Source: Actinoplanes regularis (lineage in GTDB: Bacteria > Actinomycetota > Actinomycetes > Mycobacteriales > Micromonosporaceae). From it: a stretch of DNA of 64,000 nucleotides. The notes under the pieces were generated by a model. It saw only the letters and a program-made list of their open reading frames with translations. It was not told the DNA's origin and did no database searches. Positions 1 through 64,000 of this stretch are shown piece after piece. Made by a program: the position numbers and the translations under genes. The DNA is taken from NCBI RefSeq assembly GCF_900188005.1, contig NZ_FZNR01000005.1, positions 372,001 to 436,000 on the forward strand, in the 5' to 3' direction. Within the stretch, counting starts at the first letter, position 1. Every line of letters begins with the position of its first letter.

Positions 1-134
1 CGACAGCCCCGGCAACACTCAAGTGGAGATCGGGATCGACCGGCGCACTCCAGACGCGTACCGTCAACGCTGCGGCTCGTGGCGAGCCGCGGCCCCAGAC
101 CCTGGCGCACGACCAGTCGCTCCTGGGGTGAGGT

Positions 135-638
135 ATGCCGCTGTACAGGTCATCCGACTGCACCGTCACGGTGAGCAATTTAGATTCAGCGCAGGTGGTT
201 GAGATCTGCGTCGCCGGCGAACTCGATCTGGACGCCGCGCCCATGCTGGCCGAGGTCACTGACCATCTGATCGGTCTGGCCCCGCTGCAAGTCGTCGTCG
301 AGCTCGGCGAACTAGCCTTCGCGGGATCAGCACTGCCGAACTGGCTGGCCAGAACGCAAAACCAGATGCACGGCCGCTCCTCCCTGGCGATCCGCCACCC
401 TCAGCCACTCGTCAGCCGGGTCCTCACACTCACGAAGATGTCGCACCTCATCGACCATCGCCGGCCGACGGCCGAGCCCGTCCCGGCATTGATCCGATGG
501 CGGGCGCGGCGCCGCGCCGGCCCCGGGCAGGCGGATGCTCCGCCGGGCTTTTCCACTGTTCGCGCCCGTGACGAGCGTGCCGTTCCCGCGACGTCACCAG
601 CGAGACCGTTTCCGTTTGCTTGCCAGCGGGCCGGGTAG
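135..638 (+). CDS. STAS-domain protein (anti-sigma-factor-antagonist-like)
   Basis: A 167-residue protein whose first ~105 residues read as a STAS domain: a short N-terminal strand, the VAGELDLDAAP segment, and a later VVVELGELAFAGSALPNW strand-loop where anti-sigma antagonists carry their phosphorylatable Ser/Thr. Family members bind or titrate anti-sigma kinases in the cytoplasm. The last ~60 residues are Arg/Pro-rich and look disordered. The gene ends immediately before the GTG of the downstream transporter, so the two may be co-transcribed. No partner kinase is adjacent, so the partner is unknown. The 134 bases before it contain nothing I can identify. Confidence 0.6.
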   Translation: MPLYRSSDCTVTVSNLDSAQVVEICVAGELDLDAAPMLAEVTDHLIGLAPLQVVVELGELAFAGSALPNWLARTQNQMHGRSSLAIRHPQPLVSRVLTLTKMSHLIDHRRPTAEPVPALIRWRARRRAGPGQADAPPGFSTVRARDERAVPATSPARPFPFACQRAG

Positions 639-1805
639 GTGAGGGATGTGCGTTCCGTCGACAACCGCACGGTCGCGCGGTACACGATGGTCGTCATCGG
701 CCTCGTCCTCGCGACCACGCTGCTGCTGTTGCTGGTGTATCAGACCCGGCAGGTGCTGACCTGGATCGTGATCGCGGTCTTCTTCGCGGTGGCCCTGCAT
801 CCGGCAGCGAGCTGGGTGGAGCGCCGCGTGGTGCGGCGCCGGCGCTGGCTCGCCACCCTGCTCGTGTTCCTGCTCGCGTTCGCGTTCATCGGCGCGCTGA
901 TCACGGTCTTCGTCGTCCCGCTGGCCCGGGAGGGCGCCCAGTTGGCCGATGACCTGCCGAAGCTGATCACGGACGTCCGTGCCGGGCGGGGCCCGCTCGG
1001 CGGTCTGGCCGAGCGGTTCCACGTGTTGGATTACCTGCGAAGCCACGCCGAGCAGCTGCGCGGCTACGCCTCCGGTCTCGGCGCGCCCACCCTGGTGGTG
1101 CTGCGCGGTGCCGCGACCAGCGTGGCGGCCGCTGTCACGATCTTCGTCCTGGCGTACCTGATGGTGCTGGAGGCCAACAAGGTCGTCGACGGGATCCTCG
1201 CGCTGTTCGACCCGCGGCGGGCGGAGCGGATCCGCCGGGTCGGCCACGACTGCGCCAAGACGGTGACCGGCTATCTCACCGGTAATCTGCTCATCAGCGT
1301 GATCTGCGGCCTGCTCACCTACGCCGTCCTGGCGGTCCTCGGAGTGCCGTTCGCCGGGCTGATCGCTCTGTTCGTCGGGCTGGTCGACCTGATCCCGCTG
1401 GTCGGTGCGACGCTGGGGGCGGTGGTCGGCATCGCTGCCGCGTTCACCCAGTCGGTGACCGCGGGCATCGTGGTCATCGTCTTCTTCGTGGTCTATCAGC
1501 AGGCGGAGAACCATCTGCTGCAGCCGCTGATCTTCGCCCGGACGGTGAAACTCAACCCGCTGGCGGTGCTCCTCGCGATCCTGATCGGGGTGGATCTGGC
1601 GGGCATCCTGGGTGCGCTGCTGGCCATCCCGGTCGCCGGGATCATCCAGATCATCGCCCGGGACCTCCGGGACACGCACCGCAGCCGGCTCGCGGGCGAC
1701 ACGGAATACCCGCCGGTCTCGTACGTCGATGACCTCGACTCATCCGATCACGCCCTGCAGCTCCCGCGGCACCCGGCCGCCGGTGAAGCCGCGCCGACAC
1801 GCTGA
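639..1805 (+). CDS. AI-2E family transporter (PerM/UPF0118)
   Basis: A 388-residue polytopic membrane protein with an N-terminal pair of helices, a central amphipathic region (~90-150) and several C-terminal hydrophobic helices, including GVPFAGLIALFVGLVDLIPL and the PLAVLLAILIG stretch typical of the AI-2E exporter/PerM family. Length matches the family. Family members are proposed to export autoinducer-2 or act as Na+/H+ antiporters; the substrate here cannot be read from sequence. It starts at a GTG directly after the stop codon of the STAS gene. The C-terminal ~40 residues are polar and cytoplasmic. Confidence 0.8.
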   Translation: MRDVRSVDNRTVARYTMVVIGLVLATTLLLLLVYQTRQVLTWIVIAVFFAVALHPAASWVERRVVRRRRWLATLLVFLLAFAFIGALITVFVVPLAREGAQLADDLPKLITDVRAGRGPLGGLAERFHVLDYLRSHAEQLRGYASGLGAPTLVVLRGAATSVAAAVTIFVLAYLMVLEANKVVDGILALFDPRRAERIRRVGHDCAKTVTGYLTGNLLISVICGLLTYAVLAVLGVPFAGLIALFVGLVDLIPLVGATLGAVVGIAAAFTQSVTAGIVVIVFFVVYQQAENHLLQPLIFARTVKLNPLAVLLAILIGVDLAGILGALLAIPVAGIIQIIARDLRDTHRSRLAGDTEYPPVSYVDDLDSSDHALQLPRHPAAGEAAPTR

Positions 1806-2032
1806 ATCCGTCTGTTCGGTCGACCGACCGAGCCGGGCTCGATGCTCGCCTCGACGACTTGGCCGGCGTCGTGGTGGCTCGCCTCGGCGGCGACAAGTTC
1901 GTCGAGAGTCTACGCCGTACTAGGGAATAATCAGACTCATTCCGGGCGGATCGGACGCCGAACGGGCTAGCGTTGGTATTCGGCGTTCCCCTCTCCCGGC
2001 TCACCGGCCGGGCATCTACGGAGGCACTTCCG

Positions 2033-3238
2033 ATGACCTTGACGAAGAAAGCCCCGACCCTCGCCGACCTGCTCGACTGGTTGGAGCGGCAGCGAAGCCG
2101 GGGCCAGGTCGTCTACGACGAAAAGCAACGCTGCTGGCACGTGCTCGGACACTCGGAGGCCGCTGCCGTACTCTCCGACCCGGGTGCCTTCTCCTCGGAC
2201 CTCCAGGAACTGATGCCGCAGCAGGAGGACTTCGCCCTCTTCCAGCGGGGAAACTTCGTCCGGATGGATCCGCCCCGGCACCGCAAGCTGCGTGGCCTGG
2301 TCAGCCAGGCGTTCACGCCGCGCGTGGTGGCCGGACTCGAACCCCGGATCGCGCAGGTCACCAACGAACTGCTCGACGGCGCGGCCGGTCAGACCCGGGT
2401 GGAGCTCATCGACAAGCTGGCCTACCCGCTGCCGGTGATCGTGATCGCGGAACTGCTCGGCATTCCGGCCTCGGACCGGCCGGTGTTCCACCGGTGGGCG
2501 GAGACGTTCTTCAACCGGCAGAACATCGACCCTGACCAGTCCCTGCTGGCCGCCGGCAAGGAGGCGATGGAGAACGCCGCACCGACCGTCCGGGAGATGA
2601 ACGCCTACCTGCTCGAACACATCCGGAACCGCCGCGGGAACCTCGCCGACGACCTGACGAGCAAGCTGATCCTGGCCGAGGTCGACGGGGAACGACTCGC
2701 CGACGAGGAGATCATCGGGTTCCTCGGCCTGCTGCTGCTCGCCGGGCACATCACCACGACGGCGACGCTCGGCAACTCCGTCCTCTGCTTCGAGGAGAAC
2801 CCCGGCGCCGCGGCCGAGGTGCGCAAGGACCCGGGGCTGCTGCCCGACGCGATCGAGGAAGTGCTGCGATTCCGTACGCCTTTCCCTCGCCTGGCCCGGG
2901 TGGCCACCCGGGACACGCGGATCGGCGAGGTGGACCTCCCAGCCGGTGCCGTCGTCATGCCGTGGATAGCGGCGGCCAACCGGGACGAGCGGGTCTTCAC
3001 CGAGCCGAACCGGTTCGACATCCACCGTCCCCGCAACCCGCAACTCGCCTTCGGGCACGGCATCCACTTCTGCATCGGGGCACCCCTGGCGCGGCTGGAG
3101 GCCCGGATCGCGCTGGGCATCATGTTCCAGCGCTACGCGGACATCTCCGTCGCCCTCGACGAACCGGTCGAAGAGGCGAATCCGTGGCTGATGGTCAACG
3201 TGAACCGGCTCCCGCTTGACCTGCGACCGAGCCGATGA
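2033..3238 (+). CDS. Cytochrome P450
   Basis: A 401-residue bacterial class I P450. The start at 2033 is preceded by a ggaggc ribosome site; an in-frame upstream start at 1973 lacks one. The I-helix reads LLLLAGHITTTA near residue 237, the K-helix ExxR is EEVLRFR near 274, and the heme loop FGHGIHFCIGAPLARLEAR carries the axial cysteine at about residue 347. The usual acidic residue of the I-helix (AGxE/DT) is Ile here. No ferredoxin or reductase gene is adjacent. It is not CYP125-like by context, and the substrate is unknown. Confidence 0.9.
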   Translation: MTLTKKAPTLADLLDWLERQRSRGQVVYDEKQRCWHVLGHSEAAAVLSDPGAFSSDLQELMPQQEDFALFQRGNFVRMDPPRHRKLRGLVSQAFTPRVVAGLEPRIAQVTNELLDGAAGQTRVELIDKLAYPLPVIVIAELLGIPASDRPVFHRWAETFFNRQNIDPDQSLLAAGKEAMENAAPTVREMNAYLLEHIRNRRGNLADDLTSKLILAEVDGERLADEEIIGFLGLLLLAGHITTTATLGNSVLCFEENPGAAAEVRKDPGLLPDAIEEVLRFRTPFPRLARVATRDTRIGEVDLPAGAVVMPWIAAANRDERVFTEPNRFDIHRPRNPQLAFGHGIHFCIGAPLARLEARIALGIMFQRYADISVALDEPVEEANPWLMVNVNRLPLDLRPSR

Positions 3239-3329
3239 CCGTCGATCCCGGCTCCGGTTGACCCCGGCGAACCGCCGCTTCCTCGTCGGCCCGGCCCGAT
3301 GGATAAGCTCTGGCGGTCGAAGGGTGAAC

Positions 3330-3641
3330 ATGAAAAGCATGACGGACGTGGCACGATCATTGCGGTGGTACGGCGGCATCGCCGTGCTCCTGTTCGGCGT
3401 GCTTCCGACGGTGATGGTCACCATGCTGGTGATCGGCGGCCACACACCGAAGCAGGTCGGTTTCCTGCTCATCGGCGGCATCCCGCTCGTCGCGGCCGCG
3501 CTCTACTACGCGGCGCGGGGCATCACCGCCTCCGACCCCGAACAGTCCGCCGGGTGGATGCGCCGGAGCATGACCCTGGTCGCCGTCGCTGACCTCCTGC
3601 TTCTGGGCGGCAACGCCCTGATCCGTATAGCTACGACCTGA
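3330..3641 (+). CDS. Small membrane protein, unknown function
   Basis: A 103-residue protein with three hydrophobic segments (about 14-35, 40-60 and 80-98) separated by short polar loops, so probably a three-helix membrane protein. The ATG at 3330 follows a gaagggtga ribosome-site-like stretch and was preferred to in-frame upstream starts, which would add a polar Arg-rich leader. I recognise no family. It sits between the P450 and a LysE exporter, and nine bases separate it from the exporter, so the two may share a transcript. Confidence 0.55.
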   Translation: MKSMTDVARSLRWYGGIAVLLFGVLPTVMVTMLVIGGHTPKQVGFLLIGGIPLVAAALYYAARGITASDPEQSAGWMRRSMTLVAVADLLLLGGNALIRIATT

Positions 3642-3650
3642 CACCGCGCC

Positions 3651-4304
3651 ATGGTCACTCTTTCCGCCGTGCTGGGCGTTGCCGCGATCGAGCTGGGCAT
3701 GGTGCTCATTCCCGGCCCGAACATGATCTATCTGGTCTCGCGGTCCGTGACCCAGGGCCGGCGTGCCGGCCTGATCTCACTCGCCGGGGTGGCCTGCGGC
3801 TTCCTCGTCTACCTCGTTGCCGCAACGGCCGGCGTGGTCACGATCTTCGCGCTGGTGCCGGCGCTCTACACGGCGCTGAAGCTGGCCGGCGCCGGCTATC
3901 TGCTGTGGCTGGCGTTCCAGGCGGTGCGACCCGGTGGAATGTCGGTGTTCACGCCCAAGGCGCTGCCCGCGGACCGGCCGGGGAAACTGTTCACGATGGG
4001 CCTGGTCACCAACCTGCTCAACCCCAAGATCGCCGTCCTGTACGTCTCGCTGCTGCCCCAGTTCGTCGACCCGGCCCGGGGAAGCATCGCGGCGCAGAGC
4101 CTCGTGCTCGGCCTGGTCCAGATCGCCATCGCGATCACCGTGAACGGCCTGATCGCGATGTCCGCGGGTTCGATCTCCCGGTTCCTCGGCGACCGGCCTG
4201 GCTGGCTGAAGCTCCAGCGCTACGTGATGGGCACCGCGCTCGGTGCGATGGCGGTGCGGATCGCCGCGGACCGGTCCCGCGCGGTGGTCACTGCCGCCCC
4301 GTGA
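3651..4304 (+). CDS. LysE family amino-acid/metabolite exporter
   Basis: A 217-residue membrane protein with the LysE/RhtB pattern: an N-terminal helix containing LIPGPNMIYLVSRSVTQGRRAG (GPN signature near residues 22-25), a hydrophobic hairpin, AGAGYLLWLAFQAVR, and a conserved GLVTNLLNPKIAVLYVSLLPQF segment near 120-140. Family members export amino acids or small effectors in exchange for protons. Substrate is not predictable. No LysR-type regulator is adjacent. Confidence 0.88.
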   Translation: MVTLSAVLGVAAIELGMVLIPGPNMIYLVSRSVTQGRRAGLISLAGVACGFLVYLVAATAGVVTIFALVPALYTALKLAGAGYLLWLAFQAVRPGGMSVFTPKALPADRPGKLFTMGLVTNLLNPKIAVLYVSLLPQFVDPARGSIAAQSLVLGLVQIAIAITVNGLIAMSAGSISRFLGDRPGWLKLQRYVMGTALGAMAVRIAADRSRAVVTAAP

Positions 4305-4325
4305 TCACCCGGTTGAGGCACAAGC

Positions 4326-4765
4326 TCAGGCGGTGACCCGCTTGCCCAGCGAGCGGCCCGAATCAGCGTATCCGTGCCGACCGTAGAACCGCACGGCACC
4401 AGAATTCCGGTGGTGGATGCCGGCGGACAGGTGGACGATCCCGGCGCCTGCGGCGTACTGCTCCGCGGCGGTGAGCAGAGCCGATCCGACTCCCCGGCCC
4501 CGGGCTTCGTCCGCCACCACCGTGTGGATCCGCGCCGACGACTCCGGCCGCAGAATCTGATGGTCGGGTGGATCCGGGCCGCGCAGCACCTCGACCATGC
4601 CGACCACCCGCCCGGTCGCCTCCGCGACCAACACGGCATGCTGCCCCGACTCCTCGATCAGGACCGCGGCGAAGTGGTGCCCGAACCGCGGCCTCCTCCG
4701 GGATCCGATAGGTCTCCGGGTCCAGCAGGAGTTCGTTCCGCTCGCCCCGCCGGACCAGCTGCGTG
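4326..4765 (-). pseudogene. GNAT acetyltransferase, truncated and frameshifted
   Basis: On the minus strand the C-terminal two thirds of a GNAT fold are readable: VLVAEATGRVVGMVEVL, then VVADEARGRGVGSALL (acetyl-CoA binding loop, R/Q-x-x-G-x-G/A) and a terminal RFYGRHGYADSG strand. Upstream, near 4680, the sensible reading jumps to another frame (RNELLLDPETYRIPEEA), so a one-base frameshift lies there. The N-terminus is missing because, from about 4765 upstream, the sequence makes sense only as a phosphotransferase on the other strand. Likely non-functional. No start codon can be assigned. Confidence 0.6.
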
Positions 4766-5001
4766 AAGTGGGGTTCGACCCCATCCCCGGCCTCGCGGCC
4801 CGACTCCGGACCTTTGTGGACGCGTACGGCTTGAGCGACTGGCGCCCCATCCTTCCTGCCCTGTACCGATTCCGGCTACTCGCGGCGGAGCGCATCAAGT
4901 ACGCGCCGGTGAGCCCCGCGGAGGCCGCGGACGCTCTTGAACACCATGCACGCGAGCTGCGCTGGTTGCACGCCTTCATCGCGAACCTGGACTGCCAGTG
5001 A
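4750..5001 (+). pseudogene. Phosphotransferase (APH/choline kinase-like) C-terminal remnant
   Basis: About 80 residues on the plus strand read like the C-terminal helices of an aminoglycoside/choline-type phosphotransferase: GLAARLRTFVDAYGLSDW, then RFRLLAAERIKYAPVSP and HHARELRWLHAFIANLD, ending in a natural TGA. The catalytic HxD and DxD regions are absent. Upstream of about 4750 the frame is antisense to the GNAT remnant and makes no protein sense. This is a 3' gene fragment left by a deletion or rearrangement. Confidence 0.5.
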
Positions 5002-5057
5002 GGTCTTCTCGGCAACGTAGCGGTTGCGGCGTGTGGCGGGATGCGGGTGACCGCGGC

Positions 5058-5453
5058 CTAGGTCTGCGGCGCCAGGGTGCGTAGAACGTCGAACTCGTTG
5101 CCCTCGGGGTCTGCCATGACCACCCAGTTTCGGTCTGACCCCTGGCCCACATCCGTCTTGGTGGCGCCGAGCCCAAGCAATCTGGTCACCTCGTCCGCGG
5201 TGCTGCCGTCGATCGGGCTGACGTCGAGGTGAAGCCGGTTTTTCACGGTCCTGCCCTCAGGCACCTGGATGAACACCAGGGTCGGCGGCATCTGACGGGC
5301 CCGAACGTCCTCGACGGTCGGCACCCAGGAGCCGATCTCGACCTTGCCCTCGCTCCGGTCGATCACCTTGAAGTCCAGGACCTCGCACCAGAAGGCCGCA
5401 AGCCTCTCAGGATCGTGGCAGTCAACGACCAACTCGGTGAACCTACTCGTCAT
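5058..5453 (-). CDS. VOC family protein (glyoxalase/dioxygenase fold)
   Basis: A 131-residue single-unit vicinal-oxygen-chelate protein: the N-terminal FTELVVDCHDPERLAAFWCEVL is the classic first beta-alpha unit, followed by RLHLDVSP (probable metal-ligand His) and the C-terminal WVVMADPEGNEFDVL motif with a conserved Glu. Such proteins are often glyoxalase-like, bleomycin-resistance-like or of unknown substrate. A ggggag ribosome site precedes the ATG. It stands alone next to a TSUP permease on the same strand. Confidence 0.85.
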   Translation of the reverse strand: MTSRFTELVVDCHDPERLAAFWCEVLDFKVIDRSEGKVEIGSWVPTVEDVRARQMPPTLVFIQVPEGRTVKNRLHLDVSPIDGSTADEVTRLLGLGATKTDVGQGSDRNWVVMADPEGNEFDVLRTLAPQT

Positions 5454-5529
5454 GACTCTCCCCAGGCAGTGCGGACGGGGTTCAGAGTATTGGCCCGTTG
5501 CCGAGAAAGATTCACTGAGTCGCCGTCGG

Positions 5530-6321
5530 CTATCGACTTGCCGCTGTCGATCCTTGGACCAGGTAGAGGATCGCGAGGGCGGTGGCCAGGAGACCGAGCA
5601 GCAGGCGCAGGGCCTTCTCGGGCAGGTAGGGCTGGAGGCGGGCGCCGAGGTAACCTCCGATCAGCCCGCCGGCTCCGCAGAGCAGGCCGAGCCGCCAGTG
5701 TGGGGCGATGTCGCCGCTGGTGCTGAGGGCGAGGACGCCGTAGGTCGCGGCGCCGACGATCGAGGTGAGGAAGGTCGAGGCAAGGGCCGCGGGCGCGATC
5801 CGGGTCATCGGGATGCCGCGGCCGGCGAGGATCGGGCCGAGGATGGAGCCGCCGCCGATCCCGTAGATCCCGCCGACGGTGCCGGTGACGACGCTGAGTC
5901 CGAGAATGGCGTGCCGGGACAGCGGCGAGCGGTCCGGGGCGTCGGGGCGCAGGGCCCGGACGCAGAGCCAGAGCCCGAGCGGGAGCAGGACCGCGGCGGC
6001 CACGAGGCGGAAGACCCGCGGGCCGGGGATGGCGAAGACCCGGATGATCGCGCCGAGTACGACGCCGGGGACGGTGCCCGCGATCAGGAGCCGGGCGAGT
6101 GGTCCGGCCAGCTGGCCGTTGCGCCGATAGCGGGCCAGGGCGCCGGGGCCGGAGACGACATTGAACAGCAGGTTGGTCGGGGTGACCGCCGGGCTGGGCA
6201 CGTGCAGGACGCTCAGCTGTACGGGGAGCAGGAAGACCGCCCCGGAGACGCCGACGGGCGAGGTGACGATCGAGATCAGCAGCCCGGCGAGGAAGCCGGT
6301 GAGGCCGTTCTGCCAGCTCAT
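5530..6321 (-). CDS. TSUP family permease (TauE/SafE, sulfite/anion exporter-like)
   Basis: A 263-residue polytopic protein with the duplicated TauE/SafE architecture. The first half carries PSPAVTPTNLLFNVVSGPGAL and the second GTVGGIYGIGGGSILGPIL. The Gly-rich GIGGG loop and the PTNLLFN segment are family signatures. Members move sulfite, sulfoacetate or other organic anions. No sulfur-metabolism gene is adjacent, so the substrate is open. The ribosome site upstream of the ATG is weak. Confidence 0.85.
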   Translation of the reverse strand: MSWQNGLTGFLAGLLISIVTSPVGVSGAVFLLPVQLSVLHVPSPAVTPTNLLFNVVSGPGALARYRRNGQLAGPLARLLIAGTVPGVVLGAIIRVFAIPGPRVFRLVAAAVLLPLGLWLCVRALRPDAPDRSPLSRHAILGLSVVTGTVGGIYGIGGGSILGPILAGRGIPMTRIAPAALASTFLTSIVGAATYGVLALSTSGDIAPHWRLGLLCGAGGLIGGYLGARLQPYLPEKALRLLLGLLATALAILYLVQGSTAASR

Positions 6322-6427
6322 CCGATTGGATCCGGAGCCCCGTCACGCACGTTCGGCACCATATCCCACGACTGTTGCGGGACCTTCCCCGCGGACTCAG
6401 GAGATCGAGTTGCGGCATGATGTTCCG

Positions 6428-6838
6428 GTGGAACCTGTGGTGCTCGACGGTACGTTCCGGCTCTGGTCCTACGGCGTGGGGCACTCACAGCTCGTACTTC
6501 ATGCTCGGGTCGCCGATGGTGACCAGGACGCGGTCAGCGTGCACTTCGAGGGGGTCCGGGCCGTCAAACTGCGCGCGTCCTACCCCGGGTTGGTGATCCA
6601 GCCGGCTGATCCGCCGGCTCGCACCCGGTTGCTGGACTACGCCGGCGTGCCGGACTTCCTACGGCAGACGGAACTCTGCCTGACCCTGCCCACAGAGGAG
6701 GACGGGTTCGTCGTCTGCGGCAGGGCCAGAGTCCTTGCCGGTCGGCACTCGAACGATCAGGGAGGTTGGCGTCTGCCGGACCCGGCCGAAGTTCTTCAGG
6801 TCTGGCAGGCTACGAAGGCCGGACGGGCGGCTGGCTAG
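6428..6838 (+). CDS. Hypothetical protein, about 136 residues
   Basis: The likely start is the GTG at 6428; earlier in-frame sequence is antisense to the TSUP gene or its promoter. The protein begins with a beta-rich stretch (VLDGTFRLWSYGVGHSQL) and continues as a mixed alpha/beta small domain without signal peptide or membrane segment. I do not recognise the family. It may be a small immunity-like or regulatory cytoplasmic protein, but nothing proves this. It converges on the thioesterase gene with a 12-base gap. Confidence 0.5.
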   Translation: MEPVVLDGTFRLWSYGVGHSQLVLHARVADGDQDAVSVHFEGVRAVKLRASYPGLVIQPADPPARTRLLDYAGVPDFLRQTELCLTLPTEEDGFVVCGRARVLAGRHSNDQGGWRLPDPAEVLQVWQATKAGRAAG

Positions 6839-6850
6839 CCCGCAGGCGTC

Positions 6851-7519
6851 TCAGGGCCGGGCGCGCAGGACCGAGCCGAACAGGCGGCGGGTCTGCTCGG
6901 CGCGCAGGCCGACGAAGGTGCCGGTGGCGGTGACCAGGGCCGTGCCGGGCTCGGCCTCGGTCGCGATGGTGCCGGTCGCGGTCACCCGGCGGCCGCTCAC
7001 GTCGAGTACGTCGGCGGTCAGCAGCAGCGGGGTGAGCAGCGGAACCGGTGCGTGATAGGCGGTGTCCAGCCGGACGGTCATCCCGGGGTTGCCGGAGGCG
7101 ACCACGGCGTGACCGAGGATCTGGTCGAGCAGCATCGCGCTGACGCCCCCGTGCGCGAACGTCGGCGGGCCCTCGTAGGCCAGGCCGAGAGTGCACCGGC
7201 CGATCGCCGTCCCGGCCACCACCTCGACGTGCAGCGGCGGCGCGAGGGCGCTGCCGGCGCCGGTGACCGGGTTGTACATCCGGACGCCGCCGAGCAGGTC
7301 GTCGGCGCGGGAAAGGGTGGCGCGGCCGCGCACCCGCTCGCCGAGCCGGGCGGCGACGTCGCGCAGCTCGGAGGCCGCCCGGAGCAGGTCACCGGTCGGC
7401 ACCTCGGTGGTGGTGGCGTGTTCGATCAGGGTGCGCAGGGCGTCGCCAAGCTCGGTGATGGCCGCACGTCGATGGGTCAGGCCGGTCTCGTCGTCGGCCA
7501 CCGTATGTCCCTCCATCAC
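6851..7519 (-). CDS. PaaI-type hotdog thioesterase
   Basis: A 222-residue protein. Residues ~1-70 are a helical N-terminal extension and the rest is a PaaI-like hotdog domain with LAYEGPPTFAHGGVSAMLLDQI (the HGG-containing catalytic helix region) and a beta sheet carrying VRLDTAYHAPVPL. Family members hydrolyse acyl-CoA thioesters. It is divergent from an SRPBCC gene across an 92-base spacer containing a perfect KstR-type operator, so it probably belongs to the sterol regulon, possibly releasing CoA from dead-end steroid acyl-CoAs. The specific substrate is inference. Confidence 0.75.
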   Translation of the reverse strand: MMEGHTVADDETGLTHRRAAITELGDALRTLIEHATTTEVPTGDLLRAASELRDVAARLGERVRGRATLSRADDLLGGVRMYNPVTGAGSALAPPLHVEVVAGTAIGRCTLGLAYEGPPTFAHGGVSAMLLDQILGHAVVASGNPGMTVRLDTAYHAPVPLLTPLLLTADVLDVSGRRVTATGTIATEAEPGTALVTATGTFVGLRAEQTRRLFGSVLRARP

Positions 7520-7572
7520 AACAGCATCGCCGCTGACGGGCGGTGAGGAGCTAGTGAATCAAGTCACACTGC

Positions 7573-7586
7573 TATAACCTGTTCTA
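7573..7586 (+). promoter_or_regulatory. KstR-type operator
   Basis: TATAACCTGTTCTA matches the published KstR consensus TNNAACNNGTTNNA at every fixed position. It lies between the divergent thioesterase (start 7519) and SRPBCC gene (start 7612). Its left half contains TAACCT (7575-7580), a plausible actinobacterial -10 (TANNNT) for the rightward gene, so repressor binding would cover the promoter. A 17-base stretch, CTATAACCTGTTCTAGT, is identical to the minus-strand sequence at the kstD operator. Confidence 0.75.
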
Positions 7587-7611
7587 GTTGCTCTACCAGA
7601 GGAGGAGCGCG

Positions 7612-8043
7612 ATGGCCAAGGTAACCGTCGAGGCCGATGCCAAGGCGGATCCGCAGCGGATCTGGGATGTCGTATCGGACCTGTCGCGGGTCGCGGAATG
7701 GAACACGATGCACGAGGGATTCACCGGCGACGTGCCGGAGAGCCTCGGCGAGGGGACCACGTACCGGCAGAAGGTGAAGCTGATGGGCATGCCCGCCGAG
7801 ATGGCGTGGCGGGTGGCCACGGCGGCGGCGCCGGGCCGTCTCGAGCAGAGCGGCGACGGGCCGATGGGTGTCAAGGCGAAGAATCTCTTCGTGATCGAGC
7901 CGACCGAGGGCGGCTCGCACATCACGTACGAGATGGAGTTCATCGGCCCGGCGCTGAAGGGCCCGATGGCCGGCATGCTGGAGAAGCAGGCCACCGCGGC
8001 CGGTCAGCAGGCCCTGGCGAAACTGGTCGCGCTGACCGAGTGA
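7612..8043 (+). CDS. SRPBCC family protein (START-like lipid-binding fold)
   Basis: A 143-residue protein beginning VTVEADAKADPQRIWDVVSDLSRVAEW, typical of polyketide cyclase/SRPBCC proteins, and continuing as a helix-grip fold with a long C-terminal helix. An aggagg ribosome site lies 8 bases before the ATG. Members bind hydrophobic ligands in a deep cavity, some as enzymes, some as carriers. With a KstR-type operator directly upstream and kstR downstream on the other strand, a role in binding or moving sterol intermediates is a reasonable inference. Confidence 0.8.
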   Translation: MAKVTVEADAKADPQRIWDVVSDLSRVAEWNTMHEGFTGDVPESLGEGTTYRQKVKLMGMPAEMAWRVATAAAPGRLEQSGDGPMGVKAKNLFVIEPTEGGSHITYEMEFIGPALKGPMAGMLEKQATAAGQQALAKLVALTE

Positions 8044-8120
8044 TCAGCGCGGGAGCGGCTGTCCGGGTGATCAGCGCGGGAGCAGCTGACCGGGTGATCA
8101 GCGCGGGAGCAACTGACCGG
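8040..8120 (+). repeat. Three tandem 27-bp repeats at convergent gene ends
   Basis: Three adjacent 27-base units starting at 8040, 8067 and 8094 share gtgatcagcgcgggagc; units 2 and 3 differ at one position. The first unit contains the stop codon of the SRPBCC gene and the third abuts the stop codon of kstR. On the minus strand the kstR 3' end itself resembles a degenerate fourth unit, so the array probably arose by local amplification of the kstR terminus. No hairpin terminator is evident. Confidence 0.8.
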
Positions 8121-8124
8121 ATGG

Positions 8125-8745
8125 TCAGCGCAGCAGCAGGCGGCTCGCCAGCTCCAGGTGGTTGACCACATCGTTCGCCGACGCGCGGCGGGTCACCCAG
8201 GCCACCAGGTTGGACAGCCACACGTCGCCGATGACCCGCGCCTTGGCCCGGTCGTCGGCGGTCGGCTCGCCGTCGTGCATGGCCCGGGTGAACATGTCCT
8301 CCATCAGTCTCGCGACCGCGTTGACCTCGGCGCTCGCGGACGGATCGGCGAACATGAAGGCCCGGGTCATCGCCTCGGTCAGCTGGGGTTCGCGCTGCAT
8401 CGCCCGGGTCACCCGGCTGAGCACGAACTGCATGCGTGCGTCGGGGGTGTCGCCGGGGATCGGTTTGCGTTCCAGCTTCTCCTGGGTCTTCTCCAGCTCC
8501 AGGGCCAGGGCCGACACCAGCAGATGGATCTTCGACGGGAAGTAGCGGTAGAGCGTGCCCAGGGCGACCTCGGCGCGCTCCGCGACGGTGCGCATCTGCA
8601 CCGCGTCATAGCCGCCTTTCGACGCCAGCAGCAGCGTGGCCTCGAGGATCCGACGGCGCCTGTCCCGCTGCGCGGCGGAGCCTTGCTCGGTGTCGAGTGT
8701 GCTGCGCGCTGCGCCAATACTGGTATTCGTTCTCGGTGCTGCCAT
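8125..8745 (-). CDS. kstR: TetR family transcriptional repressor KstR
   Basis: A 206-residue TetR protein. The N-terminal helix-turn-helix RILEATLLLASKGGYDAVQM...VGTLYRYFPSKIHLLVSAL and the ligand-domain segments LTEAMTRAF, FADPSASAEVN and VIGDVWLSNLVAWVTRRASA are, from memory, nearly superimposable on Mycobacterium tuberculosis KstR (Rv3574). KstR represses cholesterol-catabolic genes and is released by 3-oxo-cholestenoyl-CoA-type ligands. The start at 8745 has a gagggg ribosome site; an upstream in-frame start at 8775 does not. A KstR operator lies ~90 bases upstream in the divergent region, which suggests autoregulation. Confidence 0.92.
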   Translation of the reverse strand: MAAPRTNTSIGAARSTLDTEQGSAAQRDRRRRILEATLLLASKGGYDAVQMRTVAERAEVALGTLYRYFPSKIHLLVSALALELEKTQEKLERKPIPGDTPDARMQFVLSRVTRAMQREPQLTEAMTRAFMFADPSASAEVNAVARLMEDMFTRAMHDGEPTADDRAKARVIGDVWLSNLVAWVTRRASANDVVNHLELASRLLLR

Positions 8746-8831
8746 GGCTACCCCTCGTGGCCCCTGTGGTCCCACCAGCCTAGCAACGGGATGTTGACAG
8801 TCTGTTGCGGCAGCCGATGTTGACCCCTAAG

Positions 8832-8845
8832 TGAAACGTGTTCTA
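8832..8845 (+). promoter_or_regulatory. KstR-type operator
   Basis: TGAAACGTGTTCTA fits TNNAACNNGTTNNA exactly. It ends 8 bases before the ATG of the acyl-CoA dehydrogenase gene and sits between it and kstR. No Shine-Dalgarno sequence is present between operator and ATG, so the rightward transcript is probably leaderless or nearly so. Confidence 0.75.
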
Positions 8846-8853
8846 ATAGCGGC

Positions 8854-9864
8854 ATGGGTCCGGACTTCGCGCTCGACGACGCCCAGGAGGCGATCGTCCG
8901 CCTCGCCGGCGAGGTGCTGAGCGACCACGACGACTCACCCCGGCAACTGTGGAAGTCGCTCGGCCAGGCCGGGCTGCTCGGCCTGGCGGTGCCGGCGGAG
9001 CTCGGCGGCGCCGGGCTCGGCCCGCTGGCGACCGGCCTGCTGCTCACCGAGATCGGCCGTCACGCCGCCCGTGTCCCGGCCTGGTCCACGCTCTCGCTCG
9101 GCGTGCTCCCGGTGGTCCGCTGGGGCAGCCCGCGACAGCAGCGTGACCTGCTTCCCGGCGTACTGGAGGGCCGGGTGCTGACCGCCGCCCTCGGCGACCG
9201 GGTCACGGCCACCGAGGACTGGCGGCTGACCGGGACGTGCCGCGCCGTCCCGGACGCCGACCAGGCCCACCGCATCCTGGTCCGGGCCCGCGAGACGGTC
9301 ACGCTGGTCGATCCGGCCGCGCCCGGGGTGACGCTGCTGCGCACTCCGACCTCGGCCGGGACCGACGAGTTCGCGCTGCGGCTGGACGACGTCGCCGCCG
9401 AACCGCTGGGCGACGGCCGAGCCGAATTCGAGCGGTACGCGGTGGCGGGCGCCTGCGCGCTCGGCGATGGCGCGCTCGCCGGGGCCCTGCGGAGGACCGC
9501 CGACCATGTCCGCGACCGGCACCAGTTCGGCCGCCCGCTCGCCACCTTCCAGGCGGTCGCGCAGCAGATCGCCGACGTCTACGTCGCCTCCCGCACGATG
9601 CACCTCGCCGCCCTCGCCGCGAACTGGGGTCTCGACCAGAACCGGGACGATGACAGCGACCTGTGGACCGCCGGGTACTGGCTGAGCAGCGAGGCACTAC
9701 CGGCCCTGCGCACCTGTCATCACCTGCACGGCGGGCTCGGCCTGGCCGCCGACTACCCGCTGCACCGGCACACCGAACTGGTCCGCGACCTGATCCGCCA
9801 CCTCGGCGGTGCGGAGAACTGCCTCGACCGACTGGGAGGCCACGGTGTTCATCGCGCTGACTGA
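8854..9864 (+). CDS. fadE29: Acyl-CoA dehydrogenase, FadE29/ChsE2-like
   Basis: A 336-residue acyl-CoA dehydrogenase, shorter than the usual ~380, with the C-terminal flavin-domain segments HVRDRHQFGRPLATFQAVAQ and HHLHGGLGLAADYPLHRH. Gene order (followed by fadE28, ChsH2/H1 and Ltp2) identifies it as the ChsE2 partner. In mycobacteria ChsE1-ChsE2 form an alpha2beta2 enzyme that desaturates the 3-carbon side-chain CoA ester of the steroid (3-oxo-4-pregnene-20-carboxyl-CoA). It overlaps the next gene by 20 bases, consistent with a heteromeric complex. Confidence 0.85.
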   Translation: MGPDFALDDAQEAIVRLAGEVLSDHDDSPRQLWKSLGQAGLLGLAVPAELGGAGLGPLATGLLLTEIGRHAARVPAWSTLSLGVLPVVRWGSPRQQRDLLPGVLEGRVLTAALGDRVTATEDWRLTGTCRAVPDADQAHRILVRARETVTLVDPAAPGVTLLRTPTSAGTDEFALRLDDVAAEPLGDGRAEFERYAVAGACALGDGALAGALRRTADHVRDRHQFGRPLATFQAVAQQIADVYVASRTMHLAALAANWGLDQNRDDDSDLWTAGYWLSSEALPALRTCHHLHGGLGLAADYPLHRHTELVRDLIRHLGGAENCLDRLGGHGVHRAD

Positions 9865-10978
9865 GGAACAGCTGGCTCTGCGGGCGCGGCTACGTACGTA
9901 CCTCCGCAAGGTTTTGAGCGAGGCGGACCGGGCGGCGATGCTGCGCGAGCGGCACGGCAGGGTCTATCGCGCCCTGGTCCGCGGGCTGGGCCGGGACGGC
10001 TGGCTGGGCCTCGGCTTCCCGGAGCGGTTCGGGGGCGGCGGCCTCGGGCCGGTCGAGCAGCAGATCTTCGTGAACGAGGCGGCCCGCGCCGACGTGCCGC
10101 TGCCGGCGGTCACCCTGCAGACCGTGGCGCCGACGCTGCTCGCCCACGGCTCGCCCGAGCAGCAGGAGTTCTTCCTCCCGCGGATCCTGGCCGGCGAGCT
10201 GCACTTCGCGATCGGCTACACCGAGCCGGAGGCGGGCACCGACCTCGCCGCGCTACGGACCCGGGCGGTACGGGCCGGCGACGAATACCTGGTGAACGGC
10301 CAGAAGATGTTCACCACCGGCGCCCACGACGCCGACTACCTGTGGCTCGCCTGCCGCACCGACCCGGACGCGCCCCGGCACCGGGGCCTGTCCATCCTGA
10401 TCGTCGACACCACCGACCCCGGCTACTCCTGGACGCCGATCATCACCTGCGACGGCGCGCACCACGTCAACACGGTCTACCTCACCGACGTCCGCGTCCC
10501 GGTGAACCGGCTGGTCGGCGTCGAGAACGGCGGCTGGCGGCTGCTGACCGCGCAACTCAACCACGAGCGGGTGATGCTCGGCCCGGCCGGGCGCTTCGGC
10601 GCGTTCATCGATCGCGTACGCGCCTGGGCGGACGGCCACGACGCCCCGGACGTGCGCCGCGCCCTGGCCCGGGCCGAGGCCTGCCGCCGGGTGAACGAGC
10701 TGCTCAACTGGCAGGTCACCGGCGGCGAGCCGAACGCCGCCGACGCGTCCGCCACCAAGGTCTTCGCCTCGGAGCGGCTGCTGCGGACCGGGCAGGAGCT
10801 CGAGGAGGTCGTCTGGCGGCACGGCGACCCGGCCGACCCCGTCACCGCCGAGCTGCTGACCTGGCTGGACGTGCAGGCCAAACGCAACCTCGTACTCACC
10901 TTCGGCGGTGGGGTCAACGAGATCCAGCGGGAACTGATCGCGTCGGCGGGCCTCGGCCTGCCCCGGGTGCCCAGGTAG
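9845..10978 (+). CDS. fadE28: Acyl-CoA dehydrogenase, FadE28/ChsE1
   Basis: A 377-residue acyl-CoA dehydrogenase very close to M. tuberculosis FadE28 from memory: the segments QQIFVNEAARADVPLPAVTL, AIGYTEPEAGTDLA, TTGAHDADYLWLACRTD and LTFGGGVNEIQRE are near-identical. It pairs with the preceding FadE29-type subunit. The GTG start at 9845 has a ggagg site and lies inside the upstream gene. The reaction is alpha,beta-dehydrogenation of the C22 steroid-CoA side chain; FAD sits at the subunit interface. Confidence 0.92.
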   Translation: MFIALTEEQLALRARLRTYLRKVLSEADRAAMLRERHGRVYRALVRGLGRDGWLGLGFPERFGGGGLGPVEQQIFVNEAARADVPLPAVTLQTVAPTLLAHGSPEQQEFFLPRILAGELHFAIGYTEPEAGTDLAALRTRAVRAGDEYLVNGQKMFTTGAHDADYLWLACRTDPDAPRHRGLSILIVDTTDPGYSWTPIITCDGAHHVNTVYLTDVRVPVNRLVGVENGGWRLLTAQLNHERVMLGPAGRFGAFIDRVRAWADGHDAPDVRRALARAEACRRVNELLNWQVTGGEPNAADASATKVFASERLLRTGQELEEVVWRHGDPADPVTAELLTWLDVQAKRNLVLTFGGGVNEIQRELIASAGLGLPRVPR

Positions 10979-11023
10979 GAGGCCGGGCGGCACCCACCAC
11001 ACGTCGCCGAAGGAGGGCACCGG

Positions 11024-12238
11024 ATGACCGAGACGATCGAGGCGGCCGCGCGGCGCATCGCCGAGGCCGGGCCGTCCCCGGCGCGACCGGCCCGGGACCC
11101 GGTGAACCGTCCGGCGATCCGGGACTGGCTCGCCGCGATCGGCGACGCCAACCCGGTCTACGAGCGTGACGGTGTGGCGCCGCCCGCGATGGCGCAGGTG
11201 TGGACGATGCGCGGCCTGCGCCCGGCGCACGAGGACCTCGACGATCCGCTGCGTGGCATGTCGGCGGTGCTGGACGAGGCCGGATACACGTCGGTGGTGG
11301 CGACCGACTGCGCTCAGACGTACCACCGCTACCTGCGGGAAGGGGAGATCCTGGCGGTCCGCGGCCGGCTCACCGGAGTGGCCGGGCCGAAGCGGACGGC
11401 GCTGGGGGAGGGCTGGTTCGTCACCACCGAGAGCGTCTGGGAGGTGGCGGGCGAACCGGTGGCCGAGATGCGTTTCCGGGTGCTGAAGTACCGGCCCGGC
11501 GCTTCGGCCCCGGTGCGGTCGGAGCCGATCCGGCCGGTGGCCGGTCCGGACTCGGCCTTCTTCTGGGCCGGGGTCGAGGCCGGTGAGCTGCGGATCCAGC
11601 GCTGCGGAGAGTGCGGTGCGCTGCGTCATCCGCCCGGGCCGGCCTGCCCGGCCTGCGGTGCGCTCAAGCCCGAGTACGTGGTGGCGGCCGGCACCGGGAC
11701 CGTCCACAGCTACGTCGTGCACCACCATCCGTCGTTGCCCGGACGACGGTCGCCGGTGACGGTCGCTCTGGTCGACCTGGACGAAGGGGTACGGATGGTG
11801 GGTGAGCTGCGGGGGGTGCACCCGAGCATCGGGGCACGAGTCCAGGCCGGGTTCGCCGACGGGCTCCCGGTGTGGGGGCCGACCGGGGTCGAGCTGCCGT
11901 CGTGGGAGCTCGCGGTGACCCCGACCGTGATCATCAGTTCCGCCCTGGCCACCCGGGACTTCCAGGACGTGCACCACGACCGGGACGCGGCGGTGCGGCG
12001 TGGCAGCCGGGACATCTTCCTGAACATCCTGACCACGACCGGGCTCGTGCAGCGGTACGTCACCGACTGGGCCGGGCCGGAGGCGGTGCTGCGCGGCATC
12101 GAGATCCGGCTCGGCGCGCCCTGCTATGCGTACGACACGCTGACCTTCACCGGGCAGGCGCGGGGCGACGAGGTGGCGGTCGTCGGGCGCACGGCGACCG
12201 GCGAGCACGTCTCCGGCATCGTGCGGGTGGCGTCGTGA
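11024..12238 (+). CDS. chsH2-chsH1: Fused ChsH2-ChsH1 steroid enoyl-CoA hydratase
   Basis: A 404-residue protein with three modules: an N-terminal MaoC hotdog (~20-165), a DUF35 region with a zinc ribbon CGECGALRHPPGPACPACG and OB fold (~175-290), and a C-terminal catalytic MaoC hotdog (~300-404) containing ALATRDFQDVHHDRDAAV with the Asp/His hydratase pair. In mycobacteria the first two modules are ChsH2 (311 aa) and the last is separate ChsH1 (~129 aa), which assemble as alpha2beta2. Here they form one chain. It hydrates the C22 enoyl-CoA side chain, and DUF35 docks the Ltp2 aldolase encoded next. A gaaggaggg ribosome site precedes the ATG. Confidence 0.9.
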   Translation: MTETIEAAARRIAEAGPSPARPARDPVNRPAIRDWLAAIGDANPVYERDGVAPPAMAQVWTMRGLRPAHEDLDDPLRGMSAVLDEAGYTSVVATDCAQTYHRYLREGEILAVRGRLTGVAGPKRTALGEGWFVTTESVWEVAGEPVAEMRFRVLKYRPGASAPVRSEPIRPVAGPDSAFFWAGVEAGELRIQRCGECGALRHPPGPACPACGALKPEYVVAAGTGTVHSYVVHHHPSLPGRRSPVTVALVDLDEGVRMVGELRGVHPSIGARVQAGFADGLPVWGPTGVELPSWELAVTPTVIISSALATRDFQDVHHDRDAAVRRGSRDIFLNILTTTGLVQRYVTDWAGPEAVLRGIEIRLGAPCYAYDTLTFTGQARGDEVAVVGRTATGEHVSGIVRVAS

Positions 12239-13362
12239 TCGCCCGGAGCGCGGCGATCGCGGGCATCGGGGCCACCGAGTTCTCCAAGGACTCCGGCCGC
12301 AGCGAGCTGCGGCTCGCGGTCGAGGCGGTCCGGGCGGCGCTCGACGACGCCGGCCTGCGGCCGTCCGACGTCGACGGCCTGACCACCTTCAGCATGGACG
12401 ACAACGCGGAGATCGCGGTGGCCCGGGAGATCGGCGCCGGCGAGCTCACCTTCCTGAGCCGGATCGGGTACGGCGGTGGCGCGGCCTGCGCCGTCGTCCA
12501 ACAGGCCGTGCTCGCGGTGACGGCCGGGATCGCCGAGACGGTGGTCTGCTATCGCGCGCTCAACGAGCGCTCCGGCCGCCGCTTCGGGCAGGCGAACACG
12601 CCGCCGGGGCTCGACGCGAGCTGGCACTATCCGATGGGTCTGGCCACGCCGGCCGCGCAGGTGGCGATGGCGGCCCGGCGCTACCTGCACGACTACGGGG
12701 CCACCACCGACGACTTCGGCCGGGTCACCGTGGCGGCCCGGCGGCACGCGGCCACCAACCCGGCCGCCTGGTTCTACGGCCGGCCGATCACCCTCGAGGA
12801 TCACCGGGCCTCCCGCTGGATCGCCGAGCCGCTGCGGCTGCTCGACTGCTGCCAGGAGAGCGACGGGGCGGTCGCGCTCGTGGTGACCGCCGCCGAGCGG
12901 GCCCGGGACCTGCGCCGGGCGCCGGCCGTGGTGTGTGCGGCGGCGCAGGGGAGCGGGCCGGACCAGTTCGTGATGACCAGCTACTACCGCGACGAGGTGG
13001 CCGCGCTGCCGGAGATGGGCGTGGTGGCTCGGCAGCTGTGGGGGCAGTCCGGGCTGACGCCCGCCGACGTGCGGGCCGCTGTGCTCTACGACCACTTCAC
13101 GCCGTACGTCCTCATGCAGTTGGAAGAACTTGGATTCTGCGGGCGTGGCGAGGGGCGGCACGTGATCGCCGAGGAGCGGCTGCCGATCAACCCGCACGGT
13201 GGGCAGTTGGGGGAGGCGTACATCCACGGCATGAACGGAATCGCCGAGGCGGTACGGCAGGTGCGGGGCACGGCCGTCAACCAGGTGCCGGGGGACGGAC
13301 CGGTGCTGGTCACGGCCGGCACCGGAGTCCCGACCAGCGGGCTGATCCTCAGCGGAGCGTGA
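12235..13362 (+). CDS. ltp2: Ltp2, steroid side-chain retro-aldolase (thiolase fold)
   Basis: A 375-residue thiolase-superfamily protein starting at a GTG that overlaps the stop of the chsH fusion (GTGA). It carries IAGIGATEFSKDSGRSELRL at the N-terminus and YGGGAACAVVQQAVLAVTAG, as in lipid-transfer-protein thiolases. Ltp2 cleaves the 17-hydroxy steroid-CoA side chain to propionyl-CoA and an androstenedione-type ketone, and needs the DUF35 domain of ChsH2, here part of the upstream fusion. It ends the four-gene operon that begins at 8854. Confidence 0.88.
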   Translation: MIARSAAIAGIGATEFSKDSGRSELRLAVEAVRAALDDAGLRPSDVDGLTTFSMDDNAEIAVAREIGAGELTFLSRIGYGGGAACAVVQQAVLAVTAGIAETVVCYRALNERSGRRFGQANTPPGLDASWHYPMGLATPAAQVAMAARRYLHDYGATTDDFGRVTVAARRHAATNPAAWFYGRPITLEDHRASRWIAEPLRLLDCCQESDGAVALVVTAAERARDLRRAPAVVCAAAQGSGPDQFVMTSYYRDEVAALPEMGVVARQLWGQSGLTPADVRAAVLYDHFTPYVLMQLEELGFCGRGEGRHVIAEERLPINPHGGQLGEAYIHGMNGIAEAVRQVRGTAVNQVPGDGPVLVTAGTGVPTSGLILSGA

Positions 13363-13419
13363 CACCTGGCGACCCAGCGCAGGTCAGGCGGAGGTTGGCC
13401 GCCCCGGGCCGGCGCGGGA

Positions 13420-14226
13420 TCAGTAGTGAATGGCGCCTACGACACCGCCGCCGACCGTGACGGCGTCGCCGGTGATGGCGACGCTGCGCGGTGAGGCGAG
13501 GAACGTCACCACGTCGGCGACCTCCTCGGCGGTCACCGCACGTCCGATCGCGGTGTTTGCGGCCAGGCGGCGTTCCGCCTCCTCGGGGGTGACGCCCCAG
13601 GACTCCGCGGCGTCCGCGGTCAGCTGAGGGGTCCGCTCGGTGACCGTGGCGCCCGGGTGCACGACCGTGACGTTGATGCCGTGCCGGCCGAGCTCATCGG
13701 CGAGGTTCTTGGTCAGCGCGGCCACGCCGATGTTGCGGGCGGTCGCGACGAAGTTGCCGCTGTGCCGGGCGGCCAGGCCGGAGATGTTGACGATCCGTCC
13801 CCAGCCCTGGGCGATCATGCCGGGTACGACGGCCCGGGCGGTGCGCAGATATCCCACGACCTTGACGTTGACCGCGTCGACGAACTCCTGGTCGGTGGTC
13901 TGCGACGGACTGGCCGGACCGCCCTTGCCGCCGCCGGGAACGGCCGCGTTGTTGATCAGGATGTCGATGCCGCCGAGCTGGTCGCGCGCGCTCTGCGTGG
14001 CGGCGCGGACGGACTCGTCGTCGCCGGTGTCGATCCGCACGGTGACTATCCGCCCGGGATGTCCCAGCGCCGAGAGTTCGGCGGCGGCCTTGGCCAGCCG
14101 TTCGGTGTCCCGCGCGGCGATGGCCACGTGGGCTCCTTCGGCGAGCAGTGCCCGTGCGATTCGTAGTCCGATTCCGCGGCTGCCTCCGGTCACCAGGGCA
14201 CGCTTGCCGGTAAGTTGCAGATCCAT
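13420..14226 (-). CDS. SDR family oxidoreductase with atypical active site
   Basis: A 268-residue short-chain dehydrogenase with the Rossmann motif ALVTGGSRGIGLRIA and NNAAVPGG (NNAG equivalent). The catalytic Ser is present (NISGLAARHSG), but the expected YxxxK is replaced by a FVATARN stretch, so the canonical Tyr-Lys pair is missing. The C-terminal TGDAVTVGGGVVG strand is normal. The start at 14226 gives proper spacing from an aggaaag site. It lies downstream of the ferredoxin and FAD genes on the same strand, 14 bases after the ferredoxin stop. The substrate is unknown; a steroid or CoA-linked substrate is only suggested by context. Confidence 0.82.
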   Translation of the reverse strand: MDLQLTGKRALVTGGSRGIGLRIARALLAEGAHVAIAARDTERLAKAAAELSALGHPGRIVTVRIDTGDDESVRAATQSARDQLGGIDILINNAAVPGGGKGGPASPSQTTDQEFVDAVNVKVVGYLRTARAVVPGMIAQGWGRIVNISGLAARHSGNFVATARNIGVAALTKNLADELGRHGINVTVVHPGATVTERTPQLTADAAESWGVTPEEAERRLAANTAIGRAVTAEEVADVVTFLASPRSVAITGDAVTVGGGVVGAIHY

Positions 14227-14240
14227 CGATGCCATCTTTC

Positions 14241-14579
14241 CTAGGCTGGTGGGGTGATGTCGGGTCCGACGGCGAGGCGGGACCCAGGTGTACGTCCGTG
14301 ACCCCAGCCGATGCCGGCGCGATAGCTGCCGAGCAGCCCCGTCGCCACGAGATGTTCCTCGTCGCGCAGCGGGTCACCGGCCGGCAGCGGTGCAACGGTG
14401 GGCGCCACGAACAACGCGTCGGTGGGGCAGTACGCCTCGCACATGAAGCAGGTCTGGCAGTCGGCCTGCCTGGCGATCACCGGGACGCCGTCGACGCCCC
14501 GGTCGAAGACGTTGGTCGGGCATGCCTCGATGCACCGGTCGCAGGTGACGCAGCGGTCGGCGCTGATCAGCTCGATCAC
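14241..14579 (-). CDS. Ferredoxin, two [4Fe-4S] clusters
   Basis: A 112-residue protein with two CxxCxxCxxxCP motifs, CVTCDRCIEACP near residue 10 and CQTCFMCEAYCP near residue 40, followed by a ~60-residue tail. Translation starts at a GTG overlapping the stop of the FAD-protein gene (GTGA), so the pair is translationally coupled. The arrangement resembles flavoprotein/iron-sulfur subunit pairs such as AprA-AprB, but the electron acceptor and substrate are unknown. Confidence 0.88.
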   Translation of the reverse strand: MIELISADRCVTCDRCIEACPTNVFDRGVDGVPVIARQADCQTCFMCEAYCPTDALFVAPTVAPLPAGDPLRDEEHLVATGLLGSYRAGIGWGHGRTPGSRLAVGPDITPPA

Positions 14580-16162
14580 GAAGCCACCGCCAGGTCGAGC
14601 GGGGTGTGCGGGCGTACCGGATCGGCCGCAGTCCACAGCTCGTCGAGGCCGCCGACCAGGAGCCGGTGGCGCCGGGACGGGTCGGTCCCGGGGTGGTCGA
14701 GGCGTTTGTGCATGCCGCGCGACTCGGTGCGGGCCAGGGCGGCCGTGTACATCCAGCGGGCGTGCGCCACCATGGCGGCCGCCTGCCGTGCCTCGACGGG
14801 AGATCCGTGCAGGTGGGCGCGCGTGTCGGCCCAGAGCTCGTCGAGGGTCGCGAGCGCCTGGTCGAGCCGGTCACCACGGCGCAGGTAGTTCTTCAGGTAC
14901 GGGTGCGTCTCGGCCTGCACCGCGCGGACGACCTCGCGGTGGTCGCCGGAGACCACGCCGGTGGGGCGCAATCCCGCCTGTCCGGCGCTCACCGGCCTGC
15001 GCCGTCGTGCCGTTGTTCCCAGGGCCGCCGCGTGCCGGGCCGCCGCCGTGCCCGCCCAGGTCCCGGACGACATGGCCCACGCGGAGTTGTGCGACCCGCC
15101 GCCGGTGAAGCCACCGCAGATCAGCTCCCGGGTCGCCACATCGCCGGCCACGTAGAGGCCCGGCACGCCGGTCGAGCAGTCGTCGTCGACCACCCGTACG
15201 CCGCCGGTCCCGCGTACCGTGCCCTCCAGCAGCAGCGTGATCGGGAAGCGGTCCTCGAACGGGTCGATCCGCATCCGGTCGAACGGCAGGAAGAAGTTGG
15301 GCTGGCCTCGCCGCATGGCCGCCCGCACGGTGTCGTCGGCCAGATCGAGCCGGGCGAAGACCCGCTCGTTCAGCAGCGCCCGCGCGATCACGGAGCGGCC
15401 GCTCTGGCTGGCCGCCCCTTCGAGGACGGTGCCGTCCTCGCGGTAGAACGTCGCGTAGTTGTAGTAGGCCGTCTTGGTCACCGAGGAGAACTCCGGAGCG
15501 ATCGCGTACGCGTTGGAGAACTCCATCCCGGACAGCGTCGCGCCCACCTCGGCCGCGAAGAGCGCGCCGTCGCCGGTGTTGACGTCGCAGCCCAGCGCCC
15601 GGGACAGGAACGCGCAGCCGCCGGTCGCGAGCACCACGGCGCCGGCGCGCACCCGGTACGGCTGGTCGAGCTGCCGCCGGTGGCCGGCCACTCCGGCCAC
15701 CGCGCCGGTCGGGTCGGTGAGCAGCTCGAGGGCCGGGCTGTGGTCGAGGACGCGCACGCCGCCGCGCTTGAGCCAGGCCCGCATCCGGCGCATGTACTCC
15801 GGGCCCTGGACGCCGCGGCGCAGTTCGGAGCCGTCGGCCAGGATCGGGAACGGGTAGCGGCCGGTCGTGGCGAGTTCGTGGATGTTGGCGTACGTCTGGT
15901 CCAGCACCCGGGCCATCCAGCGCCGATCGGACAGGTGGCCGTTGAGGTGCTCCCGGCTGGCCATGGCCGCCTCGCGGGCCTGGGGCTCGACGTACCAGAC
16001 GCCGGTGCCGGCGGAGGCCGTGGCGCCGCTCGTGCCGGTGTATCCCTTGTCGACCAGGATCACGTCGGCGCCGGCCTGCGCGGCCTTGAGCGCGGCCCAG
16101 GCGCCGGCCGGGCCGCCGCCGGCCACCAGGACGTCGGCGGTGAGATCCAGTATGTCGATCAC
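14576..16162 (-). CDS. FAD-dependent oxidoreductase, fumarate reductase/AprA-like
   Basis: A 528-residue flavoprotein with the dinucleotide-binding motif VLVAGGGPAGAWAALKAAQ at the N-terminus, an ASAGTG loop, AGAVVLATGGCAFLS in the middle and a C-terminal GLYVAGDVATRELICGGFTGGG motif. The fold is that of the succinate dehydrogenase/fumarate reductase flavoprotein family. It is coupled by GTGA overlap to a dicluster ferredoxin and then an SDR. The GTG start has a clear gaggagga site. The three-gene operon adjoins the steroid side-chain operon, but I see no KstR operator at its promoter. Confidence 0.82.
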   Translation of the reverse strand: MIDILDLTADVLVAGGGPAGAWAALKAAQAGADVILVDKGYTGTSGATASAGTGVWYVEPQAREAAMASREHLNGHLSDRRWMARVLDQTYANIHELATTGRYPFPILADGSELRRGVQGPEYMRRMRAWLKRGGVRVLDHSPALELLTDPTGAVAGVAGHRRQLDQPYRVRAGAVVLATGGCAFLSRALGCDVNTGDGALFAAEVGATLSGMEFSNAYAIAPEFSSVTKTAYYNYATFYREDGTVLEGAASQSGRSVIARALLNERVFARLDLADDTVRAAMRRGQPNFFLPFDRMRIDPFEDRFPITLLLEGTVRGTGGVRVVDDDCSTGVPGLYVAGDVATRELICGGFTGGGSHNSAWAMSSGTWAGTAAARHAAALGTTARRRRPVSAGQAGLRPTGVVSGDHREVVRAVQAETHPYLKNYLRRGDRLDQALATLDELWADTRAHLHGSPVEARQAAAMVAHARWMYTAALARTESRGMHKRLDHPGTDPSRRHRLLVGGLDELWTAADPVRPHTPLDLAVAS

Positions 16163-16256
16163 GGTTCCTCCTCAGCGGCGGCGGCCGGGTGTGGGAACAG
16201 TGAATCCTTGCTGGCCCGCGGCGTCAATACCACTCTTAGCCCATGGGATTTGCGGG

Positions 16257-18298
16257 TTATACGTCCGTGGCTGCGGGCAGCGTGAACGTGAAGCGCGATC
16301 CACCGCCGGGATTGTCCGAGGCGGTGATCGTGCCGCCGTGAACCTCCACGATCCGCGCGCAGATCGCCAGGCCGAGCCCTGTGCCCTGATAGCCGCTGTC
16401 AGGATGCGCGCGGTGGAAGTTGGCGAAGATCTCGTCGTGCTGCCCGGGCGGGATGCCGATGCCGTTGTCGGCGACGCAGACCCGGATCAGGTCGCCCTCC
16501 CGCGTGGCGGTGATGGTCAGAACCGGTATGACATCGGCGGCGGTGTACTTGATCGCGTTGCCGACGAGGTTGTCCAGCAACTGCCGGACCAGCACCGGGT
16601 CGGCGTGTACGGGTGGGAGCTCATCGAACGTGAACTCGGGACCGGGTCTGCCCGCCGCGATGGCGGCGTCGGCACGCATGCTCGTGATCTCGGCGACCAT
16701 GGCGGTGAGGTCGACCCGAGCCGGAGCGGCGGTGGCATTGCGCGCGGTGGTGTACGCGAGCAGGTCCTCGATCAGTGACCGCATGCGCCCGGAGGCATGG
16801 GAGAGCCGGGCCAGGTCGGCGAACGCCGGGTCCAGCGCCGGATGTGCCGGCATCTCGTGCAGGTCCTCGAGCAAAGCGTTCGACCACCCGTCCACGCTGG
16901 CCAGCGGGTTGAGCAGGTCGTGCGCCACCACGCCGGCGAAACTGGTCAGCTCGTCGCGGTGGCGGCGTTCGGCCGTGATGTCGTGGTAGACGACGACCGC
17001 GCTGTGGGTTCCGTCCGGGTTCCGCAGGCGGGTGGCGGTGACCCGGAGGCAACGGACCTCCGTCCCCTGACGGGTACGGATCATCATCTCCTCGCCGCGT
17101 ACCTCCTCACCGGCCAGCGCCCTCCGGTACGCCCGCTCCTCGTCGCGGTAGCGGGAGCCGTCCGGGTGGAACAACTCGTCGGCGAGGTCGTCGGTGAACC
17201 TTGCGTTCGGGGCGAACTGACTGCCGAGCAGATGCGCCGAAGCGAGATTCCGCATCACTACCCGGCCCTCGCTATCGATCACCGCCAAGCCGTCGGCGAT
17301 GGAGTCGACGATCGCGGTCATCAGCTCGGCGTGCGTCGCCAGCTCGGCCATCAGCCGCTGTCGCTCATCGCGTCCCAGCGCCAGGGCGAGCCCGACCACG
17401 GCGACCAACCCGGCGAACGCCTCCAGGATGACCGTGCGGAGCTCGAAGTTCTCGACGGACGCGAACGGACCCCTGTTCTGCAGGGTGAAGACCGTGGAGA
17501 TGAGGGCGACGGCCAGGCTGTGCGCCATCACGAACGGGGTCGGCAGCCGGGTCGCCACCCACACTGTCAGACCGATCAGCGCGAACGAGATCGGCAGGCG
17601 AGCCGCGTTGCTGAAACCCACCAGGTACAGGCCGGTGGAGCAGACCGCGATGACCACGTACTCAGTGATCCGCCACCACGGCGTTTCCCGAAGAGTGGCG
17701 GCCCAATGGCGATGCCAGCCGGCCAGCGTGCCGTGCCGGGCGTAGTAGTGTGCCACCGCCTGCCCGATGGAGAGTCCGGCCACTCCGATGATCAGGATGC
17801 TCAACAGGTTGCGGGCCATCCACGCTACCGAATGCAGCCAGGTGTAGTCCTCACCGAGCACCCCACGGCCGCCCGGGCCCAGCAGCCCCCCCCGCATGCG
17901 GTCGCGGCGAACGTCGCGGTCAGCAGGATCCAGAGGTCCCGGGGCGACCGCATCGGCTCGGTGCCCCCGGCGCCCCACAGCGACGGCCGCCAGCGCCGGA
18001 TCAGTGCGACGAAGATCAGACCCTGGACGGTACTGGCAACAGCGGCGGCCAGCGACGTTGCGGCCGACGCCCCGGTCAGCACGTTCGAGATGTACGAGAT
18101 CGCGAAAAGCGTGATGGGATCGATCCAGTAGTGGGATGTGGGCCGCTGCGCGCAGAGCCAGACCACTCCGATACCCGCCGCGGGCCACACCAGGCCCAGA
18201 CCGGCGTCGTCCAACACGGTGAGGCGCCCGACCAGCGCAGCCGCCAGGTACACCAGGGCGAACATCACGGTTCGGGCTAGCGAGACCCGGTAACTCAT
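16257..18298 (-). pseudogene. MASE1-PAS sensor histidine kinase, frameshifted at a G8 tract
   Basis: Homologous over its whole length to the adjacent intact kinase at 18412-20475. The N-terminal MASE1 membrane region (from MSYRVSLARTV) is in one frame until residues TAACGG. The remaining membrane helices, PAS domain (ADGLAVIDSEGRVV), H-box VVAHDLLNPLASVDGW and ATPase boxes (DNLVGNAIKYT, VADNGIGIPPG, GTGLGLAI) are in another. The break falls in a run of eight C (17886-17893, G8 in the coding sense); the paralogue needs a length divisible by three there. It could be a true pseudogene, a slippage-controlled gene or a sequencing error. Confidence 0.8.
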
Positions 18299-18411
18299 CC
18301 GTGACCTCCGCATAACGGCTGACCTACCCCCTTTTCGGCTGGATCGCCCATCCCCTGAGGCCGGGCTCACCCTTCCGGCTGGTCCGGTGCCCTATGGGAG
18401 GCGATGACCGG

Positions 18412-20475
18412 TCAGGGAGCGGGGATCTCGGCGGGCAGCGTGAACGTGAAGCACGATCCACCGCCGGGATTGTCCGAGGCGGTGATCGTGCCGCCGTGGC
18501 CCTCCACGATCCGCTTGCAGATCGCCAGGCCGAGCCCCGTGCCGTGGTAGCCGCTGTCGGGATGCGCGCGGTGGAAGTTGGCGAAGATCTCGTCGTGTTG
18601 TCCCGCCGGGATGCCGATGCCGTTGTCGGCGATGCAGACCCGGATCAGGTCGCCCTCGCGTGCCGCGGTGATGGTCAGGGCCGGCGTGACGCCGGCCGCC
18701 GTGTACTTCATCGCGTTACCGATGAGGTTGTCCAGCAACTGCCGGACCAGCACCGGGTCGGCGTGTACGGGTGGGAGCTCATCGAAGGCGAACTTGGGAT
18801 CGGGTCTGCCCGCGGCGATGGCGGCGTCGGCGCGCGTGCTCGTGATCTCGTCCACCAGAGCGGCGAGGTCGACCCGGGCCGGAGCGGCGGTGGCATTGCG
18901 GACGGTGGTGTACGTGAGCAGGTCCTCGATCAGGGACTGCATGCGCCCGGAGGCCTGGGAGAGCCGGGCCAGGTCGGCGTACGCCCGGTCCACCGCTGGA
19001 TGGGCCGGTACCTCGCGCAGGTCTTCGAACAGGGCGTTCGACCACCCGTCCACGCTGGCCAGCGGGTTGAGCAGGTCGTGCGCCACCACGCCGGCGAAGC
19101 TGGTCAGCTCGTCGCGGTGGCGGCGTTCGGCCGTGATGTCGTGGTAGAGGACGACCGCGTTGTGGGTTCCATCCGGGTTCCGCAGCGACGTGGCGGTGAT
19201 CCGGAGGCAACGGGCCTCAGGCCCCTCCGGGTTGCGGATCATCATCTCCGCGCCGCGTACCTCCTCACCGGCCAGCGCCCTCCGGTACGCCAGCTCCTCA
19301 TCGCGGTAGCGGGAGCCGTCCGGGTGGAAGAGCTCGTCGGCGATGGTGTCGTCGAACCTCCCGTCCGGGTCGATTCGGCTGCCGAGCAGGTGTGCCGAAG
19401 CGGGATTCCGCAGGATCACCCGGCCCTCGGAATCGATCACCGCCAGCCCGTCGGCCATCGAGTCGACGATCGTGGTCATCAACTCGGCGTGCCGGGACGC
19501 CTGCTCCTGCTGCGCCGCGAGCTCGGCTATCAGACGGGCCCGCTCGTCACGTCCCAGCGCAAGGGCGAGCCCGACCACGGCGACCAACGCGGCGAACGCC
19601 TGCACCATGATCGTGCGCAGCTCGATGTTCTCGACGGCCGCGAACGGGCCCACGTTCTGCACCGTGAAGAGCGCGGCGATGATGCCGACGCCCAGGCTGT
19701 GCGCCATCACGAAGGGTGTCGCCAGCCGGGTCGCCACCCACACCGTCAGACCGAGCAGGGCGAACGAGATCGGCAGGCGATTCGCGTAGTTGAAACCCAC
19801 CAGGTACAGGCTCGTGGTGCAGACCGCGATGGCCGCGTACTCGGCGATCCGCCACCACGGCGTCGTCCGGAGCGCGGCGATCCAGTGGCGGTGCCAGCCG
19901 GCCAGCGAGCCGTGCCGGGCGTAGTACTGCGCGACCGCCTGCCCGATGGAGAGCCCGGCCAACCCGATGATCAGGATGCTCAACAGGTTGCGGGCCATCC
20001 ACGCCACCGAGTACAGCCACGTGTAGTCCCCGTCGAGCAGCCATCGGCCGCCCGGGCCCACCAGCCCGCCGCATGCGGTCGCGGCGAACGTCGCGGTCAG
20101 CAGGATCCAGAGGTCCCGGGGCGACTGCATCGGCTCGGTGCCCTCGGCGCCCCACAGCGACGGCCGCCAGCGCCGGATCAGTATGACGAAGACCAGGGTC
20201 TGTACGGCATTGGCGAGCGACGCGGGCAGCGCCGTGGAGAACGGCGCCCCGGTCAGACTGTTCACGACGTACGAGATGACGACGAGCGCGACGACGTCGA
20301 TCCAGTACCGGGGCGTGATTGGCTGCGCGCAGAACCAGATCACCCCGACGCCCGCGGCGGGCCACACCATGCTCAGACTGGTGCTGTCCAACACGGCGAG
20401 GCGCCCGATCAACGCTGCCGCCAGGTACGCCAGGGCGAACATCACGGTTCGGGCTAGCGAGACCCGGTAGCTCAT
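18412..20475 (-). CDS. MASE1-PAS sensor histidine kinase
   Basis: A 687-residue membrane kinase: about 8-9 hydrophobic helices of MASE1 type (residues ~1-290), a short linker helix, a PAS domain (~320-440, ADGLAVIDSEGRVI), a HisKA domain with H-box VVAHDLLNPLASVDGW, and a HATPase_c domain with DNLIGNAMKYT, IADNGIGIPAG and GTGLGLAI. The start at 20475 has a ggagg site. No response regulator is adjacent, so it is an orphan kinase. It is a tandem near-duplicate of the frameshifted copy downstream, including the upstream sequence around the ribosome site. Confidence 0.9.
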   Translation of the reverse strand: MSYRVSLARTVMFALAYLAAALIGRLAVLDSTSLSMVWPAAGVGVIWFCAQPITPRYWIDVVALVVISYVVNSLTGAPFSTALPASLANAVQTLVFVILIRRWRPSLWGAEGTEPMQSPRDLWILLTATFAATACGGLVGPGGRWLLDGDYTWLYSVAWMARNLLSILIIGLAGLSIGQAVAQYYARHGSLAGWHRHWIAALRTTPWWRIAEYAAIAVCTTSLYLVGFNYANRLPISFALLGLTVWVATRLATPFVMAHSLGVGIIAALFTVQNVGPFAAVENIELRTIMVQAFAALVAVVGLALALGRDERARLIAELAAQQEQASRHAELMTTIVDSMADGLAVIDSEGRVILRNPASAHLLGSRIDPDGRFDDTIADELFHPDGSRYRDEELAYRRALAGEEVRGAEMMIRNPEGPEARCLRITATSLRNPDGTHNAVVLYHDITAERRHRDELTSFAGVVAHDLLNPLASVDGWSNALFEDLREVPAHPAVDRAYADLARLSQASGRMQSLIEDLLTYTTVRNATAAPARVDLAALVDEITSTRADAAIAAGRPDPKFAFDELPPVHADPVLVRQLLDNLIGNAMKYTAAGVTPALTITAAREGDLIRVCIADNGIGIPAGQHDEIFANFHRAHPDSGYHGTGLGLAICKRIVEGHGGTITASDNPGGGSCFTFTLPAEIPAP

Positions 20476-20706
20476 CCGTGACCTCCGCATAACGACTGCC
20501 CTACCCCTTTTCGGCCGGATCACCCGCCCGCTGAGGTCACACTCGTCGTTCTCACCGGTCATATGGCGCCATGAGCGTGATGACCGAAAAGTGTCACCCT
20601 GTTACGCATTGATCGGTTTTACAGCGGCTTCTCCCGAGCTTGTGGTTACCCGACCTCACTCCCCGGGAACCGAAAGTCGATCTTCTCAGGGGGTACTCCG
20701 CAGGCG

Positions 20707-20994
20707 TCACCGGCTCTGATCATCGCTGCCGCGACCTTGTTCACGCCGTCTGCGGTCGATTTGGGCCTGCATGGCCTCGAGAAGTTGCCGCGCTCTGCTC
20801 TCGTGCTGATCGATCTGCTGCTCAACCGCGACCACGATCTCGTCCGGGTCATTGTCGGTCCGTGCGTACCGCAGCACCGCATAGGCGATTTCGTCCATGT
20901 CCTCCGGGTTGAGCGGGAGATGCCAGCGTCGGACGAACGGTCCGAGCGCCGCGGCGGCGCGAAGCATCTCCTGCTCGGTCGGTTCGGTCATCAT
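20707..20994 (-). CDS. Small hypothetical protein, 95 residues
   Basis: A short acidic N-terminal half (MMTEPTEQEMLRAAAALG) followed by a helix-rich Gln/Arg-rich C-terminus (QLLEAMQAQIDRRRREQ) that could form a coiled coil. A caggag ribosome site lies five bases before the first ATG. No family recognised. It has no obvious operon partner; the next gene is a divergent methyltransferase. The ~230 bases between it and the sensor kinase contain nothing I can name. Confidence 0.5.
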   Translation of the reverse strand: MMTEPTEQEMLRAAAALGPFVRRWHLPLNPEDMDEIAYAVLRYARTDNDPDEIVVAVEQQIDQHESRARQLLEAMQAQIDRRRREQGRGSDDQSR

Positions 20995-21199
20995 GCTCCT
21001 GCCTGGGCCAGATGGACTGCCCGGTCGTCAGGAGGTGGGCCCGCTCACCTCGGCGGCGAGCATGCGCCGTCACCAGTCATGTTGCTGAAACAGCATGCAT
21101 TGTTGCGGCCCGGCGCGGATGCCGGCAATGTCGGCCACGGGTCGCCGGGGCAGGCAAGGCGTCACGACCCTCTCACCGCCTGACGGAAAGGCCCTTCCG

Positions 21200-21844
21200 A
21201 TGACCGAGACGACCTCCGCCGCCTTCTGGGAGAAGCACTACGCCGGCCTCGATACCGGATGGGGCACCAAACCCAACGTCATCATGTCCGGCCTCGTCAC
21301 CGCGCTCGCACCCCATCCCGGCACGGCGCTGGATCTGGGTTGCGGGCACGGCGGCGACGCCATCTGGCTCGCCGCCCAGGGCTGGCACGTCACAGCCGTG
21401 GACGTGTCGGCGACCGCCCTCGACCGGGTCGCTGCGGGAGCCGCCGCCGCAGGCGTGGCCGAGCGCATTCACCCGGCCTGTCACGACCTGGCCCACAGCT
21501 TCCCGGAAGGCGAGTTCGACCTGGTCAGCGCCACCTATTTCCACACACCCATCGAGATCCCCCGCGACGAGGTCCTGCGTCGCGCCGCCGCGGCGGTCAC
21601 CCCCGGCGGTCTGCTCCTCATCATCGAACACGCCTCGACGGCACCGTGGTCCTGGCAGGCCGGCCAGGACATCCGCTTCCCCACTCCTGAGGCGTCACTG
21701 GCCACGCTGCACCTCGGCGACGGCTGGCACACCGAGCGATGCGAAGCACCCGCTCGGACCGCCATCGGCCCGGCCGGCCAGACCGCAACCGTCCTCGACA
21801 ACATCATCGCCATCCGCCGGACAGCCGCGCACAGCAAGCTGTAG
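21200..21844 (+). CDS. Class I SAM-dependent methyltransferase
   Basis: A 214-residue methyltransferase: motif I ALDLGCGHGGDAIWLA (SAM binding), the acidic loop VTAVDVSATAL, and a motif with ATYFHTPIEIP followed by VTPGGLLLIIEHA. The first 40 residues (FWEKHYAGLDTGWGTKPN) resemble thiopurine/tellurite-type small-molecule methyltransferases. The ATG at 21200 has a ggaaagg site; upstream in-frame starts would add an Arg/Cys-rich leader. Substrate unknown. Confidence 0.85.
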   Translation: MTETTSAAFWEKHYAGLDTGWGTKPNVIMSGLVTALAPHPGTALDLGCGHGGDAIWLAAQGWHVTAVDVSATALDRVAAGAAAAGVAERIHPACHDLAHSFPEGEFDLVSATYFHTPIEIPRDEVLRRAAAAVTPGGLLLIIEHASTAPWSWQAGQDIRFPTPEASLATLHLGDGWHTERCEAPARTAIGPAGQTATVLDNIIAIRRTAAHSKL

Positions 21845-22078
21845 CCAGGCGACCGTGTGGCCGGTGGCGGTGAAGGACTCGTTGCCGATCAGGGGACCGG
21901 TCCGAGTCTCCGTGACGGTGAAGCCCTCGCCGGCGAAGAGCGCCTCGGCGGCCGGGTTGCCGTCGAGCACGGTGACCTCGACCCGCGGTCCGGCGGCGGC
22001 GACCGCGTGGCGGAGCAGCGCCCTCCCGATGCCGTGCCGGTAGCGCTGCGGGTCGACGTACAGCCAGGTGATCTCGTC
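21845..22078 (-). pseudogene. GNAT acetyltransferase remnant
   Basis: Reading leftward from the end of the MaoC gene, the minus strand encodes a recognisable GNAT middle and C-terminus: TWLYVDPQRYRHGIGRALL (acetyl-CoA loop), VTVLDGNPAAEALF and AGEGFTVTETRTG. There is no start codon or N-terminal half, and the frame runs into antisense of the methyltransferase without a natural stop. It is a gene fragment left between two genes. Confidence 0.55.
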
Positions 22079-22891
22079 TCAACGGAAGGTGACGACGGCG
22101 TCGGAGAGGGCCGGCGCGTCGGCGCGGTCGGCGACCGTCGCGGTCAGGACCAGCCGGTCGTCCTCGCGCCAGATCCGGGTGCGCAGTGTCTCGCCGGGGA
22201 AGACCACCCCGGCGAAGCGGGCCCGGTAGCCGGCCACCCGCTCCGGTTCCGCGCCGATCGCGGCCTTCAGCACCATCCCGTACGTGCAGAGCCCGTGCAG
22301 GATCGGCCGGTCGAACCCGGCCCGGGCCGCGAATCCCGGGTCGACGTGCAACGGGTTGCGGTCGCCGAGCAGCCGGTACCAGAGGGCCTGCCGCGGCTCG
22401 GTGGGGGAGAGCACCTCGGCGTCCGGTTTGCGGGCCGGCACCGCCACCCGGGTGTCCGGACCACGATCGCCGCCGAAGCCGCCCTCGCCCTTGACGAAGA
22501 TGCTGATCCGGCTGGTGAAGAACTCGGTGACGGTCTCGGTGACGACGATCGCGGCGCTGCCCTTGTCGTGGACGTCGGCGATCCGGGAACGGGCCGTGCA
22601 GCCGCCCCGTACCGGGATCGGCTTGTGGATCTCCAGCTCCTGCCGGCCGTGTACGACCCGGGCCAGGTCGACGTCGACGCCGGGCATCCTCACCGAGGGC
22701 GGTTCGGTGTCACGCAACGTGGTCGCCACCGTGGCGAAGGTCGGCAGCACGCCGCAGAGCGCGGCCTCGTACACGTACGACAGCTCGTCCGCGCCGACGG
22801 CCAGGTGATAGAGCAGCACGTCCGTGCTGTCCCAGCTCAGATCGCGGCTGGGTAGTTCGGCGCCGACCGCGATCGCGGGGTCGATGGGCAT
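22079..22891 (-). CDS. hsd4B: MaoC family 2-enoyl-CoA hydratase (Hsd4B/Rv3538-like)
   Basis: A 270-residue double-hotdog hydratase. The N-terminal half (SWDSTDVLLYHLAVGA...ELSYVYE) is substrate binding, and the C-terminal half contains YRLLGDRNPLHVDPGFAARAG with the R-D-x-N-P-x-H hydratase motif and PILHGLCTYG. Length and sequence match the peroxisomal-type hydratases beside kstD in mycobacteria. There this enzyme hydrates steroid side-chain enoyl-CoAs during beta-oxidation. It follows kstD with 10 bases between them and has an aaagga site, so it shares the kstD promoter. Confidence 0.85.
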   Translation of the reverse strand: MPIDPAIAVGAELPSRDLSWDSTDVLLYHLAVGADELSYVYEAALCGVLPTFATVATTLRDTEPPSVRMPGVDVDLARVVHGRQELEIHKPIPVRGGCTARSRIADVHDKGSAAIVVTETVTEFFTSRISIFVKGEGGFGGDRGPDTRVAVPARKPDAEVLSPTEPRQALWYRLLGDRNPLHVDPGFAARAGFDRPILHGLCTYGMVLKAAIGAEPERVAGYRARFAGVVFPGETLRTRIWREDDRLVLTATVADRADAPALSDAVVTFR

Positions 22892-22901
22892 GGCGGTCCT
22901 T

Positions 22902-24530
22902 TCACGACGAGACGAGGTCGAGTGCGGCGAGGTAACCGAAGGTCAGGGCCGGGCCGAGGGTCGCGCCCGCCCCGGCGTAGCTACGGCCCATCACCGCGGC
23001 GCTGACGTTCCCGGCCGCGTACAGACCGGGGATGACCGTGCCGTCCGGGCGCAGCACCCGGGCCCGTTCGTCGGTGCGCAGCCCGCCCTTGGTGCCCAGG
23101 TCGCCGGGGACCATCCGGAACGCGTAGAACGGCGGCCGGGCCACCGCGCCCAGGCACGGGTTGGGTCGCTGCCGCGGGTCGCCGTAGTAGCGGTCGTACG
23201 CCGAGTCGCCGCGGCCGAAGTCGTCGTCGTGGCCCCGCACCGCGAACTCGTTGAACCGTCGGACGGTGCCCTGGAGTGCTTCGGCGGGCACACCGATCCG
23301 CTCGGCCAGTTCGTCGAGGGTGTCCGTCCGGTGCGCGATCCCGGCCGCGAACCACCGGCGCGGCAGCGGGGCGCGCGGGCCCCGCCCCGCGAACAGGTAA
23401 CGGTCCCGGTAGGTCTGGTCTGCGACAAGCCAGGCCGGCAGCCGTACCCCGGGGGCGAGCATCGCGTGCACGGCGTCCACGTAGGGCGCGGCCTCGTTGA
23501 CGAAGCGCCGCCCGCTGCTGTCGACGAGCAGGCAGCCGGGCTGGTTGCGCTCGGCGAGACAGAAGTACGGCCCGCTGGTGAGCGGGATCGACGGCCCCCA
23601 CCACGCCTCGTCCATCAGGTCGAGTGCGGCGCCGAGCCGCTCGCCGGCCTCGATGCCGTCGCCGGTGTTGCCGGCCGCGCCGACCGTCCACTCCACGCCG
23701 AGGTCCTGATATTTCCGCCGCATCGGCTCGTTGTGCTCGAAGCCGCCGCTGGCCAGCAGCACACCCCGGCGGGCGCGGAAGGTCAGTTCGCCCGCGTGCA
23801 CCCCGGTGACCCGGCCGTCCTCGACGAGCAGGTCGGTCATCGGCGTGCCGAGCCGGACCGGGACGCCGGCGGTGCGCAGGCCGGCGCGCAGCCCGGCGGC
23901 GAGCGCCTGGCCCATGGTCAGCGTCCGCCGCCGCGACAGCCGGGCGGTCAGGCCACGCAGGGCGAGCCGGGCCGCGGTGCGGATCGCCCGCGGATGCCGG
24001 GTGCCCAGCGACAGCCACCGGTAGTCGACCTGGGTGACCGCGACGCCGTCGGGTGCTTTCCGGTACGGCTCGGCGAGCGTCGCCAGATCCGGCCCGACCC
24101 GCCGGGTGTCCAGCGGTCGCGGCTCGATGCTGCGCCCGCTCGCACGGCCGCCGGGTGCCTCGGGGTAGTAGTCCGGATAGCCGGGGACCCAGGCGAAGTC
24201 GAGCGGGGTGTGCGCCCGCACGAACGCCAGCATCCGCGGCGCGGCGTCCAGGAAGGCGTGTTGCCGGGCCGGCGCGACCTGTGGCCCGGCGACGTGGGCG
24301 AGGTAGGCCCGCGCGTCCTCGGCGCTGTCGGTCGCGCCGGCCCGCCGCAGCACCTCGTTGCCCGGCAGCCACAGGCCGCCGCCGGAACGGGCGGTAGAAC
24401 CGCCATACGTTTCGGCCTTCTCCAGAACGATCGCGCTCAGCCCGTGGTGCGCCGCGGCAAGTGCTGCCACCAGCCCGGCACCGCCACTGCCGACCACGAC
24501 CAGATCGAATGCGTCTTCCGTGACAGTCAC
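22902..24530 (-). CDS. kstD: 3-Ketosteroid delta1-dehydrogenase KstD
   Basis: A 542-residue flavoprotein: FAD motif LVVVGSGGAGLVAALAAA, then STARSGGGLWLPGN, WVPGYPDYYPEAPGGR (catalytic Tyr region), NEAAPYVDAVHAM (second Tyr) and GRSYAGAGATLGPAL (third Tyr plus backbone Gly), all as in Rhodococcus KstD1. It introduces the C1-C2 double bond in ring A; with KshAB this opens ring B. The GTG start at 24530 abuts a KstR-type operator and has no ribosome site, so the mRNA is probably leaderless. Confidence 0.93.
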   Translation of the reverse strand: MTVTEDAFDLVVVGSGGAGLVAALAAAHHGLSAIVLEKAETYGGSTARSGGGLWLPGNEVLRRAGATDSAEDARAYLAHVAGPQVAPARQHAFLDAAPRMLAFVRAHTPLDFAWVPGYPDYYPEAPGGRASGRSIEPRPLDTRRVGPDLATLAEPYRKAPDGVAVTQVDYRWLSLGTRHPRAIRTAARLALRGLTARLSRRRTLTMGQALAAGLRAGLRTAGVPVRLGTPMTDLLVEDGRVTGVHAGELTFRARRGVLLASGGFEHNEPMRRKYQDLGVEWTVGAAGNTGDGIEAGERLGAALDLMDEAWWGPSIPLTSGPYFCLAERNQPGCLLVDSSGRRFVNEAAPYVDAVHAMLAPGVRLPAWLVADQTYRDRYLFAGRGPRAPLPRRWFAAGIAHRTDTLDELAERIGVPAEALQGTVRRFNEFAVRGHDDDFGRGDSAYDRYYGDPRQRPNPCLGAVARPPFYAFRMVPGDLGTKGGLRTDERARVLRPDGTVIPGLYAAGNVSAAVMGRSYAGAGATLGPALTFGYLAALDLVSS

Positions 24531-24544
24531 TAGAACAGGTTATA
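24531..24544 (+). promoter_or_regulatory. KstR-type operator with overlapping divergent promoters
   Basis: TAGAACAGGTTATA matches TNNAACNNGTTNNA. On the minus strand TAACCT (24542-24537) is a TANNNT -10 seven bases before the kstD GTG. On the plus strand TATAGT (24541-24546) is a -10 for the flavoprotein gene at 24581. Both -10 elements lie in or touch one operator, so a single repressor could silence both operons. Confidence 0.75.
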
Positions 24545-24580
24545 GTTATCGGGCATCGAGCACCACTGATCGGAGGTTCC

Positions 24581-26101
24581 GTGACCGGGTCCTGGGAGGA
24601 GACGGCCGACGTCGTGGTGGTCGGCTTCGGCGCGGCCGGGGCGTGCGCCGCCGTCGAGGCCGCCGAAGCGGGCGCCCGCGTGCTCGTACTCGACCGGTTC
24701 GGCGGAGGTGGGGCCACCGCGATCTCCGGCGGGGTCGTCTACGCCGGCGGCGGTACCCGGCAGCAGCGGGCGGCCGGGGTCACCGACACACCGCGGGAGA
24801 TGGCCGACTACCTGCGCGAGGAGGTCGGTGACACGGTCTCGGCCGGGACCCTGCGGCGGTTCTGCGAGCAGAGCGCCGCGATGATCGACTGGCTGGCCGG
24901 GCTCGGCGTGCCGTTCGACGCGCGGTCCTGTCCCTACAAGACGTCGTACCCGACCAACCGGCACTACCTGTACTTCTCCGGCAGCGAGCTCGCGTTCGGT
25001 CAGTCGGCGCCACGCGGCCACCGGGTACTGGCCCGAGGCACCTCCGGGCGGACGCTCTACACCCGGCTCGCCGCCGCCGCGCGCGACCGTGGCGCGGTGG
25101 TGCTCACACAGACCCGAGCTGAGCGGCTGCTCGCCGATGCCGACGGGCGGGTCACCGGGGTGGAGTGCCGGACCCTGCGCGACGCGCCCGGCTGGGCCCG
25201 GCTCGGCCACCGCGTGCTGCACCGCTGGTCGGTCAAGCCCGGCCTCTACCTGCCGGGACTGGGCCGCGCACTGCACCGGCGGGTCGCCTGGCTGGAACGG
25301 CGCTACGGGCGTCCGCTGCGGGTCTCGGCCGGCAGCGGGACCGTCCTGTGCGCGGGCGGGTTCGTGTTCGACCGCGAGATGATGCGCGAGCACGCGCCGG
25401 AATACCGGGGCGGGCTGCGGCTGGGCACGCCCGGCGACGACGGCTCCGGCATCCGGCTCGGCGTCGCAGCCGGCGCCTCCACCGCCCATCTCGACCGGGT
25501 GAGCATCTGGCGGTTCCTGAGCCCGCCCTCGGCCATGCTCGACGGCCTGCTGGTCGACCGGGACGGCAGACGGGTCTGCGACGAGACCCGCTACGGCGCG
25601 GCGGTCGGCGAGGCGATCCTGCGGTCACCGGAGGCGCGGGCGTGGCTGCTGCTCGACGCCGCCGTGCTGGCACGGTGCCGCCGCCAGCTGTGGACGCAGA
25701 CCCTGTGGTTCCAGCGCTGGCAGGTGCTCTGGCTGCTCACTTTCGGCCGGGTCACCGGCGCGACCCTGGAGGCGGTCGCTCGGCGGGCCGGCGTCGACCC
25801 CGCCGGGCTGGCCGCCACGGCCGGGGCGGCGACGGGCCCACCACCGTACTCGATGATCGATGTCTCGGTCCGCAACCGGACCGCCGTGCCGGCACCGATG
25901 CTCACCCTCGGGGGTCTGCGGGTCGACGAGGAGAGTGGCCGGGTGCTGGGTGTGCCCGGCCTCTACGCCGCCGGGCGCACCGCGGTCGGCATCTGCTCCC
26001 GCAGCTACGTGAGCGGGCTGTCGCTGGCCGACTGCGTCTTCTCGGGGCGCCGGGCGGGCCGCAGCGCCGCCGTCGGAGGACCGGGGAGGTCCGCATGCTG
26101 A
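24581..26101 (+). CDS. FAD-dependent KstD-like steroid dehydrogenase
   Basis: A 506-residue flavoprotein with VVVVGFGAAGACAAVEAAE at the N-terminus, AISGGVVYAGGG, and GLYAAGRTAVGICSRSYVSG near the C-terminus. It belongs to the fumarate reductase/KstD superfamily but differs from KstD proper in the active-site stretches. Delta4-(5alpha)-ketosteroid dehydrogenases are one related group, so oxidation of 5alpha-steroids is a plausible but unproven role. GTG start with a ggagg site. It shares its operator with divergent kstD, and its 3' end overlaps hsaE by 7 bases, placing it first in the hsaEGF operon. Confidence 0.78.
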   Translation: MTGSWEETADVVVVGFGAAGACAAVEAAEAGARVLVLDRFGGGGATAISGGVVYAGGGTRQQRAAGVTDTPREMADYLREEVGDTVSAGTLRRFCEQSAAMIDWLAGLGVPFDARSCPYKTSYPTNRHYLYFSGSELAFGQSAPRGHRVLARGTSGRTLYTRLAAAARDRGAVVLTQTRAERLLADADGRVTGVECRTLRDAPGWARLGHRVLHRWSVKPGLYLPGLGRALHRRVAWLERRYGRPLRVSAGSGTVLCAGGFVFDREMMREHAPEYRGGLRLGTPGDDGSGIRLGVAAGASTAHLDRVSIWRFLSPPSAMLDGLLVDRDGRRVCDETRYGAAVGEAILRSPEARAWLLLDAAVLARCRRQLWTQTLWFQRWQVLWLLTFGRVTGATLEAVARRAGVDPAGLAATAGAATGPPPYSMIDVSVRNRTAVPAPMLTLGGLRVDEESGRVLGVPGLYAAGRTAVGICSRSYVSGLSLADCVFSGRRAGRSAAVGGPGRSAC

Positions 26102-26883
26102 CCGAGGCTGACCGTCGCACCATCGCCGACCGGCTGCGCGTCGCCGAGCGCGACCGCAAACCGATCCCTCCGCTGGTACGGGAGCGGCCCGACCTGACCG
26201 CCGCCGACGCGTACGCGATCCAGCTCGCCAACATCCGCCGCCGCGACAGCGCGGTCGTGGGCCACAAGGTCGGGCTCTCCTCGGCGGCGATGCAGCAGAT
26301 GATGGGCGTCGACGAGCCGGACTATGGGCACCTGATGGCCGACATGAGACTGTCCGAGACCGAGCCGGCCGACGCGTCGCGCTACTGCTACCCACGGGTC
26401 GAGATCGAGGTGGCCTTCCTGCTCGGCGCCGACCTGCCCGGCGCGGACTGCACCGAGCGGGACGTGCTCGCGGCGACCGAGGCGTTCGCACCGTCGATCG
26501 AGCTGATCGACAGCCGGATCGAGGACTGGAACATCAGCCTGGCCGACACGATCGCCGACAACGCCTCGTCGGCCGGGTTCGTCGTCGGCGCCGGCCGGGT
26601 GCCGCCGGACGGGATCGACATCCGCGGGATCGAGGCGGTGCTCCTCGAGGACGGCGAGCCGGTGGCGCGGGGGCGTTCCGACGCCGTACTCGGCAACCCG
26701 GTGACCGCGGTGGCCTGGCTCGCCCGCACGGTCGCCGGCTTCGGGGTCCGGCTGCGCGCCGGTCACCTGATACTGCCCGGAGCCTGTGCCCGTGCGGTCG
26801 ACGTGCACCCGGGCTCCTCGTTCCACGCGGTGTTCACCGGCCTCGGTGACGTGCGGCTGTCCTTCGCAGGGAGTGAGTCATGA
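26095..26883 (+). CDS. hsaE: 2-Hydroxypenta-2,4-dienoate hydratase family, HsaE
   Basis: A 262-residue hydratase/decarboxylase of the MhpD/DmpH family, with [34 protein letters not shown] (metal-binding acidic cluster) and [22 protein letters not shown]. It hydrates 2-hydroxyhexa-2,4-dienoate, released when HsaD cleaves the ring A/B product, to 4-hydroxy-2-oxohexanoate. The ATG lies inside the upstream flavoprotein gene and the stop overlaps the hsaG start (ATGA). Confidence 0.92.
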
Positions 26884-27737
26884 CCCGGTTGACCGCGGCG
26901 ATCGTCGGGTCCGGCAACATCGGCACCGACCTGCTGTACAAGCTGCTGCGCTCGGACGCGATCGAGCCGCTCTGGATGGTCGGCATCGACCCGGACAGCC
27001 CCGGGCTGCGGCGCGCCGCCGACCTCGGCCTCGCCGCCAGCGCGAAGGGCGCCGACTGGCTGCTCGCCCAGGACCCGCTGCCCGACCTGGTCTTCGAGGC
27101 CACCTCGGCGGCCGTGCACAGGGCCTGGGCGCCGCGCTACGCCGAGGCCGGGATCCGCGCGATCGACCTGACCCCGGCGGCCGTCGGACCGCTCGTCGTG
27201 CCCGAGGTCAACCTGCGCGAACATCTCGGCGCGCCGAACCTCAACCTGATCACCTGCGGCGGGCAGGCGACCATTCCCATGGTGTACGCGGTATCCCGGT
27301 GCACGCCGGTCGGTTACGCCGAGATCGTCGCCACCGTGGCCTCCCGCTCGGCCGGGCCGGGCACCCGGGCCAACATCGACGAGTTCACCCGTACGACCGG
27401 GCGCGCTCTCTCGCTCGTCGGCGGCGCGGCCAGGGGCAAGGCGATCGTCGTGCTCAACCCGGCCGACCCGCCGCTGGTCATGCGGGACACCGTGTTCTGC
27501 GCGATCGGCCCCGACGCCGACCCCGCCGCGATCGGCGACTCGATCGTCGAGATGGTCGCGGCGGTGGCCCGATACGTCCCGGGCTACCGGCTGCTCAGCG
27601 AACCGCAGTTCGACGACGGACGGGTCGCGATCTTCCTGGAGATCGCCGGGGCCGGGGACTTCCTTCCGCCGTACGCCGGAAATCTGGACATCATGACCGC
27701 GGCCGCGGCCCGGGTGGGGGAGGAGCTGGCCACATGA
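26880..27737 (+). CDS. hsaG: Acylating acetaldehyde/propanal dehydrogenase, HsaG
   Basis: A 285-residue enzyme with the NAD motif [18 protein letters not shown] and the catalytic-cysteine segment [13 protein letters not shown]. It converts the aldehyde made by HsaF to acyl-CoA (propanal to propionyl-CoA in sterol catabolism); the aldehyde is channelled within an HsaF-HsaG complex. It is coupled to hsaE by ATGA. Its stop codon overlaps the ATG of the first of two tandem 77-bp minicistrons that separate it from hsaF. Confidence 0.93.
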
Positions 27738-27814
27738 GCGAGCTTGCGAGTGAATCGGTTGGCTCAGTTTTCAGCTCATGGCGACGCCGGAGCGCAGCGG
27801 AGGTGGCGCTATGA
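27734..27814 (+). repeat. 77-bp minicistron repeat, copy A (hsaG-hsaF junction)
   Basis: The repeat unit is 27734-27810. It starts with ATG overlapping the hsaG stop (ATGA) and encodes 26 residues: [12 protein letters not shown], a variable VFSSW-type centre, then [10 protein letters not shown]. Its TGA (27812-27814) overlaps the ATG of copy B. It carries ggaggt six bases before the next start. The 77-base length (3n+2) is exactly what recreates a start/stop overlap at both ends. Confidence 0.85.
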
Positions 27815-27891
27815 GCAAGCTTGCGAGTGAATCGGTTGGCTCAGTCGTCAGGGCACGGCGACGCCGGAGCGCAGCGGAGGTGGCGCCGTGA
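27811..27891 (+). repeat. 77-bp minicistron repeat, copy B (tandem, before hsaF)
   Basis: The second, adjacent unit (27811-27887) encodes [12 protein letters not shown], a variable centre and [10 protein letters not shown], and its TGA overlaps the hsaF GTG (GTGA). It differs from copy A at a few bases, most of them in the centre. The tandem pair implies duplication or repeated insertion at one junction. Confidence 0.85.
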
Positions 27892-28907
27892 CCAGCGATA
27901 TCAGGATCACCGATTCCACGCTGCGGGACGGCTCGCACGCCAAACGTCACCAGTTCACCGTCGCGGAGGTCACGGCGGTCGTCGCCGCCCTGGACGCGGC
28001 CGGCGTGCCGGTGATCGAGGTGACCCACGGCGACGGCCTGGGCGGGTCGTCGTTCACCTACGGCGTCTCGCGGACCCCGGAACAGGAGCTGATCAGGGCG
28101 GCCGTCGCGACCGCCTCCCGGGCGAAGATCGCGTTCCTGATGCTGCCCGGGATCGGGCTCTTCGACGACATCCGCGAGGCCGCCGCCAACGGCGCCACGG
28201 TCTGCCGGATCGCCAGCCACTGCACCGAGGCCGACATCACCGAGCAGCACTTCGGACTCGCCCGCGAGCTCGGGCTGGAGACCGTCGGCTTCCTGATGAT
28301 GGCCCACTCCCAGCCGCCCGAGGTGCTCGCCGCGCAGGCCCGGATCATGGCCGACGCCGGCTGCCAGTGCGTCTACGTCGTCGACTCGGCCGGCGCGCTC
28401 GTGCTCGACCAGGTCAGCGACCGGGTCGCGGCGCTGGTGGCCGAGCTCGGTGACGACGCCCAGGTCGGCTTCCACGGCCACGAGAACCTGGGCCTCGGGG
28501 TGGCCAACTCGGTCCTCGCCGTGCGGGCCGGGGCCAGGCAGATCGACGGCAGCACCCGGCGGTTCGGCGCCGGGGCCGGGAACACGCCGGTGGAGGCGTT
28601 CGTCGGGGTCTGCGACAAGCTCGGCATCCGTACCGGCGTGGACTTCTTCGCCATTGTCGACGCGGCCGAGGACGTCGTACGCCCGGTCATGCCGGACGAG
28701 TGCAAACTCGACCGCCTCGCCCTGATCATGGGTTATGCCGGGGTGTACTCCAGCTTCCTGACCCATGCCTTCACGCTCGCCCAGCGGTATCAGGTCTCCG
28801 GTGCCGAGATCCTGGTGCGGGCGGGGGAGCGGCGCCTGGTCGGCGGCCAGGAGGATCAGTTGATCGACATCGCGATCCAGCTCGGTCGCACGGGTCAGCC
28901 GTCGTAG
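27888..28907 (+). CDS. hsaF: 4-Hydroxy-2-oxovalerate aldolase family, HsaF
   Basis: A 339-residue DRE-TIM metallolyase: [18 protein letters not shown] near the N-terminus (catalytic Arg-Asp), [16 protein letters not shown] (metal-ligand HxH) and [20 protein letters not shown]. It splits 4-hydroxy-2-oxohexanoate into pyruvate and propanal and works as a complex with HsaG. Its GTG start follows a ggaggt site supplied by repeat copy B. The 3' end overlaps the convergent secreted-protein gene by 13 bases. Confidence 0.93.
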
Positions 28908-30094
28908 GCGGCCTCCTGGACCGCGAACACGTTGCGGTGGCCCATCGGTTCCTGCAGCGACCAGAGCAGGTCCGGCCGGGTGCCGTTGTCCCAGTAGCTG
29001 ATGCTCTCGCCGCCGGTCACCCAGTTGTACGCGGAGGGAGCCCTGGCCGGGGTCCAGTAGTACAGCTTCTTGTCGCCGGAGGAGTTGAACCACCAGCGGT
29101 GGTCGTGTGCGGCGACGCCGTTCAGTCTGCGCCAGGGCAGCCGCAGTGCCTCGGTCGCCGTGGTGCCGGCCGCGAAGGTGGTGAGGTTCGGGTCGAACGG
29201 GAAGCGGACGGCTCGGGGCGCCCGGTTCGGGTAGCGGGTGCATCCGGACGTGCAGGTGTACTCGGCCATCACGATCGACGGGTCCGCCCGGTCCAACGAG
29301 ATCGTCGACCAGACCAGTGCCGTGCCCGAGGTGGTGGCGGCCGTGATCGTGCCGACCTGCGGCAGCACGTAGGCGTAGTTGTGGGCGTAGTAGGTGGTGT
29401 CGTTCTGCCGGCCGATCTGGTCGGCGGTACCGGCGGTGCTGGTCTTGAGGATCCTCGTCATGTCGAACACCCGCATCCCACGGACGGTGTCGGCGACGTA
29501 GAGGTGATCGCCGTACCAGGAGACGCCGCCCGCGTGGATCGGGATGTCCGTGAAGTTCGGTACGGAGGCCGTTCCGGTCGGCTCGACCAGCAGGATCTTG
29601 CGGTACCTCTTCGGGTGGGTCGCGTCCCAGTCGACCAGCGTGATGCGACTGCGGGAGGTACTGCCGCCGCAGCCGCGCATGGTGTACCAGCTGACCAGGA
29701 TCAACTGGTGCCCGTCGTATCTTCCGCCGTTCGGGCTGCCGACGGCGTCCCGGCTGGTGGTGATGCCCTGCGGGAAGCTCGTGCAGCTGTTGCGGTCCTC
29801 GTCGTCGAACCGGAACCCGGTGCTGTAGCCGGGCAGGTTCAGCGAGTCGGTGATCGCCCAGCGGCTGTGGTTGGCGTTCTCCATCACGTCGGACACCGTG
29901 GCCGTGCCCAGCCTCGCGGCCAGTGCCGTGTTGAGCGCGCTGAACTGGTCGTAGTCGGCGGTGAGCGTGAACTGCCCGGCCGGCAGCGAGGTCGGTGCCG
30001 CGGCCGCGAGCGCCGGCCTGCCGGCGACCATCGCGGCGGAGACGCAGAGCATCAAGGCCGTCGTAGCCCGCAGCAGTCGTGCATGGATGGACAT
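28895..30094 (-). CDS. Secreted protein of unknown function
   Basis: A 399-residue protein with a Sec signal peptide: [18 protein letters not shown] followed by a hydrophobic core and an ALAAAAP cleavage region. The start at 30094 has a cgaggg site. The mature part is beta-rich, with recurring aromatic strands ([27 protein letters not shown]) suggesting a beta-propeller. It contains four Cys in two clusters (CGGS, CTSGC), probably disulfides. No enzyme motif recognised. It converges on hsaF but is probably unrelated to steroid metabolism. Confidence 0.7.
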
Positions 30095-30432
30095 GCGTGG
30101 CCCTCGTGATCTGGATCGATATCGGGCAGCTGCGGATACCCGCCTCATGACCATTCAACCTGCCCAGGCGGCGGCATGCTGGTGAAAAGGTGAATTTGGT
30201 TCTATTGAAGGATATTCCGGTTGATTAGGTCCGAGATGCTTGGATCTAATGGCAAGACGTCGCCGTCGGCCCGGGTCCACAGCCACTGCCGTAGGCTTCC
30301 AAATTCCGAAGTGATCATCTCGAACGAGCGCGGGAACCTCGACCCGAACTCGTCGTGGCCGCTTCGGCATGGACCCGCGAGCAACCCCGATCCATCCGGC
30401 TGATGCCGTCTCCCCGACAGCCTGGAGAGAAC
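30095..30432. other. Intergenic region of 338 bp
   Basis: Apart from the gene remnant listed at 30202-30363, this stretch between the secreted protein and the next hypothetical gene shows lower G+C sequence (around 30185-30260) that may hold promoters for the leftward signal-peptide gene. No tRNA, repeat or clear operator is visible. Confidence 0.4.
30202..30363 (-). pseudogene. Possible C-terminal remnant of an unknown protein
   Basis: The minus strand reads about 50 residues with normal protein composition (FGSRFPRSFEMITSEFGSL, WLWTRADGDVLPLDPSI) and a natural TAG stop at 30202. Upstream of about 30363 the frame becomes Gly/Arg-rich shadow sequence of the opposite-strand gene. It looks like a 3' gene fragment; family unknown and the call is tentative. 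Confidence 0.3.
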
Positions 30433-30912
30433 GTGACTGAACAACCTGAGGACCAGCAGTTGTGGGCCGCGCTGGTCGCAGCCGAACAGGAACGTGCGCA
30501 TCGCCGCGCCGAGTTCTACCAGCACGCCAAATCCCGTACCGGCATCATCGCTCAGGCATTGAATGGAAGCCGGTGGGATCAGGGCGTCGCCCTCGAGTTT
30601 CTAGCGGTGCTACCCGAAGACGTGCCGGCGGTGCTCGACCGCCTGATTGAACTGTCGCTGTCGCACGGATGGGCGTTGGCCGCCCGTCAAGCCATCGCGC
30701 CCGCCTGGCGAACTGGGCGCCTCGGCGAACTTCCCCAGAAGGTGATGGCGCTACTCGATCACGCCGATGAGGATGAGTATCGACGTCTCGCGGAACTGCT
30801 GGATCACATCCAAGCCCGCGATGTCTTACGGGAACTTGTGAATCGCGCCAAGACCAGCGCCGATCCCGACATTCGAGAAGTTGCTGAGGACTTCGCCGAG
30901 CCGAACAGGTGA
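30433..30912 (+). CDS. Hypothetical helical protein
   Basis: About 159 residues from the GTG at 30433 (ggagag just upstream); an ATG at 30403 is an alternative start. The protein is helix-rich with paired amphipathic helices (VLDRLIELSLSHGWALAARQ, LAELLDHIQARDVLRELV) reminiscent of HEAT-type repeats. There is no signal peptide or membrane segment. Function unknown; it stands alone between a secreted-protein gene and a GNAT gene. Confidence 0.55.
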   Translation: MTEQPEDQQLWAALVAAEQERAHRRAEFYQHAKSRTGIIAQALNGSRWDQGVALEFLAVLPEDVPAVLDRLIELSLSHGWALAARQAIAPAWRTGRLGELPQKVMALLDHADEDEYRRLAELLDHIQARDVLRELVNRAKTSADPDIREVAEDFAEPNR

Positions 30913-31106
30913 CCGGACGTCATGCCGCGGATCCTCGCACAGCGACGCCCATCTCCACCTCGAAATGGGTGGGCCCCGGCCTTCACGCGTTGCCGCACGT
31001 CAGGGCGAGAAGCCGTCATCCTCGAGGCGGAAGGCGATGGTGAAGCGCCCTCGATAGCCCGGGAAACTGCGGTGCGCCGGCCGACCTCTGTCACTAAGGT
31101 CGCGCC

Positions 31107-31694
31107 ATGGAGATCCGTGATGTGATGCCTGCCGAAGAGCTGGCTGCCGAGGAGGTCGTCTCGGCGGCATTCGGCGAGCCACGGGACGGGCGCGTTGTGC
31201 AGATGATGCGGGCTCTGCAGACCAGCGGAGCAGCTCGGGCGAGCTTGGTCGCTGTTGTCGACGAGGAGCTGGTCGGGCACGTTGGTCTCGCACGCGGCTG
31301 GGTGGACGCTCGACGCGAGCTGGTCGAGGTGGTGGTGCTCTCCCCGCTGTCGGTACGTCCCGACCTCCAGCGCCACGGCGTCGGCACCGCGTTGGTCGCG
31401 GCGGCGCTGCGGACCGCCGGAGATCGTGGCGCGCCAGCCGTTTTCCTCGAGGGCAGCCCGGACTACTACGGACGCCGCGGGTTCAGCTCCGCCTCCGCTC
31501 TTGGGTTCGACCGGCCCTCGACGCGCATCCCGGACCCGGGGTTCCAGGTGGCGCTTCTTCCGTCGTACCAGCCGTGGATGGTCGGCCGGCTGATCTATCC
31601 CGAGGCGTTCTGGGCCACTGACACGGTCGGTCTGCGTGACCCCGATCTGGAGCGGGTGGAAGCGCAGGTCGCGTCGGGGCGTACGGGCGGATGA
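31107..31694 (+). CDS. GNAT family N-acetyltransferase (YhbS-like)
   Basis: A 195-residue acetyltransferase with VLSPLSVRPDLQRHGVGTALVAAAL (motif A, acetyl-CoA pyrophosphate loop) and FLEGSPDYYGRRGFSSASALGF (motif B), as in the YhbS subgroup. The substrate is unknown. The 194 bases before it include a short minus-strand stretch that could be another decayed gene end, but the signal is too weak to annotate. No ribosome site is obvious before the ATG. Confidence 0.85.
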   Translation: MEIRDVMPAEELAAEEVVSAAFGEPRDGRVVQMMRALQTSGAARASLVAVVDEELVGHVGLARGWVDARRELVEVVVLSPLSVRPDLQRHGVGTALVAAALRTAGDRGAPAVFLEGSPDYYGRRGFSSASALGFDRPSTRIPDPGFQVALLPSYQPWMVGRLIYPEAFWATDTVGLRDPDLERVEAQVASGRTGG

Positions 31695-31749
31695 GCGCTG
31701 GTGGTCATCGACAGCGGCGGAGCGATCAGCTCGTACGCCGCGTGCCCGG

Positions 31750-32187
31750 CTAATGGCAGAGCAGAAGCAGCTTGAAGCCTACACAGCAGGAGGCGGCTAC
31801 AGCGGTCACGAGGGCGAGGAGGGCACGGGCGACGATCGGGCCCGCCTTGCGGCCGTTCCAGGTGACCGGGAGCAACTGTTCCACGACGACCGCGAGCAGC
31901 CAGGCGAGCAGCAGCAGGTGGTAGAGCAGATCCCAGCCGTCGTCGTCGAACGCGGTGCCGTTGCCGTTGCCGCCGTAGTTCGAGCAGCCGCGTACGTCGG
32001 TGGCCGGCTGGAGTGCCACGGTCAGCACCGTGAGCAGGCCGCCGCCCACGAGTAGCGCCCAGAAGCCGGCCAGCGGGGATCGGGGCTTCGACAGCCCGGA
32101 GCGTTCGCCTTCGAAGAAAAAGATCGTCGTCTCCCTGGATCGCGTGCCGGAGCCGTCAATGACAGCACTCCGGCCCGTGATGATCAA
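31750..32187 (-). CDS. Small membrane protein, unknown function
   Basis: About 145 residues with a polar N-terminus, a hydrophobic helix (GFWALLVGGGLLTVLTVAL), an acidic/Gly-rich loop, a second long hydrophobic helix (LLYHLLLLAWLLAVVVEQLL) and a third near the C-terminus ending in CCVGFKLLLLCH. Three membrane helices are likely. The start is uncertain: the furthest in-frame candidate is a TTG at 32187 without a good ribosome site. Family not recognised. Confidence 0.5.
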   Translation of the reverse strand: MIITGRSAVIDGSGTRSRETTIFFFEGERSGLSKPRSPLAGFWALLVGGGLLTVLTVALQPATDVRGCSNYGGNGNGTAFDDDGWDLLYHLLLLAWLLAVVVEQLLPVTWNGRKAGPIVARALLALVTAVAASCCVGFKLLLLCH

Positions 32188-32217
32188 GTTAGGGCTGTGG
32201 ATGTACGCCTCGCGAAC

Positions 32218-32250
32218 ACGGCGGCCCCGCGAAGGCAGCGGGACCGCCGT
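32218..32250 (-). terminator. Hairpin terminator downstream of the pectate lyase gene
   Basis: Arms ACGGCGGCCCCGC (32218-32230) and GCGGGACCGCCGT (32238-32250) pair over 13 bases with one mismatch around a 7-base loop. It begins 8 bases past the pectate lyase stop, as expected for an actinobacterial hairpin terminator without a U tract. Confidence 0.75.
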
Positions 32251-32258
32251 GCGCCGGC

Positions 32259-33368
32259 TCAGTTCATCGTCGCGCCGATGGTGCTGCTACCCGTCGTCAG
32301 GAACGTCGTGGCAGGCAGCGTGCCGCTGGAGCTGCGAGCGTTGTAACAGCTCGTCGCGTCCGTCGAGAGGAACGCCGGAGTGCTGATGCCGCTGTCCCAG
32401 TTGTTGCCGGCCGAGGTGACCGAGGAGCCCTTGTTCACCAGCCCGCTGCCGTTGCCGACGGCCAGGTTCTTGCCGAACTTCGCCGAACTGGTCGCGAAGT
32501 AGTAGCCCCAGCTGCCGTTGGCGTAGGCGGTCGTGCGGTTGATGACGATCGCGCCCTTGTTGGAGTTCTCGGTGAAGCCGTTGCCTGTGTTGTCCCACGC
32601 CGCCGAGTTGTTCACGACGTGCGCCACGGTCTCGCCGTCACCGCCGAGCTTGTAGCCGTTGCCGTCGCCGGCGAACGCGGAGTCGCTCCAGCGGTTCTTG
32701 CCGTTGCCGAAGGACCAGGTGTGCTCGATGGTGACGGGCGAGGAGAAGGACCACAGGTCGATGCCGTCGTCGGAGTTGTTGTAGATGCGGGCGCCGGTGA
32801 CCAGGTTCCCGGTGCCGGAGCCGTACTTGACGGCGATGCCGTCGGCGTTCTCGCCGTGCTCGGCGGCGTCGTAGTTGCCGTACGAGTCGATGTTCTTGAC
32901 GGTGTTGTTCACCGTGCCGTCGCCGGTGAGGGTGAAGCCGGAGTCGCCGCCGTTGATGGTCTTGATGTTGTTCCAGTTGGTGCCGGTGCAGGACTGGCAG
33001 ACGACCGCGCTGTCCGGTGAGTTCTGGAAGGTGATGTTGGAGACGTTCCAGTAGTCGGCGGTCAGTTTGAAGATCCAGGAGCCGCTGGGAAGGCTGGTGC
33101 CGCTGATCTTGACGGTCTCCGAGCCGTACGCGGTGAGCGTGATCGGCGAGCCGGAGGTGCCGTTGGCCGTCGACTGCAGGGTGGCCGTCGGGTAGTAGGT
33201 GCCGCCGCGGACCTGGATGACCGTACCGGCGGTGGCGTTCTTGATGGCGCTGGTCAGGTCGGTCACGTTGCTGACGACGACCGTCGCGGCGAACGCCGGG
33301 GCGGAGACCAGGCCGAGCGCGGCCGCGGCGACGGTCGTTGCGGCGAGGACGTTCCGGATGGAGCTCAT
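32259..33368 (-). CDS. Secreted pectate lyase, right-handed beta-helix (PL9-like)
   Basis: A 369-residue exported protein. It has a signal peptide MSSIRNVLAATTVAAAAL...APAFA with AxA cleavage, then a parallel beta-helix with many Asn/Gly/Ser turns (GGTYYPTATLQS, NGYKLGGDGETVAHVVNNSA, NNSDDGIDLWSF). The Asp-rich DDGIDLW turn and Lys-containing GYKLGG turn fit the Ca2+-dependent active site of family 9 pectate lyases. It degrades plant polygalacturonate outside the cell. The start at 33368 has an aaagga site that overlaps a palindrome. Confidence 0.85.
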   Translation of the reverse strand: MSSIRNVLAATTVAAAALGLVSAPAFAATVVVSNVTDLTSAIKNATAGTVIQVRGGTYYPTATLQSTANGTSGSPITLTAYGSETVKISGTSLPSGSWIFKLTADYWNVSNITFQNSPDSAVVCQSCTGTNWNNIKTINGGDSGFTLTGDGTVNNTVKNIDSYGNYDAAEHGENADGIAVKYGSGTGNLVTGARIYNNSDDGIDLWSFSSPVTIEHTWSFGNGKNRWSDSAFAGDGNGYKLGGDGETVAHVVNNSAAWDNTGNGFTENSNKGAIVINRTTAYANGSWGYYFATSSAKFGKNLAVGNGSGLVNKGSSVTSAGNNWDSGISTPAFLSTDATSCYNARSSSGTLPATTFLTTGSSTIGATMN

Positions 33369-33378
33369 GGCGCGACTT

Positions 33379-33390
33379 CCTTTCGAAAGG
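33379..33390. promoter_or_regulatory. CCTTTCGAAAGG palindrome overlapping the pectate lyase ribosome site
   Basis: A perfect 12-base palindrome lies 10 bases upstream of the pectate lyase ATG and includes its aaagg ribosome-site core. LacI-type regulators of sugar hydrolases in actinomycetes often recognise palindromes with a central TCGA or CG. Operator function is inference. Confidence 0.4.
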
Positions 33391-33468
33391 GGGATGGCCA
33401 CGTCGTTGGGGGACGACGACGGCCGACGCGTCATGAGATCGAAACATGCAGGTCTCTAAATTGAAAGC

Positions 33469-33894
33469 TTACAACTGGTCGTCCGGAACGACGGATGGCA
33501 ACTCGGGGAAGTAGTCGCGAAGCATGGCGATCAGCCCGTCGCGCAGACGGAAGATCTGCACGAGGGACATTGTCGTCCGGCGCCCGTCGCCTTCGACGAA
33601 GGCGGCATCGATCTCGGCGATGAACACGTCAGGATCCGCGGTGTCGTGCAGGACGAAGGCGGACCGTTCCGGGTCCACGGTCCCCTGGTAGTGAAACTGC
33701 TGGTGGTACGCACTGATGCCGTCCCGGATCGCGGCACGGCCCACCAGGCGCCGATGCAGCGGATGACCGTCGGGAGCAAGCGGCGCGTCGAACACGCCGT
33801 CCTCGGTGAACAGTGCGGCGATCGCGTCCGGGTCCCGGGTGACCGCGCCGGCGTACACATAACGCTGGAAGATTTCCCTGTGAGTCAGGTCCAC
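33469..33894 (-). CDS. NTF2/SnoaL-like protein
   Basis: A 141-residue protein of the nuclear-transport-factor-2-like cone fold: the N-terminal helix EIFQRYVYAGAVTRDPDAIAALF, FTEDGVFDAPL, GRAAIRDGISAYH and the sheet strands VFIAEIDAAFVEGDGR and LVQIFRLRDGLIAMLRDYF are typical. Members are isomerases, hydratases or ligand-binding proteins; delta5-3-ketosteroid isomerase shares this fold. It lies 46 bases downstream of kshB on the same strand, so it could belong to the sterol operon, but the substrate is unknown. Confidence 0.75.
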   Translation of the reverse strand: MDLTHREIFQRYVYAGAVTRDPDAIAALFTEDGVFDAPLAPDGHPLHRRLVGRAAIRDGISAYHQQFHYQGTVDPERSAFVLHDTADPDVFIAEIDAAFVEGDGRRTTMSLVQIFRLRDGLIAMLRDYFPELPSVVPDDQL

Positions 33895-33940
33895 TCTCCA
33901 GTCTAACTTCCACCGTCGGATTCTGAATTCTGCCCGTCGC

Positions 33941-34921
33941 TCAGTAATAGGTGATCGATACGTTCTCGCTGCGGGCTACGGACTGGCAGGCCAGCACGTA
34001 ACCCTCGGCGAAGTCCTCCTCCTCGAGGATCTCGTTGTTCAGCATCTCGACCTTCCCGCTGAGCAGCCGGCAGGCGCAGGCGCCGCAGTGCCCCTGCCGG
34101 CAGGAGAACGGCGGGTTCAGCCCGGCCTCGATCACCACGTCGAGCATCCGCTTGCCCGCCGTCCACGGCAGCCGGTGGGTCTGCCCGTCCAGCTCCACCT
34201 CCAGGGTGGCGTCCATCGTCGTCACCTGTTCCAGCTCGAAGCGCTCGACCCGCACGCGGTCCTCCGGTACCCCAGCTTGCCGTAGAGCCTCGCGGGCCAC
34301 CGCGACGAAAGGCTCGGGGCCGCAGACGTACGGTGTTCCGGCGCGCGCCTCCACGACGAGAGCGGCCAGCGCGGCCGGGTCGGGGGCGCCGCGCTCGCTG
34401 TCGAGCCAGTGTGTGACGGTCAGCCGGTCGCCGTGGCGCCGGACGAGCTCGGCCAGCTCGGCGGCGAAGATGATCGAGGGTGTGTCCCGGTTCGCGTACA
34501 CCAGGGTGAGCCGTCCGTTCCCGTCGGCGAGCACCGATTTGATGATGGCCATCATGGGCGTGATGCCGCTGCCGCCGGCGAGCAGCAGCAGGTCGTCGTC
34601 GAGCGAGCCGGGGGTGAACTCGCCGGCCGGTGGCAGCAGCTCCAGCTCGTCACCGGTCCGGACGTGGTCGCAGATCCAGTTCGACGCGTGTCCGTCCCGT
34701 ACCCGCTTGATGGTGATCTTCAGATCGATATCGGTGTGCGGAGAACTGGAGAGCGAGTAGCAGCGGGCGACGCTCCCGTCGTCCTGCGGCACCAGGACCG
34801 TCAGGTACTGCCCGGGTTGGTAGGCGAACGCCGCCGCGAGCTGCGGCGGCACGGTCAGGACCAGCGAGTGCGCGTCGGCGGTCTCGGCGACGACCTCGGT
34901 GACGCGCAGCCGGTGGGACAT
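33941..34921 (-). CDS. kshB: 3-Ketosteroid 9alpha-hydroxylase reductase, KshB
   Basis: A 326-residue class IA reductase: an FAD domain with RCYSLSSSPH (RxYSxxS motif, ~55), an NAD domain with LLAGGSGITPMMAII and YVCGPEPF, and a C-terminal plant-type [2Fe-2S] ferredoxin with SCRQGHCGACACRL and a fourth Cys in VLACQ. It passes electrons from NADH to the KshA oxygenase. Its ATG overlaps the stop of the small upstream gene (TGATG), and kshA lies just beyond. Confidence 0.92.
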   Translation of the reverse strand: MSHRLRVTEVVAETADAHSLVLTVPPQLAAAFAYQPGQYLTVLVPQDDGSVARCYSLSSSPHTDIDLKITIKRVRDGHASNWICDHVRTGDELELLPPAGEFTPGSLDDDLLLLAGGSGITPMMAIIKSVLADGNGRLTLVYANRDTPSIIFAAELAELVRRHGDRLTVTHWLDSERGAPDPAALAALVVEARAGTPYVCGPEPFVAVAREALRQAGVPEDRVRVERFELEQVTTMDATLEVELDGQTHRLPWTAGKRMLDVVIEAGLNPPFSCRQGHCGACACRLLSGKVEMLNNEILEEEDFAEGYVLACQSVARSENVSITYY

Positions 34922-35169
34922 CAGGGCACTTCCAGGCGTCCGGTGCGCACCGCCTGATCGATGCTGGCGCGCAGGCCGGGGCAGGTGGGCACGAGCGCGC
35001 CGAGTTCGGTGACGCACTGGCGGGCGGCCGCGGTGGTCCACTGCACGCTGGTCTGCTGCGGGCTCGACTTGCGGACCAGGACCACGGCGGCGCAGCGCTC
35101 GCAGGCCAGCTCCGCGAAGCCGCCGCGCAGGTATTCCTGCCGCTCGCTGAGGGTGTCGGCCCGGGTCAT
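34921..35169 (-). CDS. Small Cys-containing protein between kshA and kshB
   Basis: An 82-residue protein coupled on both sides: its ATG overlaps the kshA stop (ATGA) and its stop overlaps the kshB start (TGATG). It contains ELACERCAAVVLVRKSSPQQ with a CxxC pair, then Cys residues in RQCVTEL and PTCPGL, so it could bind a metal ion. I do not know a named family. Position argues for a role in the Ksh oxygenase system, for example assembly or electron transfer, but this is inference. Confidence 0.7.
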   Translation of the reverse strand: MTRADTLSERQEYLRGGFAELACERCAAVVLVRKSSPQQTSVQWTTAAARQCVTELGALVPTCPGLRASIDQAVRTGRLEVP

Positions 35170-36299
35170 GAGGCGGATCCGGCCTGCTGTTCGAGGTTGG
35201 CCTCCACCTCGGCGGTCCAGGTCTCGACGGCCCGGGTGGTGTCGACCTCGAACTCGTAGCGGGCGACCATGTCCTCGGTGACGTCCTCGACGTCCACGTA
35301 GAACTGCTCGTACCAGCGGCGCAGCTGGTAGACCGGCCCGTCCTCGGCGCAGAGCAGCGGGTTGTCGATCCGGCTCTTGTGTTTCCAGATCTCGACGTCC
35401 TGTTCGAAGCCGATCCCGATGCTCTTGGAGAACTTCACCGCGGCCTTCGCGGCCTGCTCGTTGGTGAGGCCGGGCAGCCGTTTGACGATGACCCCCCACT
35501 GCAGCACGAACGAGTCGGCCGAGACCGGGTAGTGGCAGTTGATCAGCACCGATTCGACGTCGATGCCACGGTAGTTGTTGAACAGATAATCGATCATGTA
35601 CGACGGGCCGTGGTACGCCGCCTCCGAGCGCAGCGTCGCGTCGCCCGACTGTCGCGCGGTGATCGGCACGTCCGGCCGCGGCCGGGTCTGCAGGAACTGC
35701 GCCGCCACCTGGCCCTCCAGCACGTTCTTGAAGAACGTCGGGAAGGCGAAGTGGATGTAGAAGAAGTGCGCCATGTCGACGACGTTGTCGATGACCTCGC
35801 GGCAGTTGGCGCCGTCGATCCGGATCGAGTCCCAGGTCCAGCTGCTCCACTCGTCGGAGAAGGCGCCCTCGATCCGGGGGATCGTGATCTCCGGCGGGGG
35901 TGGGGCGCCCTGCGGATCGTTCCAGACGAACAGCTGCCGGTTCTCCTCCATGGCGTGCCACGAGCGGGTCCGGGCGCGCAGCGGGACCCGGTGCGCGTAC
36001 GGCACGGCGGCGCAGCGGCCGTCGCCGCGCCAGCGCCAGTCGTGGAACGGGCAGGCGATCTCGTCGCCCTTGATCGTGCCCATCGTCAGGTCGCCGCCCA
36101 TGTGCCGGCAGTATCCGTCGAGCACGTGCAGGGCGCCCGCCGAGTCGGCGAAGACCACCAGTTTGGTGCCGAAAGCCTCGATCGCGTGCGGCTTGCCGTC
36201 CCGGAACGAGTCGGCCAGGCCCAGGCAGTGCCAGCCTCGGGCGAACCTGGTCGGCAAAACCCCGGTGTCGATCGTGCGTGGTGTTCCGCCGTCGGTCAT
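35166..36299 (-). CDS. kshA: 3-Ketosteroid 9alpha-hydroxylase oxygenase, KshA
   Basis: A 377-residue Rieske oxygenase. The Rieske motif is CRH...CPFHDW with C64, H66, C83 and H86. The mononuclear iron region is DNVVDMAHFFYIHF with N172, D175, H178 and H183, as in KshA. It hydroxylates C9 of 1,4-androstadienedione-type steroids, opening ring B together with KstD. It is the first gene of the kshA-small protein-kshB operon, divergent from hsaA across a KstR operator. Confidence 0.94.
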   Translation of the reverse strand: MTDGGTPRTIDTGVLPTRFARGWHCLGLADSFRDGKPHAIEAFGTKLVVFADSAGALHVLDGYCRHMGGDLTMGTIKGDEIACPFHDWRWRGDGRCAAVPYAHRVPLRARTRSWHAMEENRQLFVWNDPQGAPPPPEITIPRIEGAFSDEWSSWTWDSIRIDGANCREVIDNVVDMAHFFYIHFAFPTFFKNVLEGQVAAQFLQTRPRPDVPITARQSGDATLRSEAAYHGPSYMIDYLFNNYRGIDVESVLINCHYPVSADSFVLQWGVIVKRLPGLTNEQAAKAAVKFSKSIGIGFEQDVEIWKHKSRIDNPLLCAEDGPVYQLRRWYEQFYVDVEDVTEDMVARYEFEVDTTRAVETWTAEVEANLEQQAGSAS

Positions 36300-36344
36300 G
36301 CTCGCTCCCCGAATCCCGATCGAACGCTTCGGTAGCCCGCTAAC

Positions 36345-36358
36345 TAGAACGTGTTCTA
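36345..36358 (+). promoter_or_regulatory. KstR-type operator (kshA/hsaA divergent region)
   Basis: TAGAACGTGTTCTA fits TNNAACNNGTTNNA and is palindromic except at the centre. It lies 46 bases from the kshA start and 49 from the hsaA start. A TATAGG (36360-36365) immediately to its right is a candidate -10 for hsaA. Confidence 0.8.
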
Positions 36359-36406
36359 GTATAGGGACCGTTCGGTTCGCCAGCCAAGCCGGTGAGAGGG
36401 GATCTC

Positions 36407-39301
<2,895 letters not shown>

Positions 39302-39308
39302 GGCCGGG

Positions 39309-39869
39309 GTGACCGTCATCCCGCAGCGGCTGGACACCCGCGAGTTCCGGCGGGTGTTCGGCCACTTCTGCACCGGCGTCACGATCATCACGACGGCGGC
39401 CCCGGAAGGTCCGGCCGGCTTCGCGTGCCAGGCCTTCGCCCCGTTGTCGCTGGACCCGCCGCTGGTGCTGTTCTGCCCGCAGGCCGGCTCGCGGACCTGG
39501 CAGCGGATCCAGGAGACCGGGCTGTTCTGCGTGAACGTGCTCGCCGAGCATCACGACGAGCTGTCCCGGGCGTTCGGCGGGAACCGGTCGGACAAGTTCG
39601 ACGGCGTCGCGTGGAGTCCGTCCCCGCTGGGCGTGCCGATCCTGCACGGCGCGCTGACCTGGGCCGAGTGCCGGGTCGAGGCGGTCCATCCGGGCGGGGA
39701 CCACGCGATCGTGGTGGGGCGGGTGCTGACCCTCGGCGAGTGTCGTGACGGTGGGCCGTTGCTGTTCTTCAAGGGCGGTTACCGGGCGGCCGCCCCGCCC
39801 GCCCCGGCCGCCGGCACCGAGGTCGTCGACACCCTCCTCGCCTGGCCCCGCCACGACGACTGGATCTGA
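39309..39869 (+). CDS. hsaB: Flavin reductase HsaB
   Basis: A 186-residue flavin reductase domain protein: FRRVFGHFCTGVTIITT, FACQAFAPLSLDPPLVLFCP and LFCVNVLAEHHDELSRAF are characteristic of HpaC/HsaB-type short-chain flavin reductases. It supplies reduced FMN/FAD to HsaA. The GTG at 39309 follows the hsaC stop by 7 bases with a gaggccggg site. It is the last gene of the hsaADCB operon. Confidence 0.92.
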   Translation: MTVIPQRLDTREFRRVFGHFCTGVTIITTAAPEGPAGFACQAFAPLSLDPPLVLFCPQAGSRTWQRIQETGLFCVNVLAEHHDELSRAFGGNRSDKFDGVAWSPSPLGVPILHGALTWAECRVEAVHPGGDHAIVVGRVLTLGECRDGGPLLFFKGGYRAAAPPAPAAGTEVVDTLLAWPRHDDWI

Positions 39870-39920
39870 CTCGCTGTCCCATCGGCCATCTGCCGCTTGT
39901 ATAGGTAGTTGAGCTACATA

Positions 39921-39932
39921 TATAGTTGATGA
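39921..39932 (+). promoter_or_regulatory. Probable leaderless promoter of the padR gene
   Basis: TATAGT (39921-39926) is a strong -10 (TANNNT) placed six bases before the ATG at 39933, with no ribosome site, as in actinobacterial leaderless genes. A small dyad, gtagttgagctac (39905-39917), lies just upstream and could be the autoregulatory site. Confidence 0.55.
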
Positions 39933-40262
39933 ATGCGACAGGTGACGTACTTCATCCTGGCCGCTCTGCAGAGTGGTCCGAGACATGGTTACGCGATCAT
40001 CAAACAGGCCGACGAGCTCTCCCAGGGGCGCGTGCGGCTGGCGACCGGCACCCTCTACACCGCCCTCGACCGGCTGACCGGCGAAGGGCTGGTGCAGGTC
40101 GTGAACGAAGAGGTGGTGAACGGTCGGGCGCGGCGCTACTACGACCTCACGCCGGCCGGCCGGGCCGCCCTGCACGCCGAGGCCGTCCACCTGGCCGCCG
40201 CCGCCCGGGTGGTCACCGACCGGATGTCCACCGCCGTCCGGCCCGCGGCGGGCCTCACATGA
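39933..40262 (+). CDS. PadR family transcriptional regulator
   Basis: A 109-residue PadR protein: YFILAALQSGPRHGYAIIKQ (helix 1 and recognition start), VRLATGTLYTALDRLTGEGLV (winged helix, GTLYxxLxRLxxxGL signature) and RRYYDLTPAGRAAL. It probably represses its own operon, which continues through a minicistron repeat into a membrane protein; PadR plus permease-prefix-domain protein is a common actinobacterial pair. Confidence 0.9.
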   Translation: MRQVTYFILAALQSGPRHGYAIIKQADELSQGRVRLATGTLYTALDRLTGEGLVQVVNEEVVNGRARRYYDLTPAGRAALHAEAVHLAAAARVVTDRMSTAVRPAAGLT

Positions 40263-40339
40263 GCGAGCTTGCGAGCGAATCGGTTGGCTCGGTCATGAAC
40301 TCAGGTCGACGCCGGAGCGCAGTGGAGGTGGCGGCATGA
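40259..40339 (+). repeat. 77-bp minicistron repeat, copy C (padR junction)
   Basis: The unit 40259-40335 starts with ATG overlapping the padR stop (ATGA). It encodes [12 protein letters not shown], a variable MNSG centre, then RRRSAVEVAA. Its stop TGA (40337-40339) overlaps the ATG of the membrane-protein gene at 40336. A ggaggt ribosome site lies inside it. Confidence 0.85.
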
Positions 40340-41226
40340 GCGCCCAGGTCGAGCGCCGGTACACGCGTCTGCTTCGCCTCTACCCGGCCGCCTACCGCCG
40401 TGAGCGCGGTTCCGAGCTGCTGGACACGCTGCTGGAAGTGGCCGCCGATCAGGGCCGGAGCCGCCCGTCGGCGCGCGAGACCGGTGCGCTGGTCCTGGGC
40501 GCGTTGCGTGCCCACGCGGGCCACGGCCGCCGCCGAGGTGCTCGGCAGAGCTGGCTGGCCGCCTCCCGAGTCGCCGCGCTGATGCTGATCGCCTATGCGC
40601 TGGCCGACGCGATCGCTCAGATCGGCCACCACACCGTGTTCCGGGCGTCGTTCCCGTACCTGATGGCGGGGATCGTGGTGCTGAGCGCCGGCGCCCTCGT
40701 CGCGGTGCTGCGCCATCGCTATGCGATAGCGGTCGCCGCGTCCGTGGCGGCGTTCCTGTTGTCGGTCGGCATGTGGCCGCTCGTCAGGCCCAGCGACGGT
40801 ACGTTCTGGTTGCTCCCGCTCGCGACGGTGGCGCTCCTGCCGCTGCTGCGGCACCGGTGCGAGCCGAGTGCCGGCCTGCTCCGCTATCTCCCGCTGGCGC
40901 CGTTGCTCCTGGTCGGCGTGGACGCGGGCAGGAGCGTGCCGCTACTCGCCGGCCTCGCGGACGTCCTCGGGCCCGTGGTCGTGCTCGGCATCGGCGGCGT
41001 CGGGCTGCTCTGGCTTGCCGTCGACGAGCGGGTGACCATGGCGATCGGACTGTTCGCCGTCAACGTGCTGCTGATCCAGGTGTCCTTCGAGATGGAGGGC
41101 GGCTTCGGTGCCTCGGCCCGATCGACCCCGGTGATCGCGGCCCTGCAGATCGGGGTCGCCGCGGTCGCGCCCGCGCTCCTCTTGGGCGCGGCCACCCTGA
41201 CCGCCCGCTTCCATTCCCGCCTCTGA
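40336..41226 (+). CDS. Permease-prefix-domain membrane protein
   Basis: A 296-residue protein. The cytoplasmic N-terminus (RYTRLLRLYPAAYRRERGSELLDTLLEVA) is the permease-prefix domain commonly found beside PadR regulators. About seven hydrophobic helices follow (for example SRVAALMLIAYALADAIAQ, LLRYLPLAPLLLVGVDAG). No ATPase or catalytic motif is present. The function is unknown; co-transcription with padR suggests a regulated membrane stress or transport role. Confidence 0.75.
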   Translation: MSAQVERRYTRLLRLYPAAYRRERGSELLDTLLEVAADQGRSRPSARETGALVLGALRAHAGHGRRRGARQSWLAASRVAALMLIAYALADAIAQIGHHTVFRASFPYLMAGIVVLSAGALVAVLRHRYAIAVAASVAAFLLSVGMWPLVRPSDGTFWLLPLATVALLPLLRHRCEPSAGLLRYLPLAPLLLVGVDAGRSVPLLAGLADVLGPVVVLGIGGVGLLWLAVDERVTMAIGLFAVNVLLIQVSFEMEGGFGASARSTPVIAALQIGVAAVAPALLLGAATLTARFHSRL

Positions 41227-41348
41227 CCCGGTTCTCCTCCACCCTGCGCTGCACCAATACCCCAGGTCCACCAGTTCGGCTGTCTCGTGGGCCGAGAACG
41301 GTTGATCGACATCGGTTGATAAAAGGGCAGATCGGTGCAATCCTGTTT

Positions 41349-41362
41349 CGGGAGCGCTCCCA
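41349..41362. promoter_or_regulatory. CebR-like operator upstream of the LPMO gene
   Basis: CGGGAGCGCTCCCA contains a perfect 12-base palindrome (41350-41361) and matches 13 of 14 bases of the CebR consensus TGGGAGCGCTCCCA. CebR is a LacI-type repressor that controls cellulose-degradation genes in Streptomyces and relatives. It lies 33 bases upstream of the LPMO start. Confidence 0.65.
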
Positions 41363-41394
41363 ATCCCCGTAAAGCCGAAGAAGGAGGACACACC

Positions 41395-42075
41395 GTGCCC
41401 CCACGCGCGTCCGATCAATCCGGCAGACCCTCCCGCTCAGCCGCACACCGGCCGGTCCAGGTGCTCATCGTCGTGCTCGCCACGCTCGCCGGCATGCTGC
41501 CCTGGACCGGCACCGCCCAGGCCCACGGCACCATCATCAACCCCGCCTCCCGCGCCTACCAGTGCTGGAAGACCTGGGGAAACCAGCACACCAATCCCGC
41601 CATGCAGCAGCAGGACCCGATGTGCTGGCAGGCCTTCCAGGCCAACCCGGACACCATGTGGAACTGGATGAGCGCCCTGCGCGACGGTCTCGCCGGCCAG
41701 TTCCAGGCCCGCACCCCCGACGGGCAGCTGTGCAGCAACGGCCTCACCAGGAACGACAGCCTGAACCAGCTGGGCGCCTGGAAACAGACGACCGTGAGCC
41801 GCAACCTCACCGTGCAGCTGTACGACCAGGCCAGCCACGGCGCCGACTACTTCCGTGTCTACGTCAGCAAGCAGGGATTCAACCCGGCCACACAGCGCCT
41901 CGGCTGGGGCAACCTCGACTTCATCACGCAGACCGGTAAGTACGCCCCGGCACAGAACATCTCCTTCAACATCTCGACCTCCGGATACACCGGACACCAC
42001 ATCCTGTTCGTGATCTGGCAGGCCTCGCACCAGGACCAGACCTACATGTGGTGCAGCGACGTGAACTTCGCCTGA
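41395..42075 (+). CDS. Secreted AA10 lytic polysaccharide monooxygenase
   Basis: A 226-residue exported copper enzyme. The signal peptide (VQVLIVVLATLAGMLPWTG) ends at TAQA, leaving a mature N-terminal His (HGTIINPASRAYQCW), the first Cu ligand. Further hallmarks are QFQARTPDGQLCSNG and the C-terminal YTGHHILFVIWQASHQDQTYMWCSDV with the second His and the axial aromatic region. It oxidatively cleaves chitin or cellulose. There is no appended carbohydrate-binding module. GTG start with an aggagg site. The CebR-like operator favours cellulose. Confidence 0.9.
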   Translation: MPPRASDQSGRPSRSAAHRPVQVLIVVLATLAGMLPWTGTAQAHGTIINPASRAYQCWKTWGNQHTNPAMQQQDPMCWQAFQANPDTMWNWMSALRDGLAGQFQARTPDGQLCSNGLTRNDSLNQLGAWKQTTVSRNLTVQLYDQASHGADYFRVYVSKQGFNPATQRLGWGNLDFITQTGKYAPAQNISFNISTSGYTGHHILFVIWQASHQDQTYMWCSDVNFA

Positions 42076-42086
42076 CCACAACGACC

Positions 42087-42116
42087 GGCCCGGGACGTCA
42101 GCCGGCGTCCCGGGCC
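42087..42116 (+). terminator. Hairpin terminator after the LPMO gene
   Basis: Perfect 11-base arms GGCCCGGGACG (42087-42097) and CGTCCCGGGCC (42106-42116) flank an 8-base loop, starting 12 bases past the LPMO stop codon. Confidence 0.85.
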
Positions 42117-42153
42117 GTGGGCCTCCAGCGTCCCGACCCGAGGTGAATCGATC

Positions 42154-42738
42154 ATGATTGCTCTCCGAAAGCTCCGGCAGCGTGACCGCAGCCGGTACAT
42201 CTGGGCGGCGGCGGTCCTGCTGGCCGGGACCCTCGGCGTGGCCGCACTGGCCGACTCGGACCGCTCGCGGGCGGAGCCGGCCGATCTGCAGGCCCAGATC
42301 GTCACCCGCATGCGCGCCACGCTCGAACAGTCCGGCCCGGAAACACACAACCACGCCGGCCACGGAACCCAGCAGGCCACAGCCGGAGGAGCGGCGAAGC
42401 CGGCGGTGATCTGCGGAATCCGCCTCTACGGATACGAGCCGACCGGCGCCTCCCGGCTCGCCGAGATCCGGACGGTCTACGGCTTTCACCTGTGCGGGGT
42501 CGCCGAGCCGAAACAACCCTGGGACGTGGCGGTCAAGCTGGCCGGCCCGGTGATCCTGGACCTCTCCACCGACCCGGTGGGCATTCAAGTCGTCGAGGCG
42601 ACCGCCGAGGTCAAATACGTCGACCGGCTGCGCCAGATGTTCCCGGACAAGTACGCGCAACTGGCACTCAAAGAGGCCCTGACCGAGACGGAGATGGCCG
42701 ACCTGCACCGCCGATACGCCACCGCCGCCGATCAGTGA
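42154..42738 (+). CDS. Membrane-anchored or exported hypothetical protein
   Basis: A 194-residue protein with a basic N-terminus and one hydrophobic segment (YIWAAAVLLAGTLGVAALA), then an extracytoplasmic part with a His-rich stretch (HNHAGHG) and two Cys (ICGIRLYGYE, FHLCGVAE) likely forming a disulfide. An aggtg site precedes the ATG. No family recognised. It could be a secreted metal-binding protein, but that is a guess from the His cluster. Confidence 0.6.
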   Translation: MIALRKLRQRDRSRYIWAAAVLLAGTLGVAALADSDRSRAEPADLQAQIVTRMRATLEQSGPETHNHAGHGTQQATAGGAAKPAVICGIRLYGYEPTGASRLAEIRTVYGFHLCGVAEPKQPWDVAVKLAGPVILDLSTDPVGIQVVEATAEVKYVDRLRQMFPDKYAQLALKEALTETEMADLHRRYATAADQ

Positions 42739-42846
42739 CAGCGGCGACCAACGCGGGCCGTTTGTAACTCCGGTTGATGTCGGCCAGGACCGGGCTCAGG
42801 TCCGTCAGCGTCATCGCTGGCTACCTCCCTCCCTGGAAGCACACCA

Positions 42847-43284
42847 TCATGTGCTGTCCACAGCCGGCACAAGCGACATACGTATCCATCCGAGGCTGTT
42901 GCACTTCGGGCAGTACAAGGGCGACCTTGGTTCGTGGCCGTCCGGCCATGGCAAGAGCGTTCCCTGCGAGATCGTCACCCTGCCCCGGCCACGGCACAGG
43001 TCGCAGGTGGCCGCGAGCTGTGGCCTTGCGGGCTTCAAGTGGGCGAGTTCCGGATACTGCTCAGCGGCTCGGGCGAGCGCGAAGTCGCGCTCGGCTGGGC
43101 CGGCCGGTCGTAGCGGGCCGTCCTCCTCGTCGTTCATGACGACGTCGCCTACCGGGGTCAGATACATGACGGGTCCCCAGTTGTTGAACAGGGGGAGGTG
43201 CCCGGGGCGGGCCCAGCCGCTACGCCAGTCGGGTGCTTGTGCTGTCTCCTCGATCAGCCGATCGATCAGTTCAGCGTTCGTCAT
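42847..43284 (-). CDS. Small hypothetical protein with a zinc-ribbon-like motif
   Basis: A 145-residue cytoplasmic protein. Near the C-terminus it has CDLCRGRGRV and, ~35 residues later, CPKCNSLGW: two CxxC knuckles resembling the DnaJ-type CxxCxGxG zinc motif. The N-terminal two thirds (LIDRLIEETAQAPDW, PVMYLTPVGDVVMNDEEDG) look like a small alpha/beta domain. Family and function unknown. It is transcribed alone; 163 bases downstream of it hold nothing recognisable. Confidence 0.55.
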   Translation of the reverse strand: MTNAELIDRLIEETAQAPDWRSGWARPGHLPLFNNWGPVMYLTPVGDVVMNDEEDGPLRPAGPAERDFALARAAEQYPELAHLKPARPQLAATCDLCRGRGRVTISQGTLLPWPDGHEPRSPLYCPKCNSLGWIRMSLVPAVDST

Positions 43285-43447
43285 GTGACCTCCCGGGGCG
43301 CAGGATATGAAGCAGCCGCCAGCGTGCCGGCGCGGTCTCGCGCGGGAATGGCACGGGGCTTGGCTTGAGCCTGGCCACAGAGCTCCATCGGTCGTACCGG
43401 AGATGGATCTTGAATTTGTTGTCGGTCCTGGTGGGCAGGGTGTTGGG

Positions 43448-44293
43448 TCAAGGCTGGGTCAGTGCGCTGATCAGGTCTTCCGGTGGTGTGGTGGTGGGGC
43501 GGTCGGAGACCTGGCCGTCGCCGAGTTCGACGATGCGCCAGGCGCCGTCGCTGCGGCGGGTTAGATCGATTGTGACGAATGACAGGTTGAGGGTGGCGAC
43601 GGCGGGGCGTAGCGGGGTGAGGTCGAGGTCCTGCGGAAGCGGTTCGTGTGGGGTGTCCGGGTGTGCGGTGACCAGCCGGCAGGTGCCGTTGACCCACCAG
43701 GTGCGGACCTCGGGTCCGACGAACGGCTCGTAACGGCGGAGCACGAAGCCGCCGGTCAGGTCATCGCCGCGGAGTTCGAGCATTCGCTGGGCGACGGCCC
43801 AGGCCCCGGCCGCGTCGGTGAGGTCCGGGATGTAGGTGGCCTCGTGCCAGTAGTGCTTCATCGACTTGCTGTAGTCGCGGACTACGGCCGGACCTGATCC
43901 CAGGGCGGAGCGGGCAGCGTCAAAATCCGTTCGATCGGTTCCGGTGGTCCAGGTCGAGGCGGGGGTGAAGTCGGACAAGGCGGCGTACCAGCCGGGGAGT
44001 TCGTGAGCGCGGCGGTACCGCTCGGCGTCGGTGTAGAGGCGGATGTCTCGGGTCGCCAGTGCGGTGGCCAGGCCCGCGTATGCGCGGCTGGACAGCATCC
44101 AACCGCGGTAGAGCGCGACCTCGCCGCCGGGCGCTCGCGTTACCGAGCCGGCGAGCGTGCCGGTTGCGGCGAGGGCATCGTGGTCGACCAGGGCCACCGA
44201 CCAGCCCAGCGCGCGGGCCGCCTGCTCCTCGGCCGCGAAGTGCTCGTCGACGCGACGGGGGTGCAACACGTCCGCGGGGAGCAACAGGATCAT
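43448..44293 (-). CDS. ATP-grasp domain protein
   Basis: A 281-residue protein with an ATP-grasp architecture: N-terminal pre-ATP-grasp strands (MILLLPADVLHPRRVDEHF), a central PAVVRDYSKSMKHYWHEATYI with the ATP-binding Lys region, VLRRYEPFVGPEVRTWWVNG, and a C-terminal FVTIDLTRRSDGAWRIVELGDG with the metal-binding Glu. Members ligate carboxylates to amines or thiols; peptide-modifying and unknown types exist. No substrate peptide gene is seen next to it. Confidence 0.75.
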   Translation of the reverse strand: MILLLPADVLHPRRVDEHFAAEEQAARALGWSVALVDHDALAATGTLAGSVTRAPGGEVALYRGWMLSSRAYAGLATALATRDIRLYTDAERYRRAHELPGWYAALSDFTPASTWTTGTDRTDFDAARSALGSGPAVVRDYSKSMKHYWHEATYIPDLTDAAGAWAVAQRMLELRGDDLTGGFVLRRYEPFVGPEVRTWWVNGTCRLVTAHPDTPHEPLPQDLDLTPLRPAVATLNLSFVTIDLTRRSDGAWRIVELGDGQVSDRPTTTPPEDLISALTQP

Positions 44294-44325
44294 GGGGCGA
44301 ATTCTCGCCGCTCACTCCGACCTGG

Positions 44326-46029
44326 TCATACGATTTTCCTCGGCCCGGGAAACGGGTCGGTCGCCGCACCGTCCACCGGGTCCCGCGAAGCCGCCGTTCC
44401 CGAGCCCGGCCGGGCGCGGGGCAGGCGCAGCACGAACCGGCCGCCGTGTGGAACGACGTCTTCGTACCAGACCTGGCCCCGGTTCGCCTCGGCGAGCAGC
44501 TTGGACAGGTACAACCCGAAGCCGACGCCGGTCCTCGCTCCGCCGGACCGTTCGGCCTGGGCGAAGCGGTCGAACAGGTGCGCGACGAAGTCCGGCGGTA
44601 CCCCGTTGCCCTCGTCGCTGACGGTGAACAGGACTCCGTCGCCGGTGTCGTCGACGTCGGCCGACACGTGGATCTCGCCGGGGCTGTACTTGACCGCGTT
44701 CGTGACGAAGTTGGTCAGCACCTCGTGGGTGTGTATCGGGTCGGCCCAGACAGCCGTGCCGGGTGGGCCGTAGGTGGCGGTGACCCGCGTACGGGCCTGC
44801 CTGCTCAGGTTGTCCATGACGTGGTTCAGCGCCTGCTCGACCGGCAGAGCGGCAGGATTGGCATGGATCTCGCCCGGCTCGGCGTGACAGAGCGCGAGCA
44901 GTTGCGCCGCCATGTCGAGCAGTTGGTTGACCCGTCTGCCCAGGCCCTGGGCCGCGGCGCGGCGTTCGTCGTCGGTGAGGGTGTCCCACTCGTGAGTCAG
45001 CTCCTCGGTGCAGGCCGAGATCACGGCCAGGGGCTGGTTGATCTCGTGGGAGAGAGTGGCGATGACGTCGCTTTTCCAGGTGCCCGCGGCTTCCAGGTCG
45101 AGATTGACCACGGTGAGCCGCTCGGCCCGGCGGCTCAGTTCGCGGTGTGCCCGATCGAGATCGTCGTGGGCTGCCGAGAGCCGGCGGTAGAGATTCGCGG
45201 TCTCGGAGAGCAGAGCCAGCAGCACCACCCAGGCGGAGATCAGCAGAGCAATCCGTGCCGCATACCAGCCGATCGTGAACCGGTACGGAGCGGCCAGGTA
45301 CAGGATCGTGGTGGCCAGCGACGAACTCATCGCCACCACCACCCACCGCTCCACCGGCGGCCGGTGGCGCAGCCCCCTGATCACCGTCAGCAGGCTGGCC
45401 GCCGTGGCCAGCAGTGCCGCACATCCCATCCATCGAGCTGCCGGGGTCTGCATGCCTCCGCTCTGCCAGAACGGGGGCAACCTGTCGGCGGCACCGACGA
45501 TGATGCCGGTCACCGCGATCACCAGCGTGATCACCGCGACGGTCGCGACCGCCGCGGCGGTCCGCCGCCGCTTCCGGGCTCGCGCGATCAACCGGGCCGG
45601 CAGCGCCGCGACAACCCAGTGCTGCACCGCCACCATGACCGGAAACCCGGTGAAAACCGCGAAGAACAGCCACGGTACGCACACTTCGGTCCAGGTCGTG
45701 CCAGTGGTTGAACGCTGTCCCCGGTTGAAGGCGAAGACGTAAGGCACCATGGTCACGCTGGCGTAGAGGTAGGCCGACGACAGACCCAGCGTCGCCGGCC
45801 GGCCACCGGCGAGGAACTGTTGCAGCAGCAGATGCGCGGTCAGCAGATCAGCCACCGCGATGAGGATGAAGAACGCGATTATCAGGCTCAGATGAATGGT
45901 CAGGCGGAAGTCGGCGATCGGCACGATGACCAGGGCCGTGGCGAGGATCGCGACCGAGTACACCCACACGTTCCGGTTCACCGGTGTGTCGTCTGGCCAC
46001 CCCGCCGCGCTCGCCTGTTCCACGAGCAT
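44326..46029 (-). CDS. Membrane sensor histidine kinase
   Basis: A 567-residue kinase. The N-terminal ~260 residues hold about eight hydrophobic helices without a recognisable extracellular domain, followed by a coiled linker (NLYRRLSAAHDDLDRAHREL), the H-box IATLSHEINQPLAVISACTEEL and a HATPase_c domain with TNFVTNAVKYSPG, VSDEGNGVPP and TGVGFGLYLSKLL. No receiver gene is adjacent. The ATG at 46029 begins a short polar leader before the first helix. Confidence 0.85.
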   Translation of the reverse strand: MLVEQASAAGWPDDTPVNRNVWVYSVAILATALVIVPIADFRLTIHLSLIIAFFILIAVADLLTAHLLLQQFLAGGRPATLGLSSAYLYASVTMVPYVFAFNRGQRSTTGTTWTEVCVPWLFFAVFTGFPVMVAVQHWVVAALPARLIARARKRRRTAAAVATVAVITLVIAVTGIIVGAADRLPPFWQSGGMQTPAARWMGCAALLATAASLLTVIRGLRHRPPVERWVVVAMSSSLATTILYLAAPYRFTIGWYAARIALLISAWVVLLALLSETANLYRRLSAAHDDLDRAHRELSRRAERLTVVNLDLEAAGTWKSDVIATLSHEINQPLAVISACTEELTHEWDTLTDDERRAAAQGLGRRVNQLLDMAAQLLALCHAEPGEIHANPAALPVEQALNHVMDNLSRQARTRVTATYGPPGTAVWADPIHTHEVLTNFVTNAVKYSPGEIHVSADVDDTGDGVLFTVSDEGNGVPPDFVAHLFDRFAQAERSGGARTGVGFGLYLSKLLAEANRGQVWYEDVVPHGGRFVLRLPRARPGSGTAASRDPVDGAATDPFPGPRKIV

Positions 46030-46128
46030 AAACCCCCAAACCGTCACAGACTCCTCAGCAAAGGCTACCCGTCGAGCGGGGGGTTTCGCGGTGGACGACG
46101 GTTGCGGCGTTGAGGCACAGTCAACCCC

Positions 46129-46702
46129 GTGAACGAGCCCATCGCCGTACGCCATCGCTCGCTGGACGAAATCGTGGAAGGTCTGCACGTCGTGCGGCAA
46201 TCCCCGCAGAAGGTCGGCACCCTGGCGCTGGCCGTACGCCGGCCCGCGGCCGGCCTTCGGGAGGTGCTCGCCCAGGCTGAACTCGATCCCGAGGTCGGGC
46301 TGGTCGGTGACAGCTGGAGTCAGCGGCCCAGTTCGCGAACGGCCGACCGTTCGCCGCACCCGGACATGCAGCTGAACGTCATCAACTCCCGCTTCGTCGA
46401 ACTGATCGCCGGCCCTGATCGGGAGGCCTGGGCGCTTGCGGGGACCAGCTCTACGTTGATTTCGACCTGAATGTCGACGCCCTGCCGGCCGGCTCACGGC
46501 TGGCGATCGGCGACCGGGCCGTGATCGAGGTGACTGAAGAGCCGCATACCGGCTGCGCCAAGTTCGCTGCTCGGTTCGGGCGGGACGCCCACAAGCTCGT
46601 GTGGAGCGAGGAGGGCCGGCATCTGCGCCTGCGTGGCCTCAACGCCCGGGTGATCGTCGGTGCGACGATCGAGACAGGCGATGTCGTACGGCGGCTCGCT
46701 TA
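46129..46702 (+). pseudogene. MOSC-domain protein, frameshifted
   Basis: The first frame (46129-46470) encodes the N-terminal part of a MOSC protein: RHRSLDEIVEGLHVVRQSPQ, then EVGLVGDSWSQRPSSRT and MQLNVINSRFVELIAG. Near 46440 the sense passes to another frame with QLYVDFDLNVDALPAGSRL, EPHTGCAKFAARFG (MOSC cysteine) and LRGLNARVI, ending at 46702. One extra G in the GGGG run there would restore a single protein of ~190 residues. Either a recent pseudogene or a sequence error. MOSC proteins handle molybdenum-cofactor sulfur. Confidence 0.7.
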
Positions 46703-46727
46703 GTCGGGTCAATTCGTGTGGCGGAGG

Positions 46728-46916
46728 TCAGTCGACGCCGAAGATGGCTTTCACGACAGTGACGGCCATGTCGAAAATGGTGCTGATCAGTGTTTTGAAA
46801 ACCTCGGCCGCCTCGTGCGGGCGGAGAATTGCGAATACGACGAGAAAAAGGATTCCCAGGACTGAGGGGACTGCCGACCCGGGCTTGGGAATGATCTTTA
46901 CCTTGAAATCGCCCAT
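46728..46916 (-). CDS. Small single-helix membrane protein
   Basis: A 62-residue protein: short basic N-terminus (MGDFKVKIIPKPG), one hydrophobic helix (VLGILFLVVFAIL), then an amphipathic C-terminal helix (VFKTLISTIFDMAVTVV). The ATG at 46916 has an agaaagg ribosome site. A-T-richer codons than its neighbours suggest it may have been acquired recently. Function unknown. Confidence 0.6.
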   Translation of the reverse strand: MGDFKVKIIPKPGSAVPSVLGILFLVVFAILRPHEAAEVFKTLISTIFDMAVTVVKAIFGVD

Positions 46917-47213
46917 TGCCCAATACCTTTCTGCGGGCACTTCGTGACCGATGGTCGCAGCGGGACCCGAGAGCCGGACGGGTCAGCCGACCCCAGCGTT
47001 GCATGGCCTATTGGTCGATACAACGAGGTCACCCGGACGCGCGACCCGGATCGATTGTTTGCCCTCCGTCGCCCGTTCCCGCGTTTCGAGGTGCCGGGTG
47101 CGGGCCCTCCTCGTAGGAAAGCACGAATTTTCTTCTGATCTTGCGGCAGCAACCACGACGGCCCACCGCGTTCAAGAGGGCAGGCAGCTCCCTGACAGCG
47201 AGGAGGCAGATCG
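46917..47213. other. Intergenic region of 297 bp
   Basis: It separates the small membrane protein from the GH114-type gene and must contain their divergent promoters. I see no operator palindrome, repeat or RNA gene in it. Confidence 0.4.
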
Positions 47214-48041
47214 ATGGTAGTCAACCGCATGAAGATCGCCTTACGGATCGCCATGGCGACCGTCATGGTCGCCGCGTCCGCTTTCGGCAGTGGTACGGCG
47301 GCCGCGGCGAGGGCACCCCGGGCGGCCCTGCCGCCGGCGAACGCGAAGTTCGACTACCAGATCGGCGGGGCGTACACGCCGCCCTCGGGCGTCACCGTGG
47401 TGAGCCGCGACCGGGAGGCGGCGCCCGCCGCCGGGATCTACAACATCTGCTACGTCAACGCGTTCCAGACGCAGCCCGGCGCGGAGTCCTGGTGGCAGAC
47501 CAACCACCCTGACCTGCTGCTCCGCGACAAGAACGGCAAGCTGGTCATCGACGGCGACTGGAACGAGATCCTGCTCGACCTCTCCACCGCGGCGAAGCGG
47601 ACGGCACTGGCCACGATCGTCGGCGGGTGGATCGACGGATGCGCGGCCGGTGGATTCAAGGGGCTCGAATCCGACAACCTGGACTCCTACACTCGCTCGA
47701 AGGGCCTGCTCACCCAGGCGCACGCGATCGCGTACGCCACCCTGCTCAACACGCGCGCCCACACCGCCGGCCTCGCCTCCGGGCAGAAGAACACCGCCGA
47801 CCTGAGCAGCGCGAACGCGAGGCGGGCGGGGTTCGATTTCGCGATCGCCGAGGAGTGTGCGGAGTGGGACGAGTGCGGCGACTACACCGCGACGTACGGC
47901 GACAACGTGATCGTGATCGAGTACGCCCGGAGCGGGTTCACCAAGGCGTGCCGGGCGTACGGAAGCAAGCTCTCGATCGTCCTGCGGGACGTCGGCGTCA
48001 CCGCTCCCGGCTCACGGTCGTATGTGTATGAGGCCTGCTGA
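47214..48041 (+). CDS. Secreted GH114-type endo-alpha-1,4-polygalactosaminidase
   Basis: A 275-residue exported protein with a signal peptide (KIALRIAMATVMVAASAFG...AAA). The mature TIM-barrel-like domain contains KFDYQIGGAYTPPSG, NICYVNAFQTQPG, LDLSTAAKRTALATIVGGWID, GFKGLESDNLDSY and FDFAIAEECAEWDEC, segments typical of GH114 glycosidases with catalytic acidic residues. These attack galactosaminogalactan-like fungal polymers. A gcgaggagg site precedes the ATG. It overlaps the sigma-factor gene that follows. Confidence 0.82.
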   Translation: MVVNRMKIALRIAMATVMVAASAFGSGTAAAARAPRAALPPANAKFDYQIGGAYTPPSGVTVVSRDREAAPAAGIYNICYVNAFQTQPGAESWWQTNHPDLLLRDKNGKLVIDGDWNEILLDLSTAAKRTALATIVGGWIDGCAAGGFKGLESDNLDSYTRSKGLLTQAHAIAYATLLNTRAHTAGLASGQKNTADLSSANARRAGFDFAIAEECAEWDECGDYTATYGDNVIVIEYARSGFTKACRAYGSKLSIVLRDVGVTAPGSRSYVYEAC

Positions 48042-48531
48042 CGACTTCGACGAGTTCGTGCACGGCCGCGGCCGTGCACTGCTCCGCTTCGCGTACGTGC
48101 TCTGCGGCGACGCGCACCTGGCCGAAGACCTCGTGCAGGAGGTCCTGGCGCGGATGCACCGCCGCTGGGACCGGATCACCGCGATGGACAGCGCCGAGGC
48201 GTACGTCCGTACCGCGATCGTGCGGCAGTTTCTGACCTGGAGCAGGCGCCGCGCGTACCGCGAAGCGGTCCGCGCCGACCTGCCCGAACCCACCGGTGGC
48301 GACGAGCCGCAGCAGCAGATCGTGGCCCGCGACCAGATGTGGCGACTGTTGCACGGGCTGCCGCGCGCGCAGCGGGCCGTGCTGGTGCTGCGCTTCTACC
48401 TCGACCTGCCCGACGACGAGATCGCCGTCCTGCTGGACTGCGGTCAGTCGACGGTCAGGTCGCAGGCGGCCCGCGCGCTCAGCCGGATGCGCACCTTGAT
48501 GAACGAGACGGGAGTGGGCGTTGACGGATGA
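48028..48531 (+). CDS. ECF RNA polymerase sigma factor (SigE family)
   Basis: About 167 residues: sigma2 region FDEFVHGRGRALLRFAYVLCGDAHLAEDLVQEVL with the -10 recognition helix, and sigma4 region LPRAQRAVLVLRFYLDLPDDEIAVLLDCGQSTVRSQAARAL. An ATG at 48022 is an alternative start two codons earlier. It starts inside the GH114-type gene and overlaps the membrane anti-sigma-like gene, so the three are translationally linked. Confidence 0.88.
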   Translation: MRPADDFDEFVHGRGRALLRFAYVLCGDAHLAEDLVQEVLARMHRRWDRITAMDSAEAYVRTAIVRQFLTWSRRRAYREAVRADLPEPTGGDEPQQQIVARDQMWRLLHGLPRAQRAVLVLRFYLDLPDDEIAVLLDCGQSTVRSQAARALSRMRTLMNETGVGVDG

Positions 48532-49438
48532 GCTGGACCGGCTGCTGACCGAGTCCCTGCATGACGCCGCGGAGTGTGCGCCCTCGGCCGCCGGGCTGCT
48601 GGCCGCTGTGCACAGCCGGTCGCGCCGCTATCGCCGTCGGCGGGTCGTCGCGGCCGCGGTCTCGCTCGTCGCCGCGATCGCGGCCGGGAACCTGATCGCC
48701 GGCCGCCCGGATCCGGCCATTCCCACCTCCGCGCTGATGAGCGGCTGGGCGGCCCCGATCTTTCCGTACACACTGCCGGCCACGGACGGGATGCGTGCCC
48801 CGGTCGCGTCGATGACGGCGGGTCAGGTGAGCGCGTTCTTCGAGGCGACCGAGCTACGCGATCATGCGGACGTCACGGTCACCGTCTCGGCCACGGCACC
48901 GGCGTCAACCACGGGATCCTTGCGGGTACGCGGTCATCCCGCGACCCTGCGGACCGTCGACGTGGAGCCGGCCAAGCGGCTCAGCCTGTACTGGCAGGAG
49001 TCCGCCGGTCAATGGATCGAGCTGGAGACCGACGACACCTACACCCCGGCGCAGGTCGTGGCCCTCGCCGGCTCGCTGAAGCCGGCCGTGATTCCCGTCC
49101 TGCCGCCGTTCGAGCTCGGCCTGATTCCGGTCGGCCTGGTCACCGACACGGTGTCCGCGTCCCGCATGACGTTCCGCGCGCCGTCCGCACCGCCGGGCAC
49201 GGCCGGCCTGACCACGGTCCTGCGCAGGAAACAGCAGCTCAAAGGCATCAACAAGACGATTGACGGGTACGACGCGGTCCTCGCCCGTGCCGGTGCGAAC
49301 GTGACCCTCTCGATCGACGTCCCGGACTGGAACGCCACGCTGGTCATCACCGTCGGCAACGGCTTCACGATGAGTGACGACGACCTGATCCGCTATGCGA
49401 GCGCCATCCAGGTCCTGAACCGCTCCGACCCCGAGTAA
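48521..49438 (+). CDS. Membrane protein, probable anti-sigma partner
   Basis: A 305-residue protein starting at a TTG overlapping the sigma gene by 11 bases. The ~45-residue basic cytoplasmic N-terminus (LDRLLTESLHDAAECAPSA, SRSRRYRRRR) precedes a single membrane helix (VVAAAVSLVAAIAAGNLIAG), and the rest is extracytoplasmic and beta-rich. Topology and position are those of an anti-sigma factor, although no zinc-binding HxxxCxxC motif is present. The external domain may sense cell-wall state or polymer. Confidence 0.7.
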   Translation: MTDELDRLLTESLHDAAECAPSAAGLLAAVHSRSRRYRRRRVVAAAVSLVAAIAAGNLIAGRPDPAIPTSALMSGWAAPIFPYTLPATDGMRAPVASMTAGQVSAFFEATELRDHADVTVTVSATAPASTTGSLRVRGHPATLRTVDVEPAKRLSLYWQESAGQWIELETDDTYTPAQVVALAGSLKPAVIPVLPPFELGLIPVGLVTDTVSASRMTFRAPSAPPGTAGLTTVLRRKQQLKGINKTIDGYDAVLARAGANVTLSIDVPDWNATLVITVGNGFTMSDDDLIRYASAIQVLNRSDPE

Positions 49439-49478
49439 ATCGGTGGCAGGCGGCTCCGCCGGCACGGAAGATGCGTCG

Positions 49479-49706
49479 ATGACCGGCACACCTGAGGGAT
49501 TCACATTTCGTCTTCGCAAGAACGGGGACGTGGAAATACTCCACCACGGCCGCCCCGCCACCGTGCTTCGTGGCGCGTCCGCGGCCCGGTTCCTGATCGA
49601 CGTGGACAGCGGCGATCCGCAGGAGCTGATGGCGCGCGTCACCGGCAACTACCGGCACGGCAACGAGCGAACGGCCAAGAACCATCCCCGCAACCGCAGC
49701 CGGTAG
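49479..49706 (+). CDS. Small conserved hypothetical protein
   Basis: A 75-residue basic protein: GFTFRLRKNGDVEILHHGRPATVLRG, FLIDVDSGDPQELMARVTGN, then an Arg/Asn-rich end. I recall similar short proteins in many actinomycetes, without known function. The ATG at 49479 follows a ggaag-like site; an in-frame GTG at 49443 is an alternative. It could be nucleic-acid binding given its charge. The following 276 bases hold nothing recognisable. Confidence 0.6.
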   Translation: MTGTPEGFTFRLRKNGDVEILHHGRPATVLRGASAARFLIDVDSGDPQELMARVTGNYRHGNERTAKNHPRNRSR

Positions 49707-49982
49707 AGGGCGCCTTTCCGCGCGACTTCAGAGGCAGCTCCAGCAGTAGAGAGACTCGCAATGCCCATGTGGTTCTGCGCACGACTTCGGGTCCCTGGTC
49801 CGCGAGTCGGTGCGAGTTCCGTGGTGTGAACGCGCCGAGCCGCCATCGTCGCCGCCGTCCAGCGGCTGTTCCCGCGAAGGACGGCAACGGCAAACCGGGC
49901 CCAACCGGCGGGCGCGACCCTGCGCGATCCGTAGCAGCAGTTGCCGGGCCGGAACGTGTGGCAGTGTCAGGCCGTACTCGAC

Positions 49983-50546
49983 TCAGCCGGTGATCGGATG
50001 TCCCAGGCGGGCCAGCTCGACGACGAGTGCGGCGATGTTCCATGCGTCGTCGTCGCCGCGGTGGTGGCGTCCCTCCAGGGGCAGACCGGCCTTGGCCAGG
50101 GCGCTGCTCATGCCGACCCCGCGGCGTAGGCCGAACGCGGTCGCGAAGCGTTCCTTGACGTTGATGTGGCGGCTGCCGAACGGATATCCGACGTCACCCA
50201 CGCATTGACGTTCGAACTGGCGCCGGTCGTAGTCGCCCCAGCTCGCCCAGGTCCGGTAGGGTCCGCGCAATTCGTCGCGGACGCGGGTGCAGGCCGTGGC
50301 GAAGTCGACCCCGCCGTCGACGTCGGCCTGGGTGAGCCCGGTCAGTTCCGTGCAGAATGCGCTGATCCGCGACCGGCGTGGCCGGACCAGGATGCGCCGC
50401 CGCTCGCCCCGTCGCCAGCCGGCGGTGTCGACCACGCAGATCCCGATCTCGATGATCTCGCTCGACTCGCCGCGCGGCGGGCCGTCAGCCCAACAGGTCG
50501 CCTCGACGTCGACGACGTTGAGGAACCGTCCGAAAGCCTCGTCCAC
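49983..50546 (-). CDS. DEDDh 3'-5' exonuclease (ERI1/KapD-like)
   Basis: A 187-residue exonuclease-fold protein: motif I VVDVEATCW (Asp13, Glu15), motif II ASWGDYDRRQF (Asp), and motif III HRGDDDAWNIA (HxxxxD). This is the DEDDh arrangement of ERI1-type RNA/DNA 3' exonucleases, and length fits a stand-alone domain. The substrate could be structured RNA ends. It is transcribed alone. Confidence 0.85.
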   Translation of the reverse strand: MDEAFGRFLNVVDVEATCWADGPPRGESSEIIEIGICVVDTAGWRRGERRRILVRPRRSRISAFCTELTGLTQADVDGGVDFATACTRVRDELRGPYRTWASWGDYDRRQFERQCVGDVGYPFGSRHINVKERFATAFGLRRGVGMSSALAKAGLPLEGRHHRGDDDAWNIAALVVELARLGHPITG

Positions 50547-50629
50547 GGGTGAGCACCCTAACGGCTCGTTCCTGGACGCCGCATTCGATATTCACGGCGA
50601 TCTGCGAGCGATACTGTTCGCGGGTGGCG

Positions 50630-51178
50630 ATGGGTCATGAAGAACGTGAGCGCCTGCTGGCGTTCTATCGCAATCGCGTCGACTCTTACGTCGGGGTAGG
50701 TCCGCAATACCGGCAAAGCTGGCGCGGCTGGTGCCGGACGCTGTTGTCCTTCGGTGGCTCTCTTGTCGTCCCGCCGGGCGGCCCGGAGACGGACCTCGAG
50801 GCACTTCTCAATGCCGGATCCCCGGTAGCCGGGCGGGCCCGCCGAATGGCAGGAGAGCCCGGGGAATGCCATCGCAACGTCGCGGTGCTCTGGATCGACG
50901 GGGCGGTCGAGTCGATCGGAACGGGCTATGCGCTCTCCGACGACGACCTCTGGCGGCAACACTCGTGGGGTCTGACAGCCAATGGTGATGTGGTGGAGAC
51001 CACTGACGACAGGCGCATCTACGTCGGCATCACGCTGCCCGCCAGGGCGGCGAGCATGCAGTTCGCCGGTAGCAACGCTCAGGAGCACCTCAAGACCGTG
51101 CTTCGGCGGCGTGATTCCCGGGCCGTCGAACTGATCGGGATGATCCGGGAGTTGGCGGCCTCGCGCCCCCGGTCGTAG
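50630..51178 (+). CDS. Hypothetical protein, about 182 residues
   Basis: A cytoplasmic protein beginning ERERLLAFYRNRVDSYVGVG and continuing ECHRNVAVLWIDGAVESIGTGYALSDDDLWRQHSWGL, a segment with Cys/His that looks like a small papain-like or toxin-related fold, and a helical C-terminus. The pattern CHxN...W...GYALSDDxxWRQHSWG appears in a number of actinobacterial unknown proteins. Start at 50630 (ATG) without a strong ribosome site. No partner gene is obvious. Confidence 0.6.
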   Translation: MGHEERERLLAFYRNRVDSYVGVGPQYRQSWRGWCRTLLSFGGSLVVPPGGPETDLEALLNAGSPVAGRARRMAGEPGECHRNVAVLWIDGAVESIGTGYALSDDDLWRQHSWGLTANGDVVETTDDRRIYVGITLPARAASMQFAGSNAQEHLKTVLRRRDSRAVELIGMIRELAASRPRS

Positions 51179-51247
51179 CGGATGGCACCTCAAGTGACCG
51201 CCCGGTGATGGCCTGCCCCGCGGGAAGAGGCGACCAAGATCATCATT

Positions 51248-51772
51248 ATGCTGCCGCGCATGGAAGACGCGGGTCAGCTGACCTTTCAGGCCCAAATGGA
51301 CCCGAAGCTGATGAAGGCGCTGCTACGGCGGGTCCTGTTCCCGATCCTCGCGGTGGGCGGGGCCGTCATGCTGGCCATGGCCGCGCTGTTGTATTGGGCC
51401 GGTGACCCGGGCGACGCGGCGCTGTCCACCGCCGCCGGTGGCGTCATCGCGCCGCTGCTCCTGCTGTTCACCGTGCCGCCGCAGGTCGTGAAACGGGACG
51501 CCCACAAGATCGGCCGGCCGGTCGCCTACCGGATCGACGCCGCGGGTGTGCACTCCACCTCAGGCTTCTCGACGAAGACCCTGGAATGGTCGGCGATCAA
51601 GGCGGTGCACCGGGCGCGCGGCCAGATCCTGCTCTCGCACGGCCGGCTCTCCAGCGGCAAACGCTGGATGTCCAGCATCCCGACCGCCGATCTGACCCCC
51701 GCCGAACAGGACCGGCTGCTCGCGGTCCTGCGTTCGCGCGGCGCGGCGCTCACGAACGCGCCCGCCTCCTGA
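51248..51772 (+). CDS. YcxB-like membrane protein
   Basis: A 174-residue protein with two membrane helices near the N-terminus (ILAVGGAVMLAMAALLYWAG and GVIAPLLLLFTVPPQVV) followed by a cytoplasmic beta-rich domain containing YRIDAAGVHSTSGFSTKTLEWSAIKAVHRARGQILL, the YcxB-like domain. Function is unknown for the family. It converges on the steroid acyl-CoA dehydrogenase operon. Confidence 0.7.
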   Translation: MLPRMEDAGQLTFQAQMDPKLMKALLRRVLFPILAVGGAVMLAMAALLYWAGDPGDAALSTAAGGVIAPLLLLFTVPPQVVKRDAHKIGRPVAYRIDAAGVHSTSGFSTKTLEWSAIKAVHRARGQILLSHGRLSSGKRWMSSIPTADLTPAEQDRLLAVLRSRGAALTNAPAS

Positions 51773-51831
51773 CTTGCCGGACCGGTCGGGTCCCTGCCAG
51801 TGGCACTGTGGACGCGTCGCCTGATGCCTGA

Positions 51832-52824
51832 TCAGGCGGGCAGCAGCGTCGCGGCGAGACGGTCGAGGTGGCCGGCCGGGGCGCCGAAGAGCTGGGCGTC
51901 GGCGTACGCGCGGCGCAGGTAACGGTGAGCGTCGTGTTCCCAGGTGATGGCGATGCCGCCGTGCATCTGGACCATCTCGGCGACGACCGCCTGCAGGGCC
52001 TCCGAACAGTAGACCTTGGCCATCGCCGCCAGCGTGGAGCCCTCGGCGGCACCGGCCGCCAGGGCCTCGGCGGCGGTCCAGGATGCGGTGGTGGCGGCCT
52101 CCAGACGCAGGTACGCCTCGGCCAGCCGGTGCTGGATCACCTGGAACGAGCCGATCGGACGGCCGAACTGAACCCGCTGGCGCACGTACTCATGGGTCAA
52201 CTCGAACGCACGGGACGCGGCACCGATCTGCTCGGCGCTCAGCGCCACACAGGCCAGGTCACGCAGCCAGGGCCGCAGTCCGGCGGCACCGCCCAGACGC
52301 CGGGCGGGCACGTCGTCCAGGCGCACCACGGCCAGCGGGCGGGTGGCGTCGAGCACGTCGCAGGGCAGCACGGCAACACCGGGCGAGGCCGCCGCCACCT
52401 CCCACAGCGCGTCCCCGGCGGCCACCAGCAGCACATCGGCCGACGAGGCGTCGAGAACCTGACTCGCCTCACCGCTCAGCCGGCTCTTCCCAGAAAGCCT
52501 GTGCTCCTCGACGAACAGCAGAGCGGCGACACGATCGCCGGCGCACAACGACGGCAGCAGCTCGGTGGCCCCGGCCCGCAGCAGAGCCTGCGTGGCCAGC
52601 ACCGCACTGCCCAGCATCGGGGACGGGGTGAGCAGCCGGCCCAGCTCGGCGAGCACGACCTGGGACTCCAGCAGGGTGGCGCCCGCACCACCGTACTCCT
52701 CGGGAACCGCCAGGCCGGCGACGCCGATCTCCTTGCACAGCCGCGGCCACAGCGGGTCCGGGCGGGCGGCCAGCAGACCTCGCACGGCATCGCGCAGCGC
52801 CCCGCGTTCCTCGGTCAGTTCCAT
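51832..52824 (-). CDS. fadE33: Acyl-CoA dehydrogenase, FadE33-like
   Basis: A 330-residue acyl-CoA dehydrogenase, short like mycobacterial FadE33 (~318 aa), with GLAVPEEYGGAGATLLESQVVLAELG at the N-terminal domain, HEYVRQRVQFGRPIGSFQVIQHRLAE, and MVQMHGGIAITWEHDAHRYLRR at the C-terminus. It is the last gene of the fadD3 operon and overlaps fadE32 by 10 bases. Its counterpart in the KstR2 regulon acts in degradation of HIP-derived CoA esters; the exact substrate is not assigned here. Confidence 0.82.
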   Translation of the reverse strand: MELTEERGALRDAVRGLLAARPDPLWPRLCKEIGVAGLAVPEEYGGAGATLLESQVVLAELGRLLTPSPMLGSAVLATQALLRAGATELLPSLCAGDRVAALLFVEEHRLSGKSRLSGEASQVLDASSADVLLVAAGDALWEVAAASPGVAVLPCDVLDATRPLAVVRLDDVPARRLGGAAGLRPWLRDLACVALSAEQIGAASRAFELTHEYVRQRVQFGRPIGSFQVIQHRLAEAYLRLEAATTASWTAAEALAAGAAEGSTLAAMAKVYCSEALQAVVAEMVQMHGGIAITWEHDAHRYLRRAYADAQLFGAPAGHLDRLAATLLPA

Positions 52825-53786
52825 GCTTCCCCCTTGGCCAGCTCCGCCATCACTCGCGCCCGATGATCGGCCGGTGTACCCCACGACAGGCTCAGCGCCC
52901 GCACCTTCGTCAGCCAGCGACCGAGCCCGTGCTCCCGCGTGAACCCGATCGCGCCGTGCACCTGCAACGCCGCCCGAGCGGCCCGGTTCGCGGCGTCAGC
53001 GCAGGCCACTTTCGCGGCCGACACGTCCCGGGCGCTGACGGTCACCGCGGCCGCGTGCAGCAGGGGCCGGGCGAACTCCAGACCGACCGCCACGTCGGCG
53101 AGACGATGCCGGACGGCCTGGAACCGGCCGATCGGCCCGCCGAACTGAGCCCGGCTCCGAGCGTGCGCGACCGCCGCCTCGAGCAGCGCCCGGCCGGCGC
53201 CGAGCAACTGGGCGGCGCAGACGAGCACGCCGAGATCCAGCGCCCGCCCGATCGCGGGGCAGATCTCGGCCGGTCCGTCCGGGACCACCTCGAACAGCCG
53301 CCGGGCGGGGTCCAGGGATTCGAAGATCGCGCCGGTACGGGCCGGTCCGGCCGCGCCCCGGTCGGCGAGCAGCACCACATCGGCGACATCCGCGTCGAGG
53401 GCGTACGGCAGCCACGGCGGCGCGGCGAGCGTGCCCAGAATCCTCCCGCCGGCCAGCTCCGGCAGCCACCTGCCGGGCTCGTCGAGGGCGGCCAGCAGGG
53501 TGGGAACAGCTGCGAGGGTCTCGGCCACCGGCCCGGGCACCGCATGGTGACCCAGCTCCTCGGCGACGACGACCAGATCGGCCGGGCCGGCGTCGAGTCC
53601 ACCCCAGCGACCCGGCACGGCGAGCGCGGTGACCCCGGCCCCGGCCAGCCGCGACCACAACCGTCGCCCGGGACGATGGTCGCCCTCGGCCCAACTGTCC
53701 GCGGCCGCCGGCACCTCAGCCGCGGCCAGCAGGTCGTGCAGCACGGCAGCGAAATCGTTCTGCTCAGCGGACGGAACGAGCCTCAT
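52815..53786 (-). CDS. fadE32: Acyl-CoA dehydrogenase, FadE32-like
   Basis: A 323-residue acyl-CoA dehydrogenase subunit, truncated relative to the usual ~380. It has ALAVPGRWGGLDAGPADLVVVAEELGHHAVPG, HARSRAQFGGPIGRFQAVRHRLADVAVG and LQVHGAIGFTREHGLGRWLTKVR. Its ATG overlaps the fadE31 stop (ATGA). By analogy with mycobacteria it probably forms a heteromeric enzyme with FadE31. Ring C/D (HIP-CoA) catabolism is inferred from context. Confidence 0.82.
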   Translation of the reverse strand: MRLVPSAEQNDFAAVLHDLLAAAEVPAAADSWAEGDHRPGRRLWSRLAGAGVTALAVPGRWGGLDAGPADLVVVAEELGHHAVPGPVAETLAAVPTLLAALDEPGRWLPELAGGRILGTLAAPPWLPYALDADVADVVLLADRGAAGPARTGAIFESLDPARRLFEVVPDGPAEICPAIGRALDLGVLVCAAQLLGAGRALLEAAVAHARSRAQFGGPIGRFQAVRHRLADVAVGLEFARPLLHAAAVTVSARDVSAAKVACADAANRAARAALQVHGAIGFTREHGLGRWLTKVRALSLSWGTPADHRARVMAELAKGEAWN

Positions 53787-54886
53787 CGTGGAAGTCCCAG
53801 CACCCGGGTGGCGACGATGTCCCGCTGGATCTCGTTCGTACCCGCGTAGATCGGCCCGGCCAGCGCGAACAGATAGCCACGCGCCCACTCCCGGTCGGTC
53901 TCGGCATAGGGGCCGAGCAACTCCAGAGCGGTCTCGTGCAGGGCGACGTCCAGCTCGGACCAGAACAGCTTGACCATGCTGGCGGAACAGGGCGGCGCGT
54001 CGAGCCCGGCGAACGCCTGCATCCGGTACGCCTGAGCGGCGATCCACGCGTCCGCCACCCGATCCCGCAGCGCCGGGTCCTCGCCCTCCCGCCATCGGGC
54101 GACCAGCCTGCCCGCCGCCGCCGTGAACCGGCCGGGGCTGCGCAGACCCGGCCCCCGCTCGTGCCCGGCGGTGCTCATCGCCACCCGCCAGCCGTCACCG
54201 GGCGCGCCGAGCACGTCCGTGTCGGGCACGAACACGTCGTCCAGGAAGATCTCGGCGAAGCCGGGATCGCCCCCGAGCTGCCGGATCGGCCGCACGGTGA
54301 CACCGGGCGCGCGCAGGTCGAACATCAGGTAGGTCAGGCCCCGGTGCCGCTCGGCCGACGGGTCGCTGCGGAACAGGCCGAACGCCCGGTCGGCGACCAC
54401 CGCGCGGGAACTCCAGGTCTTCTGCCCGGACAGCAGCCAGCCGCCCTCGACGCGCACCGCGCGCGACCGGATCGCGGCGAGGTCGCTGCCCGCCTCCGGC
54501 TCCGACCAGGCCTGCGCCCACACCTGGTCGGCGCGGGCCATCGCCGGCAGGATCCGGTCACGCTGCTCCGCGGTCCCGTGCGCGAGCAGCGTCGGGGCCA
54601 GCAGGAACAGGCCGTTCTGGCCGATCCGCGCGGGGGCTCCGGCGGCGTGGTACTCCTCCTCGAACAGCAGCGCGTGCAGCGGCGGAACCTCCCGGCCGCC
54701 GTACCGCCGCGGCCAGGAGACCACCGCGAGGCCGGCGTCGGCGAGCCGGCGCTCCCAGGCCCGATGCACCTCGTCGCCGGCCGGTGTGTCCACGCTGGGC
54801 AGCGGTTCGGCGGGGACGTTCGCGGCGAGCCAGTCGCGCACCTCGTCACGGAACGCCCGCGCCTCGGGAGGCAGGTCGAGGTTCAC
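53783..54886 (-). CDS. fadE31: Acyl-CoA dehydrogenase, FadE31-like
   Basis: A 367-residue full-length acyl-CoA dehydrogenase: AGLAVVSWPRRYGGREVPPLHALLFEEEY, AQAWSEPEAGSDLAAIRSRA (FAD contact), GQKTWSSRAVVADRAFGL and IYAGTNEIQRDIVATRVLGLPR at the end. The GTG start overlaps the stop of the hydratase gene (GTGA), and its stop overlaps fadE32. Order fadD3...fadE31-32-33 is that of the mycobacterial KstR2 regulon. Confidence 0.85.
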   Translation of the reverse strand: MNLDLPPEARAFRDEVRDWLAANVPAEPLPSVDTPAGDEVHRAWERRLADAGLAVVSWPRRYGGREVPPLHALLFEEEYHAAGAPARIGQNGLFLLAPTLLAHGTAEQRDRILPAMARADQVWAQAWSEPEAGSDLAAIRSRAVRVEGGWLLSGQKTWSSRAVVADRAFGLFRSDPSAERHRGLTYLMFDLRAPGVTVRPIRQLGGDPGFAEIFLDDVFVPDTDVLGAPGDGWRVAMSTAGHERGPGLRSPGRFTAAAGRLVARWREGEDPALRDRVADAWIAAQAYRMQAFAGLDAPPCSASMVKLFWSELDVALHETALELLGPYAETDREWARGYLFALAGPIYAGTNEIQRDIVATRVLGLPR

Positions 54887-55710
54887 TTCTTCATGGCCTT
54901 CGGGTCCAGGCCGGCCAGGGGATCGCCGGTGACCTCGGCGTTGTGCGCGTGGGCGACGTGGTGCAGGCCGAAGACCGCGTCCATCCCGGCGCGCATGCCC
55001 ATCAGGTCCTCGCACTGGTTCAGCCCCCGTTTGGCGAGGGCCAGGCCGAACGGGGGCATCGCGGCGATACGCTCCGCGAGCGTGGTCACCGCCGTCTCGA
55101 GGTCGGCGCGCGGCACCACCCGGTTGACCATGCCTATCTCGTACGCCCGGCGGGCGTCGAAGCGGTCGCCGGTGAACAGGATCTCGCGGGCGAAGCGGGG
55201 CCCGAGCGCCCACGGATGCGCGAAGTACTCCACCCCGGGGATGCCCATCCGCAGCACCGGATCGGCGAAGAACGCGTCCTCGGCGGCGACGATCAGGTCG
55301 CACACCCAGGCGAGCATCATGCCGCCGGCGATGCAGGCGCCCTGCACCATGGCGATGGTCGGCTTCGGGAGGTCCCGCCATCGCCGGCACATGCTCAGGT
55401 AGACCTCGACCTCGCGGGCGTAACGGCGGTCGGCGCCGGCCCGGTCGGTGTGGTCCCACCAGATCGTGGCCCGGCGCGGGAACGGCGTGTCCGCGTCCCG
55501 CTCGGGGGTGCCGATGTCGTGACCGGCCGAGAAGTGCTCGCCCGCCCCGGCCAGCACGATCACCCGCACGTCGCCGTCGTCCACGGCCCGGGTGAAGGCG
55601 GCGTCCAGCGCGTACGTCATGGCGGAGTTCTGCGCGTTGCGGTAGCGCGGCCGGTTCATCGTCACGACCGCGAGCGCGCCCCGGCGTTCGTAGAGGACCT
55701 CGTCAGGCAT
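54883..55710 (-). CDS. Enoyl-CoA hydratase/isomerase family protein
   Basis: A 275-residue crotonase: ALAVVTMNRPRYRNAQNSAMTYAL, VIVLAGAGEHFSAGHDIGTP (oxyanion hole), PTIAMVQGACIAGGMMLAWVCDLIVA (second oxyanion loop) and FFADPVLRMGIPGVEYFAHPW. The gene lies between fadD3 and fadE31 and overlaps both (8 and 4 bases), so it belongs to the HIP-degradation operon. In the M. tuberculosis layout these two genes are adjacent, so the hydratase is an addition. It is not obviously the ring-opening EchA20, and its step is unassigned. Confidence 0.82.
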   Translation of the reverse strand: MPDEVLYERRGALAVVTMNRPRYRNAQNSAMTYALDAAFTRAVDDGDVRVIVLAGAGEHFSAGHDIGTPERDADTPFPRRATIWWDHTDRAGADRRYAREVEVYLSMCRRWRDLPKPTIAMVQGACIAGGMMLAWVCDLIVAAEDAFFADPVLRMGIPGVEYFAHPWALGPRFAREILFTGDRFDARRAYEIGMVNRVVPRADLETAVTTLAERIAAMPPFGLALAKRGLNQCEDLMGMRAGMDAVFGLHHVAHAHNAEVTGDPLAGLDPKAMKK

Positions 55711-57211
55711 CGGCCGCCTCCGCGCGCAGCAGGTATTTGAGGACCTTGCCCGAGGCGTTGTGCGGCAGCTCGGCCCGCAGCTCGACACCGCGCGGGACCT
55801 TGTAGCCGGCGAGCCGCCCCCGGCAGAACTCGATCACCTCGGCTCCGGTGAGCGACTGACCCGGGCGGCACACCACGAACGCCCTTCCGACCTCGCCGAG
55901 CCGCTCGTCGGGCACCCCGATCACGGCGGCCTCGGCGACCTGCGGCAGCCGGGCCAGGACACGCTCCACCTCGGCCGGATAGACGTTGAAGCCACCGCAG
56001 ATGTACATGTCCTTGAGCCGGTCGGTGATGGTCAGGTAGCCGTGCTCGTCGAGCCGGCCGACGTCACCGGTGTGCAGCCAGCCGTCGGCGTCGATCGCCG
56101 CGGCGGTGGCCTCCGGGTCGTCGAGGTAGCCGAGCATCGTGTTGGGACCGCGCAGCAGCACCTCGCCGTCGGGCTCGCCGATCCGGACCTCGAAGCCGGC
56201 CGCGGACCGCCCGCACGTCTCGGCCACGATCTTCGCGTCGTCGCCGGGCCGGCACATGGTGGCCACGACCGCCTCGGTCAACCCGTACGCCGTGAGCACC
56301 TCCGCGCCCAGCTCCTCGCGCATCCGCTCGACCAGCGCGGGCGGCACGGTGGCCGCCCCGGTCACCGCCAGGCGCAGGCTGGACAGGTCGTGCCGGCCGG
56401 CCTCGGGATGATCCATCAGGCTGGTGTAGAGGGTGGGCGGACCGGGCAGCACGGTGATCCGCTCGGCACCGATCGACTCCATGGTGCGCGGCACGTCGAA
56501 GACCTTCTGCGGCACGATGGTAGCCCCGCTGACCAGGCAGGACAGGATGCCCGCCTTGAGGCCGAAGCTGTTGAAGAACGGGTTGACCACCAGGTACCGA
56601 TCGTCGGGGCCGAGCCCGGCGATCTCGGCCCAGGCCGTGGCGACGGCCAGCGACTGCCGGTGCGCGCTCATCACACCCTTGCTGCGCCCGGTCGTCCCCG
56701 AGGTGAACAGGATGTCGGCGACGTCGTCGGGGGAGACCGCCGCGGCTCGCGCGTCGGCCTCGCTCTCGGGGACCGCGTCCCCCGAGGCGAGGAACTCGTC
56801 CCAGCCGTCGGGGATGGAGACGACCAGCCGGGGGAGGGCCACGCCTTCCTCGGCGGCGACGGCGGTGACCGCGGCGAGCCGGTCGGCGCGCAGGAACGGG
56901 CCGACCACGACGAGGCCGCGGGCGTCACTGCGCTGGAGCACGTCGAGGGCCTCGACGCCGGTGAATCGCGTGTTGACCGGCACCAGTGTGCCGCCGGCGT
57001 AGCCGACCCCGAGCGCGGTGAGCACCCACTCCGGCGAGTTCGGCGCCCACAGTGCGAGCCGGTCGCCCGGCCGCAGACCACCGGCGATCAGCGCCCGGGC
57101 CACCCGTCGCACCTCGCCGAGCAGCGACCCGTAACTCAGCGGACCGAGCGCCGGGGCCGGACCGAAGGTAGCGGCCGCGCGGGTCACGGCCGCCGGGATC
57201 GTCGAGGTCAT
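55703..57211 (-). CDS. fadD3: HIP-CoA ligase FadD3 (acyl-CoA synthetase)
   Basis: A 502-residue ANL adenylate-forming enzyme, the same size as mycobacterial FadD3: P-loop ILFTSGTTGRSKGVMSAHRQ, VTGAATVPPALVERM, AYGLTE, WLHTGDVGRLDEHGYLTITDR and the catalytic-Lys end PHNASGKVLKYLLR. FadD3 activates the C/D-ring propanoate HIP as a CoA thioester. The start at 57211 has a caggagct site. It is divergent from fadE30 across a KstR2-type operator, the same divergent arrangement as Rv3560c/Rv3561. Confidence 0.9.
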   Translation of the reverse strand: MTSTIPAAVTRAAATFGPAPALGPLSYGSLLGEVRRVARALIAGGLRPGDRLALWAPNSPEWVLTALGVGYAGGTLVPVNTRFTGVEALDVLQRSDARGLVVVGPFLRADRLAAVTAVAAEEGVALPRLVVSIPDGWDEFLASGDAVPESEADARAAAVSPDDVADILFTSGTTGRSKGVMSAHRQSLAVATAWAEIAGLGPDDRYLVVNPFFNSFGLKAGILSCLVSGATIVPQKVFDVPRTMESIGAERITVLPGPPTLYTSLMDHPEAGRHDLSSLRLAVTGAATVPPALVERMREELGAEVLTAYGLTEAVVATMCRPGDDAKIVAETCGRSAAGFEVRIGEPDGEVLLRGPNTMLGYLDDPEATAAAIDADGWLHTGDVGRLDEHGYLTITDRLKDMYICGGFNVYPAEVERVLARLPQVAEAAVIGVPDERLGEVGRAFVVCRPGQSLTGAEVIEFCRGRLAGYKVPRGVELRAELPHNASGKVLKYLLRAEAADA

Positions 57212-57254
57212 CACAGCTCCTGACGCTGCATTCACCAACGCCGATGGTCACTCA

Positions 57255-57268
57255 AGCAAGTGCTTGGT
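57255..57268. promoter_or_regulatory. KstR2-type operator (fadD3/fadE30 divergent region)
   Basis: AGCAAGTGCTTGGT matches the published KstR2 consensus AnCAAGnnCTTGnT at all fixed positions. It lies 43 bases from the fadD3 start and 35 from the fadE30 start, so one site can control both operons. The KstR2 repressor itself is not encoded in this window. Confidence 0.8.
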
Positions 57269-57303
57269 AGGGTGAGCCTACGCGCGGAGCGGGAGGCAGA
57301 CCA

Positions 57304-58464
57304 GTGCAGGACGACCAGGAGTTCAGGCGCGAGATCCGGGACTGGCTCGCCGCGAACGTGACCGACGACCTGCGTGGCGCCGGTGGCGCCGGCCGGGAGA
57401 ACGAGGCCTTCTCCAGACGCCTCGACTTCACCCGCCGCCTGGCCGCCGCCGGCTGGAGCACCCTCGCCTGGCCGGTCGAGCACGGCGGCCGGGGCGCGTC
57501 CCTGCAGCGTCAGGTCATCTTCCATGAGGAGTATGCGAAGGCCGGTGCCCCCGGTCGGGTCGACCACATCGGCATCACCATGGTCGGCCCCACCCTCATG
57601 CAGCTCGGCACCGACCGCCAGCGGGAGCGGTTCCTGCCGGGTATCGCCACTGCCACCGAGCTGTGGTGCCAGGGCTACTCCGAGCCCGGCGCCGGCTCCG
57701 ACCTCGCCGCCGTCACCACCCGGGCGGAGCTCGACGGCGACCACTGGGTGCTCACCGGTCAGAAGGTGTGGACGTCGCTGGCGCACGTGGCCGACTGGTG
57801 CTTCGTGCTGGCCCGCACCGCACCGATCCCTGAGGGCGCCTCCCGCCACGCCGGCCTGTCCTACCTGCTGGTGCCGATGCGCCAGCCCGGCGTCACGGTC
57901 CGCCCGATCCGCCAGCTCACCGGCGACAGCGAGTTCAACGAGGTGTTCTTCGACGGCGCCCGCACCGAGCGCGACCTGGTCGTCGGTGAACCCGGTCAGG
58001 GCTGGCGGGTGGCGATGGCGACGCTCGGCTTCGAGCGCGGCGCGGCCACCGTCGGCCAGCAGGTCGGCTTCCAGCGCGACCTCGACGACCTGGTCGCGCT
58101 GGCCCGGCGCACCGGCGCGACCGACGACCCGGCCGTCCGCGAGCGACTGACCCGGGCCTGGATCGACCTGACCGTGCTGCGTGCACACACCCTGCGGGTG
58201 CTGTCCGCGCCGCCGTCGGCCGGCACCGCCACCGTCATCAAGCTGCTCTGGTCGCGCTGGCGGCAGGGGCTCGGCGAACTCGCCATGACCATTCTCGGAC
58301 CGGCCGGGGTGGCGTCCGTGACCGGCGACGACGGGGAGGCCGACCGCTGGCGGCGACTGTTCCTGTTCAGCCGGGCCGACACCATCTACGGCGGCTCCAA
58401 CGAGATTCAGCGCGGCATCCTCGCCGAGCGGGTCCTCGGCCTGCCCCGCCAGGACCGCCGGTGA
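57304..58464 (+). CDS. fadE30: Acyl-CoA dehydrogenase FadE30
   Basis: A 386-residue acyl-CoA dehydrogenase: AAAGWSTLAWPVEHGGRGAS, CQGYSEPGAGSDLAAVTTRA, GQKVWTSLAHVADWCFVLAR and IYGGSNEIQRGILAERVLGLPR. In mycobacteria FadE30 dehydrogenates 5OH-HIP-CoA. GTG start with a gggaggc site; the stop overlaps the ipdF GTG. Expressed opposite fadD3 from the KstR2-operator region. Confidence 0.88.
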   Translation: MQDDQEFRREIRDWLAANVTDDLRGAGGAGRENEAFSRRLDFTRRLAAAGWSTLAWPVEHGGRGASLQRQVIFHEEYAKAGAPGRVDHIGITMVGPTLMQLGTDRQRERFLPGIATATELWCQGYSEPGAGSDLAAVTTRAELDGDHWVLTGQKVWTSLAHVADWCFVLARTAPIPEGASRHAGLSYLLVPMRQPGVTVRPIRQLTGDSEFNEVFFDGARTERDLVVGEPGQGWRVAMATLGFERGAATVGQQVGFQRDLDDLVALARRTGATDDPAVRERLTRAWIDLTVLRAHTLRVLSAPPSAGTATVIKLLWSRWRQGLGELAMTILGPAGVASVTGDDGEADRWRRLFLFSRADTIYGGSNEIQRGILAERVLGLPRQDRR

Positions 58465-59234
58465 CCGCCCCGCCGGACGGGCACGCCCTGCTCGACGGCA
58501 AGGTCGTGGTGGTGACCGCGGCGGCCGGCACCGGGATCGGCGCCGCCATCGCCGAGCGCTGTCTCGCCGAGGGCGCCCGGGTGGTGCTCAGCGACAGCCA
58601 CGGACGGCGGCTCGCCCAGGCGCACGAGCGCCTGATGAGGACGTACGGCAAGAAGGTCTGGTCCCTGCCCTGCGATGTCACCGACGACCGGGACGTGCGG
58701 GCTCTGGTGAGCGGCGCGGCCGGGGAGTTCGGGCGGATCGACGTCATGATCAACAATGCTGGGCTGGGCGGCGAGCGGGCGGTCAGCGAGATGACCGACG
58801 ACGAGTGGACGCGCGTCCTCGACGTCACCCTCACCGGCACGTTCCGCTGCACCCGGGCCGCCCTGCGGCAGCTGATCGCGCAGGGCGGCGGGGGAGCGGT
58901 GATCAACAACGCCTCCGTGCTCGGCTGGCGCGCCCAGGCCGGGCAGGCCCACTACGCGGCGGCGAAGGCCGGGGTCATGGCGTTCACCCGGTGCGCCGCG
59001 CTCGACGTGGCCGCCCACGGCATCCGGGTCAACGCGGTGGCGCCCAGCCTCGCCACCCACCCCTACCTGAGTAAGGTGATCAGCGAATCGGACCTGGCCG
59101 AGCTCGCCCGGCGCGAAGCGTTCGGCCGGGCCGCGCAGCCGTGGGAAGTGGCGACCGTCGTGGCGTTCCTGGCCAGCGACTATGCCTCCTACCTCACCGG
59201 CGAGGTGATCTCCGTCAGCAGCCAGCACCCATGA
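58461..59234 (+). CDS. ipdF: SDR dehydrogenase IpdF (5OH-HIP-CoA dehydrogenase)
   Basis: A 257-residue short-chain dehydrogenase: KVVVVTAAAGTGIGAAIAERC (NAD binding), MINNAGLGGERA, catalytic Ser in NNASVLGWRAQAG, and HYAAAKAGVMAF with the YxxxK pair; all catalytic residues are intact. Position after fadE30 matches Rv3559c (IpdF). It starts at a GTG overlapping the fadE30 stop. Its own stop overlaps the ATG of a minicistron repeat leading to aftD. Confidence 0.88.
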   Translation: MTAPPDGHALLDGKVVVVTAAAGTGIGAAIAERCLAEGARVVLSDSHGRRLAQAHERLMRTYGKKVWSLPCDVTDDRDVRALVSGAAGEFGRIDVMINNAGLGGERAVSEMTDDEWTRVLDVTLTGTFRCTRAALRQLIAQGGGGAVINNASVLGWRAQAGQAHYAAAKAGVMAFTRCAALDVAAHGIRVNAVAPSLATHPYLSKVISESDLAELARREAFGRAAQPWEVATVVAFLASDYASYLTGEVISVSSQHP

Positions 59235-59311
59235 GCGAGCTTGCGAGCGAATCGGTCAGCTCAGTTGTTGGCTCATGTCGACGCCGGAGCGCAGTGGAGT
59301 TGGCGGCATGA
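59231..59311 (+). repeat. 77-bp minicistron repeat, copy D (ipdF-aftD junction)
   Basis: The unit 59231-59307 starts with ATG overlapping the ipdF stop (ATGA). It encodes [12 protein letters not shown], a variable VGSC centre, then RRRSAVELAA. Its TGA (59309-59311) overlaps the aftD ATG at 59308. The ribosome-site core here is ggagtt instead of ggaggt. Confidence 0.85.
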
Positions 59312-62300
59312 CCGGCACGGTGGTGTGGCGGCTGCGGGTGACGGCCTGCTGCGCGCTGCTCACCGGGCTGGCGTTCTGGCAGCAGCCCGGCCGGATCGTG
59401 CCGGACACCAAGGTGGACCTGGTCGTCGCGCCCGGCGCGTGGCTCGCCCGCGCCCTGCACGCCTGGGACCCGGCCGGCAATTTCGGACAGATGCAGAACC
59501 AGGCGTACGGCTACCTGTGGCCGATGGGTCCGTTCTTCGGCCTCGGCAGGCTGCTCGACGTGCCCGCCTGGGCCGTACAGCGACTCTGGTGGGCGATGCT
59601 GCTCTGCCTCGCCTTCACCGGGGTGGTGCTGCTCGCCGGACGGCTCGGCATCGGCTCGCCGGCCACCCGGCTCGCCGGCGGCCTGATCTTCGCCCTCTCC
59701 CCGCGCATCCTCAGTGAGCTGGGGCCGGTCTCGGTCGAGGCGTGGCCCACCGCCGTGGCACCCTGGGTGTTGATCCCGCTGGTCGGCGTCACCCCGGGCA
59801 CCCTGCGCCGGGCGACCGCCCTCTCCGGCCTCGCCGTGGCCACCGCCGGCGGGGTCAACGCCACCGCCGTGCTCGCGGTCCTGCCGCTGCCGCTGCTCTG
59901 GCTGCTCACCCTGCGCCCGCTGCGCTGGCGACTCACCGTGGCGGCCGCCTGGGGCGTCGCGGTCGCCTGCGCCACCGCCTGGTGGGTGGTGCCGCTGCTG
60001 CTGCTCGGCCGGTACAGCCCACCGTTCCTCGACTACATCGAGACGGCCGCGACCACCACCAGCACCACCGACATCGTCAGCACCACCCGCGGCACCTCGC
60101 ACTGGCTGGCCTACCTGAGCAACCCCTACGGACCCGGCTGGCCGGCCGGTAACCGTCTCGTCGTCGAGCTGCCGCTGGTCCTCGCCACCATGGTGGTGGT
60201 CGGACTCGGCCTGGCCGGCCTCGCCCGGCGCGGGCTGCCGCACCGGAGGTTCCTCGTCACCGCGGCGCTCGCCGGGATCGCCGCCGTCGGCCTCGGCCAC
60301 CTCTCCGCGGCGCCCGGCGCCGGGGCCACCATCCTGCACGCCTGGCTCGACGCGGGCGGCGCCCCGCTGCGCAACCTGCACAAGTTCGACGTACTGCTGC
60401 GGCTGCCGCTCGCTCTCGGATTCATCCACCTCGCCGGCCTGACGGCCCGGCTCGCGGCCTGGCGCGCCGGCCTCGTCGGCGCCGCCGTCGCTGTCACCGC
60501 CGCCGTCGCCGCCGTTCCGGCGCTCTCCGGCGGTCTGCCGGGGCAGGGCACATTCACCGAGGTTCCAAGCTATTGGCGTACGGCGGCAGCCTGGCTCGAC
60601 ACGCACGCCGGCCGGAGCAGAACACTGGTCGTGCCCGGTGCCCGCTTCCCGAGCTATCTGTGGGGCGCACCCGGCGACGAGATGGTCCAGCCGCTGCTGA
60701 GCTCGGGCTGGGCAGTGCGCAACTCCAACCCGCTCGTGCCACCGGCCACCGTCCGGTTGCTCGACACCGTCGAATCCGTCCTCGCCGCCGGTCAGGGCTC
60801 GCCCGGCCTGGCCGAGCTGCTCGGCCGCTCCGGCGTGCGCTACCTGCTGATCCGTGCCGACCTGGACACCGGGCGCACCGACGCGCTGCGGCAGCTCACC
60901 GTGCGGGCCGCGCTGGCCGGCTCACCCGGCCTGCGCTCGGTCGCCACCTTCGGCCCGGTCGTCGGCGGGCATCCACCGCAGTACTACGTGGACCACGGCC
61001 TGGACCTGCCGGTGCCGGCCCTCGAGGTGTACGAGGTGGCGGGCACGGCTCCACCCGTCTCCGCCTACGACCTGGCCGACACCCGGACCGTCGTCGGCGG
61101 GCCGGAATCGCTGCTGGAACTCGCCGCCGCCGGGCAGTTGAGCCGGGCGCCGACGGTGCTCGCCGCCGACCAGCCGGCCGGGCTGATCACCGGTGGGACG
61201 GTGGTCACCGACGGTCACCGTCGCCGGGAGATCATCTTCGGTCAGGCCCGGGACAACGTTTCGGCCACCCTGACCGCCACCGAACCGTGGCGCCTCGAGC
61301 AGCCCGCACACGACTACACCGCCGTGGACGACGCCCGGGGGCAGACCGTCGCCCGCTACCTCGGCGTACGGGACGTCACCGCGTCCAGCGCGTACAGCCA
61401 GGCGTTACCGCTCACCAGCAACCGGCCGGCGTACCTGCCGTACGCGGCGATCGACGGCGACCCGGCGACCTCGTGGCGGTCGGCACCCGGCACCGCGGCC
61501 ATCGGCCAATGGCTCACCGTCACCCTCGACCACGCCCGCCGGATCGACCAGGTACGGATCACCTTCGACCACGGTGCCGACGCCATCCCCACCCGGATCG
61601 CCGTCTGGGCCGGCGACGAACGGCACGAGATCCCGGTGACCGGTACGACCGTGACCGTGCCGCTCGACGGCTGGTACGCGGTCCGCGACGTCACCGTCGA
61701 GATCGTGGCGGTCTGGAGCGTACGGCTGGGCCAGGGCGGCGTCGGCATCGCCGAGCTCACCATCCCCGGCGTCTCGGCGCGACGCACCCTCGTGCTGCCG
61801 GCCGGCACCGACCCCGGCGCGCCGGCGCCGGCCGTGATGCTCGCCGCGGCCCCGGCCCTGCCGTCCTGCTTCTACCTCGGCCCGCTGCCCTACTGCGCCG
61901 CGACCGCCGCCCGTGGCTCGGAGGACGGCTCGATCCTCGACCGGACCGTGCCGTGGTCGCTGCCCGGCACGTACACGGCCCGTCTCTGGGCTCGCCCGCG
62001 CGCCGGACCGGCCGTCGACGACCTGCTCGACAGGGCGATCGCCGGGCCGGACACCCCGCACGTCACCGCCTCGTCGACCGGCGTCGCCGACCCCGCGGCC
62101 CGGGCCGGTGCGGTCGTCGACGGCAGCGACGACACCGTCTGGTACGCCAGCGAAGAGGACCGGACGCCGTGGCTGCGGCTCGACTGGTCGTCCCCGCGCA
62201 CCGTCACCGGCGTGCGCGTCACGCTCGGGGAGCGGGCCGCGGCGGCCCGCCCATGGGCGGTGAACGTGCTGACCGACGCCGGGTCGCGGGCCGGCATCCT

Positions 62301-63399
62301 GGGCGCGGACGGGTGGCTCGCCCTGGACCCGCCGGTGCGTACCGACGATCTCACCGTGCTGTTCACCGGCGGTCCCGTCGCGGTCAACTTCGACTCGTAC
62401 GCCGGTCGGTTCGACAACCTGCCGATCGGGGTCGGCGAGGTGAGCGTCTCCTCGGATCGGGGGCCGGCAGTGCTCGGCGGGGGAGCGGCCAGCGTGGTCC
62501 GCCTGCCCTGCGGCAGTGGCCCGGCCCTGGAGATCGGTGGTCGCAGGATCACGACGGCGTTCACCGCTACCGTCGCGGATCTGCTCGCCCGGCGTGAGCT
62601 GCCGATGCGGCTGTGTGAAACCGAGCAGGTTCGGCCGGGAGATGCGGTGCGGGTGGTGGCCACCGGGAGCGCGGCGGTCGAGCCGACCAGGATGGCCCTG
62701 CTCCCCGCCGGAGGCGCGTCGACCGGGGTGCCGGTCGACAGTGCCCTCTCCGTCGACCGCTGGGATGCCGCCCGGCGGCAGGTCACGCTCGCGTCGTGGC
62801 CGGCCTCGCGGATCCTGGTGGTGCGGGAGAACGCCAACGCCGGGTGGCAGGCCCGGGTCGGCGAGCAGCCGCTGCGCCCGGTCACGGTCGACGGCTGGCA
62901 GCAGGGCTGGATCGTCCCGGCCGGGCTGTCCGGCGCGGCGACCATCGAGTTCGGCCCCGACCAGGTCTATCGGGCCGGGCTGGCCGGGGGAGCGGTCCTC
63001 GTGGCCGCGGTCGTGCTCGCCGCGGTCCTGCCGACTCGGCCCGTGACGACCGCACCGGTCCTCGTCGCGCCCCGCCGACGTCGGCTCGGCGGTCCTCTGG
63101 TGTTGCTGGGTGGTCTCTTCCTGCTCGTGGCCGGCGGTTATGCCGTAGTGGCGTGCGCGGCATTCGGCACGGTGGCGCTCCTCGCGCTGCGGATGGTCGA
63201 CCGGCGCCGTTCGCTGCGGCTGTTGCGGTGGGCGCCGGTCGTCCTCTTCGCGATCGCCTGCCTGCTGTCACTGCGATCGGGCGCGCCGCACACGGCGCTC
63301 GGGCCTCAAGCCGCGGGTCTGGCCGCCTTTGTCGCACTGTGGCTCGGGACGTTGCCGTTCAGCGCGCGGTGCGCCGCGGTTCGGCCGCCGGGTCGGTGA
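59308..63399 (+). CDS. aftD: Alpha-(1->3)-arabinofuranosyltransferase, AftD family
   Basis: A 1363-residue GT-C membrane glycosyltransferase. The N-terminal ~400 residues have about ten helices with acidic loops near the first helices (GRIVPDTKVDLVVAPG; AWDPAGNFGQMQNQAYGYLW). The long periplasmic part contains two discoidin-like carbohydrate-binding modules (YLPYAAIDGDPATSWRSAPG and GAVVDGSDDTVWYASEEDRT), and the protein ends in further membrane helices. Size and architecture match mycobacterial AftD (DUF3367), which branches cell-wall arabinan. Coupled to ipdF through minicistron repeat D, although functionally unrelated to steroids. Confidence 0.9.
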   Translation: MTGTVVWRLRVTACCALLTGLAFWQQPGRIVPDTKVDLVVAPGAWLARALHAWDPAGNFGQMQNQAYGYLWPMGPFFGLGRLLDVPAWAVQRLWWAMLLCLAFTGVVLLAGRLGIGSPATRLAGGLIFALSPRILSELGPVSVEAWPTAVAPWVLIPLVGVTPGTLRRATALSGLAVATAGGVNATAVLAVLPLPLLWLLTLRPLRWRLTVAAAWGVAVACATAWWVVPLLLLGRYSPPFLDYIETAATTTSTTDIVSTTRGTSHWLAYLSNPYGPGWPAGNRLVVELPLVLATMVVVGLGLAGLARRGLPHRRFLVTAALAGIAAVGLGHLSAAPGAGATILHAWLDAGGAPLRNLHKFDVLLRLPLALGFIHLAGLTARLAAWRAGLVGAAVAVTAAVAAVPALSGGLPGQGTFTEVPSYWRTAAAWLDTHAGRSRTLVVPGARFPSYLWGAPGDEMVQPLLSSGWAVRNSNPLVPPATVRLLDTVESVLAAGQGSPGLAELLGRSGVRYLLIRADLDTGRTDALRQLTVRAALAGSPGLRSVATFGPVVGGHPPQYYVDHGLDLPVPALEVYEVAGTAPPVSAYDLADTRTVVGGPESLLELAAAGQLSRAPTVLAADQPAGLITGGTVVTDGHRRREIIFGQARDNVSATLTATEPWRLEQPAHDYTAVDDARGQTVARYLGVRDVTASSAYSQALPLTSNRPAYLPYAAIDGDPATSWRSAPGTAAIGQWLTVTLDHARRIDQVRITFDHGADAIPTRIAVWAGDERHEIPVTGTTVTVPLDGWYAVRDVTVEIVAVWSVRLGQGGVGIAELTIPGVSARRTLVLPAGTDPGAPAPAVMLAAAPALPSCFYLGPLPYCAATAARGSEDGSILDRTVPWSLPGTYTARLWARPRAGPAVDDLLDRAIAGPDTPHVTASSTGVADPAARAGAVVDGSDDTVWYASEEDRTPWLRLDWSSPRTVTGVRVTLGERAAAARPWAVNVLTDAGSRAGILGADGWLALDPPVRTDDLTVLFTGGPVAVNFDSYAGRFDNLPIGVGEVSVSSDRGPAVLGGGAASVVRLPCGSGPALEIGGRRITTAFTATVADLLARRELPMRLCETEQVRPGDAVRVVATGSAAVEPTRMALLPAGGASTGVPVDSALSVDRWDAARRQVTLASWPASRILVVRENANAGWQARVGEQPLRPVTVDGWQQGWIVPAGLSGAATIEFGPDQVYRAGLAGGAVLVAAVVLAAVLPTRPVTTAPVLVAPRRRRLGGPLVLLGGLFLLVAGGYAVVACAAFGTVALLALRMVDRRRSLRLLRWAPVVLFAIACLLSLRSGAPHTALGPQAAGLAAFVALWLGTLPFSARCAAVRPPGR

Positions 63400-64000
63400 C
63401 CGGCAGGGTGAGGGTGAAGGTCGCCCCTTGGGGCTGGTGTGGCTGGTAGCCGATTTGCAGGTTGCTGGCGGTGGCGAGCCGGTGGGCGAGGTACAGGCCG
63501 AGTCCGGTGCCGGGTTTGGTGGTGGCCACGCCGGTGTCGGCGCGGGCGAAGCGCTCGAACAGGCGATCGACGAACTGCGGTGGGACGCCCTCGCCGTGGT
63601 CGCTGACGTGGAAGTTCAGGCTATCGTCCGCGGGGGCGACGGTGATGTCGATCGGGGGACTGCCGTATTTGACGGCGTTGCCGATCAGGTTGCCGAGGAT
63701 CAGTTGAAGGAAGGCGGGGTCGGCGTAGGCGATGGTCTCGTCGTTCGCGGTGATGGTGATCCCGTAGCCGGGATCGAGGCCGAGGCCCTCGACCGCTTGC
63801 CGGACGGCTCGGTTGATGTTCAGCGGCACCGGATGCGCGGTGATGGCGCCCGCGTCGAGTCGGGACAGGGTGAGGATCTCCTCGACGATGCGGTCGGCGC
63901 GGTGCCCTCCGGTGGTGATGCGCCGGATGTATCGGTGTTTCTCCTCGTCGTCCAGATCAGGCCATTCGTCGAGCAGAACGTGGCCGTAGGAGACGATAGA
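63359..64000 (-). CDS. Sensor histidine kinase, C-terminal part (runs off the window)
   Basis: The minus strand encodes the catalytic end of a histidine kinase: dimerisation-domain sequence (DDEEKHRYIRRITTGGHRAD, IVEEILTLSRLDAGAI) and a HATPase_c domain with LGNLIGNAVKYGSPPIDI, VSDHGEGVPPQFVD and TGLGLYLAHRL. The phospho-acceptor His and sensor region lie beyond position 64000. Its 3' end overlaps the 3' end of convergent aftD by about 40 bases. Confidence 0.85.
   Translation of the reverse strand, partial: SIVSYGHVLLDEWPDLDDEEKHRYIRRITTGGHRADRIVEEILTLSRLDAGAITAHPVPLNINRAVRQAVEGLGLDPGYGITITANDETIAYADPAFLQLILGNLIGNAVKYGSPPIDITVAPADDSLNFHVSDHGEGVPPQFVDRLFERFARADTGVATTKPGTGLGLYLAHRLATASNLQIGYQPHQPQGATFTLTLPVTDPAAEPRRTAR

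Follow-up and report, generated by a model that had tools for sequence, protein, structure and literature searches.

We examined a 64,000-nucleotide stretch of the genome of Actinoplanes regularis (contig NZ_FZNR01000005.1, positions 372,001 to 436,000), referred to here as the window, in which four copies of a 77-bp repeat lie between protein-coding genes (Table 1). Direct reading confirmed the first-pass annotation in that each copy is 77 bp long and sits between the stop codon of one gene and the start codon of the next, and its description of the encoded peptides agrees with the direct translation of the copies. All four begin with ATGA, and the letters that follow each unit are ATGA or GTGA. 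A profile built from the four copies returned exactly these four matches in the window. The hsaF-type protein encoded next to the tandem pair shares 96% identity with its A. palleronii counterpart and 93-94% with those of three other Actinoplanes/Paractinoplanes genomes.

Table 1. Repeat copies and flanking genes in the window (window coordinates)
Feature	Positions	Strand	Basis or remark
hsaG-type acetaldehyde dehydrogenase gene (upstream of copy 1)	26880..27737	+	TIGR03215 above cut-off; TGA within the first ATGA
Element copy 1, 77 bp, minicistron ATG at 27734	27734..27810	+	direct reading and profile
Predicted 3' stem-loop of copy 1 (unit positions 47-77)	27780..27810	+	consensus fold and pair counts
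GGAGG, ribosome-binding-like, built into copy 1 (unit positions 66-70)	27799..27803	+	sequence
Element copy 2, 77 bp, in tandem with copy 1	27811..27887	+	direct reading and profile
hsaF-type 4-hydroxy-2-oxovalerate aldolase gene (downstream of copy 2), GTGA start	27888..28907	+	TIGR03217, 500 bits, above cut-off
PadR-type regulator gene (upstream of copy 3)	39933..40262	+	
Element copy 3, 77 bp	40259..40335	+	direct reading and profile
296-codon gene (downstream of copy 3)	40336..41226	+	no family above cut-off (Pfam, NCBIfam)
Short-chain dehydrogenase gene (upstream of copy 4)	58461..59234	+	
Element copy 4, 77 bp	59231..59307	+	direct reading and profile
AftD-type arabinofuranosyltransferase gene (downstream of copy 4)	59308..63399	+	PF11847, 749 bits

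Related genomes carry the same gene junctions in an empty state. In four relatives (L031, L032, L033 and L039), hsaG runs directly into hsaF through a single shared ATGA, and a GTGA stands at the equivalent of the 40259 site in one relative (L277; protein 81% identical) and of the 59231 site in three others (L302, L303 and L304; proteins 75-78% identical). One DTGA was found at the equivalent point for all three window locations, these being the sites examined. Because the relatives keep a single DTGA there and lack the repeat, the units are best regarded as insertions. Filled and empty sites do not agree in the first base of the DTGA, and the element's own DTGA could therefore be either the left or the right one.

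Searching the 10.03-Mb genome by BLAST with copy 1 yielded 71 matches. A sequence-only model built from 34 copies brought 152 among the matches listed, with E values up to 10; the 137 with E ≤ 5.2e-4 were kept for the census and the others dropped. Both the 71 matches to one 77-mer and the 137 to the model are more than chance would give. The kept copies fall into 89 arrays, 86 outside the window and three within it, all of which were read in context; 53 contain one unit, 26 two, eight three and two four, and strands are mixed in none of the 36 multi-copy arrays. DTGA was found at both ends of 118 units, which constitute the measurable set. The lengths of 106 of these obey 3n+2 (89 of 77 bp, 14 of 65 bp and one each of 53, 59 and 74 bp), and 12 break it (six of 78 bp, two of 79 bp and one each of 66, 49, 42 and 28 bp). 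The remaining 19 units have no clear DTGA at one edge, several being shortened copies that run into the next gene. The 65-bp class comprises different 12-nt deletions, all in frame and preserving 3n+2: three units (L130, L153 and L196) have lost part of the head, and others (L122, L133, L155, L169, L171 and L172) a segment in or near the middle. No larger element with identical ends was seen among the arrays read in the A. regularis genome, and one 77-mer had no match at E 0.01 in either a plasmid or a phage collection.

At the right-hand end of most arrays (84/89), a DTGA starts a frame of at least 100 codons. In 70 arrays a frame of this length stops at the first TGA and another starts at a DTGA close to the right end; 13 have the downstream frame only and three the upstream frame only, in two the downstream gene uses another start codon, and in one the downstream frame is opened and the left DTGA was not found. 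By way of baseline, 53 of 957 DTGA sites in the window satisfy both the upstream and the downstream frame condition at one site, the test applied to arrays being slightly more lenient in that several right-end DTGAs were allowed. The upstream frame is open for at least 100 codons in 75 of 88 observed cases versus 11 and 50 of 88 in the shifted frames, and the downstream frame in 69 of 75 versus 47 of 75 in a shifted frame; these controls are high in this GC-rich genome. The placement counts therefore tie the unit to start codons and, in most cases, also to stop-start overlaps. The pattern that the first-pass annotation had named as fatal to a coupling cassette, with most copies off gene junctions, of varied length or with broken frames, is not what the genome contains, the exceptions being the 12 measurable units that break 3n+2 and three arrays for which no nearby start codon opens a downstream frame of 100 codons.

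Under filters stricter than those of the census, the repeat was matched in 42 of 67 genomes of the genus, with at least 79 matches in the A. regularis genome, at least 71 in one other (G021) and 1-24 in each of the other 40. Ten of 30 genomes chosen from 80 hsaF loci match, among them Kutzneria buriramensis and Actinokineospora xionganensis with seven weakly scoring matches each. When units from six of those genomes were read in context, a DTGA stood at 3n+2 in 21 of 23 (a 24th, weak match was left out), with lengths of 80 bp in Paractinoplanes toevensis, 77, 71, 68 and 65 bp in Kutzneria and 74 bp in Actinokineospora. Across the order, an exact match to the 23-nt head pattern is present in 19 of 298 genomes, which belong to 10 of 77 genera and to six families; the backward control matched nothing. 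The 21 heads read in these relatives came from 18 of 20 loci (the A. regularis genome and one overlapping locus were left out), and 17 of them are followed by a DTGA at 3n+2, at 71-95 bp. In both sets several diverged relatives contain more than one DTGA, so that one at 3n+2 is easier to find; among the 23 units, some have additional DTGAs at other spacings. The four heads lacking a DTGA at 3n+2 include both from one family (f8), and these two look like remnants. Tandem 95-bp and 89-bp relatives at two loci, L230 (G521) and L243 (G647), have the same head and different bodies and tails.

In the genus of the f8 genomes, which is perhaps Mycobacterium, a head within two mismatches was found in 74 of 396 genomes versus five matches to the backward control, some of the two-mismatch matches being due to chance. 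The head's own frame continues for at least 100 codons in 18 of 28 loci of this genus, where it is fused to the start of a gene. It appears as an in-frame N-terminal extension (MSELASES...) at locus position about 1501 (L249-L275), and three loci (L253, L255 and L273) contain 30-bp tandem copies. Fusion to the N-terminus of a gene is possibly a second fate of the element.

Within the unit, the head (positions 4-23) and, with the exception of positions 51, 62 and 73, the tail (positions 49-75) are mostly fixed, and positions 24-48 are variable. At position 62 (27795 in copy 1) the A/C variation falls at the centre of GCGNAGC, a type of loop that forms very stable DNA mini-hairpins. Codon counts were made on 62 distinct sequences, one per array, with 504 changes from the consensus and with shared ancestry ignored. 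The per-site rates of change for codon positions 1, 2 and 3 were 0.016, 0.030 and 0.040 in the head, 0.264, 0.139 and 0.312 in the middle, and 0.045, 0.079 and 0.047 in the tail, where position 2 is the most variable. Synonymous changes numbered 185 versus 148 expected and nonsynonymous changes 317 versus 339 expected, a ratio of about 0.75. Codons 1-25 are free of stops in all 89 77-mers, and some 17 stop-creating changes would be expected among the 504, a rough figure given that copies share ancestry. Two of the 504 changes would create a stop if alone, and still no 77-mer contains one. We read these counts as pointing to selection for an open frame and little selection on the peptide.

A consensus fold (RNAalifold) places a predicted stem-loop at unit positions 47-77, terminating at the next start codon. 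Across 34 copies, 97.6% of cells are paired, 13 cells carry double changes and the covariation is 0.167, none of which was reached in 500 shuffles. The double changes fall in two of the ten stem pairs, a number reached by 211 of 500 shuffles, and 31 of 500 reach the pair-type count; all of these tests are inflated by related copies. In 53 of 62 arrays position 48 pairs with position 76, versus 37.3 by permutation (none of 20,000 permutations as high); the couplings 25-27, 24-47 and 24-77 match this one in strength and have the appearance of subfamily signal. In the predictions, the GGAGG core is more open (mean unpaired 0.56) than the equivalent window upstream of the arrays (0.44; 81 sequences each), a result that lends no support to the idea that the stem-loop strongly masks the ribosome site. 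A known RNA family was rejected, as an Rfam search of 27300-28300 gave four matches, all far below gathering scores.

The first-pass annotation had left room for a short peptide family in its own right, in which the repeats would be real genes selected for their product. A frame that stays open in all 89 77-mers and the slight synonymous excess are what such a family would predict, but codon change is near neutral, the tail varies most at codon position 2, and the one element peptide searched against Pfam and NCBIfam matched no family. The near-neutral change and this lack of a match led us to reject the proposal, which we consider highly improbable. The predicted structure invites another reading, namely a regulatory cassette under selection, whose stem-loop would partly cover the ribosome-binding site and make the downstream gene strictly dependent on translation of the minicistron. 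The high pairing and the covariation, including that of positions 48 and 76, favour it, whereas the concentration of double changes in two pairs, the inflation of these tests by relatedness, the openness of the GGAGG core and the patchy presence of the repeat across the genus all speak against it, and we think it unlikely.

Direct reading shows the head, ATGAGCGAGC-NN-GCGAGCGAAT, to be symmetric when G.A counts as a pair, a property noticed after the fact. In the f8-genus head set, 49 of 93 heads match the pattern cleanly, with ATGA accompanied by GAAT in 32, GTGA by GAAC in 11 and GTGA by GAAT in none; three start with ACGA (with GAAC) and three with C, and one head excluded as not clean has ATGA with GAAC. 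Six GTGA heads in the A. regularis genome and one in another Actinoplanes retain GAAT. The two head types (ATGA/GAAT and GTGA/GAAC) may each have a single origin, and we treat the pairing of start codon and internal tetranucleotide as a lead rather than a result. Y1 transposase genes were found in 21 of the 67 genus genomes. The repeat is present in 15 of the 21 with Y1 and 27 of the 46 without (p 0.42), and at five or more copies in 8 of 21 versus 15 of 46 (p 0.78), in searches that for both the repeat and Y1 can miss weak matches; a Y1 transposase as mobiliser thus received no support from the 67 genomes. The A. regularis genome contains a full-length Y1 transposase gene (L203; G000:C33:114512-114877), and the nearest repeat on its contig among the matches listed is about 13 kb away. 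Stable single-strand DNA hairpins at the ends found no support in predicted folding energies, which were no better than those of shuffles in five of five cases (z -0.06 to -1.35); the 3' stem-loop does show covariation.

These observations bear on the proposal that the repeats belong with the single-strand DNA elements of the IS200/IS605 or REP kind, and that a Y1 (HuH) transposase acting in trans moves them and chooses DTGA through pairing with the internal GAAT/GAAC. Same-strand placement, a 4-base target at both ends, the palindrome-like head, the stem-loop at the right end and the pairing seen in the 49 clean heads are all consistent with it, and IS608 is reported to recognise a tetranucleotide by base pairing (PMC5934647). 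The absence of a Y1 association, with repeat-rich genomes (G068 and G073) that lack Y1, the DNA folding results, the seven GTGA heads that keep GAAT and the possibility that each head type arose once weigh against it, and we regard the proposal as rather doubtful. A wider conjecture would unite the elements in an order-wide actinobacterial superfamily with one head, DTGAGCGAGCNNGCGAGYGAAY (palindrome-like if G.A is counted), whose internal GAAT/GAAC pairs with and selects ATGA/GTGA; some enzyme would move the cassette on one strand, and insertion at start codons would be programmed and not left by selection. We offer this conjecture as an improbable one.

Mycobacterial interspersed repetitive units (MIRUs) are repeats that serve in tuberculosis strain typing, and the paper of Supply et al. 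from 1997 is reportedly the one that defined them. We consider it very probable that each Actinoplanes copy is a non-autonomous MIRU-type mobile repeat whose insertion point is a DTGA start codon, usually with the stop of the upstream gene inside it; the repeat would keep the operon coupled and would be moved by an enzyme acting through the head and stem-loop. The units are insertions at the three window sites, they lie on the same strand as, and before, the start of a gene, and they carry DTGA at both ends. The mobile, coupling-preserving cassette envisaged by the first-pass annotation is supported by the empty window sites, the 89 arrays, the 3n+2 lengths and the placement of arrays at gene starts, and the diverged relatives with DTGA at 3n+2 (21/23 and 17/21) lend the MIRU-type reading further support. 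Against this reading stand the 12 units that break 3n+2 and the 19 outside the measurable set, the frequently open shifted frames, the additional DTGAs in several diverged relatives and the failure of Y1 to track the repeats.

Judged from their sequence, the units probably let translation carry on into the following gene. On completing the upstream gene, a ribosome would re-initiate on the 26-codon minicistron, read to its TGA and re-initiate on the downstream gene by means of the element's GGAGG; the operon would stay coupled, and the insertion would therefore be tolerated. Such a mechanism would require a length of 3n+2 and an open frame, and the peptide itself would be of little importance. 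The conserved head and 3' stem-loop most likely serve as signals for an enzyme that would move the element, and tandem arrays could arise through repeated insertion at the regenerated DTGA or through slippage. A review describes an equal mechanism for MIRUs, which in its account are apparently mobile, insert at start codons, contain an internal ORF coupled at -4 nt and do little harm on insertion (PMC12548453).

Among known systems, the IS200/IS605 family, including IS608, resembles the Actinoplanes units in its short target adjoining the element and its subterminal structures, as far as these are set out in the accounts cited (PMC5934647, PMC6006769). The Actinoplanes units differ in having no transposase gene and no linked enzyme and in being only about 65-95 bp long. 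REPs are palindromic and are not known to have a coupled ORF at start codons. They share with the Actinoplanes units a high copy number, short length and stem-loops, and mobilisation in trans has been hypothesised (PMC8266576); unlike REPs, the Actinoplanes units show no association with Y1.

The closest likeness is to MIRUs, and the statement of the first-pass annotation that no named element resembles the repeat was mistaken, since the published anatomy of MIRUs is equal to that seen here and includes a 77-bp class (PMC12548453, PMC4213456, PMC2453075). 77-bp and 53-bp MIRUs have been described between senX3 and regX3 (PMC4213456, PMC2453075; also PMC2413405); a published senX3 primer matched none of 401 genomes, and the likeness to the M. 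tuberculosis elements is drawn from their description. Both families comprise short repeats at start codons with an ORF overlapping by -4 nt, apparent mobility, tandem arrays, and a 77-bp unit alongside shorter variants (53 bp in MIRUs; 65, 53 and other lengths in Actinoplanes). The Actinoplanes units are interspersed in many copies, are inserted at start codons with the -4 overlap (coupling being read from the sequence) and have empty counterparts at the three window sites, and by these anatomical features we would class them as MIRU-like. They differ from MIRUs in their genus, in the 89 arrays of one genome and in a head common to relatives in other families of the order. New here are the occurrence of such elements outside Mycobacterium, for which we found no description in the open-access PMC literature (weak evidence of absence), the 23-nt head in six families of the order (in one as remnants only), the 65-95 bp relatives that mostly keep a DTGA at 3n+2, and the covariation in the 3' stem-loop. 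The portions of the MIRU literature cited here name no enzyme that moves MIRUs. With its many copies, shared heads and clear empty sites, the family in soil actinobacteria is a tractable system in which to look for the mobilising enzyme and to measure translational coupling. The family suggests in addition that coupling cassettes are not peculiar to mycobacteria.
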